DNA from: Flavobacterium xinjiangense
Lineage (GTDB): Bacteria > Bacteroidota > Bacteroidia > Flavobacteriales > Flavobacteriaceae
Reading direction: 5' to 3'
NCBI RefSeq assembly: GCF_900142885.1
Contig: NZ_FRCL01000011.1
Span: forward strand, 1-64,000
Length of the DNA: 64,000 nucleotides
Part shown: positions 1 through 64,000 of the stretch, in pieces
How positions within the stretch are numbered: the stretch's first letter is position 1
Layout of the letters: every line of letters begins with the position of its first letter
Notes under the pieces: model-generated
The model's database searches: none
Seen by the model: only the letters and a program-made list of their open reading frames with translations
Told to the model about the DNA's origin: nothing
Translations under genes and position numbers: made by a program

Positions 1-16
1 AATCAAATTTAAACAA

Positions 17-45
17 AATGAGCCCGATACAATATCGAGCTCATT
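17..45. terminator. Probable intrinsic terminator
   Basis: Twelve-base arms at 17-28 and 34-45 pair with one mismatch around a 5-base loop. A-rich sequence lies on the left side. It sits about 107 bases beyond the stop of the minus-strand lipoprotein gene and may serve that gene or one outside the window. Confidence 0.5.
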
Positions 46-151
46 ATTATCAAAATTAATTATAAATTTGTCCAAACTTTTGGGTTCAGTCTAATATAAC
101 AAGATGGTTTTTTTTAATTCTTCTACTTTTTAAAATAAATTTTGGAATAGT

Positions 152-862
152 TTATTTTTGGTTTTTGATTTCGGCAACATATTTAGTCAATTTTTTCCCA
201 TAAAGTGATTGCGCCACTTTTGGAGACATTGATTTGCGAATCGTATCTAAGTATTTAATGTTGATGTCGTAGATCTCTGATAAGGCAATATATGGTGATA
301 CCTCATAGTTTCTGTTGTTTATCGCAAAATTGGTGGCAAATAAATACTTTCTTTTGATGTTGGAATCCTGCTTAGCACTTATACTATCAATTTTTTGTAC
401 GTTGTTACTTTTTAGGGCATTAAATCGCTGCTCAATTAAAGTAAGTTTTTCGTCATTGAAACGAGAATTTATTTTTTTATAGTCTTCAAATAAATCGTTG
501 TTTTTAGATCCTGTAATTTTTGCACCGGAAAGATATCCTTCTAAACTGGTTTCAATGTTTATATTTCCAGGTTCAGCAAAAAACGAAAGGTTGTTGTCTA
601 ATGAATTGCTCACTCCTCGATCTAGAAACAAATACAGCATTTCAGGAGATTTTAGGTCTAAGTCACTTTCAAAAGCAGAACTTCCATCGATATTTATAGT
701 GTCGATAGCAACCAGAGTCGTGTCTACAATTCTTTGGATGTATAGTGTTCCTTTTTTTAATCCTTTTATATTTCCTGTAATATGCAAATTAGATTTTGTT
801 TCATTTTTGTTACAAGAGGACAATAGTGCAAGAGTAACAAATGCAATAATAGATTTTTTCAT
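152..862 (-). CDS. DUF4369-type lipoprotein
   Basis: This is a predicted lipoprotein of 236 residues. The N-terminus has a short charged and hydrophobic signal ending in LLSSC, so Cys17 should be lipidated and the protein anchored in the envelope. The segment from about residue 27 to 120 has the pattern of DUF4369: ITGNIKGLKKGTLYIQR, then a strand-rich stretch with conserved DTI and GSSAF elements. In Bacteroidota this domain usually precedes a thioredoxin/AhpC domain. Here no CxxC motif or thioredoxin fold follows, and the second half is an alpha-helical, lysine- and asparagine-rich region of unknown role. The start is an ATG preceded by no visible ribosome site. It appears to be a single-gene unit. 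The function is unknown, and a catalytic role is unlikely from what can be seen. Confidence 0.7.
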   Translation of the reverse strand: MKKSIIAFVTLALLSSCNKNETKSNLHITGNIKGLKKGTLYIQRIVDTTLVAIDTINIDGSSAFESDLDLKSPEMLYLFLDRGVSNSLDNNLSFFAEPGNINIETSLEGYLSGAKITGSKNNDLFEDYKKINSRFNDEKLTLIEQRFNALKSNNVQKIDSISAKQDSNIKRKYLFATNFAINNRNYEVSPYIALSEIYDINIKYLDTIRKSMSPKVAQSLYGKKLTKYVAEIKNQK

Positions 863-1014
863 GTGAGGTTATAAGTATTTGTTTTTTTAGAAGGTATGTC
901 GCTGGTTATTAAAATTACTTTGAATTAGAGCGATTTTATTCGTGTTTGTATTTTGGCGCAAAATAAAGAAAATTGTTGGAATGATTTGACAACACGGATA
1001 AATTTCACAAAAAA

Positions 1015-1044
1015 AAATCCCAATCCATTTCTGAATTGGGATTT
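1015..1044 (-). terminator. Intrinsic terminator after the M61 peptidase gene
   Basis: Ten-base arms at 1015-1024 and 1035-1044 pair perfectly (AAATCCCAAT). Upstream A residues form the U-tract on the minus strand. It lies 20 bases beyond the stop codon at 1064. Confidence 0.75.
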
Positions 1045-1063
1045 GTTACATTTTTTCAAAAGA

Positions 1064-2926
1064 TTATCCTTTAAACCACGCTTCTTTTAATTTGGTTTTG
1101 CTGGAATCCGTTGACTTAAGGCTGGTTTTTTCTTCATAAGGAAGTTTTACTTTTCCTGGGATTATTTGTTCTTTACCGTCGCGTTTTATTTTTACTGTTA
1201 TAGCATCATTCTCTTTCCAAGTCTGACTTGCGCCAATCATATCGTAAATATTGTCCAAAGTGTATGGTTTTTCATTGATTGCCATTAAAATATCACCTCC
1301 TTTAAGACCAAGATTTTTATAAAATTCGTTTAACTCTATATTTGGTAAAACAATGATTTCTTTAGTCTCTTGATTTACGGTTATGTAGGGAGATTGTCCT
1401 TTTAAGAAAACGTTACCGGCTACTTTTTCAGTTGAATTTGTAACACCAACTTTTGCCAAGTACGTTGCATAAGGGATTGGGGTTGTTCCCGAAACATAAG
1501 TAGTTAAAAAAGTTCCAACTTCTGGATACGTTAATGAGGTAATTTTTGCAAAAAGCTCCTCGTCATTAAACGGTTTTGTTGGACCATATTCATTTGATAA
1601 TTTTTGCATCAAATCAAGGATTCCTCTTTCTCCGTTGCTTTTTTCTCGAATGATGATATCCAAGCACATGCCAATAAGTGCTCCTTTTTCATAAACGTTT
1701 AAGTATTGGTCTTTGTACGGTTTTGTCAATACATTAGCACTCATAACGGTAAATGACATGGTATCATTCAACGTATTTGCGCGGGCAATTTTTTCGGACA
1801 TACGGGTGTAAAACTCCTCTTCGGTGATTAGTCCTTGGTTTATTTGGAAAAGATTCGCGAAATATTCCGTTACTCCCTCATACATCCATAAATGTTGAGA
1901 CATTTTTGGAGCATTATAATCAAAATATTGAATCTCTTTAGAATGGATTGATAAAGGCGTCACAATATGAAAAAATTCATGCGAAACGACATCTTTCATG
2001 GATTTTACCAACTCATCTTTTGGCATTAATTCTGGCAATACTACAGTAGTTGCCGTTGGATGTTCTAAAGCACCAAATCCTTTAGCATCATTTTCCTGCA
2101 TGGAAGACAGGTATAACAAAACACTATATTTTTTAGTAGCATTTATTTTGCCTAGAAAATTCTTTTGAGCGGTCATCATTGTTTTCATCTCCGGTGTAAT
2201 ACTTTCAGCGGTATACTTACCTGTAGGAGAATAAACGCCGATCAAAATTTCCATTCCATCAACTGTAAAAGTGGTGTAATCCGGTTTGGCATACATGATT
2301 GGGTTTTCAACCAATTCAGCATAACGCGAAGTTACAAATGTATCAGTGGTGGTGCTGGCATCCTGGTCCGTCATAGACGTAGCTCCCCAAAGTGTTGCCG
2401 GATGTGAAATTGTTACTTTATAAGGAGTCGACATGTAATTTGTAAAATAACCCACAAAACAGTGTGTGTTAAGCATTACGTTTTTGCCGGCGTCAATATT
2501 AGAACCTGCAGGTGAAAAAATTTCATCATCTCCAAATTTTTTCCCCGTTTCGGTGTCGAATGAGTCGTTTACTAAATAAGTAATCTTGTCTAAAGTCTTT
2601 GCATTAGCAATTGACCAAGAATTAACATCAATTTTCTTTACCGTCAGTAGATTTCCTTTGGCATCATACGCTTTTAGATCGTCGATATATCTACCGTAGT
2701 TGTCTTCGGAGTACGTTCCTGGAACTGTTTTTGGAATGTGATACGTAATTTCATCCTCAGAAATTGTTGGAGCATTGACAGTTACCATGACTTTATCGTC
2801 CTTAATGTCAATCAGGTTAATACTTACTGAAACGTCTTTTTTTATCGCAGAAGAAACAGAAGTGCTTGCCGTTTTACAGCTCCAAAGTACAGAAGCGAAG
2901 GCAAAAGCGAAGATTATTTTTTTCAT
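1064..2926 (-). CDS. M61-family metallopeptidase lipoprotein with PDZ domain
   Basis: Predicted envelope zinc aminopeptidase of the M61 (glycyl aminopeptidase) family, about 620 residues. The chosen start is the ATG at 2926. A TTG six codons earlier keeps the frame open but spoils the signal peptide. Cys17 in VLWSC is a lipobox. The M61 N-terminal beta domain spans roughly residues 30-240. The zinc site HEFFH is near 316-320, with the downstream glutamate in YEGVTEYF near 350. A C-terminal PDZ domain (LGLKGGDILMAINEKPYT) covers about 515-600. The family removes N-terminal residues from peptides, but the natural substrate is unknown. It lies 48 bases downstream of the exported hydrolase gene on the same strand and could share its transcript. 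A strong terminator follows. Confidence 0.9.
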   Translation of the reverse strand: MKKIIFAFAFASVLWSCKTASTSVSSAIKKDVSVSINLIDIKDDKVMVTVNAPTISEDEITYHIPKTVPGTYSEDNYGRYIDDLKAYDAKGNLLTVKKIDVNSWSIANAKTLDKITYLVNDSFDTETGKKFGDDEIFSPAGSNIDAGKNVMLNTHCFVGYFTNYMSTPYKVTISHPATLWGATSMTDQDASTTTDTFVTSRYAELVENPIMYAKPDYTTFTVDGMEILIGVYSPTGKYTAESITPEMKTMMTAQKNFLGKINATKKYSVLLYLSSMQENDAKGFGALEHPTATTVVLPELMPKDELVKSMKDVVSHEFFHIVTPLSIHSKEIQYFDYNAPKMSQHLWMYEGVTEYFANLFQINQGLITEEEFYTRMSEKIARANTLNDTMSFTVMSANVLTKPYKDQYLNVYEKGALIGMCLDIIIREKSNGERGILDLMQKLSNEYGPTKPFNDEELFAKITSLTYPEVGTFLTTYVSGTTPIPYATYLAKVGVTNSTEKVAGNVFLKGQSPYITVNQETKEIIVLPNIELNEFYKNLGLKGGDILMAINEKPYTLDNIYDMIGASQTWKENDAITVKIKRDGKEQIIPGKVKLPYEEKTSLKSTDSSKTKLKEAWFKG

Positions 2927-2974
2927 TGTTATTTGTTTTAGCAATTAGTCTTTTTTCTGAAGAATTGTTACGGC

Positions 2975-3922
2975 TTATAATGATTTTATAAAAAGATTTA
3001 TTGCGGTCACTAATTTTTCGGTTACAGCTAAATTTGGATCAGAGTACGATCCCATATTCTCCGCATCATCTCCTTTTATTTCTTTGAAAATGTGATTCAT
3101 ATTGTCAATAACCATCAGTTTTGCCTCGGGTTTTGCTTTTTTTAGTAATTCCGCTTCTGAAACGGTCACCTGCAAATCTTTAGTCCCATTAATTATTAAC
3201 ACAGGGACTTGCAATTTTTTGATTTCGTTTTGTGGATTGTATTTTATCCAGGAAATCATATAGGGTTGAACACTTTCTCTAAAAAGGGATGCCAGCATTT
3301 TATTTTTTAATTCGAATGTTTGTCCGCTTTTAAGGATTTCCAAATCTTTTTGGACTTCTTCTTTTAGAAAAGGAGCTTGTTTTTCTATTTGTTCTAATAA
3401 AACAGCATCAATAGTTCGTCCGGCTCCAGCCAATGAGATAAAGGCATCAGTATTTTCGTTAGCGGCAAGCATTCCTATCAATGAACCTTCGCTATGACCG
3501 GCAACTATTATTTTGTTGTATTTTTTTTGATTTTTGAAGAAGCGAATAACTTCTTTGGCGTCGTTGATGAAGTCATCAAAGGAAAGTCTTGCCTCATTCA
3601 CCGTTCCTGCCGCCATTTGCGCGATAATCCTTTTGTCATAAGAAAAAACGGCCTGATTATTCTTGGATAATTCTTCTGATAGATATTTTAAAGAATTGTT
3701 GGTCATTACTTTTTGATTACTGTCACTGTCAGTGGGACCGGAACCTGCAATCAGAATAACGAGATTTGTTTTTTTAGTCTCTTTTAATGGAGAATACAAT
3801 GTTCCTTTTAGTAAAGGATTGATTGTTATTTCTTTTTTGTTGACAGCGGTTAAATCTTTTTTTTCTTGAGAAAAACCCAAGTTTGAAAGCAAAAGTAAAA
3901 AAGCGAATATTGATTTTTTCAT
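2975..3922 (-). CDS. Exported alpha/beta hydrolase
   Basis: A 315-residue secreted hydrolase. The N-terminus (LLLLSNLGFSQEKK) is a signal peptide with a likely signal peptidase I site around residue 18, so the enzyme should act in the periplasm. The alpha/beta hydrolase triad can be read: nucleophile Ser144 in AGHSEGS, acid Asp249 in NGTKDLQV and His277 in MNHIF. An oxyanion-type segment (LIAGSGPTDSD) lies near residue 58. The family includes serine aminopeptidases and esterases, and the sequence alone does not fix the substrate. Its start overlaps the end of the upstream PH-like gene by 4 bases, which suggests translational coupling. The M61 peptidase gene follows 48 bases later. Confidence 0.88.
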   Translation of the reverse strand: MKKSIFAFLLLLSNLGFSQEKKDLTAVNKKEITINPLLKGTLYSPLKETKKTNLVILIAGSGPTDSDSNQKVMTNNSLKYLSEELSKNNQAVFSYDKRIIAQMAAGTVNEARLSFDDFINDAKEVIRFFKNQKKYNKIIVAGHSEGSLIGMLAANENTDAFISLAGAGRTIDAVLLEQIEKQAPFLKEEVQKDLEILKSGQTFELKNKMLASLFRESVQPYMISWIKYNPQNEIKKLQVPVLIINGTKDLQVTVSEAELLKKAKPEAKLMVIDNMNHIFKEIKGDDAENMGSYSDPNLAVTEKLVTAINLFIKSL

Positions 3923-4263
3923 TTTATGTTTAATAAGCTCATTGTTTCTTCCGGATTTTCAACTTCGATAATTAGTTTATTGTAATAGGAATCTTTGAGT
4001 TCGACAATAATTGCATTTTTTTTATTGCAAACATCCCAAAAATTGCGTTTTCCTTTTTTTATATAAGTTCCAGCAGTAATAACCCTTGGTAATTGGGTAC
4101 CTGGAATTTTCCAACCGATCGAGAAGGTAAATTCATCGTTGCTTTGATAAGCTCGGACTATTTTATCTTTTGGTACTTTAATTTTATTTTCGAAAGCCCA
4201 AAATTTATGGCTTCGGAGAATGTCAAAAATAAATTCGTTTTCGTTTGATATTACTGAAACCAT
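3919..4263 (-). CDS. Small PH-domain-like protein
   Basis: A small cytosolic protein of 114 residues with no signal peptide or membrane segment. I chose the ATG at 4263 (MVSVISNENEF) rather than an alternative codon 12 residues earlier. The alternating strands and the pattern GTYIKKGKRNFWDVCN, then AIIVELKD and a final EVENPEETMSLL resemble bacterial PH-like proteins of unknown function. The conserved tryptophan and the closing helix are where that fold would need them. Its stop overlaps the start of the exported hydrolase gene. The assignment is by pattern only, and no ligand or partner can be inferred. Confidence 0.6.
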   Translation of the reverse strand: MVSVISNENEFIFDILRSHKFWAFENKIKVPKDKIVRAYQSNDEFTFSIGWKIPGTQLPRVITAGTYIKKGKRNFWDVCNKKNAIIVELKDSYYNKLIIEVENPEETMSLLNIK

Positions 4264-4298
4264 TATGAATTTGTTAAAGGTTAGTTGGCATAAAAACA

Positions 4299-4323
4299 AA
4301 AACTCCCGAATATCAGGAGTTTT
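4299..4323 (-). terminator. Intrinsic terminator after the DUF2805 gene
   Basis: Arms AAAACTCC (4299-4306) and GGAGTTTT (4316-4323) pair perfectly, with A-rich sequence on the left giving a minus-strand U-tract. It lies six bases past the stop at 4329. Confidence 0.65.
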
Positions 4324-4328
4324 ATTTT

Positions 4329-4607
4329 TTAGTCTAATTTGTTTTTTATATAATATTTGCCGTCCAAATCTTCATCAAAATCATCAATTTTAACGGGTTT
4401 TGGTTTTGGTTTATTTGCAGTAGCTTTCTTTTTCCACATTTCAAATTTTTCTGCTGGCATCTTCTTTTTCATGATCTCTAAAACCTCTTTTTCTACCAAA
4501 CCAAATTCTTTTTTGATGATTTCAAAAGGATTTTTCTCTTCAAGGGCCATTGTAACAAGTTTTTCTGTTTGTTCCCAGTTCAATTCTTTGCGGTTACTCT
4601 TTTTCAT
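4329..4607 (-). CDS. DUF2805 / TIGR03643 family protein
   Basis: A 92-residue basic protein. The ATG at 4607 is used; a GTG one codon earlier is less likely. The sequence NWEQTEKLVTMALEEKNPF followed by IKKEFGLVEKEVLEIMKKK matches my memory of DUF2805/TIGR03643, small helical proteins common in Bacteroidota and Proteobacteria. The first half looks like a helix-turn-helix-style helical bundle. The tail is lysine- and proline-rich (KPKPKPVK) and then acidic (DDFDEDLDG). No enzyme motif is visible and the role is unknown. It stands alone, 118 bases from the sterol desaturase-type gene, with its own terminator. Confidence 0.75.
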   Translation of the reverse strand: MKKSNRKELNWEQTEKLVTMALEEKNPFEIIKKEFGLVEKEVLEIMKKKMPAEKFEMWKKKATANKPKPKPVKIDDFDEDLDGKYYIKNKLD

Positions 4608-4725
4608 CACGTGAAAATTAATTCAAATAGGTGTTAATGATTACTGAATTTGATTTCAAATTCTTTACCAATATTAAGAAAAAAAATAATTACTTCTTGT
4701 CAAAAGCGTATTTTTTTTATTCTTT

Positions 4726-5553
4726 TTAACTCTTTTCTGTTTTGTGCGGTTTTTGAAACGGTATTTTTAATAAATTTTTCAAATTATTATGTTCTTCTGG
4801 CCGTGGATGTGTATCTATTCCGTAAATGATTTGTTCTTTTGGTAGTGTCATATAAGTGCCAAAAAGACGGTCCCAAACAGAAAATATATTTCCGTAATTG
4901 CTGTCTGTATACGGTAAAACATGATGATGGTGCACTTTATGCATGTCTGGGGAAACAATAAAATAACTCAGGATTGTATCTAATTTTTTAGGAATTGAGA
5001 TGTTGGCATGATTAAATTGTGTGGCTACTACCGATAAAGTTTGGTAAAGGAAAACCATCCACATGGGGCTTCCCACCAGTAAAACGCCCAAAGTGGTAAA
5101 TGTAAATCGAATAATGCTTTCACCAGGATGATGTCTGTTGGCCGATGTTGTATCTACCCAGGTATCGGTATGATGAATTAGGTGAAAACGCCATAAGAAT
5201 TTAGTTTTGTGTTCGACCAGATGTACTAAATAGGCGCCAATCAAATCCAATAAAAGCAATCCAATTAAGGTATATACCCACAACGGCATTTGCGGCAGCC
5301 ATTGTAAGATGCCAAAATGGTTTGCAATAGTCCAATCTGCGGTTTGTAACAAAATGAAAGCTAAAAGGAAATTTATGATGATGGTTGTCAGCGTCAAAAA
5401 TATATTGATGCTCGCATGATGCCATTTTTTGTACGTAAAATTAAAAAGCGGAAAAGCATTTTCGATTAACCAAAAAATAGTAATTCCACTAACCAGAATC
5501 AAACTGCGGTGCGCGGAAGGAATGGTGGAAAAATAAGAAACAATATCATTCAT
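4726..5553 (-). CDS. Fatty acid hydroxylase / sterol desaturase superfamily protein
   Basis: An integral membrane di-iron enzyme of 275 residues. Four or more hydrophobic segments surround the histidine clusters of the superfamily: HLVEH (111-115), HLIHH (124-128), a further HH pair (141-142), His182, and MHKVHHHH (205-211). These bind two irons that activate oxygen for hydroxylation or desaturation of a lipid. Eukaryotic members act on sterols, while bacterial homologues act on fatty acids, carotenoids or unknown lipids, so the substrate is open here. The ATG at 5553 is used. The gene follows the AlkB-like gene by 47 bases on the same strand and may be co-transcribed with it and DoxX. Confidence 0.85.
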   Translation of the reverse strand: MNDIVSYFSTIPSAHRSLILVSGITIFWLIENAFPLFNFTYKKWHHASINIFLTLTTIIINFLLAFILLQTADWTIANHFGILQWLPQMPLWVYTLIGLLLLDLIGAYLVHLVEHKTKFLWRFHLIHHTDTWVDTTSANRHHPGESIIRFTFTTLGVLLVGSPMWMVFLYQTLSVVATQFNHANISIPKKLDTILSYFIVSPDMHKVHHHHVLPYTDSNYGNIFSVWDRLFGTYMTLPKEQIIYGIDTHPRPEEHNNLKNLLKIPFQKPHKTEKS

Positions 5554-5600
5554 AATTTGAATATTTATTCCAAATCTAATGATTTTACTGTAAAAAATAT

Positions 5601-6203
5601 TTATTTGATTACACGAAATGTCAAATTTATTCGGGGAGCTATGGGTTTAGCGGTTTTCGGGATTTGATGTTTCCAGAAAAGCTGAGTCGTTCCTTTCATT
5701 AACAATAAACTGCCGTGTTCCAATAGGATACTTTTTTTTTGGTCTTTATCGTAATTATGTTTCAACTGGAAAGTACGTTCGGCACCAAAACTCAGTGACG
5801 CAATTATCGGATTTGTTCCTAATTCTTTTTCGTTATCGGCATGCCAGCCGTTACTGTCTTTTCCATCGCGATACTGATTAAGTAAAACCGTAGTGAAATT
5901 CGTATCGGAAATACTTTCGACTTTTGATTTTATCTTTTGCAAAAGCAAATTCCACGGATGCGGCTGCATTTTTATATTCGAATACGAATAGGGTTTTCCT
6001 TCGTTGCCAAATAAAGCTGTCAGTCGGGGTTGCGGATGTGTTTTACCGAAAAGGCGTATGTCATCCTGCTGCCAAGGAATTTCACTTATCAACTCCGCAT
6101 AAATGGCGTCGGCTTCTTCTTTGTTGAAAAAATTAGGATAGTAAATGACCTCTGCGTCAGGCAAATTAAGGAAAACTGGGTCAGTGTCGAATAGCGATTT
6201 CAA
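5601..6203 (-). CDS. AlkB-like 2-oxoglutarate/Fe(II) dioxygenase
   Basis: A 200-residue dioxygenase of the AlkB superfamily, which oxidatively removes alkyl groups from DNA or RNA bases. The iron ligands are His121 and Asp123 (GWHADNE) and His179 (WKHQIPK). Arg191 and Arg197 in RINLTFR are the 2-oxoglutarate-binding arginines. The segment PRLTALFG near residue 60 is typical of the ALKBH2/3-like bacterial branch. The only workable start is a TTG at 6203: no in-frame ATG exists between it and the conserved core, and none lies upstream in the open frame. It begins 4 bases after the DoxX stop, so coupled translation is likely. Repair of alkylated bases is the probable role. Confidence 0.88.
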   Translation of the reverse strand: MKSLFDTDPVFLNLPDAEVIYYPNFFNKEEADAIYAELISEIPWQQDDIRLFGKTHPQPRLTALFGNEGKPYSYSNIKMQPHPWNLLLQKIKSKVESISDTNFTTVLLNQYRDGKDSNGWHADNEKELGTNPIIASLSFGAERTFQLKHNYDKDQKKSILLEHGSLLLMKGTTQLFWKHQIPKTAKPIAPRINLTFRVIK

Positions 6204-6207
6204 TTTT

Positions 6208-6564
6208 TTAGGTATAAAGATAAGCCCAGTAAATCAATCCTAATTGTAAAGGCATTCGCAAAAGCAAAGCCCATTTCGGCATTCCCATTCTCGCTTTCTC
6301 GTTGAAATACATATACAGATGTGTTGGAAAAATAGCAATTAACAGGGCGATAACTCCCCATGCGGCATAATTGGAAAGCAACGGAATGCAAAGTGCAATA
6401 CCTAAAATTATTTCAGCCAATCCGCTTATGGAATTCAATAATTTTGGATTTGGAAAATAAGAAGGAATGATTTTAAGATACAGTCTTGGATTTCTGAAAT
6501 GGTTTAATCCTGCAATAAAGTAAATAAATGCCATTGCGTATAAATGCCAAGGTAAAGTCATCAT
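6208..6564 (-). CDS. DoxX/MauE-like small membrane protein
   Basis: A 118-residue membrane protein with four predicted transmembrane helices. The opening FIYFIAGLNHFRNPRLYLKI and the later ISGLAEIILGIALCIPLL are characteristic of the DoxX-like family. Members are inner-membrane proteins often tied to redox or sulfur chemistry, but no single function is established for this subgroup. Two adjacent ATGs (6564 and 6561) could start translation. It is the first gene of a likely three-gene unit with the AlkB-like and fatty-acid-hydroxylase-type genes, 4 bases separating it from the former. Confidence 0.8.
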   Translation of the reverse strand: MMTLPWHLYAMAFIYFIAGLNHFRNPRLYLKIIPSYFPNPKLLNSISGLAEIILGIALCIPLLSNYAAWGVIALLIAIFPTHLYMYFNEKARMGMPKWALLLRMPLQLGLIYWAYLYT

Positions 6565-6630
6565 ATAGTTTTATTACGAATTTATAAAAATTTTAATGAA
6601 GGTCCTTAATTCGCACCAAGTCTTTTTTTT

Positions 6631-6705
6631 TTGCCACTGATTTCACAGATTCACACAGATTTTAAATGTTAGGAATCTGTGAAAATCTTTTTAATCTGTG
6701 GCTAA
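6631..6705. repeat. Imperfect inverted repeat of AATCTGTG motifs
   Basis: CACAGATT at 6654-6661 pairs with AATCTGTG at 6674-6681 around a 12-base spacer. Outer GCCAC (6633-6637) and GTGGC (6698-6702) extend the palindrome, and a second copy of AATCTGTG occurs in the right arm. It fills the intergenic space between the EamA transporter gene and DoxX, both on the minus strand. Confidence 0.65.
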
Positions 6706-6780
6706 TTTTGTTACTTTGGGACTCGTCACGGGTAGTAATTAAAATTTCAATCAATCGAGCGCAAATGTTTTTAGATAAAA

Positions 6781-7677
6781 TTAAGTAGTTTTCTTAAAGT
6801 TCACGTTCATAATTATAATGGCCAATATAATTAAGACTATCCCAAGCCATTGGACTGTATTTACATTTTCATTCAAAAGGAAATAAGCCATCATTACAGA
6901 AACGGGAAGTTCCAATGCTGATACGATACTTCCCAATCCAATTCCGGTTAAAGGAAAACCGGCATTAAACAATAAAGGCGGAATAACAGTTCCGAAAAGC
7001 GCCAGTACAATTCCCCATTTCATGAAAATCTCAAAATTGAAAGGTGTCGTTTGTGTTGCAATCGCAAATCCAAATATAATTACGGCTCCACCCAATAACA
7101 TATACAAACTGCGTTGCGCTGAGGAAACGTGAGTTGCCACACGATTAGCGGTAAACATTGTGGTGGTAAAGGAAGCTGCTGCCAAAAGCCCTAAAACGAT
7201 ACCGTGCCAGTCTAATTCTATTTTACTTTGAATAAGATTCGTAGCTAGCGCTGTTCCAATTAATACGATAGCAACTGATATAATTTTTTGAGTTGAAGGT
7301 CTTTTCTTTTCTAAAATCATTTCGAATAAAACACCCATCCAAACGGTTTGCATCAATAAAACTATAGCAATGGAAACGGGAATGTATTTTACGGCCAAAT
7401 AATAAAAAATACTCGTCATTCCTAAGGAAGTTCCGGCCAGCATTAACTGACCAATGTTTTTCTTGGATGCTTTTACTACTTCGTTTCCTTTTTTCGCTTT
7501 TTGAAAGACATTGATAAGCAATAGGCCAAGTAGTCCATATACAAATTGTGCGGTTGTTACTTCGGGTGTGGTAAAACCTTCGCCATAGGCCATCTTTACA
7601 AAAGTAGCCAGCATACCATAACTTGTTGCACCCAATCCTACTAAGAAAACTCCTTTTAATACGTTATTTTTCGTCAT
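6781..7677 (-). CDS. EamA-family (DMT) transporter
   Basis: A 298-residue integral membrane protein with about ten hydrophobic helices arranged as two EamA repeats (roughly 8-145 and 155-295). Typical signatures are present: GATSYGMLATFVK near the start, MQTVWMGVLFEMIL closing the first repeat, and LGSIVSALELPVSVMMAY in the second. EamA proteins of the drug/metabolite transporter superfamily usually export amino acids or other small metabolites, and the substrate cannot be read from sequence. The ATG at 7677 lies 22 bases downstream of a well-formed -7 box on the same strand. It appears to be a single-gene transcript. Confidence 0.87.
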   Translation of the reverse strand: MTKNNVLKGVFLVGLGATSYGMLATFVKMAYGEGFTTPEVTTAQFVYGLLGLLLINVFQKAKKGNEVVKASKKNIGQLMLAGTSLGMTSIFYYLAVKYIPVSIAIVLLMQTVWMGVLFEMILEKKRPSTQKIISVAIVLIGTALATNLIQSKIELDWHGIVLGLLAAASFTTTMFTANRVATHVSSAQRSLYMLLGGAVIIFGFAIATQTTPFNFEIFMKWGIVLALFGTVIPPLLFNAGFPLTGIGLGSIVSALELPVSVMMAYFLLNENVNTVQWLGIVLIILAIIIMNVNFKKTT

Positions 7678-7698
7678 TTTTTAATTTTAAAAAGCGGG

Positions 7699-7706
7699 CA
7701 AAGATA
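7699..7706 (-). promoter_or_regulatory. Bacteroidota -7 promoter box (TATCTTTG)
   Basis: An exact match to TAnnTTTG on the minus strand, 22 bases ahead of the EamA transporter start. No clear -33 element is visible. Confidence 0.5.
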
Positions 7707-7769
7707 GGGTTTAAGATTTAAGGTTTGTCTTTAAAAATGGAAGAAATTGAGTTTTAAATAGACGGATTT

Positions 7770-8171
7770 TTATTTCACTTCTTTCTCTATTAAATCGCTT
7801 AAATGCAGACGAAGTGCGTCAACCGAAATGTTAATTTCCCAAAATGACAGACCCAACGAAATAAGTAAACTCAGTAAACTCAGTCCAAAAAAATAGATGC
7901 CAAATAATTGTTGCTCCAGAAATAGCATCATCATGGCAAAAACGGATAAAAATAAACTCAGAACGCCAGCCATTTGCATATAGCGAATAAGTGTCAGACG
8001 CAAGTTGAGGTTTTTTATTTCCAGTAAAATCATCTTGTTTTCTTTCTCTTTGTACGTTTTTTTCAGTCCTCTGACAATAGTGGCAACAGTCAAAAACCGG
8101 TTTGTATAGGCCAATAAAATTAGAGAGGTAGCCGAGAAAAGAAGGGCAGGAGTTTCAATATGTAATGTCAT
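7770..8171 (-). CDS. DUF2721 family membrane protein
   Basis: A 133-residue membrane protein that fits DUF2721: a first transmembrane helix (TPALLFSATSLILLAYTNRF), a basic segment, then two closely spaced helices near 65-112 (VLSLFLSVFAMMMLFL and YFFGLSLLSLLISLGL). The C-terminus (LRLHLSDLIEKE) is a short amphipathic helix. Nothing suggests catalysis. The family is widespread in bacteria and uncharacterised. The start ATG is 80 bases from a good -7 box. It is divergent from the DUF2254 gene. Confidence 0.75.
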   Translation of the reverse strand: MTLHIETPALLFSATSLILLAYTNRFLTVATIVRGLKKTYKEKENKMILLEIKNLNLRLTLIRYMQMAGVLSLFLSVFAMMMLFLEQQLFGIYFFGLSLLSLLISLGLSFWEINISVDALRLHLSDLIEKEVK

Positions 8172-8251
8172 TTGCTGTTGTATTAAAATTTATTTAAAAA
8201 GAACCATTGTTTCAATTCACTTTTATGTTGAGGATTGCCTTAATATTAAAC

Positions 8252-8259
8252 CAAAAGTA
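8252..8259 (-). promoter_or_regulatory. Bacteroidota -7 promoter box (TACTTTTG)
   Basis: An exact TAnnTTTG match on the minus strand, 81 bases before the DUF2721 start, inside the divergent intergenic region. Confidence 0.4.
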
Positions 8260-8441
8260 AATAACATCCTGCTAATAGGAATATCCTAGTCCGGAAATTT
8301 TTAAATATGGGAATGGATTATTGGCGTTCGTGGTCATTTTGTCAAAATTAGCACTGCTATCGCAAATTAAATTAGTGAATACTAACCATGATTGAAATTA
8401 TAGGCAGATTTGTATTAAATTTACTATTTGAATTTTAAATC

Positions 8442-9995
8442 ATGCTACAAAAACGAAGACAACAGGCTAAAAATATATTGAATCATCAGATAAAAGATAT
8501 AGGAACATTTATGAGCGGTATTTATGCCCTGATAATTGGTTCGGTTCTATTAACTGTAGATTATAATATTTATTTTGGATTAAATTTATATATCAATGAA
8601 GTTGAAATTTACAGTAGGCTGATTTCTGTTTCCAATGTTTTAATTTCCATTCTTATTGGGATTTCGCTAACTACTTTTTCGGTAATTTTTGTGGTTATGC
8701 AATTGGCATCTTCTCAGTTTTCACCAAGAATTTTAAGGCATTTTTTATCAAATGATATTAAAATGCAAAAGTTTATCGGATTATTTGTAGGTACTATTTC
8801 TTTGTGTGTATTACCTCAATTAGCATCCGTTTTTTTTTACAAAACTCCTTTTCTTTTAACACTTTCTGTGGGCTCTCTTCTTGCGTTTTATTGTTTAACA
8901 TGGTCTTATCCTACTATGATTACCTATTTAAGTGTAAATATGAATGTCTCCAGTATAACGAATCGAATAAAAACGGAAATGATTGGAGAAATCAATGTGT
9001 TGTATCAAGAAAATTGGAGTATTGGAAAAAAATTACTTTATAAAAGGTCAAAAATAAACCCAGATAAATTTCAAATAAAGATTGTAAGTCCATTTGAAAC
9101 GGGCTATCTGGATAGTGTTAATTATAAAAAACTAGAAAGATTAAGCGCATATATTCTTAATTCTGATGTGGGGCTGCAATTTGAAAATGCCTATCAAAAA
9201 CCTATTGTAGGGGAGTTTATTATGAAAGACACCACCACACTCTTAGTATTAGTTTTTAGTGAAGAAATCAAACCCAGTCAGGTCATTAGTTTAAAAAAAG
9301 AAGTCGGAGTGATTGTTAGAGATGCTTTTAGGGTTGAGCTGTTTAGAAGCCATACTCAAGATGTAAATTTTGGGGTCAGAAAATTGGTTGATATTGCCAT
9401 AAAGGCCATTTCTCCTGCGGTTAATGACCCAACGACCTGTTTGAATTGTATCGATCAGATAGGGGAAATTGCAAAAGAACTGGCAATAAGAGAATTCCCT
9501 TCTACGGATTCCAGAACTTTGGGGTCAAAGAAAATTCAAGTAAATGAATTTAATTTTGAAGAATTTATTGACTTTTGTTATGATCAGATTTTTCAATGGG
9601 GAAAAGAGGATCCAACTGTGGTAAAAAGGATTATTAGATCAATCCGGATTATTTTACCGTTAGTTGAAAATCCTTTCAATTTAAAGATCTTGATACAACA
9701 AGTTGAGGAAATGGATTTGCTTGAGATTTATAACTTGTCGAATTACAAAAATGGAAAGCTGAAGATATCAAAAGAAAAATTAGTTACTGTAGAGATAGAA
9801 CTATCCAAATTTAGACAAAAAGCAAAACTACAAATTAAAGTACTGGAGTTAAAAGGAGTACTTGATCATTATGAAGCGAATCATTATTCGGACAATTTAG
9901 AAATTATAAATGCGGAAATCGAGGCCATTAAATATCTAAAAGCTTACAAAATTTTTGATGAATCTGTTTATGAAAATGGAAATGAATTAACATAA
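8442..9995 (+). CDS. DUF2254 family membrane protein
   Basis: A 517-residue protein. The N-terminal third holds four hydrophobic helices (about 20-40, 60-85, 112-132 and 138-160) and the rest is a soluble cytoplasmic region. The segments FVVMQLASSQFSPRILRHF and DIAIKAISPAVNDPTTCLNC are the strongest DUF2254 signatures, the second being almost invariant in the family as I remember it. Function is unknown; the topology suggests a membrane sensor or channel-like protein with a large cytosolic domain. The ATG at 8442 is used. It is divergent from the DUF2721 gene and convergent with the LysR gene. Confidence 0.87.
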   Translation: MLQKRRQQAKNILNHQIKDIGTFMSGIYALIIGSVLLTVDYNIYFGLNLYINEVEIYSRLISVSNVLISILIGISLTTFSVIFVVMQLASSQFSPRILRHFLSNDIKMQKFIGLFVGTISLCVLPQLASVFFYKTPFLLTLSVGSLLAFYCLTWSYPTMITYLSVNMNVSSITNRIKTEMIGEINVLYQENWSIGKKLLYKRSKINPDKFQIKIVSPFETGYLDSVNYKKLERLSAYILNSDVGLQFENAYQKPIVGEFIMKDTTTLLVLVFSEEIKPSQVISLKKEVGVIVRDAFRVELFRSHTQDVNFGVRKLVDIAIKAISPAVNDPTTCLNCIDQIGEIAKELAIREFPSTDSRTLGSKKIQVNEFNFEEFIDFCYDQIFQWGKEDPTVVKRIIRSIRIILPLVENPFNLKILIQQVEEMDLLEIYNLSNYKNGKLKISKEKLVTVEIELSKFRQKAKLQIKVLELKGVLDHYEANHYSDNLEIINAEIEAIKYLKAYKIFDESVYENGNELT

Positions 9996-10073
9996 AAAAA
10001 AACATCGCGGGAGCATCAATTTGGAAAGTCTTCTTCTTGCAAGCTTTTATTTGTTCTTTATATGTTAATCGCA

Positions 10074-10994
10074 TTATTGTTTAATCCAGTTGAATTTTTC
10101 CTCGATAATTCTTGTTTTTTCTTCTTGAATGAATTTTAAATATGCGTTGGCTACAGGTGAAAATTTCTTGCCTTTTAGCCAGATTAAATTCCAATTGGAT
10201 TGAATTGGTAAACCTTTTACCGGAATGATTTGCAAGTCACCGTTATTGAGTTCATTTTTGATCCCAATTAGTGGCATTATAGAGCATCCCAGTCCGGCGA
10301 GCACGGCTTGTTTTACCGCTTCATTTCCGGTAAGTACCATTTTTTTTGGAACTGTTAACTGATTGTTTTCTATAAATTTTTCCATCACATATCTCGTTCC
10401 AGATCCTTGCTCGCGATAGATTATTGGTAAGTTTTCAATAATTTTTTTATCCTGAATTCCCTTCTCTATTTTTTGATCAATGTTAGCAACTAGGAAAAGT
10501 GCATTAGGCATAAGCTCTACTTTTTCAATTTGGATGGTTTCTGGTAAAACGGAAACTAACGAAAAATCTACTTCATTTTTTTCTAAATTTTTCAAGACTT
10601 TAGTTTTATTGGTGACATCAAGACTTAATTCGACACCTTCATTTTGTTTTAGAAAATCAGTTAAAAAATAAGGGATGACATATTTACCAGTTGATACCAC
10701 GGAAATTTTCAGCCGTCCTGATAGTCGCCCTTTGAATGCCATCGTTCTATAATTGATAGCATGTACTTCGTTTAGAATTTTTTCAGCCGCTAAAGCAATT
10801 TCTTTTCCGAAATCGGTCACGTATAGTTTTCTTCCGATTACTTCTGTAAGCGGGACATCAAATTGCTCTTGAAAATTTTTTAATTGGATGGATATAGCAG
10901 GTTGTGTAAGATGCAATTCCATAGCTGCCTTAGTGATGCTCTTGTTTTGGGTTATTTTTAAAAAAACCTGTAGTTGGTGGAGGGTGTAGTTCAT
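10074..10994 (-). CDS. LysR-type transcriptional regulator
   Basis: A 306-residue LysR-family regulator. The winged helix-turn-helix is at residues 1-60 (LHQLQVFLKITQNKSITKA, then HLTQPAISIQLKNFQ). A linker helix and a two-lobed ligand-binding domain follow (about 90-290), including EQGSGTRYVMEKFI and GNEAVKQAVLAGLGCSIMPL, which line the effector pocket in CysB/CbbR-like members. These sequences resemble the subgroup that controls carbon- or sulfur-anion transport. The gene faces the 11097 gene across 102 bases with two outward promoter boxes, the usual arrangement for a LysR regulator and its target. The plausible targets are therefore the rightward genes, including the SbtA-like permease. 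Confidence 0.88.
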   Translation of the reverse strand: MNYTLHQLQVFLKITQNKSITKAAMELHLTQPAISIQLKNFQEQFDVPLTEVIGRKLYVTDFGKEIALAAEKILNEVHAINYRTMAFKGRLSGRLKISVVSTGKYVIPYFLTDFLKQNEGVELSLDVTNKTKVLKNLEKNEVDFSLVSVLPETIQIEKVELMPNALFLVANIDQKIEKGIQDKKIIENLPIIYREQGSGTRYVMEKFIENNQLTVPKKMVLTGNEAVKQAVLAGLGCSIMPLIGIKNELNNGDLQIIPVKGLPIQSNWNLIWLKGKKFSPVANAYLKFIQEEKTRIIEEKFNWIKQ

Positions 10995-11018
10995 AAATAA
11001 TTTTTATGCAAAGTATAA

Positions 11019-11026
11019 CAAAGATA
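11019..11026 (-). promoter_or_regulatory. -7 box (TATCTTTG) of the LysR gene
   Basis: An exact TAnnTTTG match on the minus strand, 24 bases ahead of the LysR start. It faces away from an equally good plus-strand box at 11053. Confidence 0.5.
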
Positions 11027-11052
11027 AATAAAAATTTATGTTTTTGCCGTTT

Positions 11053-11060
11053 TATCTTTG
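11053..11060 (+). promoter_or_regulatory. -7 box (TATCTTTG) of the rightward accessory genes
   Basis: An exact TAnnTTTG match, 36 bases ahead of the ATG at 11097. The space between box and ATG is filled by a 15-base tandem repeat. Confidence 0.5.
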
Positions 11061-11098
11061 TAAAAAATAAATAAATAAAAAATAAATAAATAAAAAAT
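11061..11098 (+). repeat. 15-base A/T tandem repeat in the leader
   Basis: The unit TAAAAAATAAATAAA occurs exactly at 11061-11075 and 11076-11090, and a partial third copy (8 bases, running into the start codon) follows. The repeat forms nearly the entire untranslated leader of the 11097 gene, so slippage here would alter leader length. Confidence 0.85.
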
Positions 11099-11366
11099 GA
11101 TGCAAATAATAACAATAGCAAAAGGAGATGGTATTGGTCCTGAAATAATGGATGTTACTCTAAAAACTAGTAAAGAAGTGGGTACAGAAACAAAGTTTGA
11201 TGAACTAGGCGTAGGGGAAAAAACCAGTTTAGTAGTTGGGGCAACCTGGCTAATTTGTGCATTAGTATTTACTGTCCTTGAAGCTGAAAACATCTTTTTT
11301 ACTTTGTTTTTAAGTCTAGGAATATTTTTCAGTGTTTACGCACTAAAGAAAACTCAAAAATTATAA
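11097..11366 (+). CDS. Chimeric small protein: isocitrate-dehydrogenase-like N-terminus plus membrane tail
   Basis: An 89-residue reading frame. Residues 1 to about 43 (IITIAKGDGIGPEIMDVTLK and on to LGVGEK) read like the first strand, helix and following segment of NADP-isocitrate dehydrogenase of the long flavobacterial type, including the GDGIGPEI nucleotide/substrate loop. The dehydrogenase then stops. Residues 47-85 form two hydrophobic helices (LVVGATWLICALVFTVL and FFTLFLSLGIFFSVYAL) ending in a basic tail, loosely like two-helix YiaA/YiaB-type membrane proteins. No catalytic residue of the dehydrogenase beyond the loop is kept. The gene has an exact -7 box and an ATG-ATG start, so it is probably expressed. 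I read it as a fusion or deletion product. A coincidental match is unlikely given the eight-residue motif. Confidence 0.6.
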   Translation: MMQIITIAKGDGIGPEIMDVTLKTSKEVGTETKFDELGVGEKTSLVVGATWLICALVFTVLEAENIFFTLFLSLGIFFSVYALKKTQKL

Positions 11367-11376
11367 TAAAAGCGCT

Positions 11377-11679
11377 ATGGAAAAAGAATATCAATTTAAG
11401 CTAATTGAAGGTCAGTTTACACCATCAGAAGCAGGTAAGGTGCTGTTTTCTTTAATAAACAGTAAGATCAACTATCATAATTTGGAAATATTTAGTAATC
11501 AAATTCGATTTGATGAGGAGAATCCACATTCAAAAATAAGGATAAAGAGTCTTTCAGATGCTGCTGAATATATCAAAGAACTCATTAAAGAAGGTTCTTT
11601 AAAGGATATGGATCTAAAAATCGACGGTGCAATTCAAATTGCTTTGACTCCTAAAATCAAAACTGAATTGGATGTTTAA
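11377..11679 (+). CDS. Hypothetical small soluble protein
   Basis: A 100-residue protein I do not recognise. It starts 10 bases after the stop of the chimeric gene, so the two are probably co-transcribed. It has no signal peptide, no membrane helix and no cysteine. The sequence suggests an alternating alpha/beta fold: FKLIEGQFTPSEAGKVLFSL, then a strand-rich middle (IRFDEENPHSKIRIKS), then a helix (AAEYIKELIKEGSL) and a closing strand. Base composition and codon use look like the neighbours. The close spacing argues for a real gene, but no function can be offered. Confidence 0.6.
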   Translation: MEKEYQFKLIEGQFTPSEAGKVLFSLINSKINYHNLEIFSNQIRFDEENPHSKIRIKSLSDAAEYIKELIKEGSLKDMDLKIDGAIQIALTPKIKTELDV

Positions 11680-11733
11680 CATCAAACGACAATCGAAGAA
11701 CCAGGATTTTGTGATTCCTGTAACCCTTAATGT

Positions 11734-12693
11734 ATGAGTTTAATAAATAATTTGATTCAAAACGCCATCTCTCTTTTGAATCAGGATCAAATTATCGGTA
11801 TTCCTACCGAAACGGTTTATGGTTTAGCCGGGAATATTTACAGTTCAAAAGCCATTCAAAGTATATTTTCGATGAAACAAAGGCCTTTCTTCAATCCTCT
11901 AATTGTTCATATTAAGTCGGTAAATGACTTGTCTGAAATAGCAAGAGATATTCCTGAAAAAGCGTTGCTGCTTGCTGCTGCTTTTTGGCCGGGGCCTTTG
12001 ACTTTAGTTTTAAAAAAACAAACTGCCATACCGGATTTAGTCACTGGGGGTAAAGATACAGTGGCGGTCAGGGTTCCGAATCATCCTTTGATTTTAGCCC
12101 TTTTGAATCAATTGGAGTATCCGTTAGCCGCGCCAAGCGCGAATCCCTTTGGCTGTATTAGTCCTACCGAGGCAAGACACGTAGCAGGTTATTTTAAAGA
12201 TTTGTTACCAATGGTCTTGGATGGGGGAGCCTGCGGAAGGGGAATTGAATCCACAATTATAGGATTTGAAAATGAAGAGCCGGTTTTATATCGTTTGGGC
12301 TCTCTTGCTTTAGAGGACATTGAAGCAGTTGTGGGTACTGTAAAAATAATCACTCATGACGATATTGCTCCTGCTGCGCCCGGAATGCTTTCCAGACATT
12401 ATGCACCATTAACCACCACTGTTTTAACCACAGATGTTCCGGAGCTGCTCGACACTTTTTTGGGCAAAAAAATAGGAGTCTTAGTATTTCAAAATGAGAT
12501 TTGCAATCCTAAAATTGTAGAACAGGAAATTTTATCTCATACAGGAAATTTACCTGAAGCCGCTTCGAAATTGTATGCCGCTTTGCACCGATTGGATAAA
12601 TGCAATCTTGACTTAATTATAGCAGAACGATTTCCTGATGTTGGTTTAGGTAAAACGATAAACGACCGATTACAAAGGGCCACTAAAAAATAA
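11734..12693 (+). CDS. L-threonylcarbamoyladenylate synthase (Sua5/YwlC type)
   Basis: A 319-residue cytosolic enzyme that makes threonylcarbamoyl-AMP from threonine, bicarbonate and ATP. This is the first step of the t6A37 modification of ANN-decoding tRNAs. The YrdC domain covers about 8-195: IPTETVYGLAGN, KQRPFFNPLIVH, FWPGPLTLVL and PSANPFGCISPTEA are its substrate-binding segments. The linker PGMLSRHYAPL near 225 and the C-terminal Sua5 domain distinguish it from short YrdC proteins. The ATG at 11734 is used. Its bicarbonate substrate makes the neighbouring SbtA-like permease a curious partner, though proximity alone proves nothing. The stop codon lies inside a 20-base tandem duplication. 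Confidence 0.92.
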   Translation: MSLINNLIQNAISLLNQDQIIGIPTETVYGLAGNIYSSKAIQSIFSMKQRPFFNPLIVHIKSVNDLSEIARDIPEKALLLAAAFWPGPLTLVLKKQTAIPDLVTGGKDTVAVRVPNHPLILALLNQLEYPLAAPSANPFGCISPTEARHVAGYFKDLLPMVLDGGACGRGIESTIIGFENEEPVLYRLGSLALEDIEAVVGTVKIITHDDIAPAAPGMLSRHYAPLTTTVLTTDVPELLDTFLGKKIGVLVFQNEICNPKIVEQEILSHTGNLPEAASKLYAALHRLDKCNLDLIIAERFPDVGLGKTINDRLQRATKK

Positions 12694-12730
12694 AATTAAA
12701 ACGTATAAAATAAAATTAAAACGTATAAAA
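12691..12730 (+). repeat. Exact 20-base tandem duplication
   Basis: The unit TAAAATTAAAACGTATAAAA occurs exactly at 12691-12710 and again at 12711-12730. The first copy starts with the stop codon of the Sua5 gene. The repeat fills most of the gap before the SbtA-like permease. Confidence 0.9.
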
Positions 12731-12753
12731 TAATTTTTAAAAAACTATAAAAT

Positions 12754-13719
12754 ATGAATTTCAGTTTATTGTTAGATAATTTAACAAATCCAGCCTTGTT
12801 GTTTTTTGTTTTGGGAATCATAGCGGTGTATGTAAAAAGCGACTTAGAAATTCCTGAAAACACTTCCAAATTTATATCGCTATATCTGCTTTTTTCGATT
12901 GGCTTCAAAGGCGGACAGGAATTAGCCCACAGTCATTTTACTTTGGACATACTTTGGTCTATTATTTTTGGGGTTTTAATTGCGGTATTGATTCCATTGT
13001 ATACTTTTTTTATCTTAAAGAAAAAGTATAGTATTGAGAATTCGGGTGCTATAGCTGCGGCTTATGGATCCGTGAGTGCTGTAACTTTTGTAACCGCTAT
13101 TTCTTTTTTAGAAATTCAAAACTACACCTTTAGCGGACACATGGTTGCCGTAATGGCGCTGATGGAGGCTCCGGCAATTATTATAGGTGTTATCTTAATC
13201 CGATTGTTTAGTAAAGAAGAAGTTCAGAAAACTAAAATGAGAACTATTATTAAACATTCGTTTACCAATGGAAGTGTATTATTGATATTGGGAAGTTTAG
13301 TGATTGGATTTTTGGCTAGCGAACAACAGGCGTTAGGCATTAAGCCTTTTACAACGGATATTTTCAAAGGGTTCTTGGCTTTGTTTTTATTGGATATGGG
13401 AATTGTAAGTGGCCGTAAACTGAATGATTTTTTTAAAAGCGGTTGGTTTAGCATCTTTTTTGCGATTGTTTTTCCTCTGATTAATGGATGTATCGTCGCT
13501 TTTTTAAGTCAATTCGTAACAGAAGATGTTGGGAATCGTTTTATTTTTGCAGTCTTATCGGCAAGCGCTTCTTACATTGCAGTTCCGGCAGCGATGAAAA
13601 TAGCAGTTCCAAACGCAAATCCAGGTATCTTTTTACCCATGGCTTTGGCGGTAACTTTTCCTTTTAATATTACTTTTGGGATGCCCATATATTTTTCAAT
13701 TGTATCGTATCACTTCTAA
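12754..13719 (+). CDS. SbtA-like sodium-dependent bicarbonate permease
   Basis: A 321-residue inner-membrane protein with about ten hydrophobic helices. The sequence fits the SbtA family (formerly DUF897): LTNPALLFFVLGIIAVYVKS at the N-terminus, then SIGFKGGQELAH, the glycine-rich AAAYGSVSAVTFVTAISFL, and the second-half counterpart ASASYIAVPAAMKIAVPNANP. In cyanobacteria SbtA imports bicarbonate with sodium and is gated by SbtB. No SbtB-like PII protein is visible nearby. The protein is shorter than cyanobacterial SbtA (about 370 residues), mainly in the central loop. The LysR regulator 1.8 kb upstream recalls CmpR/CbbR control. In a heterotroph it may supply bicarbonate for carboxylases, which is inference. 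Confidence 0.87.
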   Translation: MNFSLLLDNLTNPALLFFVLGIIAVYVKSDLEIPENTSKFISLYLLFSIGFKGGQELAHSHFTLDILWSIIFGVLIAVLIPLYTFFILKKKYSIENSGAIAAAYGSVSAVTFVTAISFLEIQNYTFSGHMVAVMALMEAPAIIIGVILIRLFSKEEVQKTKMRTIIKHSFTNGSVLLILGSLVIGFLASEQQALGIKPFTTDIFKGFLALFLLDMGIVSGRKLNDFFKSGWFSIFFAIVFPLINGCIVAFLSQFVTEDVGNRFIFAVLSASASYIAVPAAMKIAVPNANPGIFLPMALAVTFPFNITFGMPIYFSIVSYHF

Positions 13720-13804
13720 ATTTTTATCAGATGTGGGAATGCTTATTAACTTCAAATGAAGTATCGTACTAATTGATTGGATAAGAATATAAATTAGCAT
13801 AAAA

Positions 13805-13832
13805 AAACCTGCAAGTATGTGCTTGCAGGTTT
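13805..13832. terminator. Bidirectional terminator between the permease gene and htpG
   Basis: Eleven-base arms AAACCTGCAAG (13805-13815) and CTTGCAGGTTT (13822-13832) pair perfectly around a 6-base loop. It lies between two convergent genes and has an A-run on the left that suits htpG. Confidence 0.8.
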
Positions 13833-13861
13833 AGTATTAAAATTAAATTATCTAAAAAATT

Positions 13862-15763
13862 TTATTTGATCATTTCAAAACTTCTCTTCACAAAAGCGGT
13901 TAACGCTTCTCCTTTTAATAAGTTTTGTGATAATTTAGCTAAGTCTAAGGCTTGTTTTACTAAGCTTTCTTGAGCCGATTTGTCTTTATTATTTAGAATG
14001 CTTGTCGCCAATTCAGAATTGGTATTCACCACTAAATTATACATTTCGGGCATATTTCCCATTCCAAACATTCCTCCACCGCCTGACTGGCTCATTTCTT
14101 TCATTCTACGCATAAATTCCGGTTGCGTGATGATAAATGGTGATGCATTACTGTCTAAAGCTTCCAGTTGTACTGAATAGGTTTGTTTAGGAACGATAGC
14201 TTCTAAAACAGTTTTTAAGTTCGTTTGTTCTTCTTCTGATAATTTAGAAATAGTAGTTTCCTCTTTCTTGATTAAATTATCAATATGGTCTGAATCCACA
14301 CGTACAAAAGTCATATTGCTGTTATCGCCTTCAATTTTTTGAATTAAATGAGAGATAATTGGAGAATCAAGTAACAAAACTTCATATCCTTTGTCTTTCG
14401 CAATTTCGATATAAGAGTGCTGTGCATCTTTATTTCCGGCATATAAAACAACTAGTTTTCCGTCTTTGTCCGTTTGATTTGCGGCAAGATTTTCTTTTAA
14501 TTCTTCGAGCGTGTAGAACTTACCATCAACTGTTGGGTATAAAACAAACGCACCCGCTTTTTCATAGAATTTATCTTCAGAAAGCATTCCGTACTCTAAA
14601 ACGATTTTGATATCATTCCACTTTTGTTCAAAATCTGCACGATTTTCGTTGAATAAAGATTTTAGTTTATCGGCAACTTTACGAGTGATGTAATTTGATA
14701 TTTTCTTAACCGCCGCATCCGCTTGTAATCCTGAACGGGATACATTCAATGGAATATCCGGTGAGTCGATAACTCCTTTAAGCATCGTTAAAAATTCAGG
14801 AACAATTCCTTCTACATTATCCGTAACGTAAACCTGATTTTGGTATAATTGGATTTTGTCTTTCTGAATTTGTAAATCAGAACCTAATTTTGGGAAATAC
14901 AAAATACCAGTTAAGTTAAACGGATAATCTACATTTAAATGAATGTGGAATAAAGGCTCCTCAAATTGCATTGGATACAATTCGTGGTAGAAATTTTTAT
15001 AATCCTCATCAGATAATTCCGTTGGCTGTTTAGTCCAAGCCGAATTTGGATTGTTGATGATGTTGTCTACTTCAACTTCAGTAAAAGTTTTGTCTATATC
15101 TTCTGCAGCAACTTCTTCACCCTTTTTTTGTTCAATTTTTTCTGTTTTACTTCCAAATTTAATTGGAATAGGCATGAACTTATTGTACTTGTTTAATAAC
15201 TGATTGATTTTAGAATCTTCTAAAAATTCCAAAGAATCTTCGGCAATATGCAAGATGATTTCTGTACCTCGAGTAGTTTTGTCAGCAGGTTCTAAGGTAA
15301 ACTCAGGACTTCCGTCGCAAGTCCAATGCGCAGCTGGCTCGTCTTTGAAAGATTTAGTGATGATTTCCACTTTTTCAGCAACCATAAAAGCCGAATAGAA
15401 GCCAAGACCAAAATGACCAATAATTCCAGAATCTTTAGCAGAATCCTTGTATTTGTCAAGGAACTCTTCAGCACCAGAGAAAGCGACTTGGTTGATGTAT
15501 TTTTCTACTTCATCAGCAGTCATCCCTAAACCTTGGTCGATAATGTGTAATTTTTTCCCTTCTTTATCAATTTTGATCTCGATAATAGGATTGCCATATT
15601 CTACTTTGGCTTCACCAATGCTTGTAAGGTGCTTCAGTTTTAAAGTTGCATCTGTCCCGTTCGAAATCAATTCACGCAAGAAAATTTCGTGATCACTATA
15701 TAAGAATTTCTTGATTAAGGGAAAGATGTTTTCTACCGAAACATTAATTTTACCTGTTGTCAT
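13862..15763 (-). CDS. htpG: Molecular chaperone HtpG (Hsp90)
   Basis: A 633-residue Hsp90-family ATP-dependent chaperone. The GHKL ATPase domain covers about 1-215, with LRELISNGTDA (the ATP-contacting Asn region), the IDQGLGMTADEV segment and the lid sequence GHFGLGFYSAFMVA. The middle domain spans about 235-450 (client and catalytic-loop region, NVSRSGLQAD near 345), followed by a C-terminal dimerisation domain. It includes a glycine-rich insertion with methionines (SGGGGMFGMGNMPEM near 560), as in Bacteroidota homologues. HtpG helps late folding of client proteins under heat stress. The ATG at 15763 is used. It is convergent with the permease gene, sharing a bidirectional terminator, and divergent from the lipocalin-like gene. 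Confidence 0.97.
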   Translation of the reverse strand: MTTGKINVSVENIFPLIKKFLYSDHEIFLRELISNGTDATLKLKHLTSIGEAKVEYGNPIIEIKIDKEGKKLHIIDQGLGMTADEVEKYINQVAFSGAEEFLDKYKDSAKDSGIIGHFGLGFYSAFMVAEKVEIITKSFKDEPAAHWTCDGSPEFTLEPADKTTRGTEIILHIAEDSLEFLEDSKINQLLNKYNKFMPIPIKFGSKTEKIEQKKGEEVAAEDIDKTFTEVEVDNIINNPNSAWTKQPTELSDEDYKNFYHELYPMQFEEPLFHIHLNVDYPFNLTGILYFPKLGSDLQIQKDKIQLYQNQVYVTDNVEGIVPEFLTMLKGVIDSPDIPLNVSRSGLQADAAVKKISNYITRKVADKLKSLFNENRADFEQKWNDIKIVLEYGMLSEDKFYEKAGAFVLYPTVDGKFYTLEELKENLAANQTDKDGKLVVLYAGNKDAQHSYIEIAKDKGYEVLLLDSPIISHLIQKIEGDNSNMTFVRVDSDHIDNLIKKEETTISKLSEEEQTNLKTVLEAIVPKQTYSVQLEALDSNASPFIITQPEFMRRMKEMSQSGGGGMFGMGNMPEMYNLVVNTNSELATSILNNKDKSAQESLVKQALDLAKLSQNLLKGEALTAFVKRSFEMIK

Positions 15764-15902
15764 ATTTTGAATTTTTAAGTTTTTATTTTAAACTATTGAG
15801 TCAAATAGAATACCAAATTATATTGATGTGACAAATTGGCGGAACTGTTAATTATGAAATAAAATGATTTTATTATGAAACTATTTTCCTTTTTATACTT
15901 TG

Positions 15903-15910
15903 TATCTTTG
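15903..15910 (+). promoter_or_regulatory. -7 box (TATCTTTG) of the lipocalin-ompA pair
   Basis: An exact TAnnTTTG match, 29 bases ahead of the ATG at 15940. Confidence 0.5.
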
Positions 15911-15939
15911 TTAAAATATTAATTACAAATTTTAAAACG

Positions 15940-16413
15940 ATGAAAAAAATTATTTTATTATGTGCATTATCAGTTCTGATGTTTGCCTGTAAATCAACAT
16001 CAGCAACTAGCACAAATATCGATACGAAAGCACAAGTTGCTATGAAAGGAAATTGGGTAATCAGTTCAGTTAGCTATCCTGGTTCTCAATACGTAAAAGT
16101 GAATTCATTTCAAATTGCTGATTCTGAATGTTTTGTAGGAAGTACTTGGAAATTTGTTTCAAACAATAACAAAGGATCTATGGCTTTGACAAAAACGGGT
16201 TGTACTTCATTTAGTTCACCAATTACTTGGTTTGTTAATAAAGACAAACAATTTGTATTGAAAGTGCTTAATGTAGGTATTAAAGCCAAAAAAGTTAAAG
16301 AGGGATACATACTTATGTTAGCAAACCAAACTCCAACATCATTTCAATTAGTTGATAAAATTGATGTTGCTGGTAAAATGACTGATGTAGTTTACCAATT
16401 TCAAAAAAACTAA
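15940..16413 (+). CDS. Lipocalin-like lipoprotein
   Basis: A 157-residue lipoprotein. The signal ends in LMFACKST, so Cys17 should be lipidated. The mature region shows the lipocalin-like pattern of small Bacteroidota envelope proteins: a GNWVISSVSYPG opening, two cysteines (in DSECFVG and TKTGCTSF) that could form a disulfide, an alternating strand pattern and a closing DVVYQFQKN. Ligand binding is possible but cannot be shown. It sits 18 bases before an OmpA gene on the same strand and a good -7 box precedes it, so the two are probably one transcript and may act together at the outer membrane. Confidence 0.75.
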   Translation: MKKIILLCALSVLMFACKSTSATSTNIDTKAQVAMKGNWVISSVSYPGSQYVKVNSFQIADSECFVGSTWKFVSNNNKGSMALTKTGCTSFSSPITWFVNKDKQFVLKVLNVGIKAKKVKEGYILMLANQTPTSFQLVDKIDVAGKMTDVVYQFQKN

Positions 16414-16431
16414 TTAATAAAAATGACTGAT

Positions 16432-17127
16432 ATGAAAAAGATTTCAATAGTTGCATTAGCAACACTAATGATAATGGGTTCAATGTTTACAAGTTGTGAA
16501 GCATTAAAAAATACGAATAATGCACAAAAAGGAGCCGGAATAGGAGCTGTTGGTGGTGCTGTAATCGGTGGAATTTTAGGGAATAACCTTGGAAAAGGCG
16601 GAAAAGGAGCACTTGGTGCTGTATTAGGAGGAGTCGTTGGTGGAGTTGCCGGTAGCGTTATTGGTAATAAAATGGACAAGCAAGCAAGAGAAATCGATGC
16701 TGCACTTCCAGGAGCTGAAGTGGTTCGTGTAGGAGAAGGGATTAAATTAGTTTTGAATGAAAATGCAGTGCGTTTTGATACTAATAAAGCTACTTTGACT
16801 GCTACTGCAAAAGCTAATTTAGATAAATTAGTTCCAGTTTTTAAAGAATATCCTGATACTGATATCATTATTTACGGATACACTGATAATACAGGTACTG
16901 CAGCTTATAATTTAAAACTTTCTGCTTCAAGAGCGGCATCAGTTAAAAGTTATTTGGCTAGCAAAGGAGTTTCTTCGGCTAGATTTCAAACAACTGGTTT
17001 AGGAATTGCTGACCCAATTGCATCTAATGAAACAGTTGACGGTAGAAGTCAAAACCGTCGTGTGGAGTTTGCTATTACCGCAAATGAAAAAATGATACAA
17101 GAAGCAAAAGCGGAAGTTAAAAACTAA
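16432..17127 (+). CDS. OmpA-family lipoprotein with glycine-zipper domain
   Basis: A 231-residue envelope protein. I prefer the ATG at 16432 over the one three codons earlier because it gives a normal signal (KKISIVALATLMIMGSMFTSC) with a lipobox cysteine near residue 22. A glycine-zipper segment follows (GAGIGAVGGAVIGGILGNN and GAVLGGVVGGVAGSVIGNKM), which can insert in a membrane. The C-terminal 110 residues are an OmpA domain: VRFDTNKATLTATAKANLDKL, IYGYTDNTGT and the final DGRSQNRRVEFAI, which carry the Asp and Arg that bind diaminopimelate in peptidoglycan. It should link the outer membrane to the cell wall. It forms a pair with the preceding lipocalin-like gene. Confidence 0.9.
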   Translation: MKKISIVALATLMIMGSMFTSCEALKNTNNAQKGAGIGAVGGAVIGGILGNNLGKGGKGALGAVLGGVVGGVAGSVIGNKMDKQAREIDAALPGAEVVRVGEGIKLVLNENAVRFDTNKATLTATAKANLDKLVPVFKEYPDTDIIIYGYTDNTGTAAYNLKLSASRAASVKSYLASKGVSSARFQTTGLGIADPIASNETVDGRSQNRRVEFAITANEKMIQEAKAEVKN

Positions 17128-17147
17128 CGTTATAATATACAAAAAAG

Positions 17148-17176
17148 AAAAGCTGTTTCGCAATGAAACAGCTTTT
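17148..17176 (+). terminator. Intrinsic terminator after the OmpA gene
   Basis: Twelve-base arms at 17148-17159 and 17165-17176 pair perfectly (core AAGCTGTTTC) around GCAAT, followed by a T-run. Confidence 0.85.
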
Positions 17177-17205
17177 TTTTGGCTTTTTATTTAAATTAAA
17201 CAGTG

Positions 17206-17213
17206 TAAATTTG
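17206..17213 (+). promoter_or_regulatory. -7 box (TAAATTTG) of the ABC ATPase gene
   Basis: An exact TAnnTTTG match, 15 bases ahead of the ATG at 17229. Confidence 0.5.
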
Positions 17214-17228
17214 CGCTCTTAAATCACG

Positions 17229-18179
17229 ATGATGCTTGAAATTAAAAACATTTCTTTTACTTATATTGAAAATCCGGTTATAAAGAATGTTAGTTTTGCG
17301 ATTGACAAAGGGCAAAATATAGCTGTTATTGGCGAAAGCGGTTGCGGTAAAAGTACGTTGCTAAAACTCATTTATGGTTTATACGATCTCGATCAGGGAG
17401 CCATTTTGTATGACGAAAAACCAATCTTAGGACCGAAGCATAATCTTGTTCCGGGAGAAGAATATATAAAATATTTAGCGCAGGATTTTGATTTGATGCC
17501 TTACACAACTGTTGAAGAAAACGTGGGTAAGTTTTTGTCGAATACGAATATTAATAGGAAACAAGCAAGGGTTCAAGAACTATTAGAAATGGTAGAAATG
17601 ACCGAGTTTGCAAAAGTAAAAGCAAAATTCCTTAGCGGAGGTCAGCAACAAAGAGTGGCTTTGGCAAGAGTTTTAGCGGTAGAGCCAGAAATAATTTTGT
17701 TGGACGAACCTTTCAGCCAAATTGATACTTTTAGGAAAAACTCTTTACGTCGAAATTTGTTCCGATACCTGAAAGAAAAAGGAGTTACCTGTATTATTGC
17801 TACGCATGATAGTACTGATGCTTTATCATTTTCTGATGAAACTATTGTAATGAAAAATGGAGATGTGATTGCGAAAGGGGACTCAAAAACTTTGTATGAA
17901 AAACCAGCTAATAAGTATGTTGCTTCTCTTTTTGGGGAAGTCAACGAGTTACAATTATCTCAATTAATAGCACTTGAAGAGGACCAGGACGAAATCCTTT
18001 TACTATATCCGCATCAGTTAAAAGTGGTTGATAACGGAATGATGAAAGCGGTGGTAAAGCAATCCTATTTTAAAGGAAGTCATTACTTAATTAAAGCAGC
18101 ATTTGAAAGAAGAGCTATTTTCTTTGAACATGATGCGGAATTAGAGTTCAATCAACAAGTCACATTGATGTTAGCGTAA
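17229..18179 (+). CDS. Orphan ABC transporter ATP-binding protein
   Basis: A 316-residue ABC ATPase. All nucleotide-binding motifs are intact: Walker A GESGCGKST (about 35-43), Q-loop in AQDFDLMPY (about 85-93), signature LSGGQQQRV (135-143), Walker B IILLDEPFS (155-163) and H-loop ATHDS (about 190). Beyond residue 235 lies a TOBE-like regulatory tail (LLYPHQLKVVDNGMMKAVV), as in polyamine, iron and molybdate importers. No permease or binding protein is encoded next to it, so its membrane partner must be elsewhere. Two adjacent ATGs (17229 and 17232) are both possible. A strong terminator follows. The substrate is unknown. Confidence 0.9.
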   Translation: MMLEIKNISFTYIENPVIKNVSFAIDKGQNIAVIGESGCGKSTLLKLIYGLYDLDQGAILYDEKPILGPKHNLVPGEEYIKYLAQDFDLMPYTTVEENVGKFLSNTNINRKQARVQELLEMVEMTEFAKVKAKFLSGGQQQRVALARVLAVEPEIILLDEPFSQIDTFRKNSLRRNLFRYLKEKGVTCIIATHDSTDALSFSDETIVMKNGDVIAKGDSKTLYEKPANKYVASLFGEVNELQLSQLIALEEDQDEILLLYPHQLKVVDNGMMKAVVKQSYFKGSHYLIKAAFERRAIFFEHDAELEFNQQVTLMLA

Positions 18180-18183
18180 GAAG

Positions 18184-18267
18184 CAGTGTTCAGTGTTCAG
18201 TGCTCAGTGTTCAGTACTCACTGTTCATTGCTCAGTGTTCGGTAAACAGTTTTCAGTGATCAGTAAA
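18184..18267 (+). repeat. Heptanucleotide repeat array (CAGTGTT-like)
   Basis: Twelve consecutive 7-base units can be read in register, beginning CAGTGTT, CAGTGTT, CAGTGCT, CAGTGTT, CAGTACT and ending CAGTTTT, CAGTGAT, CAGTAAA. Nine of the twelve begin CAGT. The array lies between the stop codon of the ABC ATPase gene and a terminator hairpin. Confidence 0.85.
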
Positions 18268-18270
18268 AAC

Positions 18271-18303
18271 AAAACCCCAAAATTGTATTAATTTTGGGGT
18301 TTT
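18271..18303. terminator. Bidirectional intrinsic terminator
   Basis: Fourteen-base arms at 18271-18284 and 18290-18303 (AAAACCCCAAAATT and its complement) pair perfectly around GTATT, followed by a T-rich tract. It separates the convergent ABC ATPase and S9 peptidase genes. Confidence 0.88.
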
Positions 18304-18327
18304 GTTTTTTAAAGGAAAAATTCTTTT

Positions 18328-20775
18328 TTACAGACTTTTAGTAGTTTTTGTTTTTACCTCCTCATTATTTTTTAAATACTTTTCTAAGAACTGATCTTGT
18401 TCCCAAAGTAAATGCAAAATATTTTCTTTTGCCACATAACTATGCGCTTCTTTTGGTAAAATTACCATTCGGGCTGGAGCACCTAATCCTTTTAAAGCTT
18501 GGAAATAACGCTCGGTTTGCAAGGTAAAAGTTCCAGGATTATTATCGGCTTCACCGTGAACTAAAAGCATTGGTGTTTTCATTTTATCCGCATTCATAAA
18601 TGGCGACATGGTATTGTAAACATCTGGTCTTTCCCAGTAGTTGCGTTGTTCACTTTGGAATCCAAACGGAGTTAAGGTTCTGTTATACGCACCGCTTCTT
18701 GCAATACCACAAGCAAAAAGGTTAGAATGCGTCAATAAATTAGCAACCATGAAAGCGCCATATGAATGTCCGCCTATAGCCACTTTTTTCTTGTTGATAT
18801 AGCCTAAAGCATCCACTGCATTTATTGCTGCTTCTGCATTGTCAACTAATTGCGACATAAAATTATCATTTGGTTCTGTTGTTCCTTCCCCGATAATTGG
18901 GAAAGAAGCATCATCAAGTACCACATAACCTTTGGTTACCCAATAGACAAAAGATCCATAATACGGGAAAGTGAATTCATTTGGATTTTGATTGCTTTGT
19001 CCTGCTGATTTTTTGTCTTTATATTCTGCAGGGTAGGCCCAAATCAATAATGGTAATTTTTCTTTTTTTACTTTATCGTAGCCTTCTGGTAAATACAAAG
19101 TTCCGGATAATTCAACACCATCTTTTCTTTGGTATTTAATTACTTGTTTACTCACATTTTTGATGCTTTCAAACGGATTTTTAAAAGTGGTAATTGGTGT
19201 TAGACTGTTTTTTTGTTTAATGTTTCTAAAGTAATAATTTGGATAATCATTTTTAGATTGGATTTGAACTAATATCTCTCCTTTTTTGAAATCTTCAATC
19301 TCCAATAAATCTTCTTTTTTGTCTTTATAGGTTGAGGTATAGAGACGTTTAGGCTGTAATGTTTTTAGATTGAATTCGTCAATAAAAGGGAATTGTCCGT
19401 CTTTTGTAAATCCATCTCCAATACGATATGCATTATCATTTTCAATAGCCAACACATATTTATTGTATTGGTTTTTTTTGGTTTCAAAATTACCCGGGTC
19501 AGAATAAATATCCTGTGAATTTCTATCCGAAATTACTTTTGGTTTTTGGTTTAAATCAGATGGATTTATCAAATACGTTTTGGTATTTCGAGTATCATAC
19601 CATTCATCTGAAACAATCGCTACGTTGTCATTTCCCCAAATTACGTTACTAAATCGTTGTGGTGTTTTTACCAATGAGATCGCTGCTGCATCAAAAGGAG
19701 CATTCCAAAGAAAAACTTCATCTCTAAAATCAACTTTGTTGGCTTGGTCACCTTCGTCTAAAGCAACAACATATGATAACGTTGCTGGTTTGTCATTTCT
19801 CCAGCTCATTTCTCTTTTTCCTTTGCGAACTGCCATAAAACCTTTTGGCATAATTTCGTTAAGCGGCACTTCATTGACTGTTTTTATTTCGGTACCATTT
19901 CTATCACAAACTACTGATTTTAATGGAAAACGACTCAAAGGAACAATGTAAGAAAATGGTTTTTGAATGGTAGTCAGCATCAAAAAATTACCGTCTGGAG
20001 AGAAGCTTTCTCCCGCATACATATTTGCTGTTTTGAATAAAGTTGCTGTTCCGTTAATATTTACTTTGTACAATTCAGAAGTAATGATGTTTTCAAAATT
20101 GATTTCGTCATTTTTGTTTTTCAACATATCAGGATAGGTCCTGTTTTGTGATTTTGAACCGTTCGCATTTGAAATAATCGGACCTGTTGGCAAATCTTTT
20201 TTGGCATCCAATAATGTGGCTCTGTTTTTTGGCAGCATTTTTACCAAAATAGTTTCGTTGTCATTGAACCAACTGAATGGGTTTCCCAGATTAGCGTTTA
20301 CTGTGGCTTCGGTTAATTTTGTAGCTTTTGCAGAAGCAACATCTAATACCCAAAGTTGTACTCCCGTATTTGTAGAATGAGAGAATGAAATTTTCTTATC
20401 GTTAGGTGACCAAGAGATATTGCTAATACGAGGGTTTTCAGGTAATCCCGAAACTTGTATTTCAGTTTTGTCTTTTATTTTGCGTAATTTAATGTTAGTA
20501 ATATAGGTGACGGTGCTCGAAATATTGGTTACTGGATTGATACGCAAGCCGCCTAATCGCAATTCTTCCTGATTTAAATCATCTAAAGTTTTATAGGTAT
20601 TTCTATAGCTTAAGAGCATGTATTCTTTTTTAGTATCCATGGACACTGAAGGAGCTCTTTCATAATCTGCTAAATCTAAAATGGATTTAGATGGTTTTTG
20701 GTAGCTCAAGTTTTCTTGTGCCAATGCGGTTAAGCCTAGGCCAAGAAACAACAAGAAGGTGAGTTTTAATTTCAT
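18328..20775 (-). CDS. Exported S9-family prolyl oligopeptidase-like peptidase
   Basis: An 815-residue secreted serine peptidase. The ATG at 20775 begins a signal peptide (MKLKLTFLLFLGLGLTALAQ) with a likely signal peptidase I site after ALA. An upstream TTG lacks that shape. Residues 30-530 form a beta-propeller-like region (LWVLDVASAKATKLTEA is a typical blade). The C-terminal alpha/beta hydrolase domain carries the triad Ser671 (GGHSYGAFM), Asp744 (HGEADNNPG) and His778 (KEAHSYV). The DDASFPIIGEG segment and the overall length resemble the glutamyl-peptidase-like S9 group of Bacteroidota. It likely degrades peptides in the periplasm. Confidence 0.9.
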   Translation of the reverse strand: MKLKLTFLLFLGLGLTALAQENLSYQKPSKSILDLADYERAPSVSMDTKKEYMLLSYRNTYKTLDDLNQEELRLGGLRINPVTNISSTVTYITNIKLRKIKDKTEIQVSGLPENPRISNISWSPNDKKISFSHSTNTGVQLWVLDVASAKATKLTEATVNANLGNPFSWFNDNETILVKMLPKNRATLLDAKKDLPTGPIISNANGSKSQNRTYPDMLKNKNDEINFENIITSELYKVNINGTATLFKTANMYAGESFSPDGNFLMLTTIQKPFSYIVPLSRFPLKSVVCDRNGTEIKTVNEVPLNEIMPKGFMAVRKGKREMSWRNDKPATLSYVVALDEGDQANKVDFRDEVFLWNAPFDAAAISLVKTPQRFSNVIWGNDNVAIVSDEWYDTRNTKTYLINPSDLNQKPKVISDRNSQDIYSDPGNFETKKNQYNKYVLAIENDNAYRIGDGFTKDGQFPFIDEFNLKTLQPKRLYTSTYKDKKEDLLEIEDFKKGEILVQIQSKNDYPNYYFRNIKQKNSLTPITTFKNPFESIKNVSKQVIKYQRKDGVELSGTLYLPEGYDKVKKEKLPLLIWAYPAEYKDKKSAGQSNQNPNEFTFPYYGSFVYWVTKGYVVLDDASFPIIGEGTTEPNDNFMSQLVDNAEAAINAVDALGYINKKKVAIGGHSYGAFMVANLLTHSNLFACGIARSGAYNRTLTPFGFQSEQRNYWERPDVYNTMSPFMNADKMKTPMLLVHGEADNNPGTFTLQTERYFQALKGLGAPARMVILPKEAHSYVAKENILHLLWEQDQFLEKYLKNNEEVKTKTTKSL

Positions 20776-20875
20776 AAATTTAAATAGTGTCAATTATTAC
20801 AGAGTTATTGTTCTGATTGGTCTTAAATAATTGAATAATGTTACATTGAAAAAGAATTGTTGTACGATTTAGACT

Positions 20876-20965
20876 TTTTAGCCCCGATGGGAGCGGCATC
20901 CTTTTATTATCGTTTTTTAACGAGAATGAAAGATATAGCGTACAGCGGGAAATAGCTTCTAAAAA
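20876..20965. repeat. Dispersed palindromic element with central hairpin, copy 1
   Basis: Terminal TTTTTAG and CTAAAAA bound an element whose inside reads GCCCCGAT then GAGCGGCATCC, a variable centre (ATTATCGTT pairing with AACGAGAAT at 8 of 9 positions), then GATATAGCG and GGGAAATAGCTTC. A related element in the opposite orientation lies at 40236-40334. It occupies the divergent gap between the S9 peptidase and KAS III genes. Confidence 0.7.
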
Positions 20966-21026
20966 AAATATAATTGCTTATTACTAAAAAAGTATTAATT
21001 TGTGCCCCGATGTTTTAAGGAATATT

Positions 21027-21034
21027 TAAATTTG
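21027..21034 (+). promoter_or_regulatory. -7 box (TAAATTTG) of the KAS III gene
   Basis: An exact TAnnTTTG match, 29 bases before the ATG. A TTTG at 20999-21002 could be the -33 element (24-base spacing). Confidence 0.5.
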
Positions 21035-21063
21035 CATCCTTGATTTTAATAAAATAACAAAAT

Positions 21064-22071
21064 ATGTACCATTCAAAAATAGCAGGATTAGGATTTTATG
21101 TTCCTTCAAATGTGGTCACCAACGATGATTTGTCGAAAATCATTGACACTAACGATGAATGGATTCAGGAAAGAACAGGGATTCAAGAGCGAAGACACAT
21201 AATAAGAGGCGAGGACACAACCACATCGATGGGAGTAAAAGCTGCTGAAATTGCCATAGAGCGTTCCGGAGTTGCAAAAGAGGATATTGATTTTGTGGTT
21301 TTTGCTACCTTAAGTCCGGATTATTATTTTCCTGGCCCAGGAGTTTTGGTGCAACGTGATTTAGGTTTAAGAACCGTGGGTGCATTAGATGTTAGAAATC
21401 AGTGTTCTGGTTTTATATATGCTTTGTCAGTGGCAGATCAATATATTAAAACGGGAATGTATAAAAATGTTTTGATTATTGGTTCTGAAGTGCATTCGAC
21501 AGGACTGGATATGACTTCTCGAGGGAGAGGAGTTTCGGTGATTTTTGGTGATGGGGCAGGAGCAGCCGTTTTGAGCAGGGAAGAAGATTTGACAAAAGGA
21601 ATTTTGTCTACGCATTTGCATTCAGAAGGGCAACATGCCGAGGAATTAGCACTCGTTGCTCCAGGAATGGGCGCGCGTTGGGTTACCGATATTATTGCTG
21701 ATAATGATCCAAATGATGAAAGCTATTACCCACATATGAATGGACAATTTGTGTTTAAAAATGCAGTAGTTCGTTTTGCAGAAGTAATAAATGAAGGCTT
21801 GCAAGCGAATAACTTACAAGTTTCCGACATTGATATGTTGATTCCGCATCAGGCTAATTTGAGGATTTCTCAATTTATTCAGAAGAAATTTGGATTGGCG
21901 GATGACCAAGTTTATAATAATATTCAAAAATACGGGAATACTACAGCAGCTTCTATTCCTATTGCTTTGACTGAAGCATGGGAAAAAGGAAAAATCAAAT
22001 CGGGTGATACTGTTGTTTTGGCTGCATTTGGTAGCGGATTCACTTGGGGAAGTGCTATTATAAAATGGTAG
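21064..22071 (+). CDS. 3-oxoacyl-ACP synthase III family protein (FabH-like)
   Basis: A 335-residue thiolase-fold condensing enzyme. The KAS III triad is complete: Cys114 (RNQCSGFIYAL), His262 (IPHQANLRI) and Asn292 (KYGNTTAASIP). The segments DEWIQERTGIQERR and FGDGAGAAVLS are also typical. KAS III starts fatty acid synthesis by condensing acyl-CoA with malonyl-ACP. The gene stands alone with its own promoter and terminator, away from the plsX/rpmF genes that usually flank fabH. It may therefore be a paralogue with a different primer or a role in a specialised lipid. Family assignment is firm, the exact substrate is not. Confidence 0.88.
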   Translation: MYHSKIAGLGFYVPSNVVTNDDLSKIIDTNDEWIQERTGIQERRHIIRGEDTTTSMGVKAAEIAIERSGVAKEDIDFVVFATLSPDYYFPGPGVLVQRDLGLRTVGALDVRNQCSGFIYALSVADQYIKTGMYKNVLIIGSEVHSTGLDMTSRGRGVSVIFGDGAGAAVLSREEDLTKGILSTHLHSEGQHAEELALVAPGMGARWVTDIIADNDPNDESYYPHMNGQFVFKNAVVRFAEVINEGLQANNLQVSDIDMLIPHQANLRISQFIQKKFGLADDQVYNNIQKYGNTTAASIPIALTEAWEKGKIKSGDTVVLAAFGSGFTWGSAIIKW

Positions 22072-22112
22072 AATGCCTTTTTAAAAATTAGAATGTTTTA
22101 TTTTTTAAAGCA

Positions 22113-22144
22113 AAAAACCCGGAGTTGGCAAACTCCGGGTTTTT
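22113..22144. terminator. Bidirectional intrinsic terminator
   Basis: Fourteen-base arms (core AAACCCGGAGTT) pair perfectly around GGCA, with A-run left and T-run right. It separates the convergent KAS III and outer-membrane protein genes. Confidence 0.88.
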
Positions 22145-22160
22145 CTTTGTAACAAATTAT

Positions 22161-24572
22161 TTATAGAAGCCCACCACTACCTTGGGTTTCATTTTTGTCA
22201 CGTTGTTTTCTTTGAATGGCTTTGTTTTTACCACTACCAAAACGGTAATTGAATCCTACATATGCCGTTTGGGTTTCCCCTTTAAAGTGTCCGTTTGCTC
22301 TGTATGGACGTTCTCCGTTGAAAGCAAATTGCATTGTGTTGAAGATATCGCTGAATCGTGCGCTGATTGTTCCGCTTCCTTTTAATATGTTATAGCTTGT
22401 GCCAAAATCCATTTTCCATATTGGTTCTCTAACAAATTGAAGTCCTAAATCGCGGCCTCTGTACATTGCTGATAATTGAAAACGCAAATCTTTTGTTGCT
22501 TTGAATGTGTTGCTGATTCTGGCATTGAACAGCGTAGCATCTACACTTACGAATTCAAAAACACCTTTAGTAGCTTCAATGGTTCCTTTTACCGTTTTTT
22601 GATAAGCATCAAGACTGATGTTTGCACTCCACCATTTTTTGAAATCCAAGTTTCCAGAGACTTCCACACCATAAGCATTGTTGTTTTCGAAATTACTGTA
22701 TGATAAGATTTGTTTGGTGTCATTTTCAGGATTGGTATAAATTACTCTGGTAATCTCGTCCTGGATTCTTCTGTAAAAAACTCCTGAAGTAATAGATCCA
22801 ATTTTAGTTTTTTTGGTATAATTTATTTCGTATGAATTGGTAAATTGAGGGACAAGATCAGGGTTTCCTTTAGAGTCTAAAGTAGGAGTGCTGAATTCTC
22901 TAATTGGGTTTACTTGCGAAAGGCTTGGTCTATCCACTCTTCTTGAAAAACTTAGGTTGAAAGAGTTGTTTTCACTCGGATTGTAAGTAATAAAAGTTGA
23001 AGGATACAAACTTAAAATATCATCTTTAAATTTACCGTCGGCTTCGCCGGCTTGCTTGAAAATAGCCTCAGCATTATATTGTTCTAAACGTGCTCCCGCT
23101 TGAAAATTCCATTTCTTCCATTGTTTCCCGAGAGTTACATAGGCAGAATAGATGCTTCTTTCATAATTAAAGTTTGAACTGTATTTATTGTTTAATGAGA
23201 AATTGTTAGTCGTATTGTCATTTCGGCTTTCTAATCCAAGCTCTAATTTAGTTGTTTCAGTCAGCGGGTTAACATAATCAAGATTTACAATTGTGTTTTT
23301 TCCTAAATTTTCAATTTGATTGGTAAATGAGTTGTTATTACCAGTTGTCAAATTTTGTGTGGTGTATAAAGCATCTTCAGGACTGTCGTTTTCACTGTAA
23401 TTAGCTTCTAATTCTAAGTTGTGTCCTGCTTTTTTGAAGGCTAATTTATAATCAAAATTATACGTTTGCGAATAATTTTTACTTTTAGAGTCAAAAGGTT
23501 GTAGCAGGTCATCAATGGTATTATCATCATAATTCATCAATGTTGTTCCAAAAACGCTTGATCTTGATATGTTCTGGTTTGTGTAAAATGAGAACGTATT
23601 TGTATCATTTATATAATAATCCAACCCTACTTTAGCCAAATGAGATGTGTTTTTAAATGCCATGTCAAAATTCATCAAACTCTCTCTGTTCGATTCTTGG
23701 CTATTGATGCTTCCGTTATTTTGATATTGGCCATGATTAAATCCATAATTTCCATAAAAATTAAACTTTCCAGCTCTATAGTTTAAGTCGAATGAAGAGT
23801 TAACTTTCGGAGTTTTTCCAAATGTTACACCGTTGTTAAGGCTTCCATTAAAGCCCAGTTTACTGTTTTTGTTCAAAACAATATTGATGATTCCGCTCAT
23901 TCCTTCTGGATTGTATTTAGCAGAAGGGTTGGTGATTAATTCGATTTGTTTGATAGAAGCTGACGGAATTTGTTGCAATATTTGTGCAGCATCCATATTG
24001 GTTGGTTTACCGTCAATCAAAATACGCACATTCGAATTTCCTCTAAGGCTGATGGCATTCGTTTGCGGATCAACGCTTACAGATGGAATGTTATTCATTA
24101 TTTCTCCGGCAGTTGCGCCTGCAGAAATCAAATCTTTGCCAACGTTAATAATTTTTCTGTCGATTTTCTGTACAATGGTTGATTTTTCACTTACTATTTC
24201 AACTCCTTTCAGTTCAATTGCATCTTCTTCTAAAGGTATGGTGTTTAGGTTAACAATTTTGCTTTCGGTCGTTAGTGAAATTGCTTTAGAAACCGTTTTG
24301 TATCCAATGAATTGTATCTCTACAGTATAATTTTTTAGAGCTAAATTTTTTATTAAGAAAGTTCCATTGTCAGCAGTTATTCCACCGGTAACTACTTTAT
24401 TTACTTCTTTTACCACAATGTTTACGTACGAGAGCGGTTGGTTCGTTTTCTTGTCAATTACTTTACCGGAGATACTTCCAGAGGTTTCCAGAAGTGTTGG
24501 TTTGGCCGAGTTTTGCGCTTGCATCGAAACCATCGTTCCGAATAAGCAGACTAAGATTAATTTGAGATTCAT
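22161..24572 (-). CDS. TonB-dependent outer-membrane beta-barrel protein
   Basis: An 803-residue outer-membrane protein. A signal peptide (MNLKLILVCLFGTMVSMQAQ) is followed by a carboxypeptidase-regulatory-like beta-sandwich (about 33-120: GSISGKVIDKKTNQPLSYVN). A TonB plug domain comes next (about 145-235: NSNVRILIDGKPTNM and GIINIVLNKNSK), then a long beta-barrel of the OMP_b-brl_3 type ending in an aromatic-rich strand (AYVGFNYRFG) before a basic tail. Such proteins take up large or scarce ligands using TonB energy. No SusD-like partner gene is adjacent, so glycan uptake is not indicated. The tail after the last strand (KQRDKNETQ) is unusually polar. Confidence 0.88.
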   Translation of the reverse strand: MNLKLILVCLFGTMVSMQAQNSAKPTLLETSGSISGKVIDKKTNQPLSYVNIVVKEVNKVVTGGITADNGTFLIKNLALKNYTVEIQFIGYKTVSKAISLTTESKIVNLNTIPLEEDAIELKGVEIVSEKSTIVQKIDRKIINVGKDLISAGATAGEIMNNIPSVSVDPQTNAISLRGNSNVRILIDGKPTNMDAAQILQQIPSASIKQIELITNPSAKYNPEGMSGIINIVLNKNSKLGFNGSLNNGVTFGKTPKVNSSFDLNYRAGKFNFYGNYGFNHGQYQNNGSINSQESNRESLMNFDMAFKNTSHLAKVGLDYYINDTNTFSFYTNQNISRSSVFGTTLMNYDDNTIDDLLQPFDSKSKNYSQTYNFDYKLAFKKAGHNLELEANYSENDSPEDALYTTQNLTTGNNNSFTNQIENLGKNTIVNLDYVNPLTETTKLELGLESRNDNTTNNFSLNNKYSSNFNYERSIYSAYVTLGKQWKKWNFQAGARLEQYNAEAIFKQAGEADGKFKDDILSLYPSTFITYNPSENNSFNLSFSRRVDRPSLSQVNPIREFSTPTLDSKGNPDLVPQFTNSYEINYTKKTKIGSITSGVFYRRIQDEITRVIYTNPENDTKQILSYSNFENNNAYGVEVSGNLDFKKWWSANISLDAYQKTVKGTIEATKGVFEFVSVDATLFNARISNTFKATKDLRFQLSAMYRGRDLGLQFVREPIWKMDFGTSYNILKGSGTISARFSDIFNTMQFAFNGERPYRANGHFKGETQTAYVGFNYRFGSGKNKAIQRKQRDKNETQGSGGLL

Positions 24573-24769
24573 GATCGTTTGTTGTTTTGATTTAAATTGA
24601 TTGATGATATTTAATATTTTTAAAAGTTACCTAATAGACTCTTTAATGGATATATTGTTACAAGTATTTCTGAAATAAATAACGGAACTGTATTCAGTAA
24701 TTAGAATAATAGGATATTTTGGGAAGGAAATTATATTGTTTTCCAATTTTCAAATCGATGCAATATGAC

Positions 24770-24777
24770 TATATTTG
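24770..24777 (+). promoter_or_regulatory. -7 box (TATATTTG) of argS
   Basis: An exact TAnnTTTG match, 23 bases before the argS ATG. Confidence 0.5.
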
Positions 24778-24800
24778 CAACCTTAAAATAAACACATAAA

Positions 24801-26579
24801 ATGACATTATCACAAATTCTTACGCCCTCGATTGAAAAAGCGGTTCAAGCCTTATTTGGCATTGCTATTGACAAAGTAGAATTTCAAACTACTCGGAAAG
24901 AATTTGAAGGAGATATCACTATGGTTATTTTTCCTTTATTGAAGGTTGTAAAAAGTAATCCGGTAGAATTAGGAAATAAAATCGGGAACTATTTAGTAGA
25001 AAATATTGCTGAAGTAAGTCGTTTTAATGTCGTTTCAGGATTTTTAAATATTGTTATTTCAGACCAGTATTATATCAATTTCTTTAATGAAATTAAGGAT
25101 GATGCCAAATATGGTTTTGTGACTCCACATATTGAAGATAAAGCGGTTATGGTGGAATATTCTTCGCCAAACACTAATAAGCCATTGCATTTAGGTCACG
25201 TTCGTAATAATCTTTTAGGATATTCCGTTGCTGAGATTATCAAAGCTTCTGGTAAAAAGGTATACAAAACCCAAATCATAAACGATCGAGGAATTCATAT
25301 TTGCAAGTCGATGTTGGCTTGGCAGAAATTTGGAAACGGACAAACTCCAGAAAGCACAGGTTTAAAAGGGGATAAATTAGTAGGAAATTATTATGTGGCT
25401 TTTGATAAAGCTTATAAAGCAGAGATTGCTCAATTGATGGGCGAGGGCAAAACAGAAGAAGAGGCCAAAAAACAAGCACCAATAATTCTGGAAGCTCAAG
25501 AAATGTTATTGAAATGGGAAGCTGGTGATGAAGAGGTGATTTCGCTATGGAAAACCATGAATAAATGGGTTTATGATGGTTTTGCCATTACCTATAAAAA
25601 TCTGGGAGTTGACTTTGATTGCTATTATTACGAAAGCAATACGTATTTATTAGGTAAAGATGTTGTTCAGATTGGTTTAGAAAAAGGAGTATTCGAAAAA
25701 GATCCTGATGGTTCTGTTTGGATTGATTTGACTGATGAAGGTCTGGATCGTAAAATCGTGCTTCGTTCAGACGGCACGGCTGTTTATATGACGCAGGATA
25801 TTGGAACTGCAATACAACGTGTGAAAGATTACCAAGATGTAGGTGGTATGGTTTACACCGTTGGTAACGAACAAGATTATCACTTTAAAGTGTTGTTTTT
25901 AATTCTGAAAAAACTCGGTTTTGATTGGTCTAAAAATCTATTTCACTTATCGTACGGAATGGTAGATTTGCCTTCGGGGAAAATGAAAAGTCGTGAAGGA
26001 ACGGTTGTTGATGCAGATGATTTGATGCAGGAGATGACAGATACAGCTCAGAAAATTGCAGAAGATTTAGGGAAATTAGATACCTATTCTCCAGAAGAAA
26101 AAGTAAAATTATACAATACAATAGGATTAGGGGCTTTGAAATATTATATTTTAAAGGTAGATCCTAAAAAGCGAATCCTTTTTAATCCGGAAGAATCAGT
26201 CGATTTTGCGGGAAATACAGGGCCGTTTATCCAATATACCTATGCCAGAATTCAATCTATAATTCGAAAAGCAAATTTTGATTTTTCTAGTAAATCGGAA
26301 ATAGTGACCCTTCATGAAAAGGAGAAAGAATTGTTGAAGCAACTCGAATTATTTCCTGAAGTGATACAAAATGCGGCACACAATCACAGCCCTGCATTGC
26401 TGGCAAATTATACGTATGATTTAGTGCGTGAGTACAATTCATTCTACCAAGCCGTTCCTATTTTAGGATCAGATGTAGTAAAGGAAAAAATATTCAGAGT
26501 GCAACTTTCTAAAAAAGTGGCGGATACGATTGCGGCTTCGTTTAGACTATTAGGTATTAGTGTACCGGAAAGAATGTAA
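24801..26579 (+). CDS. argS: Arginyl-tRNA synthetase
   Basis: A 592-residue class I aminoacyl-tRNA synthetase that charges tRNA-Arg. The N-terminal additional domain (about 1-100) recognises the tRNA D-loop. The HIGH-type motif is HLGHVRNNLLG at 130-140, preceded by the family-typical SSPNTNKPLH. The KMSKS-type loop is GKMKSREGTVVDADDL near 395. The C-terminal DALR helical domain (from about 470, with FIQYTYARIQSI) binds the anticodon and ends in the expected LGISVPERM. Length is normal for the family. It has its own -7 box, and a lipoprotein gene follows 51 bases downstream. Confidence 0.98.
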   Translation: MTLSQILTPSIEKAVQALFGIAIDKVEFQTTRKEFEGDITMVIFPLLKVVKSNPVELGNKIGNYLVENIAEVSRFNVVSGFLNIVISDQYYINFFNEIKDDAKYGFVTPHIEDKAVMVEYSSPNTNKPLHLGHVRNNLLGYSVAEIIKASGKKVYKTQIINDRGIHICKSMLAWQKFGNGQTPESTGLKGDKLVGNYYVAFDKAYKAEIAQLMGEGKTEEEAKKQAPIILEAQEMLLKWEAGDEEVISLWKTMNKWVYDGFAITYKNLGVDFDCYYYESNTYLLGKDVVQIGLEKGVFEKDPDGSVWIDLTDEGLDRKIVLRSDGTAVYMTQDIGTAIQRVKDYQDVGGMVYTVGNEQDYHFKVLFLILKKLGFDWSKNLFHLSYGMVDLPSGKMKSREGTVVDADDLMQEMTDTAQKIAEDLGKLDTYSPEEKVKLYNTIGLGALKYYILKVDPKKRILFNPEESVDFAGNTGPFIQYTYARIQSIIRKANFDFSSKSEIVTLHEKEKELLKQLELFPEVIQNAAHNHSPALLANYTYDLVREYNSFYQAVPILGSDVVKEKIFRVQLSKKVADTIAASFRLLGISVPERM

Positions 26580-26630
26580 TATTCATAAATCTTTTACGTT
26601 ATTGATTAATAACAATTTAAAGATGTCATT

Positions 26631-27356
26631 ATGAAAAAAATATCAATTTTAGCTTTGCTGGTTATTGCAGCCAGTTCATGTTCCGATAATCAAACGGATT
26701 CAACTAGTGGAAACGTTACATTAAAAGCCTCAGCGGTATCATCAACGGGAAAGACTTCTATGACAGCTCGAGTTGCAGCAGCATCCACTGTAGTTATAAC
26801 CGACTTTAAAATTAATATCGGGAGTATTAAATTGGAGACAGATGAGGAAGATGTTAGGCACACTGAAGATCCTTTACATGAGGATGTAAAGCTTACAGGA
26901 CCTTTTTTGCTTGATTTATTAGATCCAGATAAAACTTTATCACAAATTATTACTTCGGTTTCTATTCCGAATGCTAAATATGAAGAGATAAAATTTAAAT
27001 TTCAACCAAGTACGGCAGTTGGGGAAATGAACGGAAGGAGTTTCATGATTAAAGGAACTGTTGACGGCAAGAATTTTGTTGTATGGAGTGGTAAAGAAGT
27101 AGAGCTTGAAATGGATTTTAATGATCCTGCCAAGGATTTTACAGTAAACAGCAATGATATTTCTCTTAATATCAAAATTCAGATTGATGCAATTATGGCG
27201 AAGATAACTGCCTTAGCCGGTCAAGGATTACTTGTGGATACTGATGGGGATGGTGTTATCGAAATTACTACAGGTAGCGATGATGGACATCATGATTTAG
27301 GAGAGCTTATAAGAGATTTACTAGAAAATGAAACACATTTAGACGATAAGGATTAA
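26631..27356 (+). CDS. DUF4382-like lipoprotein
   Basis: A 241-residue lipoprotein. The signal ends in AASSCSDN, so Cys17 is the lipidation site. The mature part is mostly beta: a GNVTLKASAVSSTGKTSMTA opening, the strand pattern FKINIGSIKLET and the segment LLDLLDPDKTL. Together these resemble DUF4382, a predicted beta-sandwich of Bacteroidota surface lipoproteins. Near the C-terminus DTDGDGVIEI looks like an EF-hand-type calcium loop, and the tail is rich in His and Asp (DDGHHDLGE), which suggests metal binding. Function is unknown. It is followed by a good terminator before ffh and may be read through from argS. Confidence 0.7.
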   Translation: MKKISILALLVIAASSCSDNQTDSTSGNVTLKASAVSSTGKTSMTARVAAASTVVITDFKINIGSIKLETDEEDVRHTEDPLHEDVKLTGPFLLDLLDPDKTLSQIITSVSIPNAKYEEIKFKFQPSTAVGEMNGRSFMIKGTVDGKNFVVWSGKEVELEMDFNDPAKDFTVNSNDISLNIKIQIDAIMAKITALAGQGLLVDTDGDGVIEITTGSDDGHHDLGELIRDLLENETHLDDKD

Positions 27357-27381
27357 CCTTCAGGTTAATTGATTCCATAAT

Positions 27382-27414
27382 AAAAGAGGCTATCTTAAAA
27401 AGACAGCCTCTTTT
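27382..27414 (+). terminator. Intrinsic terminator after the DUF4382-like gene
   Basis: Arms AAAAGAGGCTATCT and AGACAGCCTCTTTT pair with one A-C mismatch, followed by T residues. Confidence 0.8.
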
Positions 27415-27451
27415 TATTTATAATACTATTTAAACTTCAAAATCAAATGCT

Positions 27452-27459
27452 TAAATTTG
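27452..27459 (+). promoter_or_regulatory. -7 box (TAAATTTG) of ffh
   Basis: An exact TAnnTTTG match, 26 bases before the ffh ATG. Confidence 0.5.
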
Positions 27460-27485
27460 CAGCTTAATTAAAGAGAAAAACAATT

Positions 27486-28835
27486 ATGTTCGATAATTTA
27501 AGCGATAAATTAGACAAAGCTTTCCATATACTAAAAGGTCACGGAAAAATAACCGAAGTAAACGTAGCCGAAACTTTAAAAGAAGTTCGTCGTGCCTTAC
27601 TTGATGCAGATGTCAATTTTAAAATTGCCAAAGATTTTACCACTAAAGTAAAAGAAAAAGCCATTGGACAAGACGTATTGACTACACTTCAGCCAGGACA
27701 ATTGTTGGTAAAGTTAGTCAAAGACGAGCTTACTGAATTGATGGGTGGTGATGTTGCGGGAATAAACCTTTCCGGAAATCCAACTGTAATTTTAATGGCG
27801 GGTTTACAAGGATCTGGGAAAACCACATTTTCCGGGAAACTAGCAAATTATCTTCAAACAAAAAAGAATAAAAAACCACTTTTGGTGGCTTGTGATATAT
27901 ACCGTCCAGCGGCGATTCAGCAATTATATGTTGTCGGAGATTCGATAGGTGTTGAGGTTTACTCAGAACCCGAAAATAAAAATCCCGTTGAAATTGCACA
28001 AAATGCAATCAAACATGCAAAAGCTAATGGCTTTAATGTAGTGATTGTCGATACGGCTGGTCGTTTGGCTGTCGATAAAGAAATGATGGATGAGATTGCT
28101 AAAGTTCATAAAGCGATTGAACCACAAGAGACTTTATTTGTAGTTGATGCAATGACAGGTCAAGATGCGGTAAATACAGCTAAAGCTTTCAACGATATCT
28201 TAAATTTTGATGGGGTTATCTTAACTAAATTAGATGGTGATACTCGTGGTGGAGCTGCTATTTCAATTAAATCAGTGGTAAACAAACCTATAAAATTTGT
28301 TGGTACCGGTGAAAAAATGGATGCCATTGATGTGTTTTACCCTATTCGTATGGCGGAACGTATCCTTGGAATGGGAGACGTTGTGTCTTTGGTAGAAAGA
28401 GCACAAGAGCAATTTGATGAAGAGGAAGCAAGAAAAATCCAAAAGAAAATTGCTAAAAATGAATTCGGTTTTGATGATTTCTTATCGCAAATTCAGCAAG
28501 TAAAGAAAATGGGTAATATGAAGGACTTGGTAGGAATGATACCAGGTGCTTCAAAAGCGATGAAAGATGTAGAAATTGAAGATGATGCTTTCAAACATAT
28601 TGAAGCGATTATTCATTCAATGACTCCTGCGGAGAGAAGCAAACCCGCTATAATTGATGTTAAAAGAAAAGCCAGAATATCAAAAGGATCCGGTACCAAA
28701 ATAGAGCAAGTTAATCAACTGATGAAACAGTTTGAGCAAATGAGCAAAATGATGAAAATGATGCAAGGACCAGGAGGGAAAAACCTGATGAAGATGATGG
28801 GCGGAATGCCAGGTGGTATGCCGGGAATGAGATAA
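27486..28835 (+). CDS. ffh: Signal recognition particle protein Ffh
   Basis: A 449-residue GTPase that with the 4.5S RNA binds signal sequences and delivers ribosomes to the FtsY receptor at the inner membrane. The N domain is followed by the G domain with P-loop AGLQGSGKTTF (about 105-115), CDIYRPAAIQQL, DTAGRLAVD and TKLDGDTRGGAAIS. The C-terminal M domain (about 325 onwards) carries the RNA-binding helix segment RKARISKGSG and a methionine-rich tail (MSKMMKMMQGPGGKNLMKMM) that forms the signal-sequence groove. Length and domain order are normal. It has its own promoter and precedes folD, separated by an inverted repeat. Confidence 0.98.
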   Translation: MFDNLSDKLDKAFHILKGHGKITEVNVAETLKEVRRALLDADVNFKIAKDFTTKVKEKAIGQDVLTTLQPGQLLVKLVKDELTELMGGDVAGINLSGNPTVILMAGLQGSGKTTFSGKLANYLQTKKNKKPLLVACDIYRPAAIQQLYVVGDSIGVEVYSEPENKNPVEIAQNAIKHAKANGFNVVIVDTAGRLAVDKEMMDEIAKVHKAIEPQETLFVVDAMTGQDAVNTAKAFNDILNFDGVILTKLDGDTRGGAAISIKSVVNKPIKFVGTGEKMDAIDVFYPIRMAERILGMGDVVSLVERAQEQFDEEEARKIQKKIAKNEFGFDDFLSQIQQVKKMGNMKDLVGMIPGASKAMKDVEIEDDAFKHIEAIIHSMTPAERSKPAIIDVKRKARISKGSGTKIEQVNQLMKQFEQMSKMMKMMQGPGGKNLMKMMGGMPGGMPGMR

Positions 28836-28850
28836 AAATGAGTCAAAAGC

Positions 28851-28898
28851 CGAAAGTCTTAAGGTTGTAATGACTTTAAGACTTTCGACTTTAAGACA
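28851..28898. repeat. Inverted repeat with GACTTT units
   Basis: Perfect 12-base arms CGAAAGTCTTAA (28851-28862) and TTAAGACTTTCG (28876-28887). A further GACTTTAAGACA copy extends the right side. It lies between ffh and folD and might terminate ffh, but it lacks a clear T-run. It is probably an intergenic repeat. Confidence 0.6.
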
Positions 28899-28913
28899 TT
28901 AAACTAAATAAAA

Positions 28914-29801
28914 ATGCAACTACTAGACGGGAAAAAAACAGCGGAAGATATTAAAAGCGAAATCGCTGCTGAAGTACAAAAAATGAAAAATAATGGGGAG
29001 AAAGTTCCTCATCTAGCAGCAGTTATTGTAGGTAATGACGGAGCGAGTTTAACTTATGTGGGAAGTAAAGTTAAAGCCTGTGAACGAGTTGGTTTTGAGT
29101 CAACTTTAGTAAAAATGCCAAGCACTACATCTGAAACGGAACTGCTTAAAAAAATAAAAGAATTGAATGAGGATACTAATATTGACGGGTTTATTGTTCA
29201 GTTGCCACTTCCAGAACAAATTGACGAGCAAAAGGTATTAATGGCTGTTGATCCAAGTAAAGATGTTGACGGTTTTCATCCTGAGAATTTTGGAAAAATG
29301 GCATTAGACATGAGTACTTTTATTCCGGCGACTCCTTTTGGAATTCTGGAATTATTAGAAAGATATGGAGTAGAAACGAAAGGAAAGCACACTGTTGTAA
29401 TAGGACGTAGTCATATTGTGGGTCGACCTATGAGTATTTTGATGGGAAGAAAAGGATTTCCTGGAAATTCAACAGTTACCCTGACGCATAGTTACACTAA
29501 AAATATTGAAGAAATCACGATTCAGGCTGATATCATTATAACTGCCCTGGGTGTTCCCAATTATCTAAAAGCTAATATGGTGAAAGATGGTGTAGTGGTT
29601 ATAGATGTTGGTATTACCAGAGTTGCTGACGAAACGAATCCTAAAGGTTATGTAATCACCGGAGATGTTGATTTTGAAAATGTGAGTAAAAAAGCCTCTT
29701 TTATTACTCCGGTTCCAGGTGGAGTAGGACCTATGACAATTGCAATGTTGCTGAAAAATACACTTTTGGCAAGGGAAATGAAAATATTAAAATTGCTATA
29801 A
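28914..29801 (+). CDS. folD: Bifunctional methylenetetrahydrofolate dehydrogenase / cyclohydrolase FolD
   Basis: A 295-residue cytosolic enzyme of one-carbon metabolism. It oxidises 5,10-methylene-THF with NADP and hydrolyses the methenyl product to 10-formyl-THF. Visible signatures are TYVGSKVKACERVGF with the catalytic lysine in the YVxxK context, GFIVQLPLPEQID, the NADP-binding VVIGRSHIVGRPMSILM and the near-invariant TPVPGGVGPMTIAMLL. Length is normal. The ATG at 28914 is used. A terminator hairpin starts about 11 bases after the stop. Confidence 0.97.
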   Translation: MQLLDGKKTAEDIKSEIAAEVQKMKNNGEKVPHLAAVIVGNDGASLTYVGSKVKACERVGFESTLVKMPSTTSETELLKKIKELNEDTNIDGFIVQLPLPEQIDEQKVLMAVDPSKDVDGFHPENFGKMALDMSTFIPATPFGILELLERYGVETKGKHTVVIGRSHIVGRPMSILMGRKGFPGNSTVTLTHSYTKNIEEITIQADIIITALGVPNYLKANMVKDGVVVIDVGITRVADETNPKGYVITGDVDFENVSKKASFITPVPGGVGPMTIAMLLKNTLLAREMKILKLL

Positions 29802-29812
29802 TAAAAATACTG

Positions 29813-29840
29813 AGCCTATTCATCCGAATAGGCTTTTTTT
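29813..29840 (+). terminator. Intrinsic terminator after folD
   Basis: Arms AGCCTATTC (29813-29821) and GAATAGGCT (29826-29834) around ATCC, followed by seven T residues. It ends only six bases before the next ATG. Confidence 0.85.
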
Positions 29841-29846
29841 GTACTT

Positions 29847-30254
29847 ATGGGAAATACACAAGGATTAGAATTTAAAACGATAGAGGAGTTTCTAGACTAT
29901 CTAAGTGAAGAAGAACAAGAAATTGTTCTTTTTTTGCGTAAAATAATTCTGGAATGTATGCCTGATTGTAAAGAGAAATTGGCTTACAATATTCCTTTTT
30001 ATTATCGCCATTCCCGAATTTGTTATATCTGGCCGGCTTCTATTCCTTGGGGTAAAGTTGAAAAAGGAGTAGCGATTGGTTTTTGCAAAGGCACTTCATT
30101 TTTAGATGAAACTTTTGAAATCACAAAATTTGCTTCAAAACTAACTTTTAAGTCTGTTAAAGAAATTGATGTCTCATTGTTGAAGCAACAAATCTATGAA
30201 GCAATTTTAATTGATGAACAAATCGTTAAAGCGAAACGACGAAAAATTCAGTAA
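29847..30254 (+). CDS. DUF1801 family protein
   Basis: A 135-residue protein with the DUF1801 (YdhG-like) pattern: TIEEFLDYLSEEEQEIVLFL, then the central EKLAYNIPFYY with the conserved basic and aromatic residues, IWPASIPWGKVEKGVAIGFC, and a C-terminal helix ending in basic residues. Family members are small soluble proteins of unknown function; some have been linked to iron. It is a single gene lying directly after the folD terminator, with only six bases between the T-run and the ATG, so its transcription start must overlap that region or depend on read-through. An inverted repeat follows. Confidence 0.75.
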   Translation: MGNTQGLEFKTIEEFLDYLSEEEQEIVLFLRKIILECMPDCKEKLAYNIPFYYRHSRICYIWPASIPWGKVEKGVAIGFCKGTSFLDETFEITKFASKLTFKSVKEIDVSLLKQQIYEAILIDEQIVKAKRRKIQ

Positions 30255-30293
30255 AATAAATTTAAAAACAGAAAACAGTTAGGGGTACTATTC

Positions 30294-30353
30294 AAACACG
30301 AATTTCACTAATTTGCACAAATTAATTCGTGTAAATTAGTGAAATTCGTGTTT
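30294..30353. repeat. Large inverted repeat (25-base arms)
   Basis: The left arm at 30294-30318 and the right arm at 30329-30353 are complementary over 25 bases with a single G-T type difference, around a 10-base AT-rich loop. Motif core: AAACACGAATTTCACTAATTT. It sits between the convergent DUF1801 and rluF genes and could end transcription from both sides, although no T-run is obvious. Confidence 0.9.
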
Positions 30354-30383
30354 TACTTTTAAATATTGCCGATTTTCTATATG

Positions 30384-31196
30384 CTAATAATCTCCTCTTC
30401 CTTTAAATCTGGGATCATCTCTTTTGATGAATTCGGTTCGTCTTTTTGCAGGTTCCGCTTTAGGTAAGCTCGCTTCTTCGGTTTTGCTAGAAGGCTCAAT
30501 CAATTCGTTCAATTCTTTGATTTCGGCATCGGTCAAATCGCGGTATCTTCCAACAGGAATATCCAATGAAATATTAATGATTCTGATGCGTTTCAAAGCA
30601 GTAACTTCGGAGCCTAAATATTCACACATTCTACGAATTTGGCGGTTTAACCCTTGTGTAAGAATGATTTTGAAAGTGTATTTGCTAATTTGTTCTACCT
30701 TGCATTTTCGGGTTATGGTGTCTAAAATTGGAACCCCATTTCCCATTCTTTCAATAAAACGATCCGTTATAGGTTTGTTTACGGTAACGGTATATTCTTT
30801 TTCGTGATTGTTTCTGGCGCGTAATATTTTATTAACGATATCACCGTCATTAGTCATGAAAATCAAACCTTCACTGGCTTTGTCTAATCGGCCAATCGGG
30901 AAAATACGTTTAGGATAATTGATGTAATCTACAATATTATTGCGAACGTCTAAGTTGGTAGTACATTCGATTCCTACCGGTTTATAAAAGACAAGATAAA
31001 CGGGTTTCTCATTTTTTTCACGGATTAATTTTCCGTCAATACGCACTTCATCATTTGGGGAAACTTTAGTACCTAACTCAGGAACAACTCCATTGATAGT
31101 CACTCGACCTTCTTCAATGATTTTGTCTGCTTCACGACGGGAGCAGTACCCAGTTTCTCCTATGAATTTGTTGAGGCGTTTTAGATTTTCTTCCAT
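30384..31196 (-). CDS. rluF: 23S rRNA pseudouridine synthase, RluF/RluB type
   Basis: A 270-residue rRNA-modifying enzyme. An S4 RNA-binding domain occupies residues 4-60 (LNKFIGETGYCSRREADKII). The catalytic domain follows, with the aspartate in GRLDKASEGLIFMTNDG (Asp105), KEYTVTV, and LTQGLNRQIRRMCEYLG near 190. The GYCSRREAD and GLNRQIRRMCEYLG forms favour RluF, which modifies U2604 in E. coli, over RluB, but this is a judgement from motifs. The C-terminal 30 residues are charged and disordered. An exact -7 box lies only four bases before the ATG, so the mRNA may have almost no leader. Confidence 0.88.
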   Translation of the reverse strand: MEENLKRLNKFIGETGYCSRREADKIIEEGRVTINGVVPELGTKVSPNDEVRIDGKLIREKNEKPVYLVFYKPVGIECTTNLDVRNNIVDYINYPKRIFPIGRLDKASEGLIFMTNDGDIVNKILRARNNHEKEYTVTVNKPITDRFIERMGNGVPILDTITRKCKVEQISKYTFKIILTQGLNRQIRRMCEYLGSEVTALKRIRIINISLDIPVGRYRDLTDAEIKELNELIEPSSKTEEASLPKAEPAKRRTEFIKRDDPRFKGRGDY

Positions 31197-31200
31197 ACTG

Positions 31201-31208
31201 CAAAAGTA
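31201..31208 (-). promoter_or_regulatory. -7 box (TACTTTTG) immediately before rluF
   Basis: An exact TAnnTTTG match on the minus strand, four bases before the ATG at 31196. With transcription starting about seven bases past the box, it would imply a leaderless mRNA. Confidence 0.4.
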
Positions 31209-31218
31209 ATACTAAATT

Positions 31219-31251
31219 GTTTAATCGTTTATGTGGTTATTTGTTTATTTG
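31219..31251. repeat. TTTATTTG / GTTAATCG-type intergenic repeat
   Basis: The sequence reads TTAATCGTTTATGTGGTTATTTGTTTATTTG in pieces, matching the same words at 34112, 39205, 41390 and 59163. Confidence 0.55.
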
Positions 31252-31298
31252 AAAAATTAAAAAGTCAGCAAAATATTGTACGAATTGATTATTTTTAG

Positions 31299-32147
31299 TT
31301 AATCTGTTTCAAATAAAAAATGAATTACTTTTTTATATAATTGTTCATCGTGCATGCTGTGTCCCAAGCCGTTTGTTTCGATGAAAATTGAATCTTTCCA
31401 AGTGCTTGCTATTTTTTTACCTTCTTCAAATAAAACAACTTTATCATCAGTATCATGAGCGATAAAGCCCTTTGTTTTTATTTCAGATGCAAAATGTTTA
31501 GCAGAAAATTTTTCCAGTTCTAGCTTAAAATGGTTTAGATAATGTGCTTCGAGTCCTTTTGAAATTTTAGAATTCAAACTCAACATTGCAATATAATTAT
31601 TAAGAATAATTTTGAAATCACTGGGAGATCCTAAAATTACCATTTTCTCAATACTGTTATTTTGATAAACGGATTGGTAATATAAACAGGTTTTTCCTCC
31701 TAAAGAATGGCCAATGAGGTATTGTGGTTTGAATCTTTGAACAATAAAATCAATAGACTTGGCATATTGTGGGATATTAAATTCCTTTCCGCTGGATAAG
31801 CCGTGGGCAGGAGCATCAACGGCTATAATGGTGCTGCCAGTTTTTTTTAAATAAGGTAACATTTTTTTCCAGCGTGAAGCATTGCTTTCCCATCCATGTA
31901 CGAGCAGTATAACCGTATCATTTCCTTTCCAAGTATACGTTTGAATATCATGTCCATTGTGTTGGAATGTTTCAGTTTCAGTTTCCTGCAGTATTTTAGG
32001 GAGCTTTGCCTTTGTAAGTCTGCCTTCTCGAGGCTCGCTAAAAAGGGAGTAGGCAAGTTGGTTTGCCTTGTCAGGAAGTACGTAGCTTAATACATTTACG
32101 TATAATCCGACTGATTTAGTGAACAGGTAATAAAGTGTTTTTTTCAT
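31299..32147 (-). CDS. Alpha/beta hydrolase
   Basis: A 282-residue cytosolic alpha/beta hydrolase. The oxyanion segment HGWESNASRW is near residue 84, the nucleophile elbow GHSLGGK has Ser148, the acid is among Asp232-Asp235 (HDTDDKV) and the histidine is His263 (GLGHSM). A hydrophobic N-terminal stretch (LYYLFTKSVGLYVNVLSYVL) may associate with the membrane, but it does not look like a cleaved signal. The family covers esterases, lipases and thioesterases, and substrate is unknown. Its start lies just beyond the terminator of the zinc-ribbon-family gene, so it is transcribed separately from the Nif3 pair. Confidence 0.82.
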   Translation of the reverse strand: MKKTLYYLFTKSVGLYVNVLSYVLPDKANQLAYSLFSEPREGRLTKAKLPKILQETETETFQHNGHDIQTYTWKGNDTVILLVHGWESNASRWKKMLPYLKKTGSTIIAVDAPAHGLSSGKEFNIPQYAKSIDFIVQRFKPQYLIGHSLGGKTCLYYQSVYQNNSIEKMVILGSPSDFKIILNNYIAMLSLNSKISKGLEAHYLNHFKLELEKFSAKHFASEIKTKGFIAHDTDDKVVLFEEGKKIASTWKDSIFIETNGLGHSMHDEQLYKKVIHFLFETD

Positions 32148-32154
32148 AAAAAAA

Positions 32155-32178
32155 AAGTCCCGATGTGCATCGGGACTT
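32155..32178 (-). terminator. Intrinsic terminator after the zinc-ribbon-family gene
   Basis: Eleven-base arms AAGTCCCGATG and CATCGGGACTT pair perfectly. A run of A residues on the left gives a U-tract on the minus strand. It is 8 bases past the stop at 32187. Confidence 0.85.
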
Positions 32179-32186
32179 AAATAAAT

Positions 32187-32966
32187 TTAGAACTTAGAAA
32201 ATAATTTTTCCATTTTTTCTTTTTCTTCGTCAGCCAATGAGCTGTCGACTAATATTCTTCCGGAATGCTCATCAGTGATGATTTTCTTTCTTGAAGCAAT
32301 TTCTACTTGTGTTTGCGGCGGAATTGTAAAGAATGATCCTGCAGATGCGCCTCTTTCAATAGAAACAACAGCTAAACCATTGCGAACACTTGTTCTAATT
32401 CTGTTGTAAGCTTTCAATAATCTTTCTTCGATTAATGCTTGGTATTCTGCTGATTTTTCTGTTAAAAAAGCTTCTTCTTTAGCAGTCTCAGACATAATAG
32501 CATCCAATTCTGATTTCTTATGTTTCAAGTGATTAGATTTCGTTTCTAATCTTTCTTTTGACTGAGAAATCACTTCTTTCTTATGTTCAATAGAAGCTTT
32601 CATTTCTTTAATTTGCTTTTCAGACAACTGAATTTCTAATTCTTGAAATTCAACCTCTTTAGTCAACGAATTAAATTCTCTGTTGTTACGAACGCTTTCT
32701 TGTTGTTTTGTGTATTTTTTGATAGCCTCTTTGTGCTCATCAATCGCATTCTTTTTTACCTTGATAAGATCTTCGATAGTTTCAAGTTCATTTTTCAATT
32801 TTTCTGAACGGGTGCTTAAACCTGCAACTTCATCTTCTAAATCTTCTACTTCTAAAGGAAGTTCCCCTCTTACGTTTCTGATTTCGTCAATTCTAGAGTC
32901 AATTAGCTGTAAATCGTAAATTGCTCTTAACTTGTCCTCAACACTTAATTCTTTCGTATTCGCCAT
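32187..32966 (-). CDS. Coiled-coil zinc-ribbon-family protein lacking the cysteines
   Basis: A 259-residue protein of the C4 zinc-ribbon family (zf-RING_7/CdsZ-like). Residues 8-190 are a long charged coiled coil (for example LEIQLSEKQIKEMKASIEHK). The C-terminal region aligns with the family ribbon: GSFFTIPPQTQVEIASRKK and SGRILVD. In the usual form, CxxC pairs flank this segment. Here SAGS (208-211) and DEHSG (232-236) stand where cysteines are expected, and the protein has no cysteine at all. Zinc binding by this site is therefore unlikely. It lies 3 bases after the Nif3-like gene, a pairing I remember as widespread, so a joint role is likely. Confidence 0.85.
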   Translation of the reverse strand: MANTKELSVEDKLRAIYDLQLIDSRIDEIRNVRGELPLEVEDLEDEVAGLSTRSEKLKNELETIEDLIKVKKNAIDEHKEAIKKYTKQQESVRNNREFNSLTKEVEFQELEIQLSEKQIKEMKASIEHKKEVISQSKERLETKSNHLKHKKSELDAIMSETAKEEAFLTEKSAEYQALIEERLLKAYNRIRTSVRNGLAVVSIERGASAGSFFTIPPQTQVEIASRKKIITDEHSGRILVDSSLADEEKEKMEKLFSKF

Positions 32967-32969
32967 ATT

Positions 32970-34064
32970 CTATAAGTACTTAACTGGATTTGAATTTTCT
33001 TCTGATAAAATAACTGCAAAATTAAGGATTTTTTTCCGAAGATACTCAACAATATAATTTTTTGTATAGCGTTCGCTTTCAAAATGTCCGATATCTGCCA
33101 ATAAAAGTTGATTTTCGGCTTCATAAAACTGATGATACTTTAAATCTGCCGTTAAAAACACATCGGCTCCCGCTTGAATCGCATTTTTTATGGCAAAACT
33201 TCCAGCGCCGCCAAGCACGGCTATTTTTTTTACTTCTTTTCCTATAAAGTTGGAATGCCGAATGCCATCAGCTTGCATTTTCTCTTTTGCAAAAAGCAGA
33301 AATTCTTTTTCTTTCATTGGATTTTTCAATTCGCCGATCATTCCCAAACCAATATTCTGATGTTTGTTTTGCAAATCATAAATTTCATAGGCGATTTCTT
33401 CATAAGCATGGCTTTTGAATAATGCTTTTAGAATTTTATTTTCCAAATGCTTTTCGAAAGTGACTTCAATTTTGATTTCATCTCCCTGTACGAACTCGAA
33501 ACGTTCTCCAACTTGTGGATTGCTGTGTTCATTACCCATATAGGTCCCGATTCCTTTCGAATTAAAACTGCAATTTTCGTAATTTCCAATCATCCCGGCA
33601 CCTGCATCAAAGAGTGCATTTCGTACTTCCTCAGCATTTTCAGGAATGGTATACGTTACTAATTTCCGAATAAAATGCTGCTTCGGAATTAGAACTTTAG
33701 TATTTATTAGACCAAGTGCATCACAGAAAATTTTATTTACCCCTTCTTGATGATTGTCCAAAGCAGTATGCACAGCATATATTGCGATGTCATTTTTTAT
33801 GGCTTTTATAACCGCTCTTTCCACATAATTTTTGCCTGTTATTTTTTTTAATCCAGAAAATAAAATGGGATGAAAACAAACTACCAAATTGCACTTTTTA
33901 GAGATTGCCTCCTCAATTATATTTTCTAAAGCATCATGACAAACTAAAACACCAGTTGCTTCTGTTTCCTGATCACCAACTAACAATCCCACGTTGTCAA
34001 AGTCTTCAGCGTAGGCGAGCGGTGCCATTTCTTCGAGGACGGAAATAATTTCTTTTATTTTCAT
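32970..34064 (-). CDS. Nif3-like dinuclear metal centre protein
   Basis: A 364-residue Nif3/YbgI/YqfO-family protein. The N-terminal domain has DNVGLLVGD near residue 25, VVCFHPILFSGLKKITG with metal-binding His near 63-70, and a VHTALDNHQEGVN segment around 98. The C-terminal domain has VLGGAGSFAIKNAIQAGADVFLTADLKYHQFYEA and ADIGHFESERY. Between them is a YqfO-like insertion (about 130-235). These proteins form hexameric toroids with two metals per site; the biochemical role is not settled, and GTP cyclohydrolase I type 2 annotations of the family should be treated with care. It is the first gene of a two-gene unit. Confidence 0.92.
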   Translation of the reverse strand: MKIKEIISVLEEMAPLAYAEDFDNVGLLVGDQETEATGVLVCHDALENIIEEAISKKCNLVVCFHPILFSGLKKITGKNYVERAVIKAIKNDIAIYAVHTALDNHQEGVNKIFCDALGLINTKVLIPKQHFIRKLVTYTIPENAEEVRNALFDAGAGMIGNYENCSFNSKGIGTYMGNEHSNPQVGERFEFVQGDEIKIEVTFEKHLENKILKALFKSHAYEEIAYEIYDLQNKHQNIGLGMIGELKNPMKEKEFLLFAKEKMQADGIRHSNFIGKEVKKIAVLGGAGSFAIKNAIQAGADVFLTADLKYHQFYEAENQLLLADIGHFESERYTKNYIVEYLRKKILNFAVILSEENSNPVKYL

Positions 34065-34111
34065 TTTTATTTCGATTTTTAGATTGTTGGATTTCTAGAT
34101 TCTTCAATTTA

Positions 34112-34143
34112 TCGAATAACCAAATCACCGAATAACCAAATCA
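34112..34143. repeat. 16-base tandem repeat of the TTTATTTG/GGTTATTCG family
   Basis: TCGAATAACCAAATCA (34112-34127) is followed by CCGAATAACCAAATCA (34128-34143). They differ at one base. The sequence lies between the divergent Nif3 and lpxK genes and is related to repeats at 31219, 39205, 41390 and 59163. Confidence 0.75.
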
Positions 34144-34170
34144 ACTTTTTTTTATAAAGATAATTTATTC

Positions 34171-34178
34171 TACTTTCG
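34171..34178 (+). promoter_or_regulatory. Near-consensus -7 box (TACTTTCG) of lpxK
   Basis: One mismatch to TAnnTTTG. It ends four bases before the ATG at 34183, so the transcript may be leaderless. Confidence 0.35.
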
Positions 34179-34182
34179 TAAA

Positions 34183-35208
34183 ATGAATTTACTTCGAAAA
34201 ATACTATTTCCGTTTGCTATTTTATATGGAATCATAACGAGTATTCGGAACTTTCTTTTCGATAAAGGTATTTTGAAATCATACTCATTTGATTTGCCTG
34301 TAATTGCTGTCGGAAATCTTAGTGTTGGCGGAACGGGGAAAACTCCGCAAATAGAATATTTAATTCGGTTGCTAGCTGATAAATATAAAGTTGCCACATT
34401 AAGTCGAGGTTATAAAAGACAATCGGAAGGTTTTATTTTGGCGCAAGCCAGTTCAAATGCGGCAATTCTTGGCGATGAACCTTTTCAGTTTTTTCAAAAA
34501 TTCAAAAATATCCAAGTTGCGGTTGATGCAAATCGAAAGAACGGAATAGAACAATTGCTTTCTCTTCCAGAAAATCCGGAAGTTATTTTATTAGACGATG
34601 CATTTCAACACAGAAAAGTAAAAGCTGGTTTCTATATCCTGCTTACTAGCTATGGGGATTTGTATTCGGATGATTTTATGTTGCCAACCGGAAATTTACG
34701 CGAAAGCAGGAGTGGAGCAAAAAGGGCTAATGTGATCATTGTAACCAAATGTCCTTTTAATCTTTCGCAAGAAAAACAGGATGATATTAGAAACAGATTA
34801 AAGGTTTCAGCAAATCAGGAATTATACTTTACTTTTATAGCCTATGACAATTTTATTTATGGGGAAAATCGAAAGATAAATGTAAACGAAATTCAAGAAG
34901 CTGCTAAGTTACTGGTGGCCGGAATTGCAAAACCGGAACCGTTTTTTGCCTATTTGCAAGATACAAATGATGTCTGTTTGTCTTTTCCGGACCATTATAA
35001 TTTTACTGATAAAGACATTTTAGAAATTAAAAATTTAGCTCAAAACAATATTATTATCACTACCGAAAAAGATTATGTACGATTACAAGGAAGTTTACCA
35101 AGTGAACAACTTTTCTATTTACCCATACAAAGTTCTTTTATTATGGGGAGTGATAATTTTGATCAAAACATTTTAAATTATGTGGGAACAAGTACAAGAA
35201 ACCGTTAG
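34183..35208 (+). CDS. lpxK: Tetraacyldisaccharide 4'-kinase
   Basis: A 341-residue inner-membrane-associated kinase. It phosphorylates the 4' position of the tetraacyl-disaccharide lipid A precursor using ATP, one of the last steps of the Raetz pathway. The N-terminus has a hydrophobic anchor (ILFPFAILYGIITSIRNFLF), then the P-loop NLSVGGTGKTPQIEYL (about 45-60), the family-typical LSRGYKR, GDEPFQFF and DDAFQHRKV. The C-terminal ADEKD-like region includes ITTEKDYVRL. Its presence implies lipopolysaccharide. Its 3' end overlaps the purine nucleoside phosphorylase gene by 29 bases. Confidence 0.96.
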   Translation: MNLLRKILFPFAILYGIITSIRNFLFDKGILKSYSFDLPVIAVGNLSVGGTGKTPQIEYLIRLLADKYKVATLSRGYKRQSEGFILAQASSNAAILGDEPFQFFQKFKNIQVAVDANRKNGIEQLLSLPENPEVILLDDAFQHRKVKAGFYILLTSYGDLYSDDFMLPTGNLRESRSGAKRANVIIVTKCPFNLSQEKQDDIRNRLKVSANQELYFTFIAYDNFIYGENRKINVNEIQEAAKLLVAGIAKPEPFFAYLQDTNDVCLSFPDHYNFTDKDILEIKNLAQNNIIITTEKDYVRLQGSLPSEQLFYLPIQSSFIMGSDNFDQNILNYVGTSTRNR

Positions 35209-35992
35209 TTATATTAACGGAAAAATAGATTTCACTCCAGAATATGGCGTGATACTAGGATCAGGATTAGGCAGTTTTACTGAAGAAATGAAAGTAGAAT
35301 ATACCTTGCCTTATAATGAAATCCCAAATTTTCCGGTATCGACTGTTTTAGGCCATAAAGGAGCATTAGTTTTTGGAACAATAGGAGAAAAGAAAGTAGT
35401 TGCTATGCAAGGCCGTTTTCATTATTATGAAGGCTATTCCATGACCGAAGTGACTTTTCCGGTGCGGGTAATGAAGTTTTTAGGCATCAAAAAATTAGTT
35501 GTTTCGAATGCTTCCGGAGGAGTAAATCCAAATTATAAAGTGGGATCTATCGTAATTATAAAAGATCATATCAATATGACTCCCGAGCATCCGTTACGTG
35601 GGAAAAATGACGAACGTTTCGGACCTCGTTTTGTAAATATGAGCGAACCTTATTCAAGAAAGATGATTGCTAAGGCCAAAGAAATAGCATTAGATTTAAA
35701 CATTGAAGTTTTTGATGGAATTTATTACGGGCTTCAAGGACCAACTTTTGAAACCTTAGCCGAATATAGAATGGTCAAAATTTTAGGAGCTGACTGCGTA
35801 GGAATGTCAACCGTTCCGGAAGTAATTGTGGCGCGTCACATGGATGTTGAAACTTTTGGGATTTCTGTTATTACTGATATGGGAAATGAAGAAAGTATCG
35901 ACACTATTTCGCATGATGAAGTACTGGAAGCGGCAAAACAAGCAGAACCTATGGTGCGAAGTCTAATCAGAGAATTGATTCTAAAATATTAG
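35180..35992 (+). CDS. punA: Purine nucleoside phosphorylase
   Basis: A 270-residue enzyme that cleaves purine nucleosides with phosphate to give base and ribose-1-phosphate. The PNP/MTAP phosphorylase signatures are present: VILGSGLGSF (phosphate-binding loop, about 24-33), MQGRFHYYEGYSM, NASGGVNPNY, the near-invariant GLQGPTFETLAEYRM and GADCVGMSTVPEVIVARH. The size and these motifs fit the trimeric mammalian-like PNP (PunA/DeoD-2) rather than the hexameric DeoD. The ATG lies inside the 3' end of lpxK (29-base overlap), so the two are one transcript. Confidence 0.95.
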   Translation: MWEQVQETVSYINGKIDFTPEYGVILGSGLGSFTEEMKVEYTLPYNEIPNFPVSTVLGHKGALVFGTIGEKKVVAMQGRFHYYEGYSMTEVTFPVRVMKFLGIKKLVVSNASGGVNPNYKVGSIVIIKDHINMTPEHPLRGKNDERFGPRFVNMSEPYSRKMIAKAKEIALDLNIEVFDGIYYGLQGPTFETLAEYRMVKILGADCVGMSTVPEVIVARHMDVETFGISVITDMGNEESIDTISHDEVLEAAKQAEPMVRSLIRELILKY

Positions 35993-35998
35993 ATACTT

Positions 35999-38173
35999 CT
36001 AAACATAATTGGCAATTGTACTGTAAAATTCTTCGGGAATGAATGGTTTTGTAATTACATCATTCATTCCAAAGGATAACAGCATTTCGCGATTTTCATC
36101 CAATGATATTGCAGTAAGTGCGATAATAGGGGTGTTTGGATCAAATTTTCTGATTTGTTGCGTTGCCACTGTACCGTTGATCCCCGGTAAATGAACATCC
36201 ATCAGTATTAGGTCAAATTTATTGTTTCGGGCAGTTTCTATTGCGTCTTCTCCATTATCAATAATATCGCAAATTATTCCTTTGTTTTCTAGCATTTTTG
36301 CAGAAACCATTTGGTTGATTTTGTTGTCTTCCACTAAAAGAACTTTTTTATTCATTAAAACAGAATCATCATATGATTTCTGTTTTTGTTCTACTTTTAA
36401 TAATTGAGAGCCTACTTTAAACTTTAGTTCAAATGAAAAAGTAGATCCTTTTCCAACAACGCTTTTTAGTGTTATATGACCGCCGAGGGTTTTAATTATT
36501 TTTTTTACGATTGTTAGTCCTAGACCAGTTCCTCCGTATTTGCGATTTACCTCTATCGAACCCTGAGAAAAACTGTCAAAAACACTTTTTAATTTGTCTT
36601 CAGGAATTCCAATCCCAGTGTCAGTCACTTCAAAATATATAGTAGCATTTTCGTTGGCTATCGATTTCAGTTTTGCAACTACATTTACAGTGCCGTTTTT
36701 GGTAAATTTTAAAGCATTGTTTATCAAATTCATCATGATTTGAGACAATTTTGTAGGATCGCCAATCAAATAATCAGGAATTTCCGAATCTATTTTCAGA
36801 ATAAATTGGTTGTTATTAACTAAGGCTAGTTCTTTTAAAGAGTTTTGTATATTTTCTAATAATTGTTTAAGATTAAAATTGATGTATTCTATTTCGAATT
36901 TATGAGAGTCGATTTTATTTATTTCGAGAATTTCATTTATAAACTTTGTCAGATAATCTCCGGAAAATTTCAAGGATGACAAATAATGCATTTGTGATTT
37001 CTTTGGTTTTTCTTCCAATAATAAATGAGTGATTCCGTTTATGGCATTCAGTGGTGTGCGAAGTTCGTGGCTTACGGTTGACAGAAATTCAGATCTTGCA
37101 TTTGAGGCTTTTTCTGCTTTATCTCTGGCAATTTCTAATTCTTTATTTTTTTCTTTTAGCATCATATTGGATTGTGTCCTGATGATATTATTTTTATATA
37201 AAGATAAACTCAGTAAGGATAAAATCGAAATTAATGCAATTGCCAGAATGCTTATTAGTTTTGAGAATTTATTGGTCTTATCCTGTTGTTTGTTTTTAGT
37301 GACAATTTGCCTGATTTCTTTTAATCGCTCGGATTCTTTAAATTCATCATAATCATCTATTCCAAGTCTTTTGTCATTCAAAAGAGAAATATTCTCTTTC
37401 AGGTTAAGATGCTGTTTTAGATAAAAGTAGGCATTATTTTTATCTAACATTTTATCGTAAACAAAACTTAAGGCGAGTAAAATATTAGATTTTTGGTCTG
37501 AATTTTTAGTTTTAATATTAAGTTCCAGTGCTTTATTGAGATAGTTCAGCGCTAAATTGTACCTTTCATTAGTGGCTTCAATAGTACCAATCTGGTAAAG
37601 TGCTTCGGTTCTCGAATTGAGTATCTCTGGGTTGTCCGGTTTGGCTATTATTGTCTTGAAAATTGCCGAAGCTAATTCGTCATTTCCTTTAAATTTGCTT
37701 ATTATTCCTTTTTGCAGATCAAGTAAATTATTTATTTCTGCAGTATCAGCGCTTTTTAATCGATCCGATATTGATTTCGTCGTGTTAAAATATATTCCGG
37801 CATCGTTAAAATTTCTTTTTTCAGTAAAACTTAGGCCAATGTAATAGTTGCTATATGCGTAATTAGTACTAGGGTCTAGTTTTTTATAAAATTCAATGCT
37901 GTTATGAAAGGTTTTAATTGCATCATTGTATTTTTTTAAATCAAAATACATTTTGCCTAATCGGAATGTTTGATCCGCTTGAGCTTGGATATTGCGTATT
38001 GCTTTCGAGTGATTTATAGCTTTTTGTGCGTAGAATAAAGCTTTTTTGTAATTATCCGCTTTAATATTTGAATTAGCCAAATTGCTGTAATACTTGATAC
38101 TATCTATTTTCTCATTGCTTTGAGAAAATAGATTAGAGTGGCATAAAAAGATAAAAATAAAGAAGTACTTCAT
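35999..38173 (-). CDS. TPR-containing hybrid sensor histidine kinase
   Basis: A 724-residue hybrid kinase. A signal peptide (YFFIFIFLCHSNLFSQ) leads to a periplasmic region of about six TPR-like helical repeats (25-285). One transmembrane helix follows (306-327). The dimerisation domain carries the phospho-acceptor His369 (STVSHELRTPLN). The ATPase domain has the N-box asparagine (NLINNALKF, near 486), DTGIGIP and GGTGLGL. The C-terminal receiver (about 608-724) has phospho-acceptor Asp659 (LILMDVHLPG) and Lys709 (ITKPF). No histidine phosphotransfer domain or response regulator gene is adjacent. The signal sensed is unknown, although TPR sensors often respond to a protein or peptide. Confidence 0.93.
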   Translation of the reverse strand: MKYFFIFIFLCHSNLFSQSNEKIDSIKYYSNLANSNIKADNYKKALFYAQKAINHSKAIRNIQAQADQTFRLGKMYFDLKKYNDAIKTFHNSIEFYKKLDPSTNYAYSNYYIGLSFTEKRNFNDAGIYFNTTKSISDRLKSADTAEINNLLDLQKGIISKFKGNDELASAIFKTIIAKPDNPEILNSRTEALYQIGTIEATNERYNLALNYLNKALELNIKTKNSDQKSNILLALSFVYDKMLDKNNAYFYLKQHLNLKENISLLNDKRLGIDDYDEFKESERLKEIRQIVTKNKQQDKTNKFSKLISILAIALISILSLLSLSLYKNNIIRTQSNMMLKEKNKELEIARDKAEKASNARSEFLSTVSHELRTPLNAINGITHLLLEEKPKKSQMHYLSSLKFSGDYLTKFINEILEINKIDSHKFEIEYINFNLKQLLENIQNSLKELALVNNNQFILKIDSEIPDYLIGDPTKLSQIMMNLINNALKFTKNGTVNVVAKLKSIANENATIYFEVTDTGIGIPEDKLKSVFDSFSQGSIEVNRKYGGTGLGLTIVKKIIKTLGGHITLKSVVGKGSTFSFELKFKVGSQLLKVEQKQKSYDDSVLMNKKVLLVEDNKINQMVSAKMLENKGIICDIIDNGEDAIETARNNKFDLILMDVHLPGINGTVATQQIRKFDPNTPIIALTAISLDENREMLLSFGMNDVITKPFIPEEFYSTIANYV

Positions 38174-38188
38174 TTATAACTGATTTTT

Positions 38189-39196
38189 TTATGTGTTATT
38201 TTTTCGCTCCATCAAAAGTATTAAATCAATTATTCGGGATGAATACCCTATTTCATTGTCATACCACCCTACTACTTTAACCATTTTGTCTATAACAGAG
38301 GTCAGTAGAGCATCAAATATACATGAATTTTTATTACCAATTACATCTACAGAAACGATTGGGTCTTCCGTGTAATCCAGTACTCCTTTTAAATTAGTTT
38401 GTGCTGCAATCTTAAAAGCGGCATTTATATCATTTATGGTAACCGCTCTTTTTACATTAAAAGTAATGTCGGTCAAGGAACCATCTGGAACGGGTACTCG
38501 AATTCCGCAACCGCCAATTTTCCCTTGCAATTTAGGGAAAATTTTTGTTAGTGCTTTAGCAGCACCTGTAGTTGTTGGAACTATTGATTGGCTGGCACCA
38601 CGGGCTCGTCTCAAGTCTTTGTGGGGTTGGTCATGTAAACTTTGGTCAGTGGTATAAGAATGAATGGTTGTGATGTATGCCTGTTCAATACCACAAAGTT
38701 CATCAATAACTTTCATCATTGGTGCGGCATTGTTCGTGGTGCAACTCGCATTAGATACGATAGTTTCAGTACCGTCAAGAATATTTTCATTGACACCTAA
38801 AACTACCGTTTTTATAGTGTCAACCTCAGAAGGAGCGGATAGAATTACTTTTTTGGCACCAGCCAAAATATGGGCATCGAGCTCTTCAAAAGTCTTGAAT
38901 TTTCCAGTTGATTCAACTACATAATCTATATTTATGCTTTTCCAGTCGAGTTTTGAAATGTTTTTTTCATGAAAAAATAAAAAATGTTTGCTGTCTACAA
39001 AAAAACCTTTTTCATCTTCAGTTACTGTATATGGCAACACTCCGTGAATACTATCATATTTCACTAAATGTGCCATTGTTTTTGTATCGGCAATATCATT
39101 GATGGCAATTACTTCAATATCGGGATGGTTTAAGAGAAGTCGAAATAAATTTCTTCCTATTCTTCCAAAACCATTAATGGCAATTCTTGTTTTCAA
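38189..39196 (-). CDS. gap: Type I glyceraldehyde-3-phosphate dehydrogenase
   Basis: A 335-residue glycolytic enzyme (glyceraldehyde-3-phosphate + NAD + phosphate to 1,3-bisphosphoglycerate). The NAD-binding fold opens with IAINGFGRIGRNLFR. The catalytic pair is Cys152 (SNASCTTN) and His179 (IHSYTTDQ), with HKDLRRARGASQSIVPTTTGAA and WYDNEIGYSSR also conserved. After Cys152 the usual second cysteine of CTTNC is Asn, which should not stop catalysis. The start is a TTG at 39196: the Rossmann strand begins at residue 4 and there is no upstream in-frame ATG before a stop. It lies 15 bases before the start side of the kinase gene on the same strand and may be co-transcribed. Confidence 0.96.
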   Translation of the reverse strand: MKTRIAINGFGRIGRNLFRLLLNHPDIEVIAINDIADTKTMAHLVKYDSIHGVLPYTVTEDEKGFFVDSKHFLFFHEKNISKLDWKSINIDYVVESTGKFKTFEELDAHILAGAKKVILSAPSEVDTIKTVVLGVNENILDGTETIVSNASCTTNNAAPMMKVIDELCGIEQAYITTIHSYTTDQSLHDQPHKDLRRARGASQSIVPTTTGAAKALTKIFPKLQGKIGGCGIRVPVPDGSLTDITFNVKRAVTINDINAAFKIAAQTNLKGVLDYTEDPIVSVDVIGNKNSCIFDALLTSVIDKMVKVVGWYDNEIGYSSRIIDLILLMERKNNT

Positions 39197-39204
39197 ATGT
39201 ATTT

Positions 39205-39252
39205 GTTTAATCGTTTATTTGGTTAACCGCTTAACCGATTAAACAAATAAAC
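39205..39252. repeat. TTTATTTGGTTAACCG inverted repeat
   Basis: GTTTATTTG (39213-39221) is complementary to CAAATAAAC (39244-39252), and inside it GGTTAA (39221-39226) is complementary to TTAACC (39231-39236). It separates the lipA stop from the TTG start of gap and belongs to the family seen at 31219, 34112, 41390 and 59163. Confidence 0.7.
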
Positions 39253-39257
39253 TATTT

Positions 39258-40127
39258 TTATAAAATGTGTTTCTGCGCTTTGTAAGAAGAACGTACTAAT
39301 GGACCACTTTCTACATGGCGGAAACCCAATTCCAAACCAAATTTTTCATATATAGCAAATTGATCTGGTGTTATGAACTCTTTTACAGGCAAATGTTTTT
39401 TACTGGGCTGTAAGTATTGGCCTATAGTAACAATATCAACATTGGCGTTACGCAAATCTCGCATCGTTTGAAAAACTTCGTCTTCTTTTTCTCCTAGTCC
39501 AAGCATAATTCCAGATTTAGTTCTGTTGATGCCTTTTTCTTTTAAGTATCTCAAAACTTCCAGACTTCGGTCATATTTGGCCTGAATGCGTACTTCACGA
39601 GTCAGCCTGCGAACGGTTTCTACATTATGCGAAACTACTTCGGGATTGGCCTCCACGATTCGATCTATATTTCTTTCGATACCTTGAAAATCAGGAATCA
39701 AAGTTTCAAGAGTGGTATTAGGATTCATTCTGCGAATAGCTTTTACCGTTTCTATCCAAATAATAGAGCCGCCATCTTTCAAGTCGTCTCTGTCGACGCT
39801 GGTAATAACGGCATGTTTAATATTCATGATTTTTATAGAACGTGCCACTTTTTCAGGCTCATCCCAATCTACGGTTTCTGGTCTTCCGGTTTTTACGCCG
39901 CAAAAACCGCAAGAACGCGTACACACATTTCCTAAAATCATAAACGTTGCCGTACCTTCTCCCCAGCATTCTCCCATATTGGGACAACTTCCGGAGGTAC
40001 AAATCGTATTCAAACTATATTTATCAACTAAGCCTCGAAGCTCTGTGTATTTTTGTCCTATCGGGAGTTTCACTTTCAACCATTTCGGCTTTCCAACAGG
40101 TAAAGTATTTTCTAAAACAGTTTCCAT
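39258..40127 (-). CDS. lipA: Lipoyl synthase
   Basis: A 289-residue radical SAM enzyme that inserts two sulfur atoms into protein-bound octanoate to make lipoyl groups for 2-oxoacid dehydrogenases and the glycine cleavage system. The auxiliary cluster cysteines are Cys43, Cys48 and Cys54 ([12 protein letters not shown]). The radical SAM cluster is Cys69, Cys73 and Cys76 (CTRSCGFC). The C-terminal SGPLVRSSY carries the conserved serine ligand. Length and motifs are normal. A good -7 box precedes the ATG. It could be followed on the same strand by gap after a repeat. Confidence 0.97.
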
Positions 40128-40145
40128 ATATCAATTTTCAAAGCA

Positions 40146-40153
40146 CAAAGATA
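40146..40153 (-). promoter_or_regulatory. -7 box (TATCTTTG) of lipA
   Basis: An exact TAnnTTTG match on the minus strand, 19 bases before the ATG at 40127. Confidence 0.5.
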
Positions 40154-40235
40154 AGGAATGTAGTTTATTTGTGGATTCGTTTATTTGTTTATTTAAAGGA
40201 AGGAAAATGGAAGATTTAGGAGCAGAATATTCGGT

Positions 40236-40334
40236 TTTTTTAAGCAATGGTTGTCCTGCTTTCCGTTGTATCCGCGCTGATAGCTTCGTTCCTCGCAATG
40301 ATAGCGCGGGATGCCACTACAATCAGGGCTAGAG
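40236..40334. repeat. Dispersed palindromic element, copy 2, in a 331-base gap
   Basis: Reads TTTTTTAAGC, then TCCTGCTTTCCGTTGTAT, a central hairpin (CCGCGCT at 40272-40278 pairs with AGCGCGG at 40303-40309), then GGGATGCCAC and CAATCAGGGCTAG. Its reverse complement aligns with the 20876 element at both ends while the centre differs. The gap 40128-40458 also holds the lipA promoter box, TTTATTTG words (40163-40195) and a terminator. I see no gene in it. Confidence 0.7.
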
Positions 40335-40414
40335 TAGCACTTTTTGTTGTTTTAAGAGTATAAAATCTGAAGATCGTTTTTTATAAAAGTGTATTTCTGA
40401 AACTATTTTTAAAC

Positions 40415-40446
40415 AGAAAAGCAGAATCTTTCGACTCTGCTTTTCT
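40415..40446 (-). terminator. Intrinsic terminator after the TonB-family gene
   Basis: Eleven-base arms AGAAAAGCAGA and TCTGCTTTTCT pair perfectly around a 10-base loop, 12 bases beyond the stop at 40459. Confidence 0.7.
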
Positions 40447-40458
40447 TATTTTTTGAAA

Positions 40459-41280
40459 TTAATCCATCTGTACTGTGATGGGTAAATTATAGGCAGTTCG
40501 TACTGCTTTTGAACCAATCATTCCCGGAGACCATTTGGTTTTTAAGGATTTTAGTACTCTTATGGCTTCTTTGCCCATCCCATAACCAGGATCTCTTTTT
40601 ACTTGAATATCAGTCATGCTGCCATCTTTTTCTATTACAAAAGACACATAAACTTTCATGGTGCTGCCACCATCAATTTCTGGTTTTTCAAAATTATTTC
40701 CCACATACGTATAAAACTTATTTATTCCTCCGGGGAATTCAGGAAGTTTATCCAGAGTTACACTGGCAACAATAGTATTTCCGGGGTCAGAAGGCGTATC
40801 AGTTGCTGTTCCTTGTCCGGCGGAAGAAGTCGGGTTTAAGCCAACGGTAGCTGTTCCTTCAGTACTAGTATTTGTAATCGTTGTATTATCGGTATTCTTT
40901 GCTATCTCTTGGTTCGCCTGCTGTGCTTGTACAATTTCAGGATTCAAAAGTTGGTCGCTTTGAATAGGTGCTTCGGTATTTTTTGTTTTTACTTCAGGAA
41001 TAACTGTCTTTTCTATTTCCTGAAGTTGATTGGGAATAATGTCAGTGACGTTGACTATCGTATTGGTGAGATCGGGAAGAGTTATCCTATTTTCAGGATT
41101 AAAATAATGTAGAAGGATAGGAATGCTCAACGCGGATGTTAGCAATAGTATTCCCATAAAAAAGGCAAATAGGGAAGTTTTAGTGCTTTCTTTGCGCAAT
41201 TGATACGCTCCATATTCTTTGTTTTTGTATTGAAAAACAAGATCAATCCAGCTGGTTTCGTAAATGCTTAATTTTGACAT
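40459..41280 (-). CDS. TonB-family energy transducer
   Basis: A 273-residue inner-membrane protein. A cytoplasmic start with the Bacteroidota-typical FQYKNKEYGAYQLRK is followed by one transmembrane helix (about 33-52). A periplasmic linker rich in Glu, Thr, Asn and Gln (about 55-170) comes next. The C-terminal TonB domain (about 175-273) includes FPGGINKFYTYVGNNF, then YVSFVIEKDGSMTDIQVKRD and KWSPGMIGSKAVRTAYNLPI. It should pass proton-motive energy from ExbBD to outer-membrane receptors, for instance a protein like the one at 22161. No exbB/exbD genes are adjacent. Confidence 0.9.
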   Translation of the reverse strand: MSKLSIYETSWIDLVFQYKNKEYGAYQLRKESTKTSLFAFFMGILLLTSALSIPILLHYFNPENRITLPDLTNTIVNVTDIIPNQLQEIEKTVIPEVKTKNTEAPIQSDQLLNPEIVQAQQANQEIAKNTDNTTITNTSTEGTATVGLNPTSSAGQGTATDTPSDPGNTIVASVTLDKLPEFPGGINKFYTYVGNNFEKPEIDGGSTMKVYVSFVIEKDGSMTDIQVKRDPGYGMGKEAIRVLKSLKTKWSPGMIGSKAVRTAYNLPITVQMD

Positions 41281-41389
41281 GGTTTATGGATTTAATGGTT
41301 AAGTAGCATTTAAATCATAAGCATCGGTTGTTTAAATTAACAACGTAAATAACAGGAATTTTAGTATATAAATAAAGAAGTTTTTTACT

Positions 41390-41430
41390 TTAATCGTTTA
41401 ACTGGTTATTTGATTAACCGCATAAACAAA
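41390..41430. repeat. TTTAACTGGTTATTTG-type intergenic repeat
   Basis: TAATCGTTTAACTGGTTATTTG is followed by ATTAACCGCATAAACAAA, with TTAACCG partly complementary to TGGTTA. It ends just beyond the stop of the sigma factor gene and is related to the repeats at 39205 and 59163. Confidence 0.6.
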
Positions 41431-41434
41431 AATA

Positions 41435-41986
41435 CTATCTTTTATTCTGAATGATTTCTGCCAATAGTTTCTTGGCGCGGAGGAGTTTTATTTTTACATT
41501 ACTCAAAGGCTCATCAATTTTATTCGCAATTTCCTGATAACTCATTTCCTGAAAATAACGAAGTTGAATTACTTCTTGATAATGGGGTTTAAGCTCTTTG
41601 ATAAACTGAAGTAGCTGAGAAAGATTTTGTTCCGTAATCAATTCATCTTCTGCCGATGGAGTAGTGTCGGCAATATTATACGCTTGTTGGTCTTCTTCAT
41701 CTGTAATTTCGACAAAAAGACTTGATTTCTTTTTTCGAAGCAAATCAATATGTACGTTTTTTGCAATTGCAATAAGCCAAGTGTTAAACTGAAATTCCGA
41801 ATTATAAGTAGCTATTTTATCAAAAGCTTTCGAAAAAGTTTCAATAGTAATGTCCTCTGCATTCGTCTCGTTTTCCGTGCGTTTGAGCATGAAACCATAC
41901 ACTTCGTTCCAATAATAATCCAATAGAAAAGTGAAGGCAACCTGGTCACCTTGTTTCGCTTTTTCTATTTGTTTGTTTATTTCCAA
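41435..41986 (-). CDS. Sigma-70 family (ECF-like) sigma factor
   Basis: A 183-residue sigma factor with regions 2 and 4 only. Region 2 is about 12-90: the N-terminus EINKQIEKAKQGDQVAFTFL, then EDITIETFSKAFDKIATY and FNTWLIAIAKNVHIDLLRKK, which bind the -10 element. Region 4 is about 115-180 (LKPHYQEVIQLRYFQEMSY and EIANKIDEPLSNVKIKLLRA), a helix-turn-helix for the -35 element. The start is a TTG at 41986, since no in-frame ATG precedes the core. The gene overlaps the glycosyltransferase gene by 10 bases. No anti-sigma factor gene follows, so how it is controlled is unclear. Confidence 0.9.
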   Translation of the reverse strand: MEINKQIEKAKQGDQVAFTFLLDYYWNEVYGFMLKRTENETNAEDITIETFSKAFDKIATYNSEFQFNTWLIAIAKNVHIDLLRKKKSSLFVEITDEEDQQAYNIADTTPSAEDELITEQNLSQLLQFIKELKPHYQEVIQLRYFQEMSYQEIANKIDEPLSNVKIKLLRAKKLLAEIIQNKR

Positions 41987-43083
41987 TGTACCGGTTTTGA
42001 GAATGTATTTGTTATAAAGATATTAATTTGTGTGAATATAAGTACTAATTCGATTGCCGGATACCAATATATCACATCTTTTTCTTTTAATTTCCCTGCC
42101 GAAAACCCAATAACTATCCAAGCTATTATGTATCGGACGCAAAATAAGCCTAATACTATCATCCACTGAAACTGAAAAGCTAGTAATACGATGGCCAGTA
42201 GTATGAAAAGCAACTGCGAACAGTAGAATACTCCTAACTGAAATTTATCGAACTTTTTGTAATAGTTTGCCGTAGCAATATGTCTTCTTTTTTGTATGAT
42301 CCAGTCTTTGTAAGTCGTTTTTGGCTTAGAATAAGTGAAACTTTCAGGCATAAAAGCAGTGGTTGTATTTCTCGCAGTAGCAGCTTGATTGACAAATAAA
42401 TCATCATCGCCTGAACGAACTTTCATGTGTTCTATAAAACCATTTACATTAAAAAATTCTTCTTTTTTATAGGCTAGATTTCTACCTACGCCCATATAGG
42501 GATGACCCATTTTTGCCCAGGAAAAATATTGCATGGCCGTAAGCAAAGTTTCGAAACGAATTATTTTATTCAAAAATGAATTAGCAACTTTTTCATATTT
42601 ACCATAGCCCAAAACAATTGTTTTTTGCATTGTAAATTGAGAACTCATTGCCGTAATCCATTCTTTTGATGTAGGATAGCAATCCGCATCAGTAAACAAT
42701 AAATATTCTTTTTTTGCGGCCTTTATACCTAACGTTAAAGCGTATTTTTTGTTGCCCCAAAAGGCCTCATTGTTTTGCACTTTAACCAAACGTACATTTG
42801 GATATTGTTTTTCAAAACCTTCAAATATAGCTAAGGTGTGATCACTTGAAGCATCGTCAATTAAGACAATTTCAAAATCTGGATAGTTCTGTTCAGCCAG
42901 TAACGGAATAAAATTTGTTACATTTTCTTCTTCGTTTTTGGCACAAACAATAACCGATATCGGGATTTTTTTTGGAGTTATCTTCTGCGCTTTTGCGAAA
43001 GCGAATTTCCCAAAAAAGCCTAAGTAAAACAAAATCTGAACCGCAACAATAAAAATAAAAAAGTAAAGAATGATTATAAGCAT
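41977..43083 (-). CDS. Family 2 glycosyltransferase with membrane anchors
   Basis: A 368-residue GT2 transferase. An N-terminal membrane helix (LYFFIFIVAVQILFYLGFF) is followed by the GT-A domain: ISVIVCAKNEEENV, VLIDDASSDHT, FTDADCYP (metal-binding DxD) and the acceptor-side RSGDDDLFVNQ. Two or three C-terminal helices (about 285-345) complete a processive or lipid-acceptor topology. The donor sugar and product are unknown. Its last bases overlap the sigma factor start, so the two are translationally coupled. A 16-base perfect palindrome lies between its -7 box and ATG. Confidence 0.9.
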   Translation of the reverse strand: MLIIILYFFIFIVAVQILFYLGFFGKFAFAKAQKITPKKIPISVIVCAKNEEENVTNFIPLLAEQNYPDFEIVLIDDASSDHTLAIFEGFEKQYPNVRLVKVQNNEAFWGNKKYALTLGIKAAKKEYLLFTDADCYPTSKEWITAMSSQFTMQKTIVLGYGKYEKVANSFLNKIIRFETLLTAMQYFSWAKMGHPYMGVGRNLAYKKEEFFNVNGFIEHMKVRSGDDDLFVNQAATARNTTTAFMPESFTYSKPKTTYKDWIIQKRRHIATANYYKKFDKFQLGVFYCSQLLFILLAIVLLAFQFQWMIVLGLFCVRYIIAWIVIGFSAGKLKEKDVIYWYPAIELVLIFTQINIFITNTFSKPVHWK

Positions 43084-43104
43084 CGGAGTTTAATGAGTTT
43101 CTAA

Positions 43105-43120
43105 TCCCGAAATTTCGGGA
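43105..43120. promoter_or_regulatory. 16-base perfect palindrome near the predicted transcription start
   Basis: TCCCGAAATTTCGGGA is fully self-complementary. It begins five bases inside the expected transcript from the box at 43126 and precedes the glycosyltransferase ATG by 21 bases, the position of an operator or a short leader hairpin. Confidence 0.4.
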
Positions 43121-43125
43121 GAATG

Positions 43126-43133
43126 CAAAGGTA
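43126..43133 (-). promoter_or_regulatory. -7 box (TACCTTTG) of the GT2-sigma unit
   Basis: An exact TAnnTTTG match on the minus strand, 42 bases before the ATG at 43083. Confidence 0.5.
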
Positions 43134-43182
43134 TGAATAGAATTAGGAATTGTTAATCATAAACTGTGAATTTTAAAAGAAT

Positions 43183-43797
43183 TTATCTTGGACATTTCTT
43201 CATTTCATTTGCGACAGCAATGGACTGATTTGTGTTGGTTTTTTCCAACTCAGAAATGATGTTTTGGTAGTTCTTGTCGTCACGGTTTTGCGACATTTTT
43301 TGTTGGGCCTGAATTTCTTCGATTTCGATTTCAAAAGCTATAATTCCCCGACTTTGCATCATAGTTTTCTCAGATAAATCTTCTATTCGAACAGGGTTTT
43401 CGGAATTTTGTTCGTATTTATCTACTAGTCTTTTCAGCGATTGAATAACTGCATCGCCTTCAATAGTTTTGATTTTTCCGTAAACATGAACTGCAATATA
43501 ATTCCATGTCGGTACATTTTCGTGATCGTACCAGGAAGGAGAGATGTAAGAATGTGGTCCTGAAAAAATGGCTAATATTTGGTCATTCTCCGCAAAGCCT
43601 TTCCATTGTGGATTTTCTTTAGAAATATGTCCCTCTAAAATTGTTTTCCCACCTTTATTGGTACCCAGTTCTAACGGAATATGAGTTGCCCACAATTTTC
43701 CGTTGGTTTGATTGATTAGAATACCAAAACTGTTTTCTTTTAGAAAAGCGGTAATGGCTTCTTGATTTTCGTTTTTGTAGATATCTGGAATAAACAT
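43183..43797 (-). CDS. PaiB-like FMN-binding protein
   Basis: A 204-residue protein of the PaiB / FMN-binding negative transcriptional regulator family, with an FMN split-barrel fold like pyridoxamine 5'-phosphate oxidase. The opening MFIPDIYKNENQEAITAFLK, the segments GILINQTNGKLWATHIPLEL and ILAIFSGPHSYISPSWY, and VPTWNYIAVHVYGKI are diagnostic. In Bacillus, PaiB affects expression of degradative enzymes, but DNA binding by the family is poorly supported. It should be a soluble flavin- or heme-binding protein. It is a separate unit from murB, 33 bases away on the same strand. Confidence 0.88.
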   Translation of the reverse strand: MFIPDIYKNENQEAITAFLKENSFGILINQTNGKLWATHIPLELGTNKGGKTILEGHISKENPQWKGFAENDQILAIFSGPHSYISPSWYDHENVPTWNYIAVHVYGKIKTIEGDAVIQSLKRLVDKYEQNSENPVRIEDLSEKTMMQSRGIIAFEIEIEEIQAQQKMSQNRDDKNYQNIISELEKTNTNQSIAVANEMKKCPR

Positions 43798-43830
43798 GTT
43801 AGTTTTGGATTAAGGTTTTCAAATTAAAAA

Positions 43831-44844
43831 TTAAATCACATTCACTTCGGCCTCAATATGAATTCCAAAAGTCTTAAAAATGGTGTCCTGAATATTCTTG
43901 GAAACATTCAAAATTTCCTGTCCCGTTGCATTGCCGTAATTGACTAAAACCAACGCTTGATTTTTATGTATTCCAGCATCGCCAAAACGTTTTCCTTTGA
44001 AACCTGCTTGTTCAATGAGCCAGCCTGCGGGAACTTTTACTTCGGTATCCGATATATCGAAATATTTCATTTCCGGAAATTGATGATGAATTTTCTCAAA
44101 ATCAGATTTTAAGAGAATAGGGTTTTTAAAGAAACTTCCACTATTTCCCAATTCTTTTGGATCTGGTAATTTGCTTTGACGAATCGCAATAACCGCATTA
44201 CTCACGTCCTTTAAAGTAGGATTGGTAATGTCATTCTTTGCTAATTCAGCTGTAATATCACCGTAAGAGGTATTGATTTTATGATTGCGTTTTGTCAGTT
44301 TAAAAACAACCGATGTAATAACAAATTGATTTTTAGCTTCGTTTTTGAAAACGCTTTCTCGATAGCCAAAATGACAATCTTCTTTGAGGAACGTTTTTAT
44401 TTCTTGATTTTCGATAGTCATTGCTTCGCAGGAAACAAAAGTGTCTTTGATTTCAGTACCATAAGCACCTATGTTTTGAACAGGAGTTGTGCCTACATTT
44501 CCCGGAATTAACGACATGTTTTCCAGTCCTCCAAAATTCAGGTCAATTGTCCAAAGCACAAATTCATGCCAGTTTTCACCGGCCTGACTTTCGACCCAAA
44601 CAAAATCTTCATTTTCTGCGATGATTTTTTTTCCTTTCAAGTCGATATGAATGACTAGGGCATCAATATCTTTTGTCAAAAGCATGTTGCTTCCTCCTCC
44701 TAAAATAAATTTTTTCTGTGCTTTATTTTCTTCTAAAATAACTTTCAAATCGTCTGCAGAATGAACCGCTGCGAATTGTTTTGCTTTGGCTTCAATGCCA
44801 AATGTATTGTATTTTTTTAAAGAGATATTAAGTTGTACTTCCAT
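43831..44844 (-). CDS. murB: UDP-N-acetylenolpyruvoylglucosamine reductase
   Basis: A 337-residue FAD enzyme that reduces enolpyruvyl-UDP-GlcNAc to UDP-N-acetylmuramate, the second committed step of peptidoglycan synthesis. The FAD-binding segments are ILGGGSNMLL (about 47-56) and LIPGNVGTTPVQNIGAYG. The Tyr-containing loop GYRESVF (about 161) and catalytic Ser236 in GNSGSFFKNP mark the type I (E. coli-like) enzyme. The C-terminal domain has VPAGWLIEQAGFKGKRFGDAGIH. The ATG at 44844 lies 25 bases from an exact -7 box. Confidence 0.96.
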   Translation of the reverse strand: MEVQLNISLKKYNTFGIEAKAKQFAAVHSADDLKVILEENKAQKKFILGGGSNMLLTKDIDALVIHIDLKGKKIIAENEDFVWVESQAGENWHEFVLWTIDLNFGGLENMSLIPGNVGTTPVQNIGAYGTEIKDTFVSCEAMTIENQEIKTFLKEDCHFGYRESVFKNEAKNQFVITSVVFKLTKRNHKINTSYGDITAELAKNDITNPTLKDVSNAVIAIRQSKLPDPKELGNSGSFFKNPILLKSDFEKIHHQFPEMKYFDISDTEVKVPAGWLIEQAGFKGKRFGDAGIHKNQALVLVNYGNATGQEILNVSKNIQDTIFKTFGIHIEAEVNVI

Positions 44845-44869
44845 AAAACAGATTGCTTTTTTGAACCCT

Positions 44870-44877
44870 CAAAAGTA
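44870..44877 (-). promoter_or_regulatory. -7 box (TACTTTTG) of murB
   Basis: An exact TAnnTTTG match on the minus strand, 26 bases before the murB ATG. It lies five bases past the stop of asnB. Confidence 0.5.
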
Positions 44878-44881
44878 AGGA

Positions 44882-46729
44882 TTAAAATTTATTTACGTAG
44901 GATTTCATCCAAATATGCATCATAAAAAGGGGCATAATATAAGGAGTCATATGATCATCTCCTTTTTGTAAATTCTGAACGAGCTTTTTGATGTTTATAT
45001 TTTCAAAATAAGGATTTTGAAAGAGATCACTTTTCGAAAATGATTCTAATTCTTCTTTAAAGGCGGGGCTTTTTGTGATATAATCGCCCCAAGGAGCGCT
45101 TAATCCCACTTTTCTGAATTTTAGGATTTCATCTGGTAATCGTTCTGCCATAGCTGATTTCAGAATGAATTTCCATTTTTTACCTGCAAATAACCATTTG
45201 TCCTCTAATGAGCCCAAACCAATGACTAATCTTGGATCCAAAAACGGTTCTCGACATTCAATGGAAGCGCCCATTGTGCAACGGTCGTTTCGGTCAAGCA
45301 ATGAACATAAGTACGTATGTTGGTCGAAATAAAGGGCCTGTCTGCGTAAATTATCCGGGTATAATGATTTTGCTTCTTTATAAATTTGTTTTCTGTATTC
45401 ATTTTTTGGAAGCGTTTCAATTCCATAATTCTCCTCAATATCTTTTGGATAAATATTAGAGCCATTAAAAATTACCAACTCAGATTTTTTACTGATTTGG
45501 GCATATCGCGTTAACTTTTCGTAACGAGGCTTATTTGTAAATAGGTCTAAATTGCCAATTGTTGCAATGGAATTCAATAAAGATGGATATTGCAAGGCTT
45601 TGTATCGAACGTAACCGCCCATTAATTCATCAGCTCCTTCACCGGAAAGTAATACTTTTACGGATGGTTTTGCCATTTGTGAAACTGCCAATAAGTGAGG
45701 TTCACTCAAATGCATGATAGGTTCGTCCTGAAAATAAGTAGCGCTTATTAATTTATCGTAAAGGTTTTTATTCTCTAATTGCATCGTATGAAAGCCATAA
45801 TCAAATTTCTCTGCCATCATTTTGGCTAGATGTGCTTCGTTATGTTCTTTCTCCTTGAAACCAATATTAAAAGTTTGTATGTCTTTGTATTTCTGATGGT
45901 GTAAAGAAGCCAAAACGGAAGAAGAATCCAATCCGCCGCTTAATAAAACACCAACAGGGACATCACTTACCATTCGTAATTTTATGGAATCGTCAAATGT
46001 TTCCCTGAACCATTCCACTGGATTTTTTATTTCAGGTTGGTTTTGAATTTCCTTTTTTAGATTCCACCATTTTTCGGTTGTAACTTTTCCTCCTTCGTCA
46101 ATGCTCATTATATGTCCGGGTAACACTTTTTTTACGTTTTCGTATAAAGTGTTTTCGCCGGCAACAAACCGATTAAATATATATTCTTCCAGTCCGTCTT
46201 GCGCCATTTTGAGAGGTACACCGGCTGTGAACAGTGCTTTTTGTTCGGACGCAAAATAGAAAGTCTCGTTGTAAAACGAATAATACAAAGGTTTGACGCC
46301 CATTCGGTCCCGAACAACGGTCAGCTTTTTTTCCATTTTATCCCAAATAGCAAAAGCAAACATACCGTTAAGACGGTTCAGCATTTTTAAGCCATGCAAT
46401 TGAAATAGCTTCAACAAAACTTCAGTATCAGAATTTGTTCTGATATCAAATCCGTTACTTTTTAGTTCGGGATAAAATTCCTTGAAATTGTAAATTTCTC
46501 CATTATAAACAAGTACATATCTACCGTCATCTGAAAGAAAAGGCTGGTGTCCGGCTGCGGAGACGTCAAGAATTGATAACCTCCTATGTCCAAAACCAAT
46601 ATTATTTTCAACGAATAATCCTTTGTCATCAGGTCCGCGATGCTCTAGCGAATCGCGCATCTTTGTCAGAATGCGTTCGTCAACTTTTTTTTGTGATTGT
46701 AAATGCAAGATTCCATTAATTCCACACAT
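44882..46729 (-). CDS. asnB: Glutamine-hydrolysing asparagine synthase
   Basis: A 615-residue class II amidotransferase. Cys2 (MCGING) is the glutaminase nucleophile. The N-terminal domain (2-210) includes HRGPDDKGLF and VYNGEIYNF. The synthetase domain (from about 235) has the PP-loop LSGGLDSSSVLAS at 263 and LLSGEGADELMGGYVRYK near 365. The residue pattern and its pairing with a glycosyltransferase gene 2 bases upstream fit asnB copies that serve surface-glycan modification (WecE/capsule contexts). An ordinary role in asparagine synthesis is equally possible. Both genes are probably one transcript. Confidence 0.9.
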   Translation of the reverse strand: MCGINGILHLQSQKKVDERILTKMRDSLEHRGPDDKGLFVENNIGFGHRRLSILDVSAAGHQPFLSDDGRYVLVYNGEIYNFKEFYPELKSNGFDIRTNSDTEVLLKLFQLHGLKMLNRLNGMFAFAIWDKMEKKLTVVRDRMGVKPLYYSFYNETFYFASEQKALFTAGVPLKMAQDGLEEYIFNRFVAGENTLYENVKKVLPGHIMSIDEGGKVTTEKWWNLKKEIQNQPEIKNPVEWFRETFDDSIKLRMVSDVPVGVLLSGGLDSSSVLASLHHQKYKDIQTFNIGFKEKEHNEAHLAKMMAEKFDYGFHTMQLENKNLYDKLISATYFQDEPIMHLSEPHLLAVSQMAKPSVKVLLSGEGADELMGGYVRYKALQYPSLLNSIATIGNLDLFTNKPRYEKLTRYAQISKKSELVIFNGSNIYPKDIEENYGIETLPKNEYRKQIYKEAKSLYPDNLRRQALYFDQHTYLCSLLDRNDRCTMGASIECREPFLDPRLVIGLGSLEDKWLFAGKKWKFILKSAMAERLPDEILKFRKVGLSAPWGDYITKSPAFKEELESFSKSDLFQNPYFENINIKKLVQNLQKGDDHMTPYIMPLFMMHIWMKSYVNKF

Positions 46730-46731
46730 AG

Positions 46732-47802
46732 TTAATTGGGGCTGTTTGTGTTGATTAATTGGTGGTATTTATCAGCAATAATTTTCATATTTGTATTGTA
46801 ATTGGCATTTTCTTCCACAAATTTTCTGTTTTTCAAAACAGCATTATTTCTATGTTCACTATTCTCAAATGACCATATTAATTCATCAGCGAGCATTTCA
46901 TAATCATCAACCGGAATTAATTGGCCGTTTTCTCTTTGCTTAATCCAACTTTGGTTTCCTATTATGTCTGTGACAACAGGATAGCAATTGCAGGCCATTG
47001 CTTCAAATAAAGAAGCTGAAACTCCTTCTGTTGTTGGCATGCTGATGTAAATGTTAGATTGCTGTAATAGTTTAGGTAATTCTGTATTGGGAATTCTTCC
47101 GGTAAAGTTTACTTTATTTTCAATTTTTAGTTTTTTGGCCAATTCTTTCAATTTTGAAAGTTGGGTTCCGTCTCCTATAATTGTAAGTACGAAATCGATT
47201 CCCTTTTGGTTTAAAATACCAAAAGATTTTAAAATGATATCATGACGGTATTCCGGCAGCAAGGAGCGGGTTACAATAGCACAAATTTTTTCAGGATCAG
47301 CATTGTTTTTATTTGCAAATTGCACTAAATCAATTCCTTTTGGTAATACCAAAACTTTGCTCATATCTACCTTGGCTTCAATCATGGAAATAGTCATCAC
47401 TGGACCCCAAGCATGTATCAAATCTGCTTTTTGAAAAGCATAATGTTGAATGACTTTTTTTAACGGTAATAAAATGGATTTTTTAGGCCATAAATCTGTT
47501 TTGCCTTGTTGCGCAATTGCAACGGGTTTCACTCCGGATAAGGCGGCAAGAAAACCGTAACTGGTGGTTCTCTCGGCAATAACCATATCTGGCTGATGTA
47601 ATTTGATTATTTTTTTTATTTTAAAAAGGGCAAATTTAAATTCGAAAATCCTTAAAATTCGTTTGTGAATGCAATTACTAGGCATTTTTAATTCCCATGT
47701 AATGATTTCAAAATCCCCAAATTCTTTCAGACCATTCATCCATGTGATGGCATCAGCTCTGTAGGATTCTCCAAGGAAAAGTATTTTCTTTTTTTTTGCC
47801 AA
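46732..47802 (-). CDS. Family 4-like glycosyltransferase
   Basis: A 356-residue GT-B transferase. The N-terminal domain starts KKKKILFLGESYRADAITWM and includes MVIAERTTSYGFLAALSGVK. The C-terminal domain carries the donor-binding features of GT4: FVLTIIGDGTQLSKLKELA, VNFTGRIPNTELPKLLQQ and the SMPTTEGVSASLFEAMACNC motif, where EGVSASLFEA is the E-x7-E box that binds the nucleotide sugar. The start appears to be a TTG at 47802, because a stop is three codons upstream and the next ATG is too late. It precedes asnB by 2 bases. A role in surface glycan assembly is inferred. Confidence 0.88.
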   Translation of the reverse strand: MAKKKKILFLGESYRADAITWMNGLKEFGDFEIITWELKMPSNCIHKRILRIFEFKFALFKIKKIIKLHQPDMVIAERTTSYGFLAALSGVKPVAIAQQGKTDLWPKKSILLPLKKVIQHYAFQKADLIHAWGPVMTISMIEAKVDMSKVLVLPKGIDLVQFANKNNADPEKICAIVTRSLLPEYRHDIILKSFGILNQKGIDFVLTIIGDGTQLSKLKELAKKLKIENKVNFTGRIPNTELPKLLQQSNIYISMPTTEGVSASLFEAMACNCYPVVTDIIGNQSWIKQRENGQLIPVDDYEMLADELIWSFENSEHRNNAVLKNRKFVEENANYNTNMKIIADKYHQLINTNSPN

Positions 47803-47808
47803 AATAAA

Positions 47809-48483
47809 TTATTCTTCAGAAGTTAGCGCGCGATTGATAAAATCATTCAACGGTTTTAGTGCTATTAATTTTTTACTCACTGTAGCAACAAAATCTTTTT
47901 TTGTTACTGCTGAAATATCAATTCTCTGAGTAGACTCAAAGCTTTTTAGTTTTAATAAGTCAATCGCAGGATGGTCTTTTTCGTAACCTCTTGGAGGGTT
48001 TTTAAGTGTGTTTTTGTCATTTCGATCAAAATCGGTAAACTCTTTTTTGAACTCTTTTGCATTAAGGATTGCTTCTAAATCATCATGGAAATAAGCAATT
48101 TCTTTGCGCATTTTTTTTAAATCCTCAGGTTCAGGACAATACAGTCCTCCGGCAATAAAACTGGCTCCTTTTTCGATTTGAATATAATATCCTGAACGAT
48201 TCATTCCTTTTGCGCCCGAAGAAATCCAAATTCCTACATGCGATTTATATGGGGACTTGTCTTTGGAAAATCTGATATCCCGGTTGATTCTGAAAGTACA
48301 ATTTTTGACTTCCAGCATTTCCAGTGATGGGTCCAATGGTTTCATTGCATCGAGCAAATCGCCAATGAGCTGATGTAAATCTTTTTTGAAAGCTTCGTAC
48401 CGTTTTTTATTATCCAAAAACCAATCTCTATTGTTATTGGCTTTTAAATCTTCCAGAAATTGCAAAGTGTCTTTTGAAAGCAT
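47809..48483 (-). CDS. DUF2461 (TIGR02453) family protein
   Basis: A 224-residue soluble protein. Diagnostic segments are LQFLEDLKANNNRDWFLDNK at the start (NNNRDWFxxNK is nearly universal in the family), FRINRDIRFSKDKSPYKSHV, and GYYIQIEKGASFIAGGLYCPEPE near 105. It probably forms a single alpha/beta domain. The family is common in many bacteria and in fungi but has no known activity. The gene lies between a rhodanese-thioredoxin gene (7 bases upstream) and the glycosyltransferase, all on the minus strand, so it is within a probable operon. Confidence 0.85.
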   Translation of the reverse strand: MLSKDTLQFLEDLKANNNRDWFLDNKKRYEAFKKDLHQLIGDLLDAMKPLDPSLEMLEVKNCTFRINRDIRFSKDKSPYKSHVGIWISSGAKGMNRSGYYIQIEKGASFIAGGLYCPEPEDLKKMRKEIAYFHDDLEAILNAKEFKKEFTDFDRNDKNTLKNPPRGYEKDHPAIDLLKLKSFESTQRIDISAVTKKDFVATVSKKLIALKPLNDFINRALTSEE

Positions 48484-48490
48484 CTAAATA

Positions 48491-49189
48491 TTATTGTAAT
48501 TGTTTTTTTAAATCTTCTTCACTAATAAAACCGGAATGTTTCCATTTTACTTCTTTATTTTCATATAATAATAAAGTAGGGAGTTCGCTGATTTTCATTT
48601 CAGAGACTAAAGTTTTATTTTCATCAGCATTCAATCTTACAATTGTTACTTTATCAGCTAGCTCTTTTTGCATTTGTAAAATGTATGGAGCCATTTTTTT
48701 GCATGGAGCACACCATTCTGCATAGAAATTAATCAGTATTTTTTTGTCGGTATTTAATAATTCACTATATTCCTGACTGCACATTCCTACGATTTTGTCA
48801 CTTGGTTTAGACAATCCGGCCGCATCCCATTTTAGCATTCCGCCTTGCAATTCATAAATAGTGGTGAAGCCTAATTCTTCTAATTTTGCTGCAGCTTGTT
48901 TGCTTCTCCCTCCGCTTTTGCAATACACAAAAATAGGTTTTGTTTTATCGTATGTTGCTGCTTTGGTAACGAAATCAGTACCATTCCAATTTACATTAGT
49001 GGCATTATCGATATGTCCCGAGATAAATTCTTCAGGAGTTCGAACATCTAGAATTTGTGCGTTTGGAGTTGCAGCAATTTTTTCAGCAAATGCTGCGGGC
49101 TCAATAGTTTTTATGTTTTTCGAAGTTTGTCCGTTACAGGATAACACGGCAAACGATATAATTAGGAGGAACATAAGACGGTATTTCAT
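48491..49189 (-). CDS. Exported rhodanese-thioredoxin fusion lipoprotein
   Basis: A 232-residue lipoprotein with two domains. The signal ends in AVLSC (Cys18), so it should be lipid-anchored on the periplasmic side. A rhodanese domain covers about 28-125, with ILDVRTPEEFISGHI and the active-site loop VYCKSGGRSKQAA (Cys90). A thioredoxin domain covers about 140-232, with the active site EWCAPCKKMAP (Cys160 and Cys163). The order rhodanese then thioredoxin suggests transfer of sulfur or disulfide redox equivalents outside the cytoplasm. Substrates are unknown. The ATG at 49189 is used. It heads the unit with DUF2461. Confidence 0.92.
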   Translation of the reverse strand: MKYRLMFLLIISFAVLSCNGQTSKNIKTIEPAAFAEKIAATPNAQILDVRTPEEFISGHIDNATNVNWNGTDFVTKAATYDKTKPIFVYCKSGGRSKQAAAKLEELGFTTIYELQGGMLKWDAAGLSKPSDKIVGMCSQEYSELLNTDKKILINFYAEWCAPCKKMAPYILQMQKELADKVTIVRLNADENKTLVSEMKISELPTLLLYENKEVKWKHSGFISEEDLKKQLQ

Positions 49190-49269
49190 GGCAAATAAGA
49201 TTTGAAATTTGTGTAGGCTAAAGTAGGTAATTTTTCAACTTTTGAATTATATAAACTATTAAATAAAAG

Positions 49270-50349
49270 TTATAAATTAAAAATTTTATAGCTCTGATGT
49301 GTCGATTTCACGATGGTTTCTGTGCGTTCAGGATGTGTGTCTGAAATAAACAGCTGTCCAAAAGTATCGCTATTGACCATTTCGATGATCTTAGCCACCC
49401 TGCTTTCGTCTAATTTGTCGAATATATCATCAAAAAGTAGAATAGGTTTTACGCCACTTTGTTTTTTTAAAAATTCAAATTGGGCTAGTTTCAGTGCAAT
49501 CAAAAACGATTTTTGTTGGCCTTGTGAACCAAATTTTTTGATGGGATGATTGTCGATTTCAAATGATAAATCATCTTTATGAGTTCCTACGCTTGTGTAA
49601 TGTAAAGCTCTGTCTTTATTGATGTTTTCTTGTAAAAGTGTCAATAAATTATTTTCGAATAAATGGCTTTCGTATATTAATTGCACTGTTTCCTGAGAGC
49701 CCGTTATCGCTTGATGATGCACATTGAAAATAGGGATAAACTGATCGATAAATTCTTTTCTTTTTTCGAAAATATATTTTCCAAAACTATTAAGCTGCTC
49801 ATTATATATAGATAGAGTGTCATTCTCAAAAACATGGTTCAGCGCGAAATATTTCAACAAAGCATTACGCTGGCTCATTACTTTTTGGTATTGAATGAGT
49901 TGTTGCAAATAGTGGGAATCCAATTGCGAAATGACGCTGTCCATAAACTTTCGTCTCGTTTCGCTGCCTTCAACAATCAAATCCGTGTCAGCAGGTGAAA
50001 TAATAACCAAAGGAATGAAACCAATATGATCTGAAAATTTATCGTAGGCTTTTCCGTTACGCTTTAATATCTTTTTCTGTCCTTTTTTTAGGCTGCAAAG
50101 AATTTGTTCGTTTCTTTCGTTTTTTACGAATTCAGCATCAATCACAAAAAACTCTTCGCCATGTTTAATATTCTGAACGGCTAATGGATTGAAATAGCTT
50201 TTACCGTAAGATAAATGGTAGATTGCATCAAGCACATTCGTCTTTCCTATTCCGTTTTTGCCTACAAAACAATTTATTTTGGTGTCAAATTCGAAATTTG
50301 CTTCCGAAAAATTCTTATAATTGAATAATGAAATCTTTTTTAAATACAT
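49270..50349 (-). CDS. recF: DNA replication and repair protein RecF
   Basis: A 359-residue SMC-like ATPase that helps load RecA at single-strand gaps with RecO and RecR. The N-terminus has [20 protein letters not shown] and the Walker [18 protein letters not shown] (about 30-46). The signature region ([18 protein letters not shown]) and Walker [17 protein letters not shown] lie near 275-315. SDTHPER near 335 ends the conserved core. Length is normal. The dnaA/dnaN genes that often neighbour recF are absent, so the classical origin context is not preserved. It is divergent from the TPR gene. Confidence 0.96.
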
Positions 50350-50550
50350 GGGAAAGCTTGCTGGTATTGAGAACTTTGATGTTTTTTAACAAGTTTTTCA
50401 AAGCGGGTGCAAATTATTGAAAAATATCGATAAAAATGGCTTTTAGATTTTTTCTCTGCTAATTATTTTGCCTTTGGAAAGAAAGAACCTCCAGTATTAT
50501 TTTTTTTGAATATAAAAGCATATTTTTTGTGTCGGTTTGAATAAAAATTT

Positions 50551-50558
50551 TATTTTTG
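50551..50558 (+). promoter_or_regulatory. Promoter of the TPR-ribH unit (TATTTTTG)
   Basis: An exact -7 TAnnTTTG match with a TTTG at 50526-50529 (21-base spacing), 22 bases before the ATG at 50581. Confidence 0.55.
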
Positions 50559-50580
50559 CGATTCACTAAATTAAAAATAA

Positions 50581-51354
50581 ATGGCTACTTACAGTAAAAG
50601 AGGATATAAAGCACCAAAAGAAAAAGAAGTAAAAGACATAGTTGAAGAGGTAAAGGTTGATGAAAAAGACAGTGCAACTGCAGGTGTTTTTTCTAAATTA
50701 GATGAAACAGCGTCAAAAACGGAAGACTGGGTTGCTAGAAATCAAAAAATCATTATTGGATTAGTTGCCGGTGTTGCTATATTTACTGTTGGTTATTTAG
50801 CATATCAAAAATTTATTGCTACGCCAAAACAAGACGAAGCTGCTAACGAAATGTTTGTTGCACAACAAAATTTCCAAAAAGCTACAGACGGAGTTGCAAG
50901 TGATTCATTATATAAGTTGTCTTTAAATGGTTCTGAAGGTAAATTTGGGTTTGTCAAAATTGCAGATGAATATTCTGGAACTGATGCTGGAAACCTAGCA
51001 AATTATTATGCAGGTATGGCTTATTTAAATACTGGAAAATATGCTGAAGCTATTGATTTTTTGAGTAAATTTAACTCAGAAGATATTGTATTGAATGCTA
51101 TGGCAAAAGGTGCAATAGGAGATGCATATTCACAACAAAACAAACCAAAAGAAGCTTTAGAGAATTATGTAAAAGCTGCTGAGGTAAATAAAAATGATTT
51201 TACAACTCCACGTTTCTTGTTGAAAGCTGGTAAGACAGCTTTAGCTTTAGGAAATAAAGAAGAGGCACTAAAATATTTTACAAATATTAAAGATAATTAT
51301 GATGCAAGCCCAGAGGCTGCTTCAGTCGATGTTTTAATAGGATTAGCACAATAA
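50581..51354 (+). CDS. Inner-membrane TPR protein (YfgM-like)
   Basis: A 257-residue protein. A charged cytoplasmic N-terminus (KRGYKAPKEKEVKDIVEEVK) is followed by a single transmembrane helix (about 57-78: IIIGLVAGVAIFTVGYLAYQ) and a periplasmic helical domain of TPR units (NLANYYAGMAYLNTGKYAEA, then AKGAIGDAYSQQNKPKEALE and FLLKAGKTALALGNKEEAL). The arrangement matches E. coli YfgM (PpiD partner, ancillary SecYEG subunit), though sequence identity cannot be judged by eye. It probably assists protein export or envelope assembly. It has its own promoter and is 81 bases from ribH. Confidence 0.8.
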   Translation: MATYSKRGYKAPKEKEVKDIVEEVKVDEKDSATAGVFSKLDETASKTEDWVARNQKIIIGLVAGVAIFTVGYLAYQKFIATPKQDEAANEMFVAQQNFQKATDGVASDSLYKLSLNGSEGKFGFVKIADEYSGTDAGNLANYYAGMAYLNTGKYAEAIDFLSKFNSEDIVLNAMAKGAIGDAYSQQNKPKEALENYVKAAEVNKNDFTTPRFLLKAGKTALALGNKEEALKYFTNIKDNYDASPEAASVDVLIGLAQ

Positions 51355-51356
51355 AA

Positions 51357-51427
51357 AGTGTTCAGTTATCAGTAGCGGTGGGCAGTTTATTCTGCTAACT
51401 GAATACTGAACACTGAGTACTGAAAAC
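51357..51427. repeat. Heptanucleotide repeat in inverted arms
   Basis: The right arm has four 7-base units in register: ACTGAAT, ACTGAAC, ACTGAGT, ACTGAAA (51398-51425). The left arm carries CAGTTAT and CAGTAGC on the opposite strand sense, and AGTGTTCAGT (51357-51366) pairs perfectly with ACTGAACACT (51405-51414). The units are the complement of those at 18184-18267. Confidence 0.85.
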
Positions 51428-51435
51428 TAAAAAAT

Positions 51436-52011
51436 ATGGCTACCGTAAATAAAAACTTATCCGAGTACGATAAAAATTCAATCCCAAACGCGAAAAATTT
51501 TCGCTTTGGGATTGTTGTTTCAGAATGGAATGATTCTATAACTGAAGGACTTTATAAAGGTGCTATAGAAGCCCTTTTGGAAAACCAAGTGCCGGCACAG
51601 CATATTATTCGCTGGAATGTTCCTGGAAGTTTCGAACTTATATATGGATCAAAAAAAATGTTGCAAACGCAGAATGTTGATGCCGTTATAGCCATTGGAT
51701 GTGTAATTCAAGGGCAAACGAAACATTTTGATTTTGTGTGCGAAGGCGTAACTCAAGGAATAAAGGATTTGAATGTTCAAACAGATATTCCTGTTATATT
51801 TTGTGTTCTGACTGATAATACCATGCAACAATCCATTGATAGAAGTGGTGGAATTCATGGTAATAAAGGTACTGAAGCGGCTATTGCAGCCATAAAAATG
51901 GCCTATATTCGCCAACAAGCTTCGTTGTCACATCAAATCGACAATCAACATTTATTGTCTTCGGGAGCTATTCAAATAGAAGAAGGGACGCCTTTAGAAT
52001 TAAAGGAATAA
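51436..52011 (+). CDS. ribH: 6,7-dimethyl-8-ribityllumazine synthase
   Basis: A 191-residue enzyme of riboflavin synthesis. It condenses the pyrimidine from RibD with 3,4-dihydroxy-2-butanone 4-phosphate to give lumazine. Conserved segments are FGIVVSEWNDSITEGLYKGA (substrate entry), VPGSFELIYGSKKM, and AIGCVIQGQTKHFDFVCEGV with catalytic His97. A TDNTMQQSIDRSGG segment with Arg136 binds phosphate. The core is normal in size, with about 15 extra residues at each end compared with compact RibH proteins. It should assemble as a pentamer or 60-mer shell. A terminator follows. Confidence 0.94.
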   Translation: MATVNKNLSEYDKNSIPNAKNFRFGIVVSEWNDSITEGLYKGAIEALLENQVPAQHIIRWNVPGSFELIYGSKKMLQTQNVDAVIAIGCVIQGQTKHFDFVCEGVTQGIKDLNVQTDIPVIFCVLTDNTMQQSIDRSGGIHGNKGTEAAIAAIKMAYIRQQASLSHQIDNQHLLSSGAIQIEEGTPLELKE

Positions 52012-52032
52012 ATAATAAAATTATTAATTATT

Positions 52033-52064
52033 AAACCTATACTGTTCATTAATAGTATAGGTTT
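52033..52064 (+). terminator. Intrinsic terminator after ribH
   Basis: Eleven-base arms AAACCTATACT and AGTATAGGTTT pair perfectly around a 10-base loop, followed by T runs. Confidence 0.85.
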
Positions 52065-52113
52065 TTTGTTTTTTTTATGATTAAATAAGCTACCATTCCC
52101 GGTAGAATTTCAT

Positions 52114-52121
52114 TAAATTTG
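52114..52121 (+). promoter_or_regulatory. -7 box (TAAATTTG) of mutL
   Basis: An exact TAnnTTTG match, 77 bases before the mutL ATG, upstream of a short REP-like sequence. Confidence 0.45.
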
Positions 52122-52148
52122 TACTTCTTGGTTTTATAAATAAACTTT

Positions 52149-52173
52149 GTCACCCTTAGCACAGTCGAAGGGT
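52149..52173. repeat. Short REP-like element (CCCTTAGCACAGTCGAAGGG)
   Basis: ACCCTT (52152-52157) pairs with AAGGGT (52168-52173). The sequence resembles the CCCTGAGC...GTCGAAGGG words that recur between genes in many flavobacterial genomes, as I remember them. Only one copy is seen in this window. Confidence 0.45.
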
Positions 52174-52197
52174 TAAACTTTAAACCTAAATTTTTTA

Positions 52198-54039
52198 ATG
52201 TCGAGTATCATTCAATTACTTCCTGATCATGTTGCCAACCAAATTGCTGCTGGAGAAGTCGTTCAAAGACCCGCTTCAGTAGTCAAAGAATTGCTCGAAA
52301 ACGCTGTAGATGCAAGAGCAACAGATATAAAATTAATTATTAAAGATGCAGGGAAGGCGTTGGTTCAGGTTATTGACAATGGTTTAGGAATGTCTGTCAC
52401 AGATGCACGTTTGTGTTTTGAACGTCATGCCACTTCCAAAATCCGTCAGGCCGAGGATTTATTTTCGTTGCATACCAAAGGTTTTCGTGGTGAAGCATTA
52501 GCCTCAATTGCTGCTATTGCGCACATTGAAATGAAAACCAAACAGGATCAAGAAGAGTTAGGCACGCATATAGTCATTGAAGGCAGTAAGTTTGTATCAC
52601 AAGATGTAGCGGTTTTGCCAAAAGGAACTTCATTTGCAGTAAAAAATTTATTTTTTAATATTCCCGCACGTCGTAATTTTCTAAAGTCGGATACGGTGGA
52701 ATATCGTCATGTTATTGATGAGTTTCAACGCGTGGCTTTGGCTCACCCAAAAATACATTTTACCTTTTATCACAACGGTAGTGAAATGTTTAATTTGCCT
52801 CCTTCTACTTTAAGACAAAGGATTGTAAATGTTTTTTCGGGTAAAACCAATGAGAAATTAGTGCCCGTTCAGGAAGAAACGGAAATAGTCAGCATTCAAG
52901 GTTTTGTCAGCAAACCTGAATTTGCCAAAAAGAATCGTGGGGAACAATTTTTCTTTGTCAATGATCGGTTTATTAAAAGCGGTTATTTGCATCATGCTGT
53001 TATGGCTGCCTATGACGGAATTTTGAAAGATGGAGCACAACCGAGTTATTTTTTATATTTATCAGTACCTCCAAATACAATAGATATAAATATTCATCCC
53101 ACAAAAACAGAAATCAAGTTTGATGACGAGCATGCTTTATATGCTATTTTAAGAGCTTCTATTAAACATAGTTTGGGACAATTTAATGTAGCGCCAGTGT
53201 TGGATTTTGATAGGGATTCAAATTTAGATACGCCTTATCATTATAAAGACCTAGAAGGCGCAACACCAACCATTCAAGTAGACGGTAATTTTAATCCGTT
53301 TTCTGACGATAAACCCAATAAACATTATTCGAATTATAAGAAACCGGAACCAACAGCAAACTGGGAAAGTTTATATGTAGGTTTAAAACAAGATACGGAC
53401 GAAATTGGTGGTATCACTTTCGAAAACGAAGAAGTGACTTCGTCTTTATTTAATGATGAGGAAGTAGAACATGCGGTACATAAAACCTATCAAATTCATA
53501 AAAAATATATTGTTTCTTCGATCAAATCAGGGATGGTAATTGTAGATCAACAAAGGGCGCATCAGCGTGTTTTGTATGAACAATTCCTTGTGAACATGAC
53601 CGTTCTTCAGGCATCAAGCCAACAGTTATTATTTCCTTTGAACTTGTTTTTTTCATCGAGCGAAATGGAACTCATTGCTGAATTACAATTATCACTGATG
53701 AATACAGGTTTTGTTTTTGAAGAAACAAATAAAGATCACATAGTCATTTCAGGAATTCCTGTGAATGTCACAGAGAGCGAAGTGTCAATTGTTTTGGAAC
53801 AATTATTAAGTGATTTACAAGATGGAATTCCAGAAAGCAGTTTCAGTCAAAATGACACGATTGCTAAATCAATGGCTAAAAGTTTAGCCGTTAAAACAGG
53901 AACCCATCTTACAGAAAAAGAACAGGAAAATTTGGTAAACGGGCTTTTTGCCTGCAAGGACCCCAATGTTTCACCATTTTATAAACCCACTTTCATCACA
54001 ATGCGTGTGGAAGATTTAGACAAAAAATTTGCAGTATGA
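52198..54039 (+). CDS. mutL: DNA mismatch repair protein MutL
   Basis: A 613-residue mismatch repair coordinator. The GHKL ATPase core is intact: IAAGEVVQRPASVVKELLEN (about 17-36), ENAVDARATDIKL, VIDNGLGM and KGFRGEALASI (about 94-104). The transducer domain ends with SVPPNTIDINIHPTKTEIKF (near 290-310). The C-terminal dimerisation domain begins around 420. Its DQHAxxExxxxE endonuclease motif is degenerate: here it reads DQQRAHQRVLYE at 450-461, and the later region ACKDPNVSPFYKPTF lacks the usual metal-binding CPHGRP-like residues. Nicking activity may be absent or altered. It overlaps the following rhomboid gene by 4 bases. Confidence 0.96.
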   Translation: MSSIIQLLPDHVANQIAAGEVVQRPASVVKELLENAVDARATDIKLIIKDAGKALVQVIDNGLGMSVTDARLCFERHATSKIRQAEDLFSLHTKGFRGEALASIAAIAHIEMKTKQDQEELGTHIVIEGSKFVSQDVAVLPKGTSFAVKNLFFNIPARRNFLKSDTVEYRHVIDEFQRVALAHPKIHFTFYHNGSEMFNLPPSTLRQRIVNVFSGKTNEKLVPVQEETEIVSIQGFVSKPEFAKKNRGEQFFFVNDRFIKSGYLHHAVMAAYDGILKDGAQPSYFLYLSVPPNTIDINIHPTKTEIKFDDEHALYAILRASIKHSLGQFNVAPVLDFDRDSNLDTPYHYKDLEGATPTIQVDGNFNPFSDDKPNKHYSNYKKPEPTANWESLYVGLKQDTDEIGGITFENEEVTSSLFNDEEVEHAVHKTYQIHKKYIVSSIKSGMVIVDQQRAHQRVLYEQFLVNMTVLQASSQQLLFPLNLFFSSSEMELIAELQLSLMNTGFVFEETNKDHIVISGIPVNVTESEVSIVLEQLLSDLQDGIPESSFSQNDTIAKSMAKSLAVKTGTHLTEKEQENLVNGLFACKDPNVSPFYKPTFITMRVEDLDKKFAV

Positions 54040-54782
54040 GAAACGTAACGGAAACGGTTAAGCAATTAATCATTATTAATATTTTATTCTTTGTTGGAAC
54101 ATTGGCTTTAGGGGATGTGACCTATAAGTTTCTAGCTTTGTATTTTCCAGAAAATCCCAGTTTTCAATATTGGCAACCGCTTACTCATATGTTTATGCAT
54201 GGAGGATTGATGCATATATTTTTCAATATGTTTGCCTTATACTCGTTTGGTTCTGCCTTGGAGCAAATGTGGGGTAGTAAAAAATTCTTATTTTTTTATA
54301 TATCTTGCGGTTTAGGTGCTGCACTGTTGCATACAGGAGTAAATTACTATTATTTTCAGGATAGTTTGAATACGCTGGTGGCAAATGGATTTCAAAAAAC
54401 TCAGATTTTGCAAATTTTGAACGAAGGTAAAATCGATACCAGATGGCAAGAAATCTTATCAGTTTCTGACTTGCAAAATTTCACAAGTGCTTACTTAGGA
54501 ACTGCAGTTGGTGCTTCCGGAGCTATTTATGGAGTTATAGTAGCTTTTGCTTTCATGTTTCCAAATGCCGAATTGGCTTTGATGTTTATTCCCGTTCCAA
54601 TAAAGGCAAAGTTTTTTGTGCCAGGTTTAGTTTTAGTGGATCTGTATTTAGGAATTTCCGGCAAATCAATTTTCGGAGGTGGAGGAATAGCTCATTTTGC
54701 GCACGTTGGTGGTGCTTTATTTGGTTTTATCATAATGTGGTATTGGAAGAGAAATCAGTTCAATCAAAATCGCTGGAATTAA
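54036..54782 (+). CDS. Rhomboid family intramembrane serine protease
   Basis: A 248-residue membrane protein of about six transmembrane helices. Rhomboid hallmarks are complete: HGGLMHIFFNMFALYSFG (His60 and Asn64, oxyanion hole), catalytic Ser161 in GASGAIYG and catalytic His223 in FAHVGGALFG. An extra loop with two amphipathic helices lies around residues 105-150. Rhomboids cleave substrates within the membrane; targets here are unknown. The ATGA overlap with mutL indicates translational coupling. A second, more divergent rhomboid gene starts 122 bases downstream. Confidence 0.92.
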   Translation: MRNVTETVKQLIIINILFFVGTLALGDVTYKFLALYFPENPSFQYWQPLTHMFMHGGLMHIFFNMFALYSFGSALEQMWGSKKFLFFYISCGLGAALLHTGVNYYYFQDSLNTLVANGFQKTQILQILNEGKIDTRWQEILSVSDLQNFTSAYLGTAVGASGAIYGVIVAFAFMFPNAELALMFIPVPIKAKFFVPGLVLVDLYLGISGKSIFGGGGIAHFAHVGGALFGFIIMWYWKRNQFNQNRWN

Positions 54783-54904
54783 TTCAGATATTAGCAAGTC
54801 ACAGATAATACATTTTCCTGATTTCAGATCGTCCTGTGAGGGATTGTTTTAAAAATTGTATTTTATATATTTACGAAACAGAATTCTTAACCGAAAAATA
54901 GACA

Positions 54905-55768
54905 ATGAGTATAATTGAGGACTTGAAATTGCAGTATAAAATAGGTGGAATAACCCAAAGGTTAATCTACTGGAATGTGTCTTGTTTTTTAATTTCGCTA
55001 ATTTTTTTCTATCAATTTAAGGTTGGAGCGTTTGATTTTCCTACTTGGATTGCCCTTTCTTCGGAACCGTCTAATTTTATTTTAAAACCTTGGACTTTCC
55101 TAACGTATTCTTTTTTACACGATGGATTTTGGCATTTGTTTTTCAATATGATGGTCCTTAATTTTTCAAGCTCTTTGTTTTTGACCTTTTTCACTCCTAA
55201 ACAATTTTTTGGGTTGTATATATTGAGTGCTATATTTGCAGGTATCGCTTTTGTTGCCGGTTATTATTTTTTGAATTTAAGCGCTTCAATAGTAGGTGCT
55301 TCTGCCGCAATTATGGCTGTTTTAGTTGCTGCGACGACTTATCATCCGTTGATGAATATTCGATTGTTGCTTATTGGTAACGTAAAACTATGGCATATCA
55401 CTTTTGTAATTATTTTGTTGGATCTGATGCAATTTAGACTGGAAAATACTGGCGGGCATATTTCTCACCTTTCAGGAGCATTTTTTGGTTTTATTTTTAT
55501 TAAATTGCTTGAAAATGGAATTGATTTGAGTAAAATAGTATCACGTGTTTTAGATTTTTTTGCAAATATTTTCACTAAATCGCCTTCAACACCATTCAAA
55601 AAAGTACATAAAAATTATACTAGACCTGTCGAAAAAAGCGGTTCAAGAATCATAACAAAAGACAAATCACAACAACAAATTGATGAAATTTTAGATAAGA
55701 TTAGTCAGTCTGGTTATGATAGTTTGACTAAAGAAGAAAAAGAGTTTTTATTCAAAGCAGGGAAGTAA
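54905..55768 (+). CDS. Second rhomboid-like protein with altered serine motif
   Basis: A 287-residue membrane protein. Helix 2 keeps HDGFWHLFFNMMVL (His77 and Asn81), and the conserved histidine is in HISHLSGAFFG (His188). Around the serine the motif is GASAAIMAV (Ser133) in place of GxSGxxxG, so the glycine after the catalytic serine is alanine. Ser and His remain, so activity is possible but changed. The C-terminal 90 residues form a soluble charged tail (KKVHKNYTRPVEKSGSRI and KEEKEFLFKAGK) not found in the first rhomboid. It is 43 bases from the EEP gene and probably shares its transcript. Confidence 0.87.
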   Translation: MSIIEDLKLQYKIGGITQRLIYWNVSCFLISLIFFYQFKVGAFDFPTWIALSSEPSNFILKPWTFLTYSFLHDGFWHLFFNMMVLNFSSSLFLTFFTPKQFFGLYILSAIFAGIAFVAGYYFLNLSASIVGASAAIMAVLVAATTYHPLMNIRLLLIGNVKLWHITFVIILLDLMQFRLENTGGHISHLSGAFFGFIFIKLLENGIDLSKIVSRVLDFFANIFTKSPSTPFKKVHKNYTRPVEKSGSRIITKDKSQQQIDEILDKISQSGYDSLTKEEKEFLFKAGK

Positions 55769-55811
55769 GTTGATAGTTTTCAGTTACAGTATTAAGAAAA
55801 AAATAAAATAA

Positions 55812-56864
55812 ATGAAAAACCTCTCGTGGTTCAATAAAGTAATGTTTTTTTTGAATATAGTTCTAATTGTATTAACATTTATAGCTTATGTTTTACCATT
55901 TTTAGCACCTAAAACTTTTCCGTTTTTAGCTGTTTTAACCCTATTTATGCCATTCTTTTTTATAATGAATGGGCTTTTCTTTATTTATTGGTTCTTACAA
56001 TTTAAGAAGAGAATGATTTTGTCTGGTTTGGTACTTCTGATTGGAATCACTTTTATAAACAAATTCTATAAATTTTCTTCGAATGATTTGCCTGTGGAGG
56101 AAAATGATTTTACAGTAATGAGTTATAATGTTCACCTTTTCAATGTATTCAAATGGATTGATAGGGACGATGTTCCTACTGAGATCTTAGCTTTTGTAAA
56201 TGAGAAAAATCCAGATATTTTATGCATACAGGAATATTCCTCTTCGGCTAATATAGATTTTAAAGTCTATCCGCATAGCTATATTTTTACCGATGGTAAT
56301 AATGTCAAAACAGGGCAGGCTATTTTTTCTAAATTTCCCATTATTGACCGAGGAAGTATAGTTTTTGCGAACACCACTAATGACATCATTTTTGCTGATA
56401 TTAAAAAAGGAAAAGATATAATTAGGGTATATAATATGCATTTGCAGTCCTTAAAAATATCTCCTGATGTTAATAAAATCAATGAAAATATTGAGTCAAT
56501 TAATCAGGATAAATCCCAAATGATGTTCAAAAGAATTAGTGTGGCTTTCAAAGAGCAACAGGAACAAGCAGAGAAGTTCATGGAACATAAGAATAAGTGT
56601 CCGTATCCTATAATAATCTGTGGAGACATGAATAACAGTGCGTTTTCCTATGTTTACAGGAGCATCAAAGGAAAACTGCAAGATAGCTTTGAAGAAGCTG
56701 GTAAAGGATTTGGAGTTACCTATAAATTTAAATATTATCCTGCGAGAATTGATTATATTTTTGCAGATGACAGAATGAAAATTAAAAAATTCGAAAGTTT
56801 TCCTGACTTTATAAATTCAGATCATTTTCCTGTTATGGCCAGAATGTCATTTGAAGGAGAATGA
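55812..56864 (+). CDS. Endonuclease/exonuclease/phosphatase (EEP) family protein
   Basis: A 350-residue membrane-anchored hydrolase. Two or three hydrophobic helices (about 10-75) precede the EEP domain (about 98-348). Catalytic residues can be read: VMSYNVHLFN, CIQEYSS (metal-binding Glu), NMHLQSLK, CGDMNNSAFSYVYR (Asp and Asn), RIDYIFADDR and SDHFPVMARM (catalytic His). Related proteins in flavobacteria are annotated as endonucleases, but the fold also serves phosphatases and sphingomyelinases. With the membrane anchor it should act at or outside the inner membrane, which argues against a DNA-repair role. It follows the rhomboid genes. Confidence 0.87.
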   Translation: MKNLSWFNKVMFFLNIVLIVLTFIAYVLPFLAPKTFPFLAVLTLFMPFFFIMNGLFFIYWFLQFKKRMILSGLVLLIGITFINKFYKFSSNDLPVEENDFTVMSYNVHLFNVFKWIDRDDVPTEILAFVNEKNPDILCIQEYSSSANIDFKVYPHSYIFTDGNNVKTGQAIFSKFPIIDRGSIVFANTTNDIIFADIKKGKDIIRVYNMHLQSLKISPDVNKINENIESINQDKSQMMFKRISVAFKEQQEQAEKFMEHKNKCPYPIIICGDMNNSAFSYVYRSIKGKLQDSFEEAGKGFGVTYKFKYYPARIDYIFADDRMKIKKFESFPDFINSDHFPVMARMSFEGE

Positions 56865-56874
56865 TTTCCGAACC

Positions 56875-57501
56875 CTATTTTATAATCATCTCTTGTTTCT
56901 TTAAATAATCTAAAGCATATTTTCCTTCATTAAATAGCAAATCAAGAACGCTAAGATTATTGATAAAACCGTATTTATCGTCAAAAACCTGAGTGTAACT
57001 TTCAAATAAGGAAGGGTCTTTTTTTCCGTTTACTAAAGCTCTAAAGTCTTTATACTCATTTGTATCTACTTCATGAAAATATTCAGTTGTAGTTGTGTAT
57101 TCCAATTTCATCCGTAAACATTTAGAAAGAATTTCTATAGTTTTAAAATTCAAATCCAATAAAAATTTATGTTTTTCTTCAAAAATTGGACGAAGGTCAT
57201 CTTCGAAAAACTCAAAGAATGGCGAACTTCTGTAAGCCGCTTCCAGTGATTTGAAATGTTGTTTTTGCCACTGAGAATCAGTTTCGATTTGAATGTCTTT
57301 TGTCTTTTGATGACTTTCTTTATAATGCTTCACTGGAATATTCAAAAGCTGAATCCCGTTGGGACTATAGATATAAGTTCTGTTACGATTGGTTTGTTTC
57401 TGAAAATTATCCTCTATCTCAAATACAGTATTTTCTGATTGCGCGAGAGCTGCAAAATGACTTATCGAAGGGAAGTACGTAGGGAACAACAGGGTTTTCA
57501 T
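56875..57501 (-). CDS. WbqC family protein
   Basis: A 208-residue protein of the WbqC family. The start MKTLLFPTYFPSISHFAALA and the following EDNFQKQTNRNRTYIYSPNG, LNIPVKH and SLEAAYRSSPFFEFFEDDL are characteristic. WbqC proteins occur in O-antigen or surface-glycan loci, sometimes with aminotransferases. The activity is not established. In flavobacteria it sits, as I recall, directly after lepB as here, 83 bases from its stop, so it may be part of the parA-to-lepB transcript. It is convergent with the EEP gene, only 10 bases from its stop. Confidence 0.87.
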   Translation of the reverse strand: MKTLLFPTYFPSISHFAALAQSENTVFEIEDNFQKQTNRNRTYIYSPNGIQLLNIPVKHYKESHQKTKDIQIETDSQWQKQHFKSLEAAYRSSPFFEFFEDDLRPIFEEKHKFLLDLNFKTIEILSKCLRMKLEYTTTTEYFHEVDTNEYKDFRALVNGKKDPSLFESYTQVFDDKYGFINNLSVLDLLFNEGKYALDYLKKQEMIIK

Positions 57502-57584
57502 ACAATCAGTTTTATATATAAAAAGTAAGGTTTAAAGTTACGAATACAACTTTAAACCTTGGACTTTAAATTAGGAATTTTAAT

Positions 57585-59156
57585 CTAAATATCTTTCTTC
57601 TCTTTTCTTTTTTTCCAAAAATATTCTCCAACAAAGAAGGCTACTAAACCAAGTAGAAATAATTTGAAATACGATTGAGGTTGTCCTTCGCCGCTAACAG
57701 TTGTAAAAACTCTATCCCAACGAATTTTATTCAAACCTTTTCCATTAGTGTCCCAACTCATCCAGATAAAAATAGGTTTCCCTACAATATGATCTTCTGG
57801 CACATAACCCCAATAGCGGCTATCTTCAGAGTTGTGACGGTTATCTCCCATCATCCAGTAGTAATTTTGTTTGAACGTGTAACTATTAACAATCGCTCCG
57901 TTCAATCTTATTTCATTGCCTGTAACTTTAAGGTCATTTTTTTCACCGTTATCATTCTTTTCATACTCGGTGATAATTCTTTTGTAAAAGGGCAATGTCT
58001 CTGTTGTTAAAGCAACCGTTTTTCCTTTTTGCGGAATGTAAATTGGTCCCAAATTATCGCGATTCCATTTGTTGATATGAGGGAATATGCCATCTTCAAC
58101 TCCTTTCGAAATTTGTCTTGTTACTGATATTATTCCGGGAACATTTTTTAATCGTTCAGCACCAGCTGCAGTAAGTGCTTTTAAGAATAAGGTATCTCTT
58201 AGTTCGCTTTTAAAACCAGCTTCGTCTGTTATATTTAAATCTTTTATTAAATATTCAAAATCGATAGGTGTTTTTCCATCTAAAGCTACCGCGTAGGAAT
58301 ATTGAGGTTTAGCTCTCTCTGGCATAACTAATATTTTGCCATCGATATAAACAATTCCGTCTTTTATAGACAAGCTATCTCCGGGGATTCCAACACATCT
58401 TTTTACATAATTTGATTTTTTATCTACTGGTTTGAGCACGTGTCTTTTGGAAGTGTCAAAAAATTTATACACAGTATCTACAGGCCAGTTGAAAACGACA
58501 ATATCAGTTCTTTCTATAGTTTGAAAACCGGGTAATCTCATGTAAGGTAATTGAGGCCAGTTTAAATACGATTTTCTTTTAGTAAAAGGAATCGAGTCAT
58601 GTACCATTGGCAAAGCCACGGTAGTCATAGGAACTCTAGCTCCAAAATTTATTTTGCTGACAAATAGAAAGTCGCCAATTAACAAAGATTTCTCCAATGA
58701 AGCAGTAGGGATCGTGTAAGGCTGAATAAAATAGGTGTGAACTAAAGTAGCCACGATGACAGCAAAAAGTAATGAGCTAATTGTGTCTGCTGTTTTATTT
58801 TCAGGTTGCAAACTTCTGTCGGCTATATAATCTAGTTTTTGGGTATAATTAATGTAATAGATATAAAATCCAAAAGTTATTATTCCCAGAAAAGTATCTA
58901 AACTAGATCTTTTTCCAAAACTTCTTAAGGTTTCAATCCAAATGACTGGAAACATAATCAAGTTTACAATTGGAATGAAAAGCAATATAGTCCACCATGT
59001 TGGGCGACCTATAATCTTCATTAAAACAATAGCATTATAAACAGGAATGGCAGCTTCCCAGCGTTTTCTACCTGCAGCTTCGTATAACTTCCAGGTTCCT
59101 AAAAAGTGAACTATTTGTACAAGCAGGAAAAATACAAACCATTGATATAGTGTCAT
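57585..59156 (-). CDS. lepB: Signal peptidase I
   Basis: A 523-residue inner-membrane protease that removes signal peptides from exported proteins. Three or four N-terminal hydrophobic segments (about 5-20, 55-75, 88-103 and 127-145) precede the catalytic domain. Ser153 lies in IPTASLEKSLLIGD, and the general-base lysine is Lys252 in VKRCVGIPGDS. GDNRHNSEDSRYWGYVPE (about 455) and a C-terminal membrane helix are also as expected. It is much longer than E. coli LepB, through the N-terminal helices and an insertion in the catalytic domain (about 300-420), a size I recall as normal for Bacteroidota. It is part of the parA-parB-DUF5683-dapB-lepB order. Confidence 0.95.
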   Translation of the reverse strand: MTLYQWFVFFLLVQIVHFLGTWKLYEAAGRKRWEAAIPVYNAIVLMKIIGRPTWWTILLFIPIVNLIMFPVIWIETLRSFGKRSSLDTFLGIITFGFYIYYINYTQKLDYIADRSLQPENKTADTISSLLFAVIVATLVHTYFIQPYTIPTASLEKSLLIGDFLFVSKINFGARVPMTTVALPMVHDSIPFTKRKSYLNWPQLPYMRLPGFQTIERTDIVVFNWPVDTVYKFFDTSKRHVLKPVDKKSNYVKRCVGIPGDSLSIKDGIVYIDGKILVMPERAKPQYSYAVALDGKTPIDFEYLIKDLNITDEAGFKSELRDTLFLKALTAAGAERLKNVPGIISVTRQISKGVEDGIFPHINKWNRDNLGPIYIPQKGKTVALTTETLPFYKRIITEYEKNDNGEKNDLKVTGNEIRLNGAIVNSYTFKQNYYWMMGDNRHNSEDSRYWGYVPEDHIVGKPIFIWMSWDTNGKGLNKIRWDRVFTTVSGEGQPQSYFKLFLLGLVAFFVGEYFWKKRKEKKDI

Positions 59157-59162
59157 AATATG

Positions 59163-59194
59163 TTTATTTGGTTAATCGTTTATTTGTTTATTCG
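59163..59194. repeat. TTTATTTGGTTAATCG-type intergenic repeat
   Basis: TTTATTTGGTTAATCG followed by TTTATTTGTTTATTCG. The same words occur at 31219, 34112, 39205 and 41390. It lies between dapB and lepB. Confidence 0.65.
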
Positions 59195-59241
59195 AAAATT
59201 AGAAAGTTTTATGATTTTTAAAAATCTAACTATCTAAAAAT

Positions 59242-59946
59242 CTATTTATCTAAATCTAATACGTCTTTCATTGTAAAAACACCATGTTTGCCTACAATCC
59301 ATTCGGCTGCAATTACAGCTCCTAATGCAAAACCTTCACGATTGTGCGCTGTATGTTTGATTTCTATTGCATCCACAGCCGAATTATAAGTTACAGTATG
59401 CGTTCCGGGAACAGTACCAATTCTTTTGGTTTCGATATGAATCTGATTTGGTTCTGGGTTTTCTAAAGTCCAATTCGTATAGGAACTATTCTCGATAACT
59501 CCTTTTGCTAAGGAGATGGCTGTTCCACTTGGTGCGTCCAGTTTTTGAGTGTGATGAATTTCTTCCATATCAACACTATAGCTATCGAATTTTGACATTA
59601 TTTTAGCTAAATATTCGTTGAGTTCAAAAAAAATATTTACGCCTAAACTAAAGTTCGAACTGGAGATAAATCCTCCGTTTTTTTCTTTGCACAACGCCAA
59701 CATTTCATCATAATGTTCTAACCAGCCAGTTGTCCCTGAAATTACTGGAACATTTGCATGAAAACAATTTGAAATGTTACTCACAGCTGCAGTTGGGACA
59801 CTAAAATCAATGGCAACATCTGCTTCTGAAAGTCCATCATAAGTGTTGAATTCGTCTTTTTTCAAAACAATTTCATGACCTCTTTCCAGTGCAATCCTTT
59901 CAATTACCTGACCCATTTTTCCGTATCCTAAAAGCGCAATTTTCAT
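59242..59946 (-). CDS. dapB: 4-hydroxy-tetrahydrodipicolinate reductase
   Basis: A 234-residue enzyme of the diaminopimelate/lysine pathway. It reduces the product of DapA with NAD(P)H. The N-terminal nucleotide-binding strand is MKIALLGYGKMGQVIERIA. ISGTTGWLEHYDEM and SSNFSLGVNIFFELNEYL are substrate-side elements, and the diagnostic catalytic motif is EIHHTQKLDAPSGTAISLAKG (about 134), with the His and Lys that handle the substrate. The length is below the 270 residues of E. coli DapB but normal for this lineage. It lies within the conserved parB-DUF5683-dapB-lepB run. Confidence 0.95.
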   Translation of the reverse strand: MKIALLGYGKMGQVIERIALERGHEIVLKKDEFNTYDGLSEADVAIDFSVPTAAVSNISNCFHANVPVISGTTGWLEHYDEMLALCKEKNGGFISSSNFSLGVNIFFELNEYLAKIMSKFDSYSVDMEEIHHTQKLDAPSGTAISLAKGVIENSSYTNWTLENPEPNQIHIETKRIGTVPGTHTVTYNSAVDAIEIKHTAHNREGFALGAVIAAEWIVGKHGVFTMKDVLDLDK

Positions 59947-60003
59947 TCGTGTGTTATTTGTGATTAAAAAAATCAGAAAGTAATAAATCGTGTTTTTTAC
60001 TCT

Positions 60004-60564
60004 CTAAAAATTGTAATTAAGTGTTAGACCAACATTAGTCTTAAATGTTACATCGTTGGGATAAATAATAGGTCTTACGGACAAGTTTTCATCTACATTA
60101 AATTGTAGCAAGGCAGCATCAACATTGGCATCAATGATATTTAATGCATAAAAGGCCAAAGTTACTAAAGCAGATAAATCACGATTTCTTTGGTAAAATT
60201 TCTGTCCCGCAATCAATCTTGTATTGTCCAGATACGTATAATTATCATCGGTATATCCTTCTAATCGACGTTTATAGGCATCTCTATATTGATGGTATTT
60301 TTTATTATTGTCAATATAAAAATAAAGACTGGTTCCAATGGCGCCATAAACCAATGGGATTTTCCAATATTTTTTGTTGTAAGCCTGTCCTAATCCTGGT
60401 AAAATAGCCGAATAAAAAGCAGCTTTAGCGGGAGTCAAAGGATCTATGTTATTTGATTTCAATGTGTCTTTAGCGACCAACACCGCTTCTGTTTCCGTTT
60501 GTGCAAAAACAGTGGTATTTCCTGCTATAAAAAGGAATAAAGCGATGAAAATGATTTTATACAC
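60004..60564 (-). CDS. DUF5683 membrane protein
   Basis: A 186-residue exported or membrane protein. A signal-like N-terminus (YKIIFIALFLFIAGNTTVFAQ) is followed by the conserved DUF5683 block: LTPAKAAFYSAILPGLGQAYNKKYWKIPLVYGAIG, with a YRDAYKRRLEGY segment. A C-terminal helix (VTLAFYALNIIDANVDAALL) leads to a short strand-rich tail. Function is unknown; I recall the family as nearly always between parB and dapB in Bacteroidota. The start is GTG at 60564, overlapping the parB TAG stop by one base (TAGTG), which implies coupling. No ATG fits. Confidence 0.85.
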   Translation of the reverse strand: MYKIIFIALFLFIAGNTTVFAQTETEAVLVAKDTLKSNNIDPLTPAKAAFYSAILPGLGQAYNKKYWKIPLVYGAIGTSLYFYIDNNKKYHQYRDAYKRRLEGYTDDNYTYLDNTRLIAGQKFYQRNRDLSALVTLAFYALNIIDANVDAALLQFNVDENLSVRPIIYPNDVTFKTNVGLTLNYNF

Positions 60565-61463
60565 TACTCGTTTATTAGTTTAATGATTCGATTGAAGTCT
60601 TCTTCGGAATGGAATGGAATAGTGATTTTTCCTTTACCGTTTCCAGCCACTTTTACATCGACTTTGGTGCCAAAATAATTTGTAAAAGTGCTTTTGTGTG
60701 CATCAGCAATTTCAAACGATGCTGCTTTAGGTTTACCGGCAGGTTTAGGTTTTAAACTTTCCTGATAATTTTTTACCAATGCCTCCGTATCACGAACCGA
60801 GAGATTCTGACTTACGATTTTTTGATAAATATCTGTTTGAATATCTTGGTCTTCAATGTTTATTATTGCACGACCATGACCCATGCTGATGAAACCATCA
60901 CGAATTCCAGTTTGGATTATTGGGTCTAATTTTAAAAGCCTCAAATAATTGGCAATCGTAGATCGTTTTTTCCCTACACGCTCGCTCATCTGCTCTTGAG
61001 TCAACTGAATTTCGTCAATCAATCGCTGGTACGAAAGTGCAATTTCTATTGGATCTAGATCATGACGTTGAATATTCTCAACTAATGCCATAACCAATGA
61101 TTCATTGTCATTTGCAATACGAATATATGCCGGAACAGTTTTCAATCCAACAAGGGTAGACGCGCGAAGACGACGTTCCCCTGATATTAATTGGTATTTA
61201 TTAAAATCTAATTTACGTACGGTAATAGGCTGAATAACGCCTAATTCTTTAATAGAAGTCGCTAATTCTCTCAATGATTCTTCATTGAAATTGCTTCTTG
61301 GCTGAAACGGATTTATTTCTATAGCATCTATTTCAAGCTCAATAATATTTCCTACAACTTTATCGGCATTTTTATCATCAACGGATTTTATATCGTTTTC
61401 CGGATCTTTCAATAACGCAGATAATCCTCTTCCTAAGGCTTGTTTTTTTATTGCTTTTGCCAT
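60564..61463 (-). CDS. parB: Chromosome partitioning protein ParB
   Basis: A 299-residue DNA-binding CTPase. The N-terminal ParB/Srx-like domain (about 45-135) has EIDAIEINPFQPRSNFNEES, IQPITVRK and the CTP-binding GERRLRAS. A helix-turn-helix (about 150-215: MSERVGKKRSTIANYLRLLK and GHGRAII) reads parS. A C-terminal dimerisation region ends the protein. It loads on parS sites, spreads as a clamp and works with ParA to separate chromosome origins. I saw no good parS sequence in this window. The gene starts 4 bases after the parA stop, so they form an operon. Confidence 0.97.
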   Translation of the reverse strand: MAKAIKKQALGRGLSALLKDPENDIKSVDDKNADKVVGNIIELEIDAIEINPFQPRSNFNEESLRELATSIKELGVIQPITVRKLDFNKYQLISGERRLRASTLVGLKTVPAYIRIANDNESLVMALVENIQRHDLDPIEIALSYQRLIDEIQLTQEQMSERVGKKRSTIANYLRLLKLDPIIQTGIRDGFISMGHGRAIINIEDQDIQTDIYQKIVSQNLSVRDTEALVKNYQESLKPKPAGKPKAASFEIADAHKSTFTNYFGTKVDVKVAGNGKGKITIPFHSEEDFNRIIKLINE

Positions 61464-61467
61464 AAAA

Positions 61468-62235
61468 CTATTTACTGTTTTTCTTTATAACTTCTTGAGC
61501 CAGATGCAGGTAATTAGTAGCTCCCTTACTGGTTGCATCGTAGTTTATAATGCTTTCGCCAAAACTCGGTGCTTCACTCAATTTTACATTTCTTTGAATA
61601 ATCGTATCAAAAACCATATCGTTGAAGTGTTTTTGAACCTCTTCTACCACTTGGTTTGACAGACGCAATCTGGAGTCAAACATTGTTAGTAATAATCCTT
61701 CTATGTCTAAATCGGCATTATGGATTTTTTGGATACTTTTTATCGTATTCAATAACTTCCCAAGACCTTCCAACGCAAAATATTCACACTGAATTGGAAT
61801 GATTACGGAGTCAGCAGCAGTCAAAGCATTTAGCGTCAACAATCCAAGTGATGGAGCACAATCTATAATGATAAAATCATAGTCATCTTTAACGCTCTCC
61901 AATGCTTTTTTCAGCATATATTCTCGGTTTTCTTTGTCGACCAATTCGATTTCGATAGCAACAAGATCAATATGAGAAGGGATAACATCTACATTTGGAG
62001 CTGAACATTTTATGATCGCCTCTTTCGGGGTATGACTGTGTTCTAAAATTTGGTAGGTTCCTATTTCAACGTTTTCTACATCAATACCTAAGCCAGAGCT
62101 GGCATTTGCTTGAGGATCTGCATCTATAAGTAACACTCTTTTTTCTAAAACACCTAATGAGGCGGCAAGATTTACAGACGTTGTAGTCTTTCCAACTCCA
62201 CCTTTTTGATTAGCAATCGCAATGATTTTGCCCAT
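61468..62235 (-). CDS. parA: Chromosome partitioning ATPase ParA (Soj)
   Basis: A 255-residue deviant Walker ATPase. The signature KGGVGKTTTSVNLAASLG (about 10-27) has both lysines of the deviant Walker A. IDADPQANASSGLGI follows, then FIIIDCAPSLGLLTLNAL (Walker B region) and IPIQCEYFALEGLGKLL, which are ParA-specific. ParA binds DNA as an ATP dimer and pulls ParB-parS complexes. It is the first gene of the parA-parB-DUF5683-dapB-lepB run. The upstream gap to tRNA-Pro holds a repeat element but no gene. Confidence 0.97.
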   Translation of the reverse strand: MGKIIAIANQKGGVGKTTTSVNLAASLGVLEKRVLLIDADPQANASSGLGIDVENVEIGTYQILEHSHTPKEAIIKCSAPNVDVIPSHIDLVAIEIELVDKENREYMLKKALESVKDDYDFIIIDCAPSLGLLTLNALTAADSVIIPIQCEYFALEGLGKLLNTIKSIQKIHNADLDIEGLLLTMFDSRLRLSNQVVEEVQKHFNDMVFDTIIQRNVKLSEAPSFGESIINYDATSKGATNYLHLAQEVIKKNSK

Positions 62236-62642
62236 TTATTTTTCTAAATTTTGAACCGTAAAAATACAATTATTTATGGTTTCTAAAAATCTATTTTGTT
62301 AACATTTGTTAAGGCTTGATTCCTTGCTATTTGAGCGAATTATTGTTTTTTAAATTGAGGTCCTTTTTAGGAGCTATTCCAACTGTTCGTTTCAAGTTCT
62401 TGAGCTCCAAGCTTTTTTTCTATTGCCATAAAAGGAGCTTCTTTTGGTCGCTCTTTTCTGTCAGGAAAAAATAGCTTTTAGCTCGGCGAAGCTTTCCTCT
62501 GCCATTTGGGCTAGGGAAGTTGGAGATTCGTGATGGAGTGGAGGTATTAATTTTATTGACCTATGGTAGCAATAGTATTTAAGTATAAAAATTTAAAATG
62601 CGCTTTTTTCAAAAAGGAGATTAATCAATCATTTTTAAACAT
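62236..62642. other. Gene-free stretch with a probable third palindromic element
   Basis: This 407-base stretch carries no credible gene. From 62364 it reads TTTTTAGGAGCTATTCC, close to the reverse complement of the 20876 element end. TCCAACT (62378-62384) pairs with AGTTGGA (62518-62524), and GGGCTAG (62508-62514) marks the far side. The centre is longer than in the other two copies and contains CTTTTGG and CCATAAAAGGAGC words. I treat it as a diverged or rearranged member of that family. Confidence 0.45.
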
Positions 62643-62674
62643 AAAAAAAAGCCGAACATTTCTGTTCAGCTTTT
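62643..62674 (-). terminator. Intrinsic terminator after tRNA-Pro
   Basis: AAAAGC and GCTTTT, then GAACA and TGTTC, pair with one mismatch around TTTC. An A-run at 62643-62650 is the U-tract on the minus strand. It begins right at the CCA end of the tRNA. Confidence 0.75.
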
Positions 62675-62751
62675 GGTCGGGGTGGCAGGATTCGAACCTG
62701 CGGCCTCCTGCTCCCAAAGCAGGCGCGATAACCGAGCTACGCTACACCCCG
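62674..62751 (-). tRNA. tRNA-Pro (TGG)
   Basis: Read on the minus strand: acceptor CGGGGTG pairs with CACCCCG, then discriminator A and an encoded CCA end. The D-arm carries TAGCTCGGTTAT. The anticodon stem CCTGC/GCAGG holds loop TTTGGGA, so the anticodon is TGG, which reads CCA and other proline codons. The T-arm is GCAGG TTCGAAT CCTGC. All stems are complete, giving a 78-base gene. A hairpin terminator follows at once. Confidence 0.96.
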
Positions 62752-62873
62752 TAACGCGAGTGCAAATATAAAACTAATTTCGAGATTGACAAGCGATATT
62801 CTCAAATAGGAGAATATTATTTGGGAATAAGCAAAAATGATATTTTTTTAGTCGTATTTTTTTATTAAAAAAC

Positions 62874-62881
62874 TACATTTG
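62874..62881 (+). promoter_or_regulatory. -7 box (TACATTTG) of trxB
   Basis: An exact TAnnTTTG match, 29 bases before the trxB ATG. Confidence 0.5.
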
Positions 62882-62910
62882 CAACTTCAAAAATGTAATA
62901 AAATCTTACT

Positions 62911-63858
62911 ATGTCAGATACAATCGAAAAAATTAAATGTCTTATTATAGGTTCTGGACCAGCAGGTTATACTGCTGCGATTTATGCTGCCAGAGCAAAT
63001 ATGAACCCAGTTTTATATCAAGGAATTCAACCTGGAGGTCAATTGACTACAACTAACGAAGTAGAAAATTTTCCCGGTTATGTGGATGGTGTGACCGGAC
63101 CCGAAATGATGGTGCAGTTACAAGCTCAAGCACAACGTTTTGGAACTGATGTACGTGACGGTTGGGCTACTAAAGTTGATTTCTCAGGAGATATTCATAA
63201 AGTGTGGATCAATGGCACTAAAGAATTGCATTGTGAAACGGTAATTATTTCTACTGGTGCTTCTGCTAAATATTTAGGTTTGCCATCAGAACAACATTAT
63301 TTAAAAATGGGTGGTGGTGTTTCTGCCTGTGCGGTTTGTGATGGATTTTTCTATAGAAACCAAGAAGTTGTAATAGTTGGAGCAGGGGATTCCGCTTGTG
63401 AGGAAGCACATTATTTGTCAAAATTGTGTAAAAAAGTAACGATGTTAGTGCGTAGCGAAAAATTCAGAGCTTCGAAAATTATGGAAGAGCGCGTTCGCAA
63501 AACAGAAAACATAAACATATTAATGAATCACGATACTATTGAAGTATTAGGGGATGAACAAGTTGTTACGGGTGTAAAAGCTCTAAATAAAACTACTGGT
63601 GAAACTTTCGATATAGAAGCGACTGGTTTCTTTGTAGCCATTGGACACAAACCAAATACAGATATTTTTACAGAGTTTATCACATTAGATGAAACAGGTT
63701 ATATTGTTAACACAGCAGGAACTTCAAAAACAAACGTTGGTGGTGTTTTTGTTGCTGGAGATGCCGCTGATCATGTGTATCGTCAAGCAATTACTGCTGC
63801 CGGAACCGGTTGTATGGCTGCATTAGATGCAGAAAGATATTTGGCTTCTAAAGAGTAA
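62911..63858 (+). CDS. trxB: Thioredoxin-disulfide reductase
   Basis: A 315-residue FAD/NADPH flavoprotein that reduces thioredoxin. The FAD site begins IKCLIIGSGPAGYTAAIYAA (about 8-27). The redox-active CAVCDG (Cys140 and Cys143) lies in the NADPH domain, whose VVIVGAGDSACEEAHYLSKL (about 153-172) binds the cofactor. The C-terminal FAD contact GVFVAGDAADHVYRQAITAAGTG is also standard. Size is normal. It has its own -7 box and terminator. Thioredoxin reduced by it can in turn support the cytoplasmic side of redox relays. Confidence 0.97.
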   Translation: MSDTIEKIKCLIIGSGPAGYTAAIYAARANMNPVLYQGIQPGGQLTTTNEVENFPGYVDGVTGPEMMVQLQAQAQRFGTDVRDGWATKVDFSGDIHKVWINGTKELHCETVIISTGASAKYLGLPSEQHYLKMGGGVSACAVCDGFFYRNQEVVIVGAGDSACEEAHYLSKLCKKVTMLVRSEKFRASKIMEERVRKTENINILMNHDTIEVLGDEQVVTGVKALNKTTGETFDIEATGFFVAIGHKPNTDIFTEFITLDETGYIVNTAGTSKTNVGGVFVAGDAADHVYRQAITAAGTGCMAALDAERYLASKE

Positions 63859-63947
63859 AGGAATCAGAAAATTTATTTTAAGAAATTTGAAAGATAGATA
63901 ATAGATTCATTAGAAGGTTTTTCAAATCTTGCTATCTTTTCAAAATG

Positions 63948-63983
63948 AAAAAGTCCCATTTGCCTTAGCAAGTGGGACTTTTT
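63948..63983 (+). terminator. Intrinsic terminator downstream of trxB
   Basis: Sixteen-base arms at 63948-63963 and 63968-63983 pair with one G-T type difference (core AAAAAGTCCCA), followed by T residues. It lies 89 bases after the trxB stop and may work in both directions. Confidence 0.75.
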
Positions 63984-64000
63984 GTTGATAAGAGTTGAAT

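What the first reader, a model, noticed from the sequence alone, without database searches (positions are those of the whole stretch)
20876..20965. Palindromic intergenic element with fixed ends and a variable central hairpin
The ends (TTTTTAGCCCCGAT...GCGGCATCC and GATATAGCG...GGGAAATAGC) match the element at 40236 in reverse orientation, but the internal stem sequences differ (ATTATCGTT here, CCGCGCT there) while still pairing with themselves. Retention of pairing with changed bases points to selection on structure. I recall similar sequences between genes in Flavobacterium, but I know of no described function.
Basis: partly seen in the sequence, partly recalled or inferred. Interest (0 to 1): 0.52.

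Follow-up and report, generated by a model that had tools for sequence, protein, structure and literature searches.

The report
Swappable-core hairpin repeats in Flavobacterium
The element is a copy of a known but unexplained Flavobacterium hairpin repeat (Flavo-1); comparing two close species shows that its ends stay put while its central hairpin is often replaced as a unit by hairpins like those in other copies, so part of the striking base-pair matching can come from core swapping rather than slow compensating mutation.

Summary
Window 20876-20956(+) and 40248-40334(-) are copies of Rfam RF01705 Flavo-1 (71.4 and 50.8 bits, cut-off 42). The genome holds 93 matches, 87 over cut-off. Pairing with changed bases is real: 96.9% of cells paired, 77.9% in shuffles. 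REP/RAYT ownership is not supported: the two Y1-transposase ORFs here carry their own unrelated palindromes, and 11 of 58 Flavo-1-rich genomes lack a Y1 match. New: against F. urumqiense (flanks 89% identical), 47 orthologous copies could be parsed; the central hairpin is kept in 25, replaced in 18, undecided in 4 (the finding's own copy among them). Of 36 tips at replaced sites, 22 have a near-identical tip at another locus (control mean 5.6). Both arms carry the same module type in 194 of 194 parsed copies. The third window copy, 62374-62514(-), belongs to a 138-142-nt long form scoring below Rfam's cut-off; 55 of 81 Flavobacterium genomes have a strong match. Best reading: a dispersed DNA hairpin repeat with exchangeable cores; how cores are exchanged is inferred.

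The parts
20876..20956 (+). Flavo-1 element (the finding), short form, C-type middle module
   Evidence: Rfam RF01705, 71.4 bits; R1 model 86.1 bits (a training member of R1)
20876..20901 (+). 5' arm TTTTAGCCCCGATGGGAGCGGCATCC
   Evidence: sequence; structure
20902..20931 (+). tip hairpin, the part that is exchanged at other copies (undecided at this one)
   Evidence: sequence; comparison with L124
20932..20956 (+). 3' arm GATATAGCGTACAGCGGGAAATAGC
   Evidence: sequence
40248..40334 (-). second Flavo-1 copy; its tip carries the palindrome ATTGCGAGGAACGAAGC, close copies of which also stand alone elsewhere in the genome
   Evidence: Rfam RF01705, 50.8 bits; stand-alone copies on C20
62374..62514 (-). 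third copy, long form (141 nt): Flavo-1-type base, long variable stem, conserved apex AGCGACC..GAAGCTC
   Evidence: R2 125.8 bits (a training member of R2); Rfam Flavo-1 34.7 bits, below cut-off 42
18328..20793 (-). neighbouring ORF, S9-type peptidase by my reading (no family search made)
21064..22071 (+). neighbouring ORF, ketoacyl-ACP synthase III by my reading (no family search made); the two genes diverge from the element
   Evidence: same neighbours in 79 of 80 relatives

Best explanation
It is a short-form Flavo-1 element: a dispersed, non-coding DNA repeat whose + strand folds into a hairpin with a conserved imperfect base (short helices separated by a mismatch and two 3x3 loops of the GNA/GNA kind) and an arbitrary but well-paired tip. 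Positions are mostly inherited between the two species compared; what turns over is the core. Shown: at orthologous sites the tip, sometimes with the middle module of both arms, is replaced as a unit while the outer ends mostly stay, and many of the tips are near-identical to tips in other copies. Inferred: the hairpin or cruciform is opened or cut at its tip (a hairpin nuclease such as SbcCD is my guess, from recalled knowledge) and is repaired from another copy through the short arms, so that cores move between loci; the conserved arms are the recognised or re-annealing part. Whether the repeat also serves the cell is not shown; I think it mostly persists as a selfish or neutral repeat tolerated between genes.
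For: Repeat family: 93 matches here, 86 in G032, 98 in F. urumqiense; 75 of 81 Flavobacterium genomes, from 0 to the scoring limit of 50. Site stability: C20 against G081:C26, 13 of 14 own and 13 of 14 F. urumqiense copies that have syntenic flanks are occupied in the other species (mostly the same sites seen from both sides; one long form and one perfect palindrome counted by eye; 5 of 19 own and 3 of 17 F. urumqiense copies had no syntenic flanks). Core replacement: 56 of 91 own copies paired, 47 parsed; tip identity >=0.80 in 25, <0.65 in 18, between in 4; random own x F. urumqiense tips have median 0.52 and 95th percentile 0.78. Mean flank identity 90% for the 18 replaced and 89% for the 29 others; arm identity in the 12 replaced sites without module switch is like that of the 29 others (5' arm 0.93 and 0.93; 3' arm 0.92 and 0.89). 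Module switch A<->C in 6 of 18 replaced, 0 of 25 kept (p=0.003), 1 of 4 undecided. Arms matched in type in 194 of 194 parsed copies (132 AA, 62 CC; 26 of the 220 copies tried did not parse). Source of tips: of the 36 tips at replaced sites 22 have a tip >=85% identical at another locus, against mean 5.6 and maximum 8 in 12 pools with permuted stem pairs; for tips of 34 nt or more 9 of 17 against 0. Example: C17:233143, parsed arm segments identical, a 52-nt tip here and a different 27-nt tip there. Tip half-site CTGAACTTGTTTCAGGA (up to 2 mismatches): 17 sites in the two genomes, 14 inside Flavo-1 and 3 within about 30 bases of one, by comparing. No coupling to transcription: relative to both neighbours 40 antisense, 26 sense, 16 divergent, 4 convergent of 86 classified among 89 (p=0.11 for 40:26); a published F. 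psychrophilum transcriptome says hits lie 'indistinctly' in sense or antisense of transcribed regions and many are not in them (PMC9723704, passage).
Against: No event was seen happening and no nuclease was tested. The arms common to donor and recipient are only 20-30 nt, short for RecA recombination (recalled). At another site (downstream of an htpG-like gene in L155) 17 of 19 matches keep the same tip family across species (my reading; same site inferred from position), so exchange is not universal. The finding's own copy is among the 4 undecided pairs (tip identity 0.73 after I corrected a wrong parse by hand), although its arms differ in type and outer pair from F. urumqiense. Outer-pair differences also occur at sites whose tips are kept, so the outer ends are not fully fixed. 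Identity thresholds were mine. Only 56 of 91 copies were paired, because I held part of the F. urumqiense genome. Draft assemblies could in principle misjoin repeats, though two misjoins per locus would be needed.
Confidence: 0.6

Rival explanations
1. A functional structured RNA (small RNA or untranslated-region element), as the Rfam type says; covariation reflects selection on the RNA fold.
For: Strong covariation; conserved purine loops on one strand; the long form keeps 138-142 nt in 41 of 41 aligned copies and an apex helix that never breaks in them; about nine long forms share one site about 105-110 nt before a gene; several 5' transcribed regions of F. psychrophilum coincide with hits (PMC9723704); the discovery paper rates the motif 'probably' an RNA and probably not cis-regulatory (PMC2864571).
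Against: No fixed strand relative to genes (long forms 17 anti/anti, 11 anti/sense, 7 sense/anti, 4 sense/sense of 41, 2 not classified); 0 matches in 6 of 81 congeners; arbitrary tips swapped; the transcriptome paper says many hits are not in transcribed regions.
Confidence: 0.2
2. REP-type element moved by a RAYT/IS200-like Y1 transposase.
For: Two Y1_Tnp ORFs in the genome (one below the family cut-off), each with a Flavo-1 716 or 924 bases downstream; weak rank correlation of copy numbers (rho 0.33, p=0.003, not corrected for genome size); in L405 a Y1-like ORF (my reading) starts about 65 bases from an element; in L304 a Y1 gene lies between a 5' half element and a full one.
Against: Both own ORFs are immediately flanked by other palindromes, with an ORF between them and Flavo-1; 11 of 58 genomes with >=28 copies have no Y1_Tnp match, and 3 of 6 genomes without Flavo-1 have one; of the 30 best Y1 loci in the genus 1 (L304) holds a full Flavo-1 within about 1.5 kb, in a region that I read as a duplication. 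Those 30 are mostly the strong full-length Y1 class, not the weaker class of the own ORFs, so that class was tested only here. Sites are mostly shared between species; the L405 genome had no match to the family model.
Confidence: 0.08
3. Ordinary point mutation with compensating selection; no exchange between copies.
For: The 25 kept pairs differ by few changes; variable pairs in the arms show several types; the htpG-side site keeps one tip family in 17 of 19 matches.
Against: 18 tips are unrelated across about 90% identical flanks; no arm-type mixture in 194 parsed copies; the same long tip occurs at several loci in both arm types, beyond a permuted-stem control.
Confidence: 0.1
4. Hairpin-templated mutation inside one copy (template switching) makes the compensated changes.
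For: One clear case: opposite F. urumqiense C26:81645 the own copy is a near-perfect inverted repeat of its 3' arm.
Against: It would erase the mismatched loops, which are conserved in the 37-copy alignment, and cannot import tips found at other loci.
Confidence: 0.1

Closest known systems
Flavo-1 RNA (Rfam RF01705; Weinberg et al. 2010, PMC2864571)
   Same: Same family: model positions 1-76 matched at 71.4 bits.
   Different: Nothing in this copy. DNA-repeat behaviour, core replacement and the 138-142-nt long form are not in the passages I read; the paper's supplements, which treat the motif, were not open to me.
REP sequences thought to evolve by gene conversion (Higgins et al. 1988, title seen in the reference list of PMC2267715)
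   Same: The idea that interspersed bacterial palindromes are homogenised by conversion is old.
   Different: I saw only the title; here exchange is seen in a nested core between two species, with the ends largely kept.
BOX elements of Streptococcus pneumoniae (PMC3049150, passages)
   Same: Short interspersed hairpins built of modules between constant ends; repeats sometimes inserted into one another.
   Different: Unrelated by my reading; BOX varies by the number of tandem boxB modules, Flavo-1 by replacing one nested core.
GTAG REPs and RAYT transposases (PMC3733652, passages)
   Same: Dispersed intergenic palindromes.
   Different: No transposase found bracketed by Flavo-1 among those examined; the genome's two Y1 ORFs have their own palindromes.
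attC sites of integrons (recalled, no call)
   Same: Conserved outer arms and a variable terminal structure on one strand.
   Different: attC motifs, cassette arrays and integrases were not searched for.

Membership tests
Rfam Flavo-1 (RF01705) | covariance-model score at or above 42 bits | tested here: met
   71.4 bits at 20876-20956 and 50.8 bits at 40248-40334; the third copy 34.7 bits, below
Rfam Flavo-1 (RF01705) | acts as an RNA | not testable with these tools
   no expression data held; a published passage says hits are in sense or antisense and many outside transcribed regions (PMC9723704)
REP element with RAYT | RAYT gene immediately flanked by the repeat | tested here: not met
   both own Y1 ORFs flanked by other palindromes; 1 of 30 further Y1 loci, mostly of another Y1 class, near a full Flavo-1
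REP element with RAYT | transposase present wherever the repeat is abundant | tested here: not met
   11 of 58 genomes with >=28 copies have no Y1_Tnp match at E<=1e-3
REP element with RAYT | GTAG or CGTC tag at one end of a short palindrome | tested here: not met
   reading of the consensus: the 5' end is TAGCCCYGAT
MITE (cut-and-paste miniature transposon) | terminal inverted repeats, target duplication and empty sites | tested here: inconclusive
   two presence/absence differences among the sites (14 own and 14 F. urumqiense copies with flanks, mostly the same sites); neither is a clean empty site, so no duplication could be scored
intrinsic transcription terminator | G+C-rich hairpin followed by a U run on the transcribed strand | tested here: not met
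   reading for this copy: T run at the 5' end and A run at the 3' end of the + strand, so neither transcript ends in a U run

The most novel reading that the evidence does not exclude
Flavo-1 arms are a socket: hairpin cores, from 7-nt loops to a tip cassette found only in or beside Flavo-1 and a structured insert of about 100 nt, are copied between loci by a dedicated single-strand process. The 138-142-nt long form, with a fixed length and an invariant apex helix, is an undescribed element class that may be the form recognised by the responsible protein.
Probability: 0.25. Interest if true: 0.75.

Novelty: new variant of a known kind. Interest (0 to 1): 0.5.

Why it matters
Covariation is the standard sign of a functional RNA. 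Here a family curated as a small RNA shows covariation that arises, at least in its tip, by replacing the whole hairpin, so core exchange can imitate selection on structure. It also offers an abundant natural system (93 to 98 matches in the two genomes compared) in which exchange of hairpin cores between dispersed sites can be measured, and it adds a 138-142-nt structured form whose copy in this window scores below Rfam's cut-off.

Tried and rejected
REP/RAYT ownership: tested by neighbourhood, copy number and the 30 best Y1 loci of the genus; not supported. The weaker Y1 class, to which the own ORFs belong, was not surveyed elsewhere. Replication-strand bias: in G032, with an origin near 0.95 Mb and a terminus near 2.85 Mb guessed from 20 skew samples, strands did not flip (18+/12- against 29+/10-, 5 of 74 near the boundary left out; my count); pooled with contig C20, 53 of 87 lagging, p=0.053, not accepted. 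G032 alone has 50+/24- (p=0.003), unexplained. Promoter or terminator niche: intergenic classes against two 400-kb controls, chi-square p=0.09. 16 of 40 antisense-tandem copies end 8-17 nt from a stop codon; no control for that distance was made. Mobile elements: no phage match; three Riemerella plasmid records share 30 bases (blastn). A conserved partner gene beside copies in low-copy genomes: none evident to my reading beyond restriction-modification-like ORFs. G-U frequency as an RNA-versus-DNA test: judged uninformative. A probability printed (0.0005) assumed that all 7 module switches were among replaced sites; that was wrong after a parse was corrected, and one search gives the corrected test. 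I began with two tip classes and changed to three after seeing the random distribution. A count of 23 of 36 shared tips was replaced by 22 of 36 with a control.

Full report
WHAT IS THERE. A third copy at 62374-62514(-) scores 34.7 bits with Rfam and belongs to a long form described below. The genome (G000, 3.9 Mb, 33 contigs) holds 93 matches at E<=1e-3, 87 over cut-off. 75 of 81 Flavobacterium genomes have the family, from none (6 genomes) to the scoring limit of 50; across the phylum 44 of 296 genomes and 22 of 139 genera have a match, 36 genomes one over cut-off.

STRUCTURE. On 37 copies aligned by MAFFT RNAalifold gives 25 pairs, 14 with double changes; 96.9% of 918 cells pair, against 77.9% in shuffles and at most 52.0% with slid partners. 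The number of pairs with double changes does not exceed shuffles (14 against mean 12.6), while cells with double changes do (197 against 58.6). Reading the alignment, the base is CCYG/CRGG, an A.G mismatch, TR/YA, a GNA/GNA 3x3 loop, RY/RY, then one of two middle modules: A-type (GRAAATCC..GATTGNA) or C-type (GGCATCC..GATANA). Tandem sheared G.A pairing in such loops is recalled knowledge, not tested. As single-stranded DNA the + strand of three short copies folded better than the complement (z -2.90, -4.20, -3.72 against -1.06, -2.38, -2.31), and so did the window's long copy (-2.82 against -1.92).

SITES ARE INHERITED, CORES ARE NOT. At the finding's own junction 79 of 80 relatives keep the two flanking genes; a Flavo-1 is detected there in 5 of those 79 (L124, L130, L133, L153, L171) besides the window. 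In the alignment one further relative, L127, shows what I read as a decayed copy. Among the six the module types are C, A, A, C, C, A (window, L124, L130, L133, L153, L171), with five different tips (my reading). Comparing contig C20 with F. urumqiense contig C26, 13 of 14 copies in each direction that have syntenic flanks are occupied in the other species (two occupied sites were judged by eye: a long form opposite own 379211 and a near-perfect palindrome opposite F. urumqiense 81645). The exceptions are own 399010, opposite unrelated sequence, and F. urumqiense 118666, opposite another palindrome. 5 of 19 own and 3 of 17 F. urumqiense copies had no syntenic flanks and are not counted.

REPLACEMENT. 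I assembled 91 of 93 own copies with flanks; 56 had syntenic flanks on both sides in the F. urumqiense sequence held, 47 of these parsed and 9 did not. Tip identity: 25 at or above 0.80, 18 below 0.65, 4 between; random non-orthologous tips have median 0.52, 95th percentile 0.78. Flanks of the 18 and of the other 29 are equally similar (90% and 89%). Six of the 18 replaced sites, none of the 25 kept, and one of the 4 undecided (the finding's own copy) also switch module type in both arms (Fisher p=0.003 for 6/18 against 0/25). The tract thus looks nested: tip alone most often, tip plus middle module sometimes. Differences in the outer pair were printed for some replaced, undecided and kept sites alike, so they do not follow the tips. 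Over 194 parsed copies (75 of 91 own, 66 of 70 tried from F. urumqiense, 53 of 59 from G032 and other genomes) the two arms always agree in type (132 AA, 62 CC).

WHERE NEW CORES COME FROM. Of the 36 tips at the 18 replaced sites, 22 have a tip at least 85% identical at another locus of the two genomes; with the pool's stem pairs permuted the mean is 5.6 and the maximum 8 in 12 trials. For tips of 34 nt or more the figures are 9 of 17 against 0. The long tip TTTCTAGTCCTGAACTTGTTTCAGGATCCTGAAACAAGTTCAGGACTAGAAA and close variants occur in A-type and C-type arms at several loci of each genome. Genome-wide its half-site, with up to 2 mismatches, lies at 17 places in the two genomes; comparison with the element lists puts 14 inside Flavo-1 and 3 within about 30 bases of one. 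F. urumqiense carries it at four orthologous sites where this genome has another tip (opposite own C32:514373, C16:44433, C25:76917 and C28:119557), and this genome carries it at one where F. urumqiense does not (C17:233143). Two other tip palindromes (CTGTCAGGGTTT.. and ATTGCGAGGAACGAAGC) also exist alone, so tips have more than one source. 67 own tips of 20 nt or more fold far better than mononucleotide shuffles (mean z -6.4; 90% below -2).

LONG FORM. Searching the held sequence for a motif seen in replaced cores gave 12 copies; one was cut short by the script and I set its end by eye. As aligned they are 135-142 nt. Their MAFFT alignment has 39 pairs, 30 with double changes (shuffled 17.8); 87.3% of cells pair against 69.0% shuffled, covariation 0.520 against 0.191. 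A model (R2) found matches in 66 of 81 Flavobacterium genomes, 55 with best E<=1e-18, 4 between that and 1e-13, 7 weaker; short copies also match weakly, so 55 is the better count. In a search of 1.64 Mb of held sequence the 11 matches above 100 bits were all training members, and the next, at 67 bits, was a short copy. With 29 further copies from other genomes, chosen as the best of their genomes, 41 aligned copies are all 138-142 nt, with an apex helix AGC/GCT paired in 41 of 41 and 31 of 39 pairs with double changes. This second alignment is fitted to the model, and about nine rows share spacing and flanks that suggest one site; the gene after it was read only in L448, an M23-like peptidase. 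Five genomes with 29-49 short copies have no match better than 1e-13, so the long form is not required for the short one. At two orthologous sites F. urumqiense has a long core where this genome has a short one (C20:379211, C20:333779).

HOW IT MOST LIKELY WORKS. Shown: a dispersed repeat with mostly inherited positions, conserved mismatched arms and replaceable cores shared among copies. Inferred: exchange starts at the hairpin tip and is repaired from another copy. Not shown: enzyme, rate, benefit. Gene context gives no support for a fixed RNA strand, and the F. psychrophilum transcriptome paper says the same of its hits (PMC9723704, passage).

LITERATURE. Seen as passages only: PMC2864571 (Table 1 line and its legend: probably an RNA, probably not cis-regulatory, not a switch), PMC9723704, PMC9029176 (lists Flavo-1 among abundant sRNA families without function), PMC3733652, PMC3049150, PMC12306157 (one table passage that lists F. 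urumqiense among genomes with REPs), PMC2267715 (one reference entry). Searches of the open-access library gave me no account of core exchange in Flavo-1 or of a long form; most listed papers were not opened, supplements and subscription papers were not available, and gene conversion of REPs has been proposed (title of Higgins et al. 1988).

Noticed in passing
L063 2909-2950, 3561-3594, 3625-3666, 4216-4232: A Y1-transposase ORF (2987-3553) is bracketed by its own palindrome CCGCACGAATCCTTTCGTGTGG with GTAG nearby: a REP-type unit in the same genome.
   Followed up: partly
L064 425-912 and 1577-1601: The second Y1-like ORF (about 941-1540, below the family cut-off) follows a 244-nt tandem duplication (94% identical) carrying another palindrome, CTGCGAAGTC..GACTTCGCAG.
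   Followed up: no
own C20:236705, C16:104314, C28:119557, C32:49182, C32:511631; F. urumqiense opposite C32:459370 and C18:270284: An insert of about 46 nt with TTCAC..GTGAA ends sits after GATT in either arm of several Flavo-1 copies.
   Followed up: no
own C17:220483 and C32:511631; L304 about 2645-2675: A roughly 26-nt insert like CACGAGCGAAGCGAACTGACGAAGTAA recurs at one position in the 3' outer end, in two genomes.
   Followed up: no
most of L394-L412; own C20:219718, C20:389339, C32:290449: A second type of outer arm, GCGTGAGGGAT..AGCCCGACCC, often with GGTCACGCC beyond it, is usual in the low-copy genomes I read and also present here.
   Followed up: partly
L395, L398, L399, L400: In 4 of the 5 genomes that have a single match, it lies beside ORFs that look like restriction-modification genes (my reading, no family search); the matches in L399 and L400 are below Rfam's cut-off.
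   Followed up: no
F. urumqiense C26:81645-81733 and its own counterpart on C20: The own copy has become a near-perfect inverted repeat, as expected from hairpin-templated correction.
   Followed up: no
L125: A contig titled as a Klebsiella pneumoniae metagenome bin encodes a peptidase 89% identical to the Flavobacterium one; the bin label is probably wrong.
   Followed up: no
G032 whole chromosome: Flavo-1 copies over cut-off lie 50+ and 24- over the chromosome without a change at the guessed origin or terminus.
   Followed up: partly
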